The notes under the pieces are model-generated. The model did no database searches and was not told where the DNA came from. It was given only the letters and a program-made list of their open reading frames with translations. A stretch of DNA of 27,614 bases from Ectocarpus siliculosus (Eukaryota > Sar > Phaeophyceae > Ectocarpales > Ectocarpaceae), in NCBI GenBank assembly GCA_000310025.1, contig FN648861.1:1-27614 (forward strand), given 5' to 3'. Below are positions 1 through 27,614 of the stretch, piece by piece (the first letter of the stretch is position 1; every line of letters begins with the position of its first letter). Both the position numbers and the translations under genes were made by a program.

Positions 1-112
1 ATGTTGAAGACAGCCAGCAGTCCGTGCTGGACCGACCGGAGTTGCCGGGCGATCGGAAAAGCGCAGAGCCTCGTACCATGGTAGTATTATAGTTGTTGTC
101 ACTCTTGCTCAC

Positions 113-2126
113 CGACTTGGCCGCGTAAAGGACGGAGGTGCCCTCCGGGACTGTCACCATTTTCGTCTCTCCATCGAGCTCCAGCTAGCAGCGCGGGACG
201 AGCCGAGGCGAACAACAATGGAGAGAAGAAGAGCAGCTTACAATCCGTCCACGTTTGTCTTTTGTCTTTCTCAGAGTGACAAAAAATGATGTATCATGTA
301 GTTTGGGGCACCCGCTGTTACGGTACAGCAGTAAGCGCAGAATGACCACTACGCACAGCAGCGTGTACTGGGCAACATACCGGCAGCAGCGTGGTATGTA
401 ACGCACGGGACACCACATGTAGTATCATTGCTCCCCATGTCACAAGCCAAGGACTTTCGTTTCCGATGCCAGGGCTGTACCTATCCACCTATACTGCTTG
501 CTGTGGGCACAATGTTCGGAAAGTTGTTCCAACGGCTTGTCTGCTGTTGATACGCAGTCGGCACCGAGTGTATGTTGTGTGGTTTGTATGCACTTTCGTG
601 GTCTAATATTTTGTGTGGTGCAGCTATAGCATCAGGGCACGTCGCCTCGCCGTCCGCAACGGTGCTGTAGGCCGCATTGTTGCGCTGAAGCGGGTGGGCG
701 TGGCAACAGCACGGCACGAATGTTCCGCTCGCAAATGTGGCGTTGTACGATGCCCACCTCCACCTCCCACTCCTTGCTCTCGTCGAGCTGTCCCTCCAGC
801 TCCAGAGGCACGGCCATCAACGGACTCGTTGCTGCTGTTCTAGCCGCTGACGCCGAAGGCCTGTACGAGGGAAACAACAGGGTCATAGCGATTACATGCG
901 TGTGTTTCAACGGCTGAGGTAATTTGCTCGTGCGACGGCAATGCACGTCAAGGAAGACACCCTGGTGTGCTGACGGCAGCTCAAGAACTTAAGAGTACAG
1001 GCGCTATAATGCTTATACCGAAAGTGCGGTTGGTTCTTGACATGGTGTTCAACATGGTGTTATAAGCAAGGCAGTCTGACACAGTGCCATTTGGACGAAG
1101 CAACTGAGGCAAACAGCAGCACTGTTGCCAGACGGGCGACGTGGTTGGGTCGCAACGGGTGCAATCTCCACCACAAAAGCGGGAGCTGACCGCGCGGGTG
1201 CACACAAACGGAAAGAAATGTGAGCCTGTTACACGTTCCCAGAGAGGGGATATATCGCTGTTTGCTGCTCGGAGATTGGTCGAAACACAGATTGGGCATG
1301 CAACACGATCCTGGACTCTCCATCTGTTGGTAGAAATCATTTCACTCGTTTGAATGAGAAAAACATGAACACATGGGCATTTTGAGGATGGTTGCATGCA
1401 AACAGCAGTACAAGTACAGGCCCGCAGATATTCATCCATGAGAGAGGGCAAGGGAAGACACACAGGCAAACTGGCATCATTTGTCCCGTTGAGGCTATAA
1501 ACCATTAACGCAAGGCAGATGATTCTTGCGGTCGATATACATGAAGAACACCCAGGGGTACTTGGGCTCATGATTTTCTGGCCGATGCGCGAGCTCACGG
1601 TTGATGTATGCATGGATCTTGAGATGGAGGTTGCCGTTATGAAAACAGCAGTCAGTGAGACCCCGGCAGCACGGCTGGACATGAAGGTTGAATTCACATC
1701 TATCATCCATAACATAGATAGAACAGGCTGTGAACAACTGCCTCAAATACCAGTGACAGCTACATCACCACCACCAAGTCCATGTGCACATGAGTCGGGT
1801 TGTCGGCCGGCTTACCACAGGGCGATAAGCAATAAGGCAAGTCTGTTGCGCAACAGCAAAGCAGAAAGAAGCTTAGAGGATGTTGCACAGGGAGGGCGCA
1901 GGAGAGAGCGACACATGTTTTATATGCGCGTGCATGCGGTAAGATGGGGACTGCAGCGTCCTTCGGATTCGACCACGAGATACAAGCAGTCGCCACCAAC
2001 GCCGGAAAATAGACTCTCTCTTCACCTGGCCATCGCCCCACCAACACCGACGACAAACGCGCTCGAACGGCAGACTCCGCTGGCTAGCGCAATCGCCACA
2101 GCCGCATGTGATGCACTGGTCTTCAT
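113..2126 (-). CDS. Plastid-targeted [2Fe-2S] ferredoxin, N-terminal part (3' end outside window)
   Basis: Three exons are visible: 2126-2026, 860-758 and 184-113. Phases agree (2, then 0, then 0), giving 92 residues before a GTGAGC donor at 112. Residues 1-33 begin MKTSASHAAVAIALASGV and form an ER-type signal peptide ending in CRSSA/FVVG. A Phe at this cleavage site is the known import motif of heterokont plastids. Residues 35-60 are Ala/Ser/Thr-rich and look like a transit peptide. Residues about 63-90 read KEWEVELELDGETKM then VTVPEGTSVLYAAK, matching the first two strands and helix of plant-type ferredoxins. The cluster-binding C-x4-C-x2-C loop would be in the next exon, off the window, so cluster binding is inferred. 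Expected role: stromal electron carrier. The start is the first ATG of a frame with a leader. It is divergent from the SR gene. Alternative: another beta-grasp [2Fe-2S] protein. Confidence 0.75.
981..1746. other. Unassigned overlapping open frames inside ferredoxin intron 1
   Basis: This part of the 1,165-nt intron is unusually open on both strands. A minus frame runs from 1715 to 981, a second minus frame from 1746 to a TAG at 1495, and a plus frame is open from 1519 onward. In the plus frame first codon positions are mostly purine (about 70 percent by my count over some 65 codons), while the exact antisense frame shows no such bias, which weakly favours plus. No known domain was recognised. 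It may be a decayed mobile-element fragment or chance openness. Confidence 0.25.
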
Positions 2127-2490
2127 GATCCTCTCGCGGGCTCCCTTGCGTGTTGGAAAACCGATCAGCCTCGCAATCGAACCCCGCTTCTCTCGAGCGA
2201 AACCTTAGACTTGATGTAGCTGGCGGATGGGAACTCTTCGAGAGAGACCGCTGTCGCGACGAAGAAGAGGAAAATGAAAAGAGAGCTGGCAGCGGCCGCC
2301 CTCTCCCCTCTCGGCTCATCTGTTCGGTCATAACGCATCGTGTCATATGGAAACCTCATTTTAAGAGGAACTCTGCGCGCCTCTTTTTTCTGTCTTCCTC
2401 CTACCTCGCGCACACCCGAAACATACGCGCTTCCGTCTTTTCTCCGAACTTCCGCACAAAAGACAACTCGCGCGAGACTAAGCTAAAACC
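2127..2490. promoter_or_regulatory. Shared divergent promoter and 5' UTRs of the ferredoxin and SR genes
   Basis: About 365 bp separate the two inferred start codons on opposite strands, so both promoters must overlap here or extend into the other gene. The SR side is pyrimidine-rich (about 2380-2460) and ends in a favourable context, AAAACCATGG. No clear TATA box is seen. A minus-strand upstream ATG (2338) opens a short frame with a hydrophobic stretch that ends before the ferredoxin start. It could be an upstream ORF or an alternative first exon, but its only donor (AAG/GTTTCG) is out of phase with ferredoxin exon 2. Confidence 0.5.
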
Positions 2491-5400
2491 ATGGGAGATG
2501 TGCCCGGAACAAAGGTTTGGGTAGGTAACCTCGGCAGCACGTGCGAGGAGCGTGACCTGAGGGACGAGTTCAGCAAGTTCGGAGAACTCAACAAGGTGAT
2601 TGATTTTGGTTTTTGGTCCCCGGCCACACGCCACGAAACTCCCGCATTCAGGTAGGAGGGAGATAGCCGAGACGTGGATGAATTGGGCAACCGTCAAGCT
2701 TGCTGCACAGAGTCCGCGGAGGAAGATCTGCGTGCGCGTGGAGGGATTGTAGTCCTTATGGGCGTCTTGGTGTTGGATTTTTCTTGTCAGGACGGGTGGC
2801 TCATCTTGCGCCCAGCCTACAAGAGGTCCGCTTTCCCCCCCCGATCTTGGCACGAAATAACCCGAACTATGTAGGTCCCTCGCAGCACGCATCCCTTCGA
2901 ATTGTGGTGTGTAAGAGCAGCGCTAGCGTTCCCCAACTCATTGTTTCTGCCCTGCCCCCTCTTGTGGCCTCGTCTCCTGTATCATCGATTTTGGCGCCCT
3001 TGGTCGCAATTTCGTCATCTGTCTTTTTTCTTTTTTTTCCCGGGTGTTTCGACCGCTATGAAAAAAAAGCCAGCCAACCTCTGTGTTTAACCCTTGGTTG
3101 CACAACATGTTCCCCTTCTCCGCTGTCGGCCCTGCCGGGTGTCGAAATGTGTAGTAGTAGGTGTGCTATAAAGGTGATCTTTAATGAATCTTGTCCGCTT
3201 GCGCAGGTGTGGGTTGCGCGTAACCCTCCGGGCTTTGCTTTCGTTTGGTTTGCCGACGACCGAGATGCCACTGACGCCGTTCGTGAGATCGACGGGAGAA
3301 GCATCGCCGGGCGGGAGTGGCGCGTTGAGATCGTAAGTAGAGAACAACCTCCTGCCTCAATTCAACCATGCGAAAAACGAACCTCAAGACCCCATGCCTG
3401 TTGTCCTCGGTGTTCGTTTGTCCTGGTGGTGGCTGTTTTGCCTTTGTTATGGGCGGCACGCCACCACCGCTGCCGTTGTTGTCTCTCGTGCTCTTCGCGT
3501 TCGTTGTTGTGGCGTGCGTGTTTTTTGCACTCCGAACTACTTCTATAATACACGCCAAATTTAGGTGTGGGTCGCCCGCAACCCACCGGGCTTCGCGTTC
3601 GTCTGGTTCGCTGACGACAGAGACGCCGGTGATGCCGTTAGGGAGATCGACGGCAAGAGCATCGCCGGTCGCGAGTGGCGTGTGGAAGTCGTGAGTTGTC
3701 TTGCTCCCCTGTTGCTTCATTTTGATTGGATGCAAACTTCTACTACTGCTGTACCACATGCGACCCCCCCCCCGACCCCCACCTCGGTCTTCGGAATGTG
3801 TGTCTTGAACGTGCTGTTTTTTGACGGGGTGGATTTTGCTGCTGTTTTCCTTCTTCCACCTCTGCTACGGTGTGTACGGTCGACAGTCTCACCAAAGAGG
3901 CCGCGACCGCGGGCCGCCCGGGGGCGGATACGGAGGCGGCGGCGGCGGCGGTGGTTACGGGGGTGGAGGCGGAGGCGGCGGCGGGTACGGCGCTCCCCGC
4001 GTCGGCGGCGCCGCGCCCCGCACCGGCTACAAGGTCCGCATCACCGGCCTACCTGAGGGCATGCGCTGGTCCGAGCTGAAGGACTTCGTGCGCAAGGCGG
4101 GGGACGTGACTTACGCTGACGTCCGGGGCGACGAAGGGTACGTCCGTCCGTCGTGTTTTCGTTGTGTTTTCTCAAGCTATCTCGAGTGTTGTTGTAACCC
4201 GTGTGCGTTTTCTGTCGAAAGTGGGTCTCGATTAACTGTCCTTTGCCTGAAGGTTGTCGACGGCTGCGCGCGCTTTAGAAAACCGCCGCCGACGAGGTCG
4301 GTCCGGCTAAGCTGAGAAAACTTTCGCGTTCTTTTTTCGTGTGGTGGTGTGATCACACGAACTTGCGTGCCCGCCCATGCCTAACCTAACCATCCCTTTT
4401 TGCGATGTCGACGCGGACGACGGGGCGCAACGCGATGGAGTGGGAAAGGGGGGGGGGGGGTGCTTTTTCCACAGTATAGCTGTCTCTACAAAGAAACCAG
4501 CCGGCAGGGCTGCGCGCCAAAATTATATTCGACCGCTCCAAACTACGCTACCATCCCTTTGGGGCCTTGTTGTGTCGAGAAGCGCGGCAATGGCACAGTT
4601 GGTGCTTTTCTACGTGGGCGTGTTGTTGTAGTGGTTGTACGCGTGCCACCACCGGCATGTTCTTCCCGACGGTCGTGCGGACGTCTAGTAGTTGTAGGCG
4701 CTGACTGCAATCAACGTTACGGTGGCGCGCGCGGGATAAAGCGGGGTTGAGGATCTACAGCAATCTTCCCAACGTTCCTTCCGCAAAGACGATTTTGTTC
4801 ATGGTGGGAGATGGGCTGGTCCTGGTGCAAACCAAAGTTTCACCCTCTCCGGGGGGGGTCAACCACCACCTAGGTTCTACAGCTTTTTCGACTTTCGACC
4901 AACCGCTGCCGCCCTTTCGAGCATCCGAGAGACAAGAGAAAGAGGGGGGGGTTCTTGCATCCAGCCGCCACCGTGGCTACGTCACGTCGCGTCGCTTCAC
5001 TTGTACAGCTGCGCTACCGTGCATCTCCTCTACTCTCTACACTACTGCGCTACGTCAACTTTCGGCAACCTCGCCTCCACCAACAACCCCAACATGATGA
5101 CTGCCACGCGACAACACGTACGTCGCCATGACCCCAACGACAAGAACAACAAGTGCTTTCTGCTGGTTCCCCATCTGGCTTTCAACCACCATCGCACCTT
5201 GGCTGCCAACAGCAACAACTCGCTCCTCGCCGCAGTATGCCATGGACACATCGGTACCGTGCTTTTTGCACAACACCCTGCTTAGCGTTATAGATGATGC
5301 GTGAAGCAGTCGGGTCTTGACACCAATAATTTGTTTTCAATAATTTGTTTTCTCTAGTGTCGAGAATCCGCGTTATGGTTGGACTCACGCTGTAGGCGAT

Positions 5401-6300
5401 TGATTACTCGTAGAGGGCGTATCCATAGCCCCTCCGTGAAACCTCTATGGTAGTGCTGCTCTGTTTTCCGGTGAGTGCTTGGTACTGTTGTTGTTGAGAG
5501 GCCGCTGTGGGGGTGGGTTCACCTTCAGCGTTTTCGGTTTCTCACGTGTTTGTGCGCGCCTCTTCCTTCTTCCGTCTTCCTGCCTGCCTGGGTCCGGCGA
5601 TCCCGTGTCTTGTCCTTCCGTTCCCCGTTTGCTGCTTTGTTGTCGTGGTGTGTTGTGCGTGTTTCTTGTGTCTTTTTTTCTGTTTGCCGTGGTGGGTTCG
5701 GCGACCCGCAGTGTCGCTGAGTTTTCCAACCGCGACGACATGTCGAGGGCCGTGAGGGAGCTGGACGACACCTACTTCGCGGACAGGCGCATCCGCGTGG
5801 ACTACGTGAGTGCTTTCGTGTATAGTGTAGCTCGTGTTGTGTGTCGTCGTCTTGTATTGGCGCTCGCCTAGGTGATGCACGTATCCACATCCCGTGGAGT
5901 GTGTTCCACATAACATATGCATTACGTGTTAACATGAACGGCACTTCGTTCTTCACCATGAACCATGAAGTATTAATATGTGCCCTGATCCGGCCTGTGG
6001 AAGAGGGAAACCCGGTTTCTACCACCGAGCACAGCGTGCCAAATGCCATTCCTGTCATCACCGCACGCCACCAGTGTTAACACCCACCCGTCCGATCGTG
6101 ACCCTTTTGTTGTTTGTTTCTTCTCCCAGGACGATGGAGGCAGCGGCCGCGGCCGTTCCCGCTCTCCCGCCAGGCGCCGCTCCCGCAGCCCTCCCCCCCG
6201 CCGCGGAAGCCCCCCCCGCGGCAGGTCTCGCTCCCCTCCCGGCCGCGGCAGGAGCCCCTACGGCCGCAGCCGCAGCCGCAGCCCCATTCGCGACAGGTGA
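2491..6300 (+). CDS. SRSF1/SF2-type serine/arginine-rich splicing factor
   Basis: Exons: 2491-2595, then 3207-3332 or 3565-3690 (duplicate pair), 3887-4137, 5712-5805, 6130-6300. With one copy of the pair the protein is 248 residues. RRM1 (about 8-77) has RNP2 VWVGNL (9-14) and an RNP1 region [11 protein letters not shown] (40-50), like SRSF3/SRSF7. A Gly/Tyr-rich hinge (78-117) links to a pseudo-RRM2 (about 124-192) with WSELKD (138-143), the counterpart of the SRSF1 SWQDLKD signature, then GDVTYADV and VAEF. Residues 193-248 are an RS tail rich in RSRSP and RRRSRSP. Family role: nuclear binding of exonic enhancers, recruitment of U1 snRNP and U2AF, and control of alternative splicing. The order RRM, Gly hinge, pseudo-RRM and RS is that of SRSF1. 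The stop codon sits inside a consensus donor (CAG/GTGAAC), so an alternative last intron is possible. Confidence 0.93.
3207..3332 (+). other. SR gene exon 2a: first copy of the duplicated RRM1 half
   Basis: A 126-nt exon, phase 0 at both ends, preceded by CTTGCGCAG and followed by GTAAGT. It encodes 42 residues from [10 protein letters not shown] to EWRVEI, covering the RNP1 strand, helix 2 and the last strand of RRM1. It is one of two near-identical peptides in tandem. Using it alone joins exon 1 to exon 3 in frame. Confidence 0.9.
3565..3690 (+). other. SR gene exon 2b: second copy of the duplicated RRM1 half
   Basis: Also 126 nt and phase 0 at both ends, preceded by CAAATTTAG and followed by GTGAGT. 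Compared with 2a the peptide differs at three positions (T to G, R to K, I to V), yet 25 of 126 nucleotides in 22 of 42 codons differ, almost all silently. Both copies keep intact splice sites and no stop. The 232-nt intron between them shows no obvious residual similarity to the upstream intron, so the duplication is old. Mutually exclusive use is likely; including both would also keep frame. Confidence 0.9.
4138..5711 (+). other. Long SR intron (1,574 nt) between the two halves of RRM2
   Basis: The intron splits the RRM2 codon Gly161 (donor GG/GTACGT, acceptor CCGCAG/T). It holds a G run at about 4449-4460, C/T-rich low complexity at about 4900-5100, and a short tandem copy of AATAATTTGTTTTC at about 5325-5352. 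No further exon was recognised. A poison exon, as SR genes often have in long introns, cannot be excluded without RNA data. Confidence 0.5.
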
Positions 6301-8350
6301 ACGAATTTTGTGGTGAAGAAGCTCGAGGCTCGTTGTGTTAGATGTGCTGGCGACGCAAATGTGGCCGTCGAGAGAGATGGAGATCGTTGGCGTTGTGTAC
6401 GTCTCCAGCCTTGAGAGCAGCTGAAGCTCTTTTTTTCCTCAGGCTCGGTCGTGGTTGTCATCCCGTGTACTGGAGTCGAGAGTGCACTGCTGAGTGGGAG
6501 ATTGCCCGAAACTGACGCAAATGTTTTGACCCGTGATCATTCTCGACCCGCCCGCCTCCCGTTCCCAGGTACTGATCGACAAGACTCAAGGCTCACAGTG
6601 TGCCGGTCAATCACGGGGTCGTTTTTTTGTCGTGTCATGGCTACGGGTAGGGCAGGAGTGTTGGGAAGTGTTGACATTTGTGTTTCGTGCTGTCGCGAAG
6701 AAAACTTGGGCTAGACGGCCGATTTGCTGGCTGACTCATGTTGCATGGTACTGACCTGCTGGTGTTGTATATGTGGACGTTGCGTCAAGTTTTCTTTGTT
6801 TCGTTTGCTCATTGAACGGCCGCACACACCAAAATGCGCAGGGGTGTTGTGTACGGGTTAAGATAGAAAAGGGGTGTGGCTGGTCGCACGCTCTGGCTCT
6901 CACCCGTACACCGACACATTTTCCGCAAGTGGGTCAAAGCTGGACTTGAGTTATTTAGTTGTCGTTGTGCGTCTGCCGCGTCGTGCGCGGTGTGCATACC
7001 CGTGCTTGATGCCGACCGACCGGTAGCGACTTTCCAACATCATGACACGAAGTTGGCTCGGGCAAGAGCTGGGAGGCCGTGCGTGCGGCTTTTGAGATAT
7101 GTTTTCCCTGCGAGCTGAGCGGTTTAAAGAGACGCGCCGAATTCTTGACCGATTCGCGAAGGTTTTCTGTTCTTTCAGGTACCTCAAGAGTCGGCCACTT
7201 TAGGGCGCCCGGCCGTTCCGCTTCGTTTAGATGTCTCTTCCATTTCGAAGCGTGATGATCCTTTGAAGTGCCACGCGCTGTAATTGTAGCGTAGGAGTTG
7301 TTCAAATTTCTTCATGCACGCGCAAGATTTACGGACTCGGTGCCCTGCTTGACTCGCGAAGTGTGATGCCTGGGCTACCAGTGCTCCGTTATTTCATTTC
7401 TGTGTTGGTAGATGGTCGTTTACGCCTGACTCTCGATTCCCAGGGGTATTGGTCTTTTGGTTGATTGGTTGTGCGTGCGCGCAGAGACCGGCCAGTCTCT
7501 TCGATGCTTGCGGGTATGGATGTTTTCATCTTTCTTGTGTACGCGCACGGACAGGCTGCTGCTGACTGCTGCTGACCGACCAACTGCTGTTACTGTAATA
7601 TACTTGAAATATATCGTTCAAGTAGTGGTTCGAGCGACCAGGTTATCAAGCATTGCTTGGAACGTTCTTTGGAAGTACACTCCCTCGCGTCATACCGTCG
7701 TGGGTACCTTTGGCTACACGGCGGTATCGCCGAACCGGTATGGCGGGAAATACATGGTATACCCCCCAGCAGGTCGCTCCTTTCGTTGGTTTCTGCGCAT
7801 TTGCGTGCGACTTGAAACCCATCAAAGTACCTGGGGAACACACAAAAATGTACCGCTTTTCGATGACACGATCGTAGGAGATCGGTGAATCCGAGAGCGG
7901 CGAACTAGTGGCTCTATGTATCCGTTGTCTGTCTCCGCCTTTTCAGGTCCCGCTCAGCTCTGGGGTTCCTTGTTTGATGTCTACGCATGGAAACCGTTCC
8001 GATCTCTGCTCAAAACATTTTTACATCCGTACCCGTCCCTCTGACCAGACGCCTTCCGTGGTCACGGGCCAACTTTTACCCAAAAATAAGGGTACCGAAC
8101 TTGTACGGATGGCCAAGAAACAAAGATACTGACTCACCAAGACATCAGCGGGGCTAAATACGTGCACTTCGTAGGTGGTGCGGGCTTCCGTAAGAGGACG
8201 GCGTTGTCGCGTACTCTTATGTCTCGCCCTACTTGATGGTGACTGCGCTGTTTGCAGCAACACGATGAGCAGACACCGGTGTTTACCACCCAATAAAAAC
8301 CCCATCCTGAATGCCCTCACTTTCGGGGCAACGCGAGGGAGGCGAATAGT
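6301..8350. other. Convergent intergenic region between the SR and hydroxylase genes; no supported gene
   Basis: This holds the 3' UTRs of both flanking genes. Acceptor-like CTCAG (6439) and CCCAG (6569) follow the SR stop and could serve an alternative 3' exon. At about 7590-7890 three frames on both strands stay open for 65-140 codons, but none gives a recognisable domain or clean splice structure. A small hairpin (ACTTGAA/TTCAAGT) lies near 7601-7622. I see no tRNA, snRNA or clear polyadenylation motif. Confidence 0.4.
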
Positions 8351-10313
8351 TCACTTGGACAGTCGTCTTCCGCACGATGCGGCTGGTGGAACGAAGCCAA
8401 ATGCGCCGTCCAGATACGTGCCGAACTTTTGCATGTACACCGTTCCACGGCGATGGTGTTCTTCATGCCGAGGCGGCCCCCCCAGCAATCCGAATGGAAC
8501 AAGCCGGTGCAGCTGCCACGGAAAATCATATCTGTGCTCGGCACACAATAATACAGGAAGAAGGCAATAATGCAAGGCGGTAGCAGTTGAGAAGCGCGGT
8601 GGACGGGCAGGATAGTACGTGGACTCAGGGTTTACAGGTAGATAGATAGGTGAACGCCGCCAAAAACTGCTGAATGAAGCGCACTGCTCCTCCAATGTTG
8701 GGCACCGAAATCTAGGTTCGCGATCATTGCTGCTGCTATTGGTATCCCCCAAAAAACTCCTGTAGGACGCTGCTCCCTTCTCACCCTGCGTGCAGCTCGG
8801 TAATCAATCCTATGATGACCACGTTGTATACAGCCCTAGAGAGGGGATGGCACCCAACGGCGTTAAGCGCGAAAATGGAGCAGGCCACGTCCATGGACCC
8901 GTCGATGAACGTGTGGCGGACGGCCTGCATGCGTATGTGTGTTGAGGGCCGCCGGGACGCATGTCACGGGAAGCGGGTGGATATATTAGACGGACGGTTG
9001 GGCGTAGGTAGCCTGCAAGCAGGTGGGAGAATCATTTTTTCGTTGCTTGTGTGCAACGGGGGCAAAGGGAAATATCGTAAGTAGTACAGGCGCCCACGCA
9101 CATGAATGTCTGGAACTCCCTTGGAGTAACCTCCTTGGTCCAAAAAGCAGCGTTTGAAACATCGACCGGTCGATCGAACAGCACACAAAACGGAGGCAAG
9201 CTCAGCATGATCAACATCTCCGACCTATTTCGGGAACTTGACATTGAGACTGGTGAGCACCCACCATCACCCCAACTCGCAGTCATAAATAAGTCTTCCA
9301 ACCTCGGGAGCCCGCTGAACGTGACACTTGTGGTGCTTCGCGTGCACTCGACGGTAAAGGGCCGGGTTGCTATGCAGGCTGGCGTGCCAGGCAAAGAAAG
9401 CGGCGTCGTAGACTGCTATGGCGGCCACCACCTCGAGGACAAGCCTCCCCAAGGAGGGGGCTGACTCGGGGAGTTGTCGCCGGGGAAAGATTAGATCAAA
9501 TATCTGGCGGCGTAGAGAGGAACGAACGGGCATGCATGCGAAGATTCCCAGTGGAACAAAGTTCAACCTAGACTATACTATGTAACCAGAAGACATCGGT
9601 TGCCATAGTAGTCGAACAGTTCGACCGCGGGAGACAGAACGCTTGGCTGTGCATCAGGTCGCACTGACTGGCGATTGATTCTATTCTCCTCACAGAAGAA
9701 AAGGAATGAAAAACTGTCGGCAACAAAATGTCGAGCATTACGACAAGGGGACAAGTTAGGCTCACATATTTTGGAAAAATACAGCTGAAAGCTAAGACCA
9801 AGCAGCGCGCGGAAGTTGGCGGCAGCTTGATGGGAGGACGTCACATGTAGTTTTGGTTGCCCACCTCGTGCAAATTGAGGTCAACCTATCTATCTATCTA
9901 TGCCCTCTATGGTACTTTACACGCTATCGCCACCTTTCTTTGCCGTTCGTTCACGTTCCTCTCACCACCAGTGGTGCGATATACCACAAGGCCTGGTCTC
10001 TGATACGGGTGCCACCGAACCACGACGACAAATCGTCCGATAAAAATGTGCGGTGCTTGCTTGCCGAGGGTACGAAGAAGTCCAAGAACCCCCACAATCC
10101 AATGAAGAACAGGAACGATGCCGCCGACAGAAACGGCTGGCGTCTCAGCAACAGCAGCGCGGAGCAGGCAAGCGGATCCAGCGAGCGGTGACATGATGCA
10201 GTCAATTTTCAGTAGCTGCGCATCATGCCGACTACAATCTAGCCGGCCAGCCAGAGATTCGATCCAAAGTGATCAACATCTTACAGAACCTCGCACGTCA
10301 CCTTGCTTTCCAT
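8351..10313 (-). CDS. Cholesterol 25-hydroxylase-like membrane sterol/fatty-acid hydroxylase
   Basis: Five exons (10313-10285, 10143-9966, 9503-9303, 8924-8785, 8531-8351) give 242 residues with consistent phases. The three His boxes of the fatty acid hydroxylase superfamily are present: HASLH (109-113), HAKHH (123-127) and HEEHH (205-209). These ligate a di-iron centre in an ER integral membrane enzyme that uses O2 and an electron donor. Closest to cholesterol 25-hydroxylase, from memory, are GCHPL (160-164), GYDFPWQLHRLVPFG (183-197) and identical spacing between His box 2 and GCHPL. Hydrophobic segments lie at about 13-35, 90-108, 147-160 and 167-180. The substrate is presumably a sterol, but a C-4 methyl-sterol oxidase or a lipid hydroxylase is possible. 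Exon 1 encodes only about ten residues and is the least certain part. The protein is slightly shorter than animal CH25H. Confidence 0.87.
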
Positions 10314-10348
10314 CGTTGGGTCACTCGCTGTATAGTTGTAGTTGTCGG

Positions 10349-10358
10349 CTATATATAC
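10349..10358 (-). promoter_or_regulatory. TATA-like element upstream of the hydroxylase gene
   Basis: On the minus strand GTATATATAG lies about 36 nt upstream of the inferred ATG at 10313. That would place transcription initiation only a few bases before the start codon. The match is by sequence only. Confidence 0.35.
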
Positions 10359-10593
10359 ACTGCTGTAGAAGTAGCCGTGCCAAATATATCCCACGATCGA
10401 TCGTGAAGTCGGGGCACAATCCAAGAGCGACGTTTGGTTTCCCCACATCGATTCGACCCATGCAGCTCAAAGAGGCCACCTAAAAAAAAACGCTTTCCAT
10501 GCTTCAGTCGATGATCCGTTGCCGAAGCAGTCAATAAATACAGAATGCCGCCAAGCAATCAGCACGCGAAGCGTCGCCACAGCAGTTGAAGTA

Positions 10594-10810
10594 CCGTATA
10601 TGACACAAGATAACACACCCCCTGGGCCGATTTTCAAAGCTCGATTTCTCAACAGCAGGAAAAGTCACAGCGCCGAAAACGGCGGCGTTGGAACCGTCTC
10701 GTCGAGAGGTTTTCGAAAATGTATTGTTTCGTTTATGCATCCTCTTCGTCGTGGAGTAATCGAGCTTTGAAAATCGGTCCAGGGGGTGTGTTATCTTGTG
10801 TCATATACGG
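10594..10810. mobile_element. 217-bp MITE with 51-bp terminal inverted repeats and TA target duplication
   Basis: Left arm 10594-10644 and right arm 10760-10810 are inverted copies with one mismatch in 51, starting CCGTATATGACACAAGATAA. The dinucleotide TA flanks both ends (10592-10593 and 10811-10812), as expected for Tc1/mariner-type insertion. The 115-bp core has no coding potential, so the element is non-autonomous. It sits in the divergent promoter region between the hydroxylase and proteasome-activator genes. The near-identical arms suggest a fairly recent insertion. Confidence 0.88.
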
Positions 10811-10812
10811 TA

Positions 10813-11659
10813 TTCGGGTCGCGCGAGGTGCATGTGTCTTCATGTGTGGGAGATAAAGTTCGTTGGATAACTTTAGATGCTTGTCACCGCGTGCCGAGCA
10901 GGAAAACAATACTGCAAACATGTTGTTCTGTCTGCCCGATATGTCACAGCAGTGAGGTCGGACTGCTGTCTGCCTGGGGTCTCTCTACACCAACTTACGG
11001 GAGCTCTGTAGGACTCAATCATTTATGTGCGGATGAAGACAACCGAAAACAACACCCTAACAGCACCCTAAACAACACCAACAATGCGTGACGTCAAGCT
11101 TCACAGCGAGCGGTATTTTGAACGCACGCACCTCGAACGACTCGTGCTTAAATAACCAGTTCGCGCGTAGTGTCTTCCATCCCACCCCCAGGCTGGCTTC
11201 AACCGGCTGCTGACACCACCACAGGACGCCGACGGCGACAACAGCAAGGCATCTGCACGCAGATGTCACTTGGAGGCTCGCCAAGCGCATGCTGCGATGC
11301 ACGCACCGAGGGAGCTATACTGCTACCCGCAAACCCGCTGTACTGCTACCGAAACAGTGGTGAAGCAGCACAGCTAGGGGAGAGAAGTAGGATCAGGGTG
11401 GCGGAGATGGCATGTACGTACCACGGTCATGGATTTATGGATTTCCGAAGATGGAGAGGAAGGGACAGGCGGCGGAATTTGTGCTGGTACGGAGGAGTGC
11501 GGCAGGAAAACGGGGCACCGTGTTTCATTGAATGAGTCCTCCAGGTTCTCCGAGCTTCCCCGGCTGCCAACACCACAACCCAACTGACTGCTGTGCCCAT
11601 TACCACTATCGAATATCGACTGACGCGACCCATCTCTCGAGCATCGAAACCAGCCAGTC
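10813..11659. other. Intergenic region and presumed 5' UTR/promoter of the proteasome activator gene
   Basis: No gene was recognised. Several short frames are open on both strands without domain similarity. A TGACGTCA-like sequence (GCGTGACGTCAAG, about 11086) could be a bZIP site. The start of the downstream gene is placed at 11660, where a frame leads through a consensus donor with correct phase. Confidence 0.4.
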
Positions 11660-14600
11660 ATGAGCTCGTTGACAGCGATCAGTGTCAGAGAGGGAGAGGT
11701 AGCCCTCGCAAACCTGCCCGAGCAAGTTGGAAAAATGCAAGCTCTCTTGGAGGCAGAGTTCGCGTACACAAGCCTGGCGGACATCGAAAGGTGAGCATAC
11801 ACACACGCACACGCCAGGCACCGATGACGAACGGCGCCGAAGGTCTCTTGCGTGTCTTGTTATAGGAAACGAGGTATGCATGTTTGGCGGTCTGTTGGTC
11901 TAGATCATCAGACAAGCAGCTACCCAGCTGCATGCTATTCTGAGGGTTCTTTGTCGCTCGGATGGCGTTCGGCAGAAGAAGATGAGGAGGGAAGGGGGTG
12001 CAACGCGAACGCAAGGATAGACGACGATAATCCCCGGGGCCGTGACGATCCACGGAGGAAGGGTTCGCTTCGTCAGGGAAGGATGTCACTCTGTTCTCGG
12101 CGTGTATTTGGCGGTTCATCTGCAGAAATCCTTAGCAGCAATATCCTATGCAAGACCACTGGGTTGTTGGGAAGGATCCACGGTTAGCTTTTGCGCAGCA
12201 GTGTTTCTTTTCATGGCAATCGACAGCGGGTGCTCCATGTGCGCTGGGGTGTAGCCGATCATGCCCTTTGTCGCAAGGGCAGCGACGACAGCACAGACTC
12301 ACCTGCGATTAATTGCTGTTAGTGGCTGGGACGTCCGATACGTACGTGGTGCACAGCATCAGGTGTGGCTGGTCTGTTGGCTTCCTCAGAATTCTCCAGT
12401 CTGGAGCACATTTACATGATGTCCGAACTCTCAAGAGCGCGTGGTTCTGCACAGGATCCCGGATCCGGGTGCAAGGCTTTACGGGTTCTTTTTTTGCCCT
12501 CCTTCCTAACGAACGACTCTGTCGTTTGTTTCAAGCTTCGATTTCAGTTGCCGGCTCACCTTATGTCGTGGCGAAGGCGCACCTCTCTAACTGCTGTGAA
12601 TTCTTCAATGTTCTTCCAGGCTACAATCAAAATACAGCACGCCGTCACAACAGGTTCGCATCAACCAGCTCACCAACAGGAATACCAGCGTTGTTGTTCC
12701 CTCGTAGTGAATGCTTGGCGCGCGGTAAAGCAGAAGCAACAGCAACAGCAGTGCCAAAAGGCCGCGTCGATATTAAAGCCAAATCCATAATCCCTCATCG
12801 GAACCATCTCAACGCTTGATTCGACCCCTCTTTACTGCACTACTGTACCCCGATCCTTTTCGCGCTTCGCCCTTCACGCGACAACGACAACGATAATTTC
12901 TCACAACTATTCATACCTTCGTCGGGCGAAACAACACCAGCGGGTTCAAGCAACTCCTAACCAGCTCGGGGGGAAGCGCAACCGAGAATGCGAACATGGG
13001 GGCTCTGCTGTCCACCGTCAGGTGCGTGGGTATCTGATTTAGCAAAGAGTGCTTCGTAGTGTAGTTGACCAAGCCAACCGCCCGACGAATGTAAGGACAC
13101 CAATAATTTTTGGCGGAAGAACACCACAAATTTGAACCCGCGGTATATACATCCCGTGGGGGTCCGCAGAAGGCTGACGAGGGGGGTAGAAGTGTGTGTA
13201 TTGTGTGCAGAAGGATGGCTCGAGCGCCAGAAAGTGAGTCAGCGTTGGACCCGGATCCCGGAAGGAATGCGTGCGTGTACGCACACTCGTCTACTATCCC
13301 AAAGCTGAAACAAGTGCGGAACCCCGCCTCCTCAAAGCACGCAACGGCCTCTTTGCTGCTCTATCGTTTCTAGGAACGAGGTGACCCAGACCATGAGCAT
13401 CCTTCTGGCCCTCAAGAGATGGATCCGGGTGCAGGTGCCCAAGATCGAGGACGGCAACAACTTCGGCGTCAGCGTGCAGCTCGACGTCGCCAAGGTACGG
13501 TGGGAGTCACTATTACACATGTCGACAGATGCATACTAGCAGCGCAATAAAGAACAGCACGTCGAATACCATGTTCGATAGGCTGGTCCCATCTTAGGAC
13601 ATCCCGTTATGCGGGGGGGGGGGCGGGGGGGATGAAGGAGCCCCAGTGTTGCATAGAGCATGAGATGCCGGACATCTTGATCAGCAGCACCGTGCCTTTG
13701 TGGGTGTCGCGTGAAACCGATGAACTTGACTCTTCTCGCAACAAACTCTAAATATTATTTTCTTTTTCGCGCGTGGCCGCGCCGGACTATTACGGCACAT
13801 GATGAATTCTGGTGGTGTTTCCCTTTTCTTTTCACGTCTGTTCAGCGTGTCAGGAAACGGCAACGGCATCTCCCCAACGTAGTGTATAGGGAACCTCGCT
13901 GTTTCTTGTAGACATGGCTGCCGTGTCTTCCCCGCACCTCTCCCGTGTACTGTTAGCCCTCGAGATTACACCGCTACCGACCAGAAAAAAACGAAGTAAC
14001 GACCACCCCGAAAAAATATTTTTCCTTTCCTAACTCAGCGGTCGAATTGTTTTTTTAGACCGGAAATAGGGCGCAAGTACTACTCCAGGTGGAGAGTTGA
14101 CTCTTCACACTCTGTGACACTTGTCAATAGACCATACGCTATGAATCAACAGGACCACATCTTTTCTCTCCGCACTCTGGAAGGGTGTGAACAGAGTTTT
14201 TTTTTTTTGTGCTTTTGCCTGTTGCTCCATTTTCTCCCTTGAACTAAAGAATCTGATCCGGTTGATTCGATAACTTTTGTTCCTGCGCCCACAACGCAAA
14301 AACCCGCACCCGGATCCAAGGTGTTCCTATTGAGGGGCACTTGCGTCCGTATGAGCTCTCATGGGCAAGAGTTGAGGGGTGGTGATCACCCAAAGAAATC
14401 ATCCGAAAAAAACAGAGCGTGTTTTATTTTCAAGAGTTCTTTATTTAGTTCACGGTGTCGTTTTCGAGTTCACCGGGGACACGATTGGACATGCGCACGA
14501 ACGCTCTCGAGGACAACGACTACCCTACCTTGAAGCTAGAGCGCGAAGCCCATGCTCAGAGACGGAAAGGGCAGCCGTGGCGAAGCGGTTTCGAAATTCG

Positions 14601-17600
14601 TTGCTTGACCGGGGGCACATGACGCACATCTTGAAAATCCAAAAAATAGAAATGCCGAAACATCACCCATCTTCGTGCTTTGTTTTACATGTGTCTCCCG
14701 CCGTCCATAAGCTGCCAGAGGCGATCTGGGGCACATTCGCCGCTAGCCCTGCTCACGCTGATTCTCGGAAACTCTCAATTTTGCTCGTCCGCGATGAATT
14801 TGTCCCAACATGGGCTTGAGCGTGTTGTTGTGCCAGCAGCAGATTTGGCGTGACTTGATTGAATTTTCATGCTCAAGGCACCAACTCCCTAAAACCCAAA
14901 ACTATAATATATATTGTCTGTTTTTCCTCCTGGAACCAGCTTCACGTCGGGGGAGACTTTCGCCACATGCCAGTCGGGGTCTTGCGCCGGAGGTGGCACC
15001 ATCCTGANNNNNNNNNNNNNNNNNNNNNNNNNNNNNNNNNNNNNNNNNNNNNNNNNNNNNNNNNNNNNNNNNNNNNNNNNNNNNNNNNNNNNNNNNNNNN
15101 NNNNNNNNNNNNNNNNNNNNNNNNNNNNNNNNNNNNNNNNNNNNNNNNNNNNNNNNNNNNNNNNNNNNNNNNNNNNNNNNNNNNNNNNNNNNNNNNNNNN
15201 NNNNNNNNNNNNNNNNNNNNNNNNNNNNNNNNNNNNNNNNNNNNNNNNNNNNNNNNNNNNNNNNNNNNNNNNNNNNNNNNNNNNNNNNNNNGCGGTGTGT
15301 ACATAGTGTAGTTCAACGGTCAAGGAGACAGACACACAGTGCCAGCCGGGATGGTTCCGTGGCAAGTGAAGCACTCGGAGTGAACTTCAGGATGGTGCCA
15401 CCTCCGGCGCAAGACCCCGACTGGCAAGTGGCGAAAGTCTCCCCCGACGTGAAGCTGGTACCAGGAGGAAAAACAGACAATTATGTATGGGGTGTTTGTA
15501 TTTCTATTGATTGAATTATTTGTGTTTTGGGTCCATCTTCCCACTTATGGCACGAGGGTGGCCACGCGTTCGAACCTACCGGGTGTCTCCCAACGTCTCG
15601 GACCACTGCCGAACTTGTATGCTCTCGAGCGGCGGGACTGTGTGGAGAAATGTTTAGTATGCGGTCTCGTGGACGCCCGTGTGAGGTCGCAATATGGTAT
15701 TTTCGGAACTATTTGTGAGAATTATCATGAGAACGGAACGGTTTTTCATGTGAAGACATTAACAATTATGTGGTCCCGTGGCATGGCGTGTGATGGTTGT
15801 GATGTATGATGTGGTCTCGCGTGCGCCTCGGTGTGATGTGGTCGCGCGAGCGGCAGGCGGGACTGTCACATTTGACGGATAGGGGAACGTGCGTACGTGC
15901 GTACAAACCTGCATCTTACACCAGTCTGCAGGGAAAATATTGGAACTTTTGATATGTTATGCGGTACCAACCATCGTACTGTATCAGGAAACCAGAGCCC
16001 AATTGCGATCTTCTACACAAACTGCAAGACAAAAATTACAATTTCCGGGCACGTTCGGGCAATATATATATATCAAGCTTTTTCGAAAATACGCTCGCGT
16101 GTGTTTTTAAGACCAATTCATCGAGGGCGAGAAAAGTTGAGAGCTTCCGAGAATCAATGCGATCAGGGCTGGTGGCGCATGTGCTCAGGATCGCCTGTTG
16201 CAGCTTGTGGGAGGCGGCAGGACGGACAGAAACAACGCCCAAGACCGGCCTTTGTTGACTCAATTTTTTTTTGGTCTAATTTTCCTCCGCTCTCATATGC
16301 TTTGTTTGTTACGTTCCGACTCTCTGGTGCTGCTGTGAGCAGCACAAATGTATTCGCTGCTGCTCCAACCGGTGGGCTATACTAGTGCTCCCGATCCGCC
16401 AGCGTAGTGCACACGATCCTTCGCTAGGGTCCGGTGGCTGTGTGCGTTGCGTGTCGTGCGCTTCGTACACCGTGGTGTTGCTGACAAATGTAGGCGTGTT
16501 TCGCACATATTCGTGACGTAGGCGACTAGTTCCGGGGGCGTTGATTGGTTATTTTCACTTGATCTAGTCTGTTGGGCTCACGACCATGAACACGTTCTTG
16601 GCCTAAAAAAGTCGTGCTCTCGAGGTCTAACTGCCGTTCATTCCTAAACGCGTTCGCTTGTTAACGTTCCCTAATCACGAAGGGGATCGACGAGCTCACG
16701 ACTCCCGTGGCGAGCAGCCTCGGAGAGATGCCGGGCTACTTCGAGAGCCGGGCTTCGGCGTGGGACAAGATCGGGAACAAGAAGTCCAAGGAGAGCAAGA
16801 CCTCATCGTCTGCATCCAAGGACACCGGGGGAAAGGCGCGTGTTGTTGTTGTTGTTCTTGTTGTTGTTGTTGTTGCTTGTTGGTTCTTCACATAGAAAAA
16901 CGTTCCGTTCTCTCCACCCAGTACCTTCTTCTGTCCGTACTAATCAAACACTTGACGCGGTCGATTCCCGCGTTCACAGGCTAACATACCCAAAAAAGGT
17001 ACACGTGTGTGTGTGTGACGAAATTTGAGTAAGACTGCTGTTGTCCGTATTGCGTGCGTTTCCGTTCACTAAACGCGGGGTGGTTTGTGATTGAGACCGG
17101 AAACCAACGTGGTATTTCGTATTTCGTATGATATGTTTGTTTTCTTGGTCCCCCGTTCATGCTCGACCGATTCTTTATCTACCGATACACGTGACGAAAG
17201 AAACATTGTGACTCTCCTGTACGTTGTACCTCGCGATACTTTGTGTGCATGAAACAGACTTGGCGTGGACATCACATCCCATCAAGGCCAGACAGTTTTG
17301 GTTTCGACTTGTTTCACGCCTCCCATCTTTCTCTCCCTCTTCATGCGATGAACATTATCTCCCTCTTCAAGCCATGAATATTACGCCTACTGCTGTATTG
17401 TTTCTCCCTCTAGGACGGGGACTCTTCCAAGACCTCCGAGTCCACCAGCACCGAAGAAAAGACTTCCGAATCTTCCTTCGCGCCTGACTCGGCCAACCAC
17501 CTCATCGCCCTCGACGTGAAGTGGTTCGTTTCCCTGCACCACACCCTGCTGAGAGCCAGGGATTCTTTGGTCCTCGCCGCGGACATGATCGAGAAGAACA

Positions 17601-17662
17601 TGGAGAAGCTCTTGCGTCCCAAGGGTACCAACACGCAGGGTGGTGGCATGTACTCGTTCTAA
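11660..17662 (+). CDS. PSME3: Proteasome activator PA28 (11S/REG), gamma-type
   Basis: Six exons (11660-11790, 12400-12468, 12941-13021, 13374-13494, 16683-16835, 17414-17662) give 267 residues; human PSME3 has about 254. Exon 4 carries the family signature PKIEDGNNFGVSVQ (116-129), the activation loop that opens the 20S gate. Residues 95-115 and about 205-257 match the long helices of the four-helix bundle, including VKWFVSLHHTLLRARDSLV and EKNMEKLL. These subunits form a heptameric ATP-independent cap on the 20S core. Instead of the usual helix linker there is a Ser/Thr/Lys/Glu-rich stretch (about 158-205). The C-terminus ends GGMYSF; C-terminal residues of the family dock in alpha-ring pockets. 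The start of exon 3 could alternatively be 12965 in the same phase. The last intron uses a GC donor. Gamma type is chosen by overall similarity; non-vertebrate PA28 proteins are mostly of this kind. Confidence 0.92.
14913..15007 (+). repeat. Inner inverted repeat, left arm, truncated by the gap
   Basis: From TTGTCTGTTTTTCCTCCTGG to CACCATCCTGA; it pairs with 15387-15484 on the minus strand. The right arm continues to about 15292, so the missing part of this arm probably lies inside the N run. Confidence 0.85.
15008..15291. other. Assembly gap (284 N)
   Basis: A run of N between two arms of a near-perfect inverted repeat, a structure that often breaks assembly. The true length is unknown. Confidence 0.99.
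15292..15484 (-). pseudogene. Zinc-finger (possibly LIM) gene fragment in the inner inverted repeat
   Basis: Read on the minus strand, one frame gives TCQSGSCAGGGTILKF and the neighbouring frame gives HSECFTCHGTIPAGTVC. Joined by a one-base shift at about 15380 they resemble part of a LIM-type C-x2-C...H-x2-C-x2-C finger. The pattern lacks some expected cysteines. It looks like a captured exon fragment with a frameshift. The identification is tentative. Confidence 0.3.
16836..17413 (+). other. GC-AG intron of the PA28 gene
   Basis: Exon 5 must end in phase 0 to join exon 6. The boundary with the best donor context is GGAAAG/GCGCGT, a GC donor whose other positions fit GTGCGT-type donors used elsewhere in this gene. 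A GT alternative in phase (CGT/GTTGTT) adds two residues and is a poor consensus. The intron begins with a GTT-repeat tract (about 16841-16875) and ends CTCCCTCTAG. Confidence 0.65.
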
Positions 17663-19256
17663 CACCTTTTTAGCGAGCGGCAATGAAAGGGGATCTTGGA
17701 CTACACTATAGTAGTTCGTGCATCTCATAGTTCGTGCATCTCTTGCAAGCTGTTGGGGGACGTGTTTGACTAGTAATGTGTGGTTTTAGGTGTTCTCGGT
17801 GGATAGATTGAGAATTGGGGGGGGGGGAGGGAGGGGGGGTACGCCTGAGGGCAGGGATACTCAGACGCTAATAGGTGAATCGCGATACGATCGTTCACCG
17901 CACTCACTCAAGGAAAATCAAGGTTCAGACTTGTTTGGAATCCGCGGCTGGCTTCAGTGTGAGCGAAAGACGACAGCAGTTAGTAGTTCAAGTCGGGAGT
18001 CGGCCATTGCGATTGTTATGTCTCCCGCTTCCCTCTGTGTTCGTTTGTGTACGCAGTGCGTAACCTTGGTTTTGAAACGTCTGCAGAGTGTTTGGACTTC
18101 CGATGTATGCACTTGAGCAAACCAAAGGGTGGCGAGATCTGGGTTTCCCATGGAGGCTCTTGTGTTTGTATATTCATGTAAGACGAAAAACTAAAAATAT
18201 GAAATTGCGTTTCCCCTTTGGCATTTGACGTACGGTTTGGTCCACAGCCAACACCGTACGAGGCGAAAAGCAGTATCCAACACAAGTGCCAGACAACTGT
18301 GGTACATAGCATAGAATCAATCCAGCGCGTGCTTAAATTCAGAAACGCCGAGAGAATTGTATTCTGTGGCCGAAAACAGCACCGGGTTGTCCTCGGCTGT
18401 TGTACAGAGCGGAGATGAACACGAGCGTGCGCTTTGGTTTGCGAGGAATTGATACGGGCTGAGGGAGCCACGAGCGGCAGACGACTCCGTGCGTCGTATT
18501 TTCTGCTTCGATCTCAACACATGGCATATGAATGCACGCGCCGCGTGTGTGGGTGCACTTTTAGCCACATGTTCCACTTACGGCAGTATATCCCAGAAAG
18601 GCATGTAAGTACTATGTAGAAACGTGTTCCGTGTTGATGACGACAACATCTTCATCCCACACAACGTGCCCTACATACCACACCAAGCAGCGAGTGCCGA
18701 AGGCCTCAGGAGCTCGAGGCATCGCACCTCTAATTCACTCACGGCAGACCGCACGAGTCACCAAACCATCGATAAAGTATCAATCCCTTCGATAGATGCC
18801 TTCGCCACCGCGGCATTCAATCCCGAGACCCCAAGTTTGCTACCGTTCTAAACTATCGCTGCCCAGACAAACGGGCCCAGGCGTGCATTGTATCACCTTC
18901 TAACCCTAACCCTTGAGAAGGAACCACAAGTGTAATAACTAATATAGCTTCTATGGGAGGGAGCTATTAGAGCTACTAAATAGGAGCAGCGACTGACCGA
19001 GAGACAGGCAGACATCAAATCGGTGCCTCATCACCCTCGTTGTCATCGGCACAAGACAGCAACAACTTGGAAAATCGACCAGCAAATTCTACCGTGATAG
19101 CCCGGTCATTGTTCAAACCCCTGCCCCTCCCCCCCCCCCGCCCCGCCAATCAAACATGCGAGGACCAAACCACCACAAAAGATCTATGTGCTATGCTTGG
19201 TATTCAGTGTCAAAGAGACTGCGGGTGAGCGACTGCCCGGAAGGGACGGACCCACC
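17663..19256. other. Convergent intergenic region; no supported gene
   Basis: This lies between the stop codons of the PA28 gene and the Lys/Ala/Pro-rich gene. A G-rich run occupies about 17817-17839. A duplicated GTTCGTGCATCTC lies near 17714-17742. Frames near 18016-18471 (minus) and 18218-18418 (plus) are open and mutually antisense, but neither shows a domain or clear splice sites. Two CCCTAA units near 18903 are too few to be telomeric. Confidence 0.4.
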
Positions 19257-22200
19257 CTACTTCGAAAGCCCGTCAACGACGTCCTGAAGCAGCTTGCGCT
19301 TGTTCTGCGGCAACGCCTTGAGTAACGCCGGGAGCTGCGCGGAAACCCCCTTGGCGCCGAAGACCGTGGCTAACGTGTCGTAGTAGTTCCTGCGGCGGTA
19401 GTTAGTGGGGTCGTGAAGGCACCATTGACCAGGAGGAAGGAGACAGACATCGGAAACGAAGGTTCAAGAGCAAGAAAACAGAACTTAATGCTGCTTATTT
19501 TTTCCAGAATGGACGCTGGCTTTGACATTTCGCGACCGAACTTACGCGAATATTAGAGATGTCCAGACACAATCTGTGGTTGACAATGGTATCATTTCGT
19601 TTGCTACCGAAGTAGACCATTCGTCGTCAACGCTATTGTACTATAATAGCACCAGGCGCGAGACGAACATATCAGGGTGGGGGCAAGCGGCATGCATGCA
19701 AGAAGCGGCAGAGCGTAGGAGCCTCAAGGCCATTCGCGTTCAAAGGTGCAGCACGAAGCCGCATGCAAGGGAGTCAATCGTTCTCCGAGGCCGAGCATGT
19801 AAGAGTTGGAGGTGAACGCGTTGCATGAAAGACAGGAGAAATGATCCCGTCGGTGCTGCACAGACGTGAGCACGATGCAGAACGCAAAGCCTCCAGAAAA
19901 ACGAAATCCCACACATCAAGACACACATACGCTAGCACAACAACGAAGCCAAGACAACAGCACAGCAACCGGCCAAACCCCACCCCCCCGGCTAGGCATA
20001 CCTAGCGTCGATTCTCCCCCTGGCATACAACGCTGTGCGCAGTACAGCAGCGGTCACACAACTGCAACCCCAGCCCCCCGGCTAAACTTGCCTAGCGTTG
20101 ATTCCCCCCCTGGCATACAACGTTGTGCGCGTCTTGAACAGTTCGTAGTCCTTGCCGGAGATCTTCGCCGCGGCAAACGCGTACGGATCCGCCGCCGCCG
20201 CTCCCGCCTTCTTCCCTCCCGCCGCCGGCTTCTTCATGCCGCCCTTCTTCGCCGGCGCCGGCGCCGCCGCGGGCTTAGCAGCGGTGTCCGCCTTCGACTT
20301 GCCCCCCCAGCCGCCGAAGAGGGAAGCAATGCCTCCCCCGTCCGACTCGCCCTCCCCGTTCTTCGCCCTCTGCGCCTTGGAGTAGACGGCCTGGAGGGTT
20401 TTTCGCTTGTCGTTTTCGGGGAGCGCTGCCAGGAGGGGGCCGATGATTTCCTGGAGACGGTGTTGATCGGGGGGGGGGCGTACTGTTATGTTTTGCATGC
20501 CTTAGCGGGTTAGACCATTGACTACGCGTCCTCGAGAGGACGGGGGGGTGGGGGTGTACAGGTTAAGCAAGATGTAGGGTTCTATAGGCTCGATGTGAAG
20601 GCTGCTTCCAACATGTCGCTTCGTACGGGGAAATATTATCTCCATGAACGGGGAGGTTTCTTGCATGTTTTTTTATGTTGTCTCGAAGAGAGGGGTCCTG
20701 GGAGGAAGAAAGCGCGGTTACAGCAGCTGTGCCCACTAGATGTAAAATCAAAAGGTGGCAGGGAAAGAAGTAATGCATACTAAATATTATACTGGTATTT
20801 CTTCGGCTGTCATCGGCAGCTTCTTAAGTATGCATGGGCTGGTTCATCGGAGCCAGCCCTCTCCAACTTCCAACACAGATCGTGGGCATATGACGCTTGA
20901 CGATATCATAGCTTTGGTGGTGCTTGCTGCCTTGCTCCACACAGATCTCTGCTCTGCTCTTTCGCAATGTGGGTTGCTATTATGTGGTTCACCTCGACGT
21001 TGTCTTCTCCGAAAAGCTCCTCCACCCCAGCGTAGTATACGGGCGCCTTGATCAGCCCCCCCCTGAAGCGGTCCGTCAGCTGCTGGAATTTCTTGATCTT
21101 GCTCTGGTTCGTCCCGTGGATGATTGCGATTTGCAGGGTCGTGTGTCCACAACGGTGGTGAGCACAACGCGACAACGCAAAAAACAGACGTCAAGCAAGT
21201 CAGAGGTAAACACCATACAAGACACCATACAAGCGGGAGGGCAGCAGGTATGTGTTGGGAAGAAATATTGAGCAACCAAGGAGCAGCGAAGGCACACACA
21301 GCTCATGAAAGAACGACCTTAACAACGTCGTTAGCCTCACATAGGCAGGCAGGCAGGCAGGCAGGCAGACAAGCTGCAGGGGTGGATCGACGCCAAGCAA
21401 AAAACAGGTCATTTACTTGCCCCGGGCCACTGTGCTCCGGCGCACGACAACACAAGAACAACAACAAAAAAATGACGCCATCATCTTGGCATGCATGAAA
21501 GTACACCACTTTTCAACTCATTTCCACTCGAGATCGCCGCCCATGCGTCCCACCTGGTTACGCCTCAGCATCACCGAAACCTTCTTGAGGAACGAGTCAT
21601 CCATCGTCTTCACTCGGGACACGATCGGCGTGGGTGCCGGAGGGGGCGCAGGCGCCGGCTGCCGCTTCGGCTTCTTCTTCGCGCTGGTCCCCGAAACACC
21701 GCCGCCGCCGAACAGGCCAGAGAACGACTTGCTGCTTGCCTTCGCCGGCGCGGGCGCGGGCGCCGGGGCCGGCGGCGCGACCTTCTTCTTGGTCGCCACT
21801 CCCCCGCCCAAGAAGTCGAACATGCCTCCTCCCGAAGAAGCGGGAGCCTTCTTCGCTGGTGCCGGCTTCGGGGCGGCGGCCTTTTTGGCGGCGGGAGACT
21901 TGGCCTTGGGTACAGGCGCTGCCTTTTTCGCTTCCGCCGGCGCTCCTCCCCCCATGCCGAACATCTTGAACGCCGGAGCCGGCTTCGGCGCCGGAGCCGG
22001 CGCGGGGGCGGGCGCCGGGGCGGCGGCCTTGGCTTCGGCCTTCTTACCGCCGCCGCCCAGCATGCCTCCGAACATCGAAGGAGCCGGCGCCGCCTTTGCC
22101 TTTGGCTTGGCGGCCGGCGCAGGAGCCGGCGCCGCCTTCTTGGCCGCAGCTGGCGCCTTCGCAGCAGGAGACTTGCTGCCGCCGCCGCCACCGCTGCCGA

Positions 22201-23064
22201 AGAGCCCGTCGAACATCGAGGAGGCCGCAGCCGGGGCCTGCTTCTTGGCGGCCGGAGACGGAGCCGGCGGGGTCGGCGGCGGCGCAACCTTAGCCTTGGG
22301 CGGTGGCGACGAGGTCTTCTTCTCGCCGCCGCCCCCGAAGAGACCGTCGAGGAACGAAGACGGTGCGGCGGCGTCCTTCTTCTTGCTGGGCGGCGCGGGC
22401 GCCGGAGCCTTGGCCGGCGCCGGGGGCGGGGCGAACACCGGCATCGCGCGAGGGGCGGCGGGGGTCTTCTTGGGGATGGTGTCCACCTCGTCGTCGTACA
22501 CGGGGGCGCCGAACATCCCGCTCAGCACGCCCGCGAGACCTCCCTCCTTCTCCCCCTCCTCCTCCTCAGCGACTGCCTTGGGAGCGGCGGCCTTGGCCTT
22601 GGGCGGGGCTACGGCCTTGGGCCTCGGTGCCGCGGCCGTCTTGTCAGAGCCTTGCTGGTCCGTGCCGAACATGCCGCCCAGGAGGCCTCCAAGACCGCCC
22701 TCCGGCTTCGCCGTTGTGGGCGCCTTCGCCTGAGAGGCAGCCTTGGGAGCGGCAGCCTTGGGAGCGGCAGCCTTGGGAGCGGCAGCCTTGGGAGCGGCAG
22801 CCTTGGGAGCGGCAGCCTTAGGAGCAGCAGCCTTCGGCGATGTCGTCTCCTTCATCTCTTCCTTCACGGCGTCCAGAGCAGCGGCCCTGAGCTCTTCCGC
22901 CTTTCTACCGGCCATCGGTGGTCCCGGCCTATCCTCAGGGTCGAACTTGTCGAAGTTGAACGCAGAGGACAGCAGGTCCACGATCGGGTTCGGTGACAGG
23001 GCGACCGCATCCTTAGCCGCCGCGGCGGCTATCTTCTTAGCCTCCTCCGCGGAGACGTTGGCGT

Positions 23065-23104
<40 letters not shown>

Positions 23105-26100
23105 CTTGGCGCCCTTCTTGGAGGGAGGCGCTTTCGCGGGAGCGGAGGCGCTTGCCTGGGCGGCCTTAGCTTCGGCTTCCATCTTGCGGAAGTTCTCCTG
23201 GCGACAAAAATGGTCGTCAAGTGGGGAGGCCGGTTAGCGACGGACGAGTGTCGTGGTGCATACTGTAGCGTGAGGGAGAGCTCCGTGTACGCTTGAAAAA
23301 AGTGCCAGCATTCTGATGAGCGTGCGGAGCACTCTCGCTCACGACCGCGACACGTCTGGTTTGTTGTTTTTCCGGCAAACTAAAATTGTCATAAACTGCC
23401 AATTCTGTGGTCTCGAGTCCCCACAGACAGCGTAGTTCGACACAAGCTGAGTCACTCCCTGCAAAGCGCGCCGGGGGTCATGGTGTACACTACATGCAGG
23501 CGTGCATACCTTGAGAGTAACCTCGTTGAGACCGTTGTCCGTGATCATGGCCTCGACAGCGGTGGGGTCGAGCTCGGCCATCGGAGCCGGCTGGGGCTCA
23601 TCGGACGGCGGCGTGGTCGTCGAGACCTTTCACCACCACAAGCAATTGTAACAAAGAATCAACGACGCAAAATAGGGACGTCGAAACAGAGTAAGGCTGA
23701 AAGGCTTACAACTGACTCGATCGCAAGTCCACGACTCCCAATTGTAGGTTGTAGGTGCTTCACAACGTTGACTGCTGTATGTTGGTGACTCCAAGGCACG
23801 TCCTTGCGCATCAGTTCGAAAGGGAAGCCCTTGCGTGATGCCAGGAGTGCTGCCAAAAAGACACGCTTCAAACGTAAGTTGAGACGATGGCACAAACAAG
23901 CCTGCCTTTGTCGTGACGCGGTGTGTCGCCCAACACTCTACAGGGTGAATTTTACCACATCAACAACGCGATGTGCACCAACCACGTAACGTGCATCCGC
24001 CACAGCCACGCTCAAAGGTCGAAAGCTATCTTTGTAGCTTGTCAATGTGTGCGAGTTGCACTCCTAGGAACGGGAGAGAAATCGCCACCTCCCTTTGTCA
24101 GAGTCCGTTTAATAAAATGAAGTCACCAGTTGGATTGTACTTAACGGTTACCTTACCCATATTTCCTACTCAAACCATTACAGCAATACTGATAACCGTT
24201 GGCATCACTATAATTCAGAGAAAATAGGGGGGGAAGGGGGACGACCTCAGCAGCAGCGTTTCACATGAAAGCGAACCCCACAGCCATCATACAATACTAT
24301 CACCAATCGGGGGAGGCGGGAGGGGGGAGGATTTGGGGGCTCACAACGAACAATTTTCACTACACACATGAAGACTCTCTCGGGTGTTTTTTTCACCAGT
24401 ACCGGCCGACCCAACCGGAAAAAAGATACCCCTGCCCTGGACGGGGGGCACGCGAATTAAACATGTGTAGGTGTGGTCATATTTATCTCTCACCAGGCGC
24501 GGCTTCTTGGTCAGACCGAAGAACTCTTCCAGCGATTCGGCTCCAAGGCTGAACGCCCCTCCCTTCGCCGCGGCAGGGGTCGCCGCCTTCTTGGGCTTAG
24601 CAGCAGCAGCCGGTTTCTTCGCGACAGGCGCCTTCTTCTTCGCGACCTTGCCCTTGTCCGCCTTGCCCTTGTCCGCCTTGCCCTTGTCCGCCTTCAGACG
24701 TCGACCACGTGTTCGTGGTACGATATTTCCAAACAGCGGACGGAACGGGAGGACCCAGGAAATGGAGTCGGGTCAGCCTAGACGTGGTAAAAGACAACGA
24801 GAGCAGCGGCGACATTTCCAATACCAATGCCGACACCGACACCGACCCCATTAGACTGAACCTACACAAACCGAAACAACAAAAATCGTCGACCTGAACA
24901 AGCAACACGCAGCCGGGAATGCCTCTAACCCCTCCCCTCCAATCCCTTCCTATTACCTCAACCTCCTCCCGGAGAGCCTTGGGCGTGGACTTGATCTTGA
25001 TCACCTCGGCCTCCTTGGGCGGGGTACCCTGCCGCCGCCGCCGCCGCAATGAAAACGCCGCACAATACAAAAACCATCGGGGGTCATGATGCTTGGTAAC
25101 GCGGGACACACGCAACAACGGCGGCCAAGAGTCGTAGATGGGGCCACAATTTTCCTCTCCGCCGCAACCAAGACAGCAGGCGAGAATAATACACACACGG
25201 CACGATACAGCACTCCGGTCAACAACCATCGGGCCAATAGCAACCACAACAGCTACCGTTTCTACGCACAAGCAGAGCAGCACCCCCACCACCACCAGCA
25301 ACCCAATGACGGCAAAAAAACGTACGCACAAGCAACCACCGCCGGCAACGCAACGAACGAACTACGGGAAAAAAGAAAGAAAAAAAAAACACACACACGC
25401 AAATCAATCGCCACAGAATGCGCACCTTTACCATCACTGGCGGCTTCTTTTTCCCGGCGGTAGTGCGCATCTTGGCGCCCTCGGTCTTGCCGGGCGCGAT
25501 GGTGGCGGGCTTAGGCTTAGCGGCGGCAGGCTTCGCCTGGATTCAAGAGGAAAGGTAGGAGAGGGTCAACGTGGTTAAAAAAAATGTTCTGAGAACAAGG
25601 AAAAACAGGTCCTTCCCCATCACGCCAGACGGACTGCTTCGCCCACGACACCGTCGCAAGAAGGATTGGTGCCTTCTCCATGCGAAACACAACATAAAAT
25701 CGTTGTCAAAACCTCTATCTATTCTTCGGGAAAATATGATGTGATGATATCGACTCGACTCGTATTTATCGTTCTTCCGTGTCGCCCAAACGGCCGGGCA
25801 ATGGAGAAACCGTGAACGTAGGTGCGGTACGGTGCGGTATTGTGGACCCGGCGCCTACCGACGGCAGTCTTCTGACGCACCGCCGCAGCATGCAACCACC
25901 ACCACCGCCGCTACTGTACTACCGCTGTGATGCGTGTACCGCCCGTCATTTACCTTACAACCCGCGGCGCAACCACGCTCCCGCATGCAAACCCCGCGCA
26001 TTGTCTCGATCCCATGTATACCTTAGGGGCACAAACCAAGGTGTTCATGTTTATCATAATCGGACGCATTCGTTTTGCTCCATCCTACCTTAGGGGTTGC

Positions 26101-26283
26101 CGCAGCGCCACCCTTGGACGCCACCGGCTTCTTCTTATCGGCAGCACCACCCTCCCCTTCCGGTGGCGGCGGCGGGTTTCGCTTCTTCTCTTCTTCTGCC
26201 TGTTTCTTGGCTTCGGCTGCCTGAGCAAGACTTCTCCTCCTCGCTTCCGCAAAGGCTTTCTCCAGCTCCGTAAAGTTCGACTC
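19257..26283 (-). CDS. Unrecognised Lys/Ala/Pro-rich repeat protein with FG-like motifs and a duplicated C-terminal module (5' end unresolved)
   Basis: Nine exons: 26283-26089, 25536-25432, 25028-24957, 24691-24494, 23626-23510, 23197-21554, 21103-20993, 20450-20119 and 19389-19257. They give 968 residues with no stop. All introns but the last are phase 0. Residues 1-45 (ESNFTELEKAFAEARRRS..) look like a charged coiled coil. Residues 46-780 are disordered Lys/Ala/Pro linker. Exon 6 carries about eight short stickers such as MFDGLFG, SFSGLFGGGG and GGLLGGMFG, plus an Ala12 run and seven PKAAA units. The C-terminus has two related modules, YYAGVEELFG..LLAALPENDKRK (800-831) and YYDTLATVFG..LLKALPQNKRK (927-957). 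I do not recognise the family. The architecture suggests a multivalent scaffold or condensate linker, an inference. A possible upstream exon is 27111-27082 (TVKNVQEKLR, donor GTGAGT). The donor at 20118 is tentative. Confidence 0.82.
19983..20130. repeat. Two direct copies of a 58-bp block at 90-bp spacing, abutting an exon end
   Basis: Copies 19983-20040 and 20073-20130 share CTGGCATACAACG, TGTGCGC and CCTAGCGT with a few substitutions. The similarity stops exactly at 20130, where coding sequence of the neighbouring minus-strand exon begins or is about to end. Each copy contains the minus-strand GTATGC used as the proposed donor, so the 5' splice site region has been duplicated into the intron. 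Confidence 0.75.
20993..21103 (-). other. Exon encoding the first half of C-terminal module A
   Basis: A 111-nt exon (AACCAG/AGC to GTCGAG/GTGAAC), phase 0 at both ends. It joins to 20450 as FGEDNVE/EIIGPLL. The join reconstructs a sequence parallel to module B at the very C-terminus, which supports both splice sites. Confidence 0.8.
21347..21368. repeat. (GCAG)n microsatellite in an intron
   Basis: Five to six uninterrupted GCAG/GGCA units within the intron 21104-21553 of the minus-strand gene. No function suggested. Confidence 0.9.
22733..22837 (-). repeat. Coding 15-bp minisatellite: seven PKAAA units
   Basis: Seven tandem 15-bp units (plus-strand core CTTGGGAGCGGCAGC). The last unit reads PKAAS. 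Five units are identical in DNA and the edges are diverged, a pattern expected from recent unequal exchange. Copy changes keep frame. Confidence 0.95.
23069..23104 (-). repeat. Coding (GCC)12 tract: poly-alanine run
   Basis: Twelve uninterrupted GCC codons encode Ala12 near the start of the large exon. A pure trinucleotide run of this length is prone to slippage and may vary between strains. Confidence 0.9.
24648..24692 (-). repeat. Coding 15-bp repeat: three KADKG units
   Basis: Three perfect copies of TTGCCCTTGTCCGCC (plus strand) encode ADKGK repeats at the start of exon 4. The inferred acceptor (CTGAAG/GCG) lies at the edge of this array, so repeat slippage could move the boundary. Confidence 0.9.
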
Positions 26284-26743
26284 CTGTAGATACAAAGAAG
26301 TGCCGAAGGGGCCCGCAGCAAGGGGGGGCGGGGTGAGGGTGTTGAATACATGTACAGAGAAGTAGTGCGTGTACGCGTATGTATCGGCAGAGCCAGCCAA
26401 AACGGCAGAGCAGAGAGGAGGAAATGCCCTTGCAGAGACTTTGAACGACATGTGCATACGGCGATCAGCCTCTACCACTACCACCACCACCACCACCAAA
26501 AACGGGTGGGAGGTAGAGCCGCGGCGGGGAGGGCGAGGAAGGTACAGCAGTATAGCCGAGGGGCCTTCGACCTAGAGTATACAAGGAATAGGACACTACT
26601 ACTGTTGTTGATCGGCCGATCGGTCGGGTCCACAGTTTCCCTCCCGCATCTATTGCGGGTGTGACAGGTGCAGAGTCATTCCTCCCTTTGATCCGACAAC
26701 GATCGTCCTCGACAGACAGGAGCTGATGAGATTGTACCCTTCA

Positions 26744-26888
26744 TGCAGGAGATAGATCTCCACCATGGCCGAAACTTATGTACGAGGTCGGCGGTTTTCA
26801 AAGGGTAGACAGCCCCTCGCTGCAGGAGATAGATCCCCACCATGGCCGAAACGTATGTACGACGTCAGCGGTTTTCAAAGGGTAGACA
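26744..26888. repeat. Two tandem copies of a 77-bp unit
   Basis: Copies begin at 26744 and 26821 with TGCAGGAGATAGAT and share GGTTTTCAAAGGGTAGACAG; about five substitutions separate them. Each contains CACCATGGCCGAAAC, an ATG in good context on the plus strand. No gene can be supported from it. Confidence 0.85.
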
Positions 26889-27368
26889 GTAGACAGCCCT
26901 CTCGATGGATGTTGTATCTAATTCTTCTCACAGAAATCAGCCACGTGCTCCTGCATTCCATGACAAGCGCCGCACCGACAGACCTTGCTTTGCTAGGGCA
27001 CAAAAGTGTACCTCTTCCACATGATATGCCATGTGAAAGGTTGGACATTGGACAGGCCGCTGCTAAAGTGGAATCACTCACACGCAGCTTCTCTTGCACG
27101 TTCTTGACGGTCTACGTCGCCGTTGTAGGTCTGTTTCGTCTAGATGACAACACAGGTGACTTTTGTCCGCTATTTTTTTATGAGATCAGTAGGTCCAACA
27201 ATCGAGTCAGCGAATAAAATCTGCCTACCATGTAAAACATATGGTACGCAGCAGGGGCCATTACAACCACCGTTCGCGCAGCCCCCCCCCCCCTGCCCCT
27301 GTTCGCAAAATTTGAATAGGTTGGCGTCGAGTGGCACCGACGCTGTAAAACAAGCCACCAGCCCCTAG
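26889..27368. other. Upstream flank of the Lys/Ala/Pro-rich gene; possible small exon, otherwise nothing assigned
   Basis: The only candidate coding piece is minus 27111-27082, encoding TVKNVQEKLR, bounded by GTAG and a strong GTGAGT donor in phase 0 with exon 26283-26089. Its acceptor has a weak pyrimidine tract. Another acceptor-like GTTTTACAG (minus, about 27343) is followed by an open frame of unclear meaning. Confidence 0.3.
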
Positions 27369-27614
27369 ACATGAAATAATTGCACTAACCAAATTTTTAT
27401 TTTCCCATACCGTAACACAAACCCGCCAAGCCAGACATGAAAGAGCTGAACTAACCGATCTTTTATTTTCCCATACTGTAACACAAACCTGACAAGCCAG
27501 ACATGGAAAAACTGAACTAACCGACTTTTTATTTCCCATACTGTAACACAAACCTGAAAAGCCAGACATGGAAAAACTGAACTAACAGACTTTTTATTTC
27601 CCATACTGTAACAC
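27369..27614. repeat. 66-bp tandem repeat array running off the right edge
   Basis: Units start at 27369, 27435, 27501 and 27566 (periods 66, 66, 65), each beginning ACATG and containing TTTTTATTT(T)CCCATACTGTAACACAA-like sequence. The fourth unit is cut by the window end. Because 66 is a multiple of three, the minus strand stays open as a 22-residue periodic frame, broken by the 65-bp unit. Most likely a minisatellite. Confidence 0.93.

Follow-up and report, generated by a model that had tools for sequence, protein, structure and literature searches.

The window described here, a stretch of 27,614 nucleotides from the brown alga Ectocarpus siliculosus (contig FN648861.1 of GenBank assembly GCA_000310025.1), carries on its + strand, starting at position 2491, a gene for an SR-type splicing factor. 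All positions are those of the window, and the coding exons of the gene, every one on the + strand, are referred to as 1, A, B, 3, 4 and 5. Exon 1 (2491–2595; 35 codons; donor AAG/GTGATT, the slash marking the junction) supplies the start codon and beta1-alpha1 of the first RRM (RRM1). Exons A (3207–3332) and B (3565–3690) follow in tandem as two copies of the beta2–beta4 part of the same domain. Each is 126 nt long and in phase 0, each is preceded by an acceptor AG (gcgcag for A, atttag for B), and the donors that follow are ATC/GTAAGT and GTC/GTGAGT, respectively. The two are separated by intron A–B (3333–3564; 232 nt), and exon B is separated from exon 3 by an intron of 196 nt (3691–3886). 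Exon 3 (3887–4137) encodes a glycine-rich linker and the start of RRM2; exon 4 (5712–5805), beyond intron 3–4 (4138–5711), the remainder of RRM2; and exon 5 (6130–6300), the RS tail and the stop. This stop is itself overlapped by a GT donor (GACAG/GTGAAC; region 6290–7205), and acceptor-like sites just 5' of ~6570 and ~7180 would yield the alternative protein ends RY or RYLKSRPL, each followed by a stop.

Elsewhere in the window, the region 13375–17662 holds a neighbouring + strand gene for a subunit of the proteasome activator PA28, with matches to PF02252 at 13375–13494 and 17414–17659. An inverted repeat at 14913–15481 (95 nt, 98% complementary) flanks a run of Ns and may represent the ends of a mobile element. 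Another, at 10592–10812 (62 nt, 95% complementary), is a short inverted-repeat element with a 70% similar copy on contig C33. Tandem repeats are present at 26744–26889 (77-nt units) and at 27367–27614 (65-nt units), the latter reaching the end of the window.

The SR protein

The original prediction, made from the letters of the DNA alone, was of an SR-type splicing factor, and this is borne out: Pfam finds two RRM_1 stretches in the protein, joined by the glycine-rich linker, and an RS tail ends it. The whole protein scores 97.4 bits with exon A and 96.7 bits with exon B, and RRM1 is complete with either, its best stretch spanning residues 9–73 and covering 1–69 of the 70 profile positions. 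We take exon 1 to contribute beta1-alpha1, and A or B to contribute beta2-beta3-alpha2-beta4, from the RRM fold as it is generally understood and from an alignment with SRSF3. Among solved structures, RRM1 built with B is closest to SRSF3 (among the best 60 of 149 matched sequences), and RRM2 is closest to SR34 and SRSF1 (20 matched). An SRSF3-like RRM1 and an SR34/SRSF1-like RRM2 are thus joined here in one protein, a combination not known to us from other SR proteins. Nor do we know of a duplicated RRM exon in SRSF3 or in SRSF1/SR34.

Divergence of exons A and B

Exons A and B had been described as phase-0 exons for the same 42-residue half of RRM1, with three amino-acid differences against 25 nucleotide differences in 22 codons, and recounting confirms every figure. 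The 25 nucleotide differences fall at first, second and third codon positions in the numbers 4, 2 and 19. Thirty-nine of the 42 residues are identical; the exceptions are T/G at residue 22, R/K at 31 and I/V at 42. Estimates of dN and dS, rough since they come from 42 codons only, are 0.053 and 1.89 by NG86 and 0.065 and 1.33 by LWL85, and dS is saturated by maximum likelihood. When 25 random substitutions were placed in exon A, the 20,000 simulations gave 16.6 amino-acid changes on average and never fewer than 8, so that none had as few as three, and 48% of them gained a stop codon. As no simulation was so conserved while silent sites are saturated, both copies have been selected for protein sequence. 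Long purifying selection on both, which the prediction had also proposed, stands on these results (dN 0.05–0.065, dS >1, 0 of 20,000 neutral simulations).

The limits of the duplication can be seen without a gene model. Repeat detection pairs 3205–3338 with 3563–3696, which is to say the exon plus its AG and GT signals. No significant similarity was found between the flanking introns, either in the 200 nt upstream (p = 0.91) or in the 190 nt downstream, compared without the donor (p = 0.076). Gene conversion can be rejected, by reasoning, as the source of the likeness of A and B, because it would have equalised the silent sites too. The pair is therefore best regarded as an old tandem duplication, its presumed age deriving from the saturated silent divergence. 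Codon usage does not point to either copy as the major one: A has a GC3 of 0.67 and B one of 0.79, against 0.71–0.94 for the other exons.

It might be asked whether one copy is dead, a rarely used relic, or whether the duplication is an artefact of assembly. Exon B does have a weak acceptor, at the 15th percentile of the control introns described below, as a relic might, but a relic would lose its protein sequence, and none of the 20,000 simulations matched the conservation found. An artefact, for its part, would not be expected to differ at 25 sites, and the sole run of Ns seen in the window is at 15008–15291. We regard both possibilities as very improbable.

Relatives in the genome and the literature

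Similarity searches covered a genome of 189,456,909 bases in 492 contigs, among which the window lies on the contig numbered C306. The protein sequence of exon B gave five matches: B itself, A, an SR paralogue on contig C31 (57% identical) and two with E ~0.1. A DNA search with 2491–4140, by a method that skips common words and scores the best candidates only, did not find a second copy of exon A or exon B; its 19 matches were the query itself, one in intron 1 and 17 in the glycine-rich stretch. Pattern searches of viral contigs (12 matches) and of genome contigs (117 matches) gave no relative. Tblastx comparisons within the window and within each of 29 other loci (L008–L036), judged without gene models, gave same-strand pairs in 10 of the 29. 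Five of these loci (L008, L016, L018, L019 and L020) had several pairs, spread over different frames or strands in the manner of DNA repeats, and five (L013, L014, L015, L021 and L025) had a single weak row each, of 22–29 bits.

A piece of intron 1 (2902–3027) has one other copy in the genome, at C33:2833759–2833884, 85% identical over 128 columns. Rfam gave no match to either copy of this piece, and its two matches within 2400–7400, both sub-threshold, lie outside intron 1 and exons A and B.

Among the matches listed in literature searches on tandem exon duplication, SR proteins, and splicing in Ectocarpus and other brown algae, the titles and opening lines of abstracts do not describe the pair. 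Mutually exclusive exons are named in general terms only in the portion of PMC12702839 consulted.

RNA contacts of the two copies

Because the original prediction spoke of two RNA-binding isoforms, the residues that differ between A and B are of particular interest. SRSF3 is reported to contact RNA through Tyr13, Trp40, the main chain of Arg43, Asn44, Phe48, Glu79, Ser81, Asn82 and the backbone of Leu80 (PMC11100773, in part). Exons A and B have the same residues at the equivalents of W40, R43, N44, F48 and E79, and also at that of F50, which we take to be another RNA contact. The equivalent of L80, whose contact is through the backbone, is I in A and V in B, and the remaining two differences correspond to residues 60 and 69 of SRSF3. 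All of the side chains of SRSF3 that are reported to contact RNA and that lie in this exon are, then, the same in both copies, and the notion of two RNA-binding isoforms finds no support. The alpha2-beta4 side of SRSF3 is stated to touch Drosha, and an R69E/R75E mutant of the interface is listed (PMC11100773, in part); with two of the differences at 60 and 69, any difference between the forms is likelier to concern protein contacts than RNA preference. Identity to SRSF3 is 30/42 for A and 29/42 for B, so neither copy looks relaxed.

These findings weigh on the proposal that A and B are mutually exclusive exons which give functionally different RNA-binding isoforms. Both copies have been conserved for long, three residues do differ, and the isoforms of U2AF1, with seven differences, are reported to be non-equivalent in the part of PMC5224494 drawn on here. 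Against this, the equivalents of W40, R43, N44, F48, E79 and F50 are all identical, and T/G, R/K and I/V are the only differences; we think the proposal unlikely. From the likeness to SRSF3, we would expect the two isoforms to share the same RNA sequence preference; any difference between them should be subtle and lie on the alpha2-beta4 face.

One copy or both

Translation of each of the four possible combinations—A only, B only, both and neither—shows that the frame stays open as far as one common stop in every case. It had been claimed that the frame is kept with one, both or neither, so that NMD cannot police the choice, and the translations uphold this: with every combination in frame to one stop, NMD is unable to enforce the choice of exon. 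What argues for one copy at a time is the architecture of the domain. The gene has a single beta1-alpha1, so it is one copy at a time that completes RRM1, and yet A and B are equally conserved. Use of A and B one at a time is, we infer, the likeliest reading.

The same neutrality of frame admits other readings. Were A and B both constitutively included, the protein would comprise RRM1 and a second half-RRM. Each exon has its own GT–AG sites, and Pfam does report two RRM_1 stretches in the start of the both-included protein, but this match does not settle the question. The core of a second half without beta1-alpha1 would be expected to drift, but 39 of 42 residues have stayed the same while the silent sites became saturated, and we find constitutive inclusion of both quite hard to credit. 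A regulated on/off switch is another reading, in which in-frame skipping, or double inclusion, breaks RRM1 and spares RRM2 and the RS region, and so provides a form of autoregulation free of NMD. SR genes often regulate their own splicing, and skipping would indeed keep the frame and leave RRM2 and the RS region intact. Skipping does not, however, need two copies, and to such a switch, too, we attach only a low probability.

Use of one copy per mRNA, to return to the reading that we prefer, can be set out as follows. The beta2-beta3-alpha2-beta4 part of RRM1 would once have been encoded by a single 126-nt exon that was tandemly duplicated long ago, and each mature mRNA would now take either A or B, such that RRM1 is complete either way. 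What selection keeps would be the choice of exon, as a regulatory or output switch, more than any difference between the proteins. The equality of RNA contacts in A and B argues in this direction, and it is probably the choice of exon, rather than a protein difference, that is maintained. A counter-consideration is that exon skipping, according to PMC6142364 (in part), is exceptionally frequent in animals and rarer in other groups, and this tells against exon choice here. Taken together—an old tandem duplication, one copy per mRNA, isoforms equivalent towards RNA, and selection on the choice of exon—this reading is, in our judgement, reasonably probable.

Splice signals

How one copy might exclude the other was approached through the splice sites, which were compared with those of 48 introns in this genome's CCT, myosin and kinesin genes. 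These controls, 26 kept from 44 neighbouring pairs and 22 from another set, were placed by domain matches and GT–AG rules, not by transcripts. Control rows numbered 54 of 59 (all but 5 on C31 and C45), 52 of 96 and 50 of 138, the last two sets being the rows that fall within 20 regions; the row C26:3253395–3254105 was excluded for its five stops. At least one control acceptor looks wrong (a 164-nt intron with an AG-free zone of 3).

Both donors, that of A and that of B, have lower scores than any of the 48 controls. Their intronic parts are perfect and C occupies position −1; the low scores are due to the exonic bases. Of the two acceptors, that of A ranks at the 58th percentile of the controls and that of B, as mentioned, is weak. 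Up to the acceptor of B, intron A–B is free of AG for 176 nt (3389–3564), a length equalled by 2 of the 48 controls and by a fraction of 0.0001 of 20,000 composition shuffles. The intron also has no match to the branch-site consensus yUnAy, as is true of one of the 48 controls and of 0.68% of 5,000 shuffles. The consensus is a weak guide in this genome, since 15 of the 48 controls either lack a yUnAy or have none within 100 nt of the acceptor. Candidate branch sites that match at four of five positions have their adenines at 3359, 3364 and 3386, at distances of 27, 32 and 54 nt from the donor of A. Others are located 115 and 16 nt before the acceptor of B, and the latter, ATAAT at 3548, is a near competitor of the distant ones. 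Two of the distant candidates are 5' of an AG at intron positions 55–56, and the third, at 54 nt, is just beyond a threshold of ~50 nt.

In vertebrate OGDH, the branch points for mutually exclusive exons 4a and 4b lie 25–41 nt from the upstream 5' splice site and are accompanied by a long AG-free zone, an arrangement that enforces the exclusion (PMC7969005, in part). Intron A–B resembles the OGDH intron in its long AG-free, pyrimidine-rich zone and in candidate branch points near the upstream donor. The OGDH branch points were mapped by experiment, however, whereas those of the SR gene are predicted and weaker. AG-free zones just as long occur in the intron between B and exon 3 (191 nt) and in intron 3–4 (183 nt), against a control median of 61; in all, such zones are found in 3 of the gene's 5 introns, versus 2 of 48 controls (Fisher p = 0.004, in a post hoc comparison). 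The feature thus marks the gene and not the pair alone, and the likeness to OGDH, although real, is suggestive rather than decisive of a distant-branch-point mechanism.

If such a mechanism operates, the 3' splice site of exon B, with its weak acceptor, long AG-free zone and want of a consensus branch site, would discourage the joining of A to B. The branch point of exon B would lie so close to the donor of A as to be too near for A-to-B splicing, and it would still be usable from exon 1. Steric exclusion of this kind is the weakest step of our explanation, and we put it forward as a possibility that is on the doubtful side.

Competing RNA structures, in the form of docking and selector pairings between the introns, had been suggested as something to look for. 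Folding lends them no clear support. Ten pairs of segments were examined with 60 shuffles each, and the best, intron 1 with the intron between B and exon 3, reached z = −2.1, the others ranging from −0.7 to +1.1; there is no convincing excess over shuffles. A perfect 11-nt inverted match between 2624–2634 and 3675–3685 is at the level of chance (P = 0.13, 300 shuffles).

Comparison with other duplicated exons

The pair joins the class of tandem duplicated exons, and is closest in spirit to exons 3 and Ab of vertebrate U2AF1. These, too, are tandem exons of equal length that encode part of an RRM-like domain (UHM) of a splicing factor, that differ in few amino acids, and that have been kept through vertebrate evolution (PMC5224494, in part). 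The U2AF1 exons are 67 nt long, and inclusion of both or of neither leads to stop codons and NMD; exons A and B, at 126 nt, are frame-neutral. The U2AF1 exons also differ at seven residues, some in RNP2 (same source, in part), whereas the differences between A and B are three and conservative, and the gene is of the SR family. The isoforms of OGDH, to judge from the part of PMC7969005 drawn on, differ in their response to calcium.

Closer to home, the ROCO genes of brown algae contain in-phase tandem copies of LRR exons that are alternatively spliced. Those copies are numerous 72-bp repeat exons in phase 2, under diversifying selection, in candidate immune receptors (PMC11378527, in part). Exons A and B, in contrast, are just two in number, belong to the gene of a splicing factor and have been under purifying selection.

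Significance

A wider proposal can be made, to which we give a fairly low chance, and which is best read as speculation. It is that a non-animal SR gene, independently of vertebrate U2AF1, has long kept protein-equivalent halves of an RRM on separate exons, and that the choice between them is itself the regulated output, enforced through the geometry of the splice sites rather than through NMD or a difference between the proteins. Such an output might be, for example, control of the level or stage of a splicing factor that reads its own activity.

Should RNA show constitutive use of one copy, the case would be an ordinary one. If one-at-a-time use is confirmed, a U2AF1-like device built from near-identical halves of an RNA-binding domain would have evolved in another gene family, and probably in another lineage. 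The pair would also bear on whether steric exclusion works outside vertebrates. And since equal RNA binding is expected of the two forms and the choice between them is neutral for the reading frame, exons A and B would offer a clean case for asking why near-equivalent exon duplicates persist.
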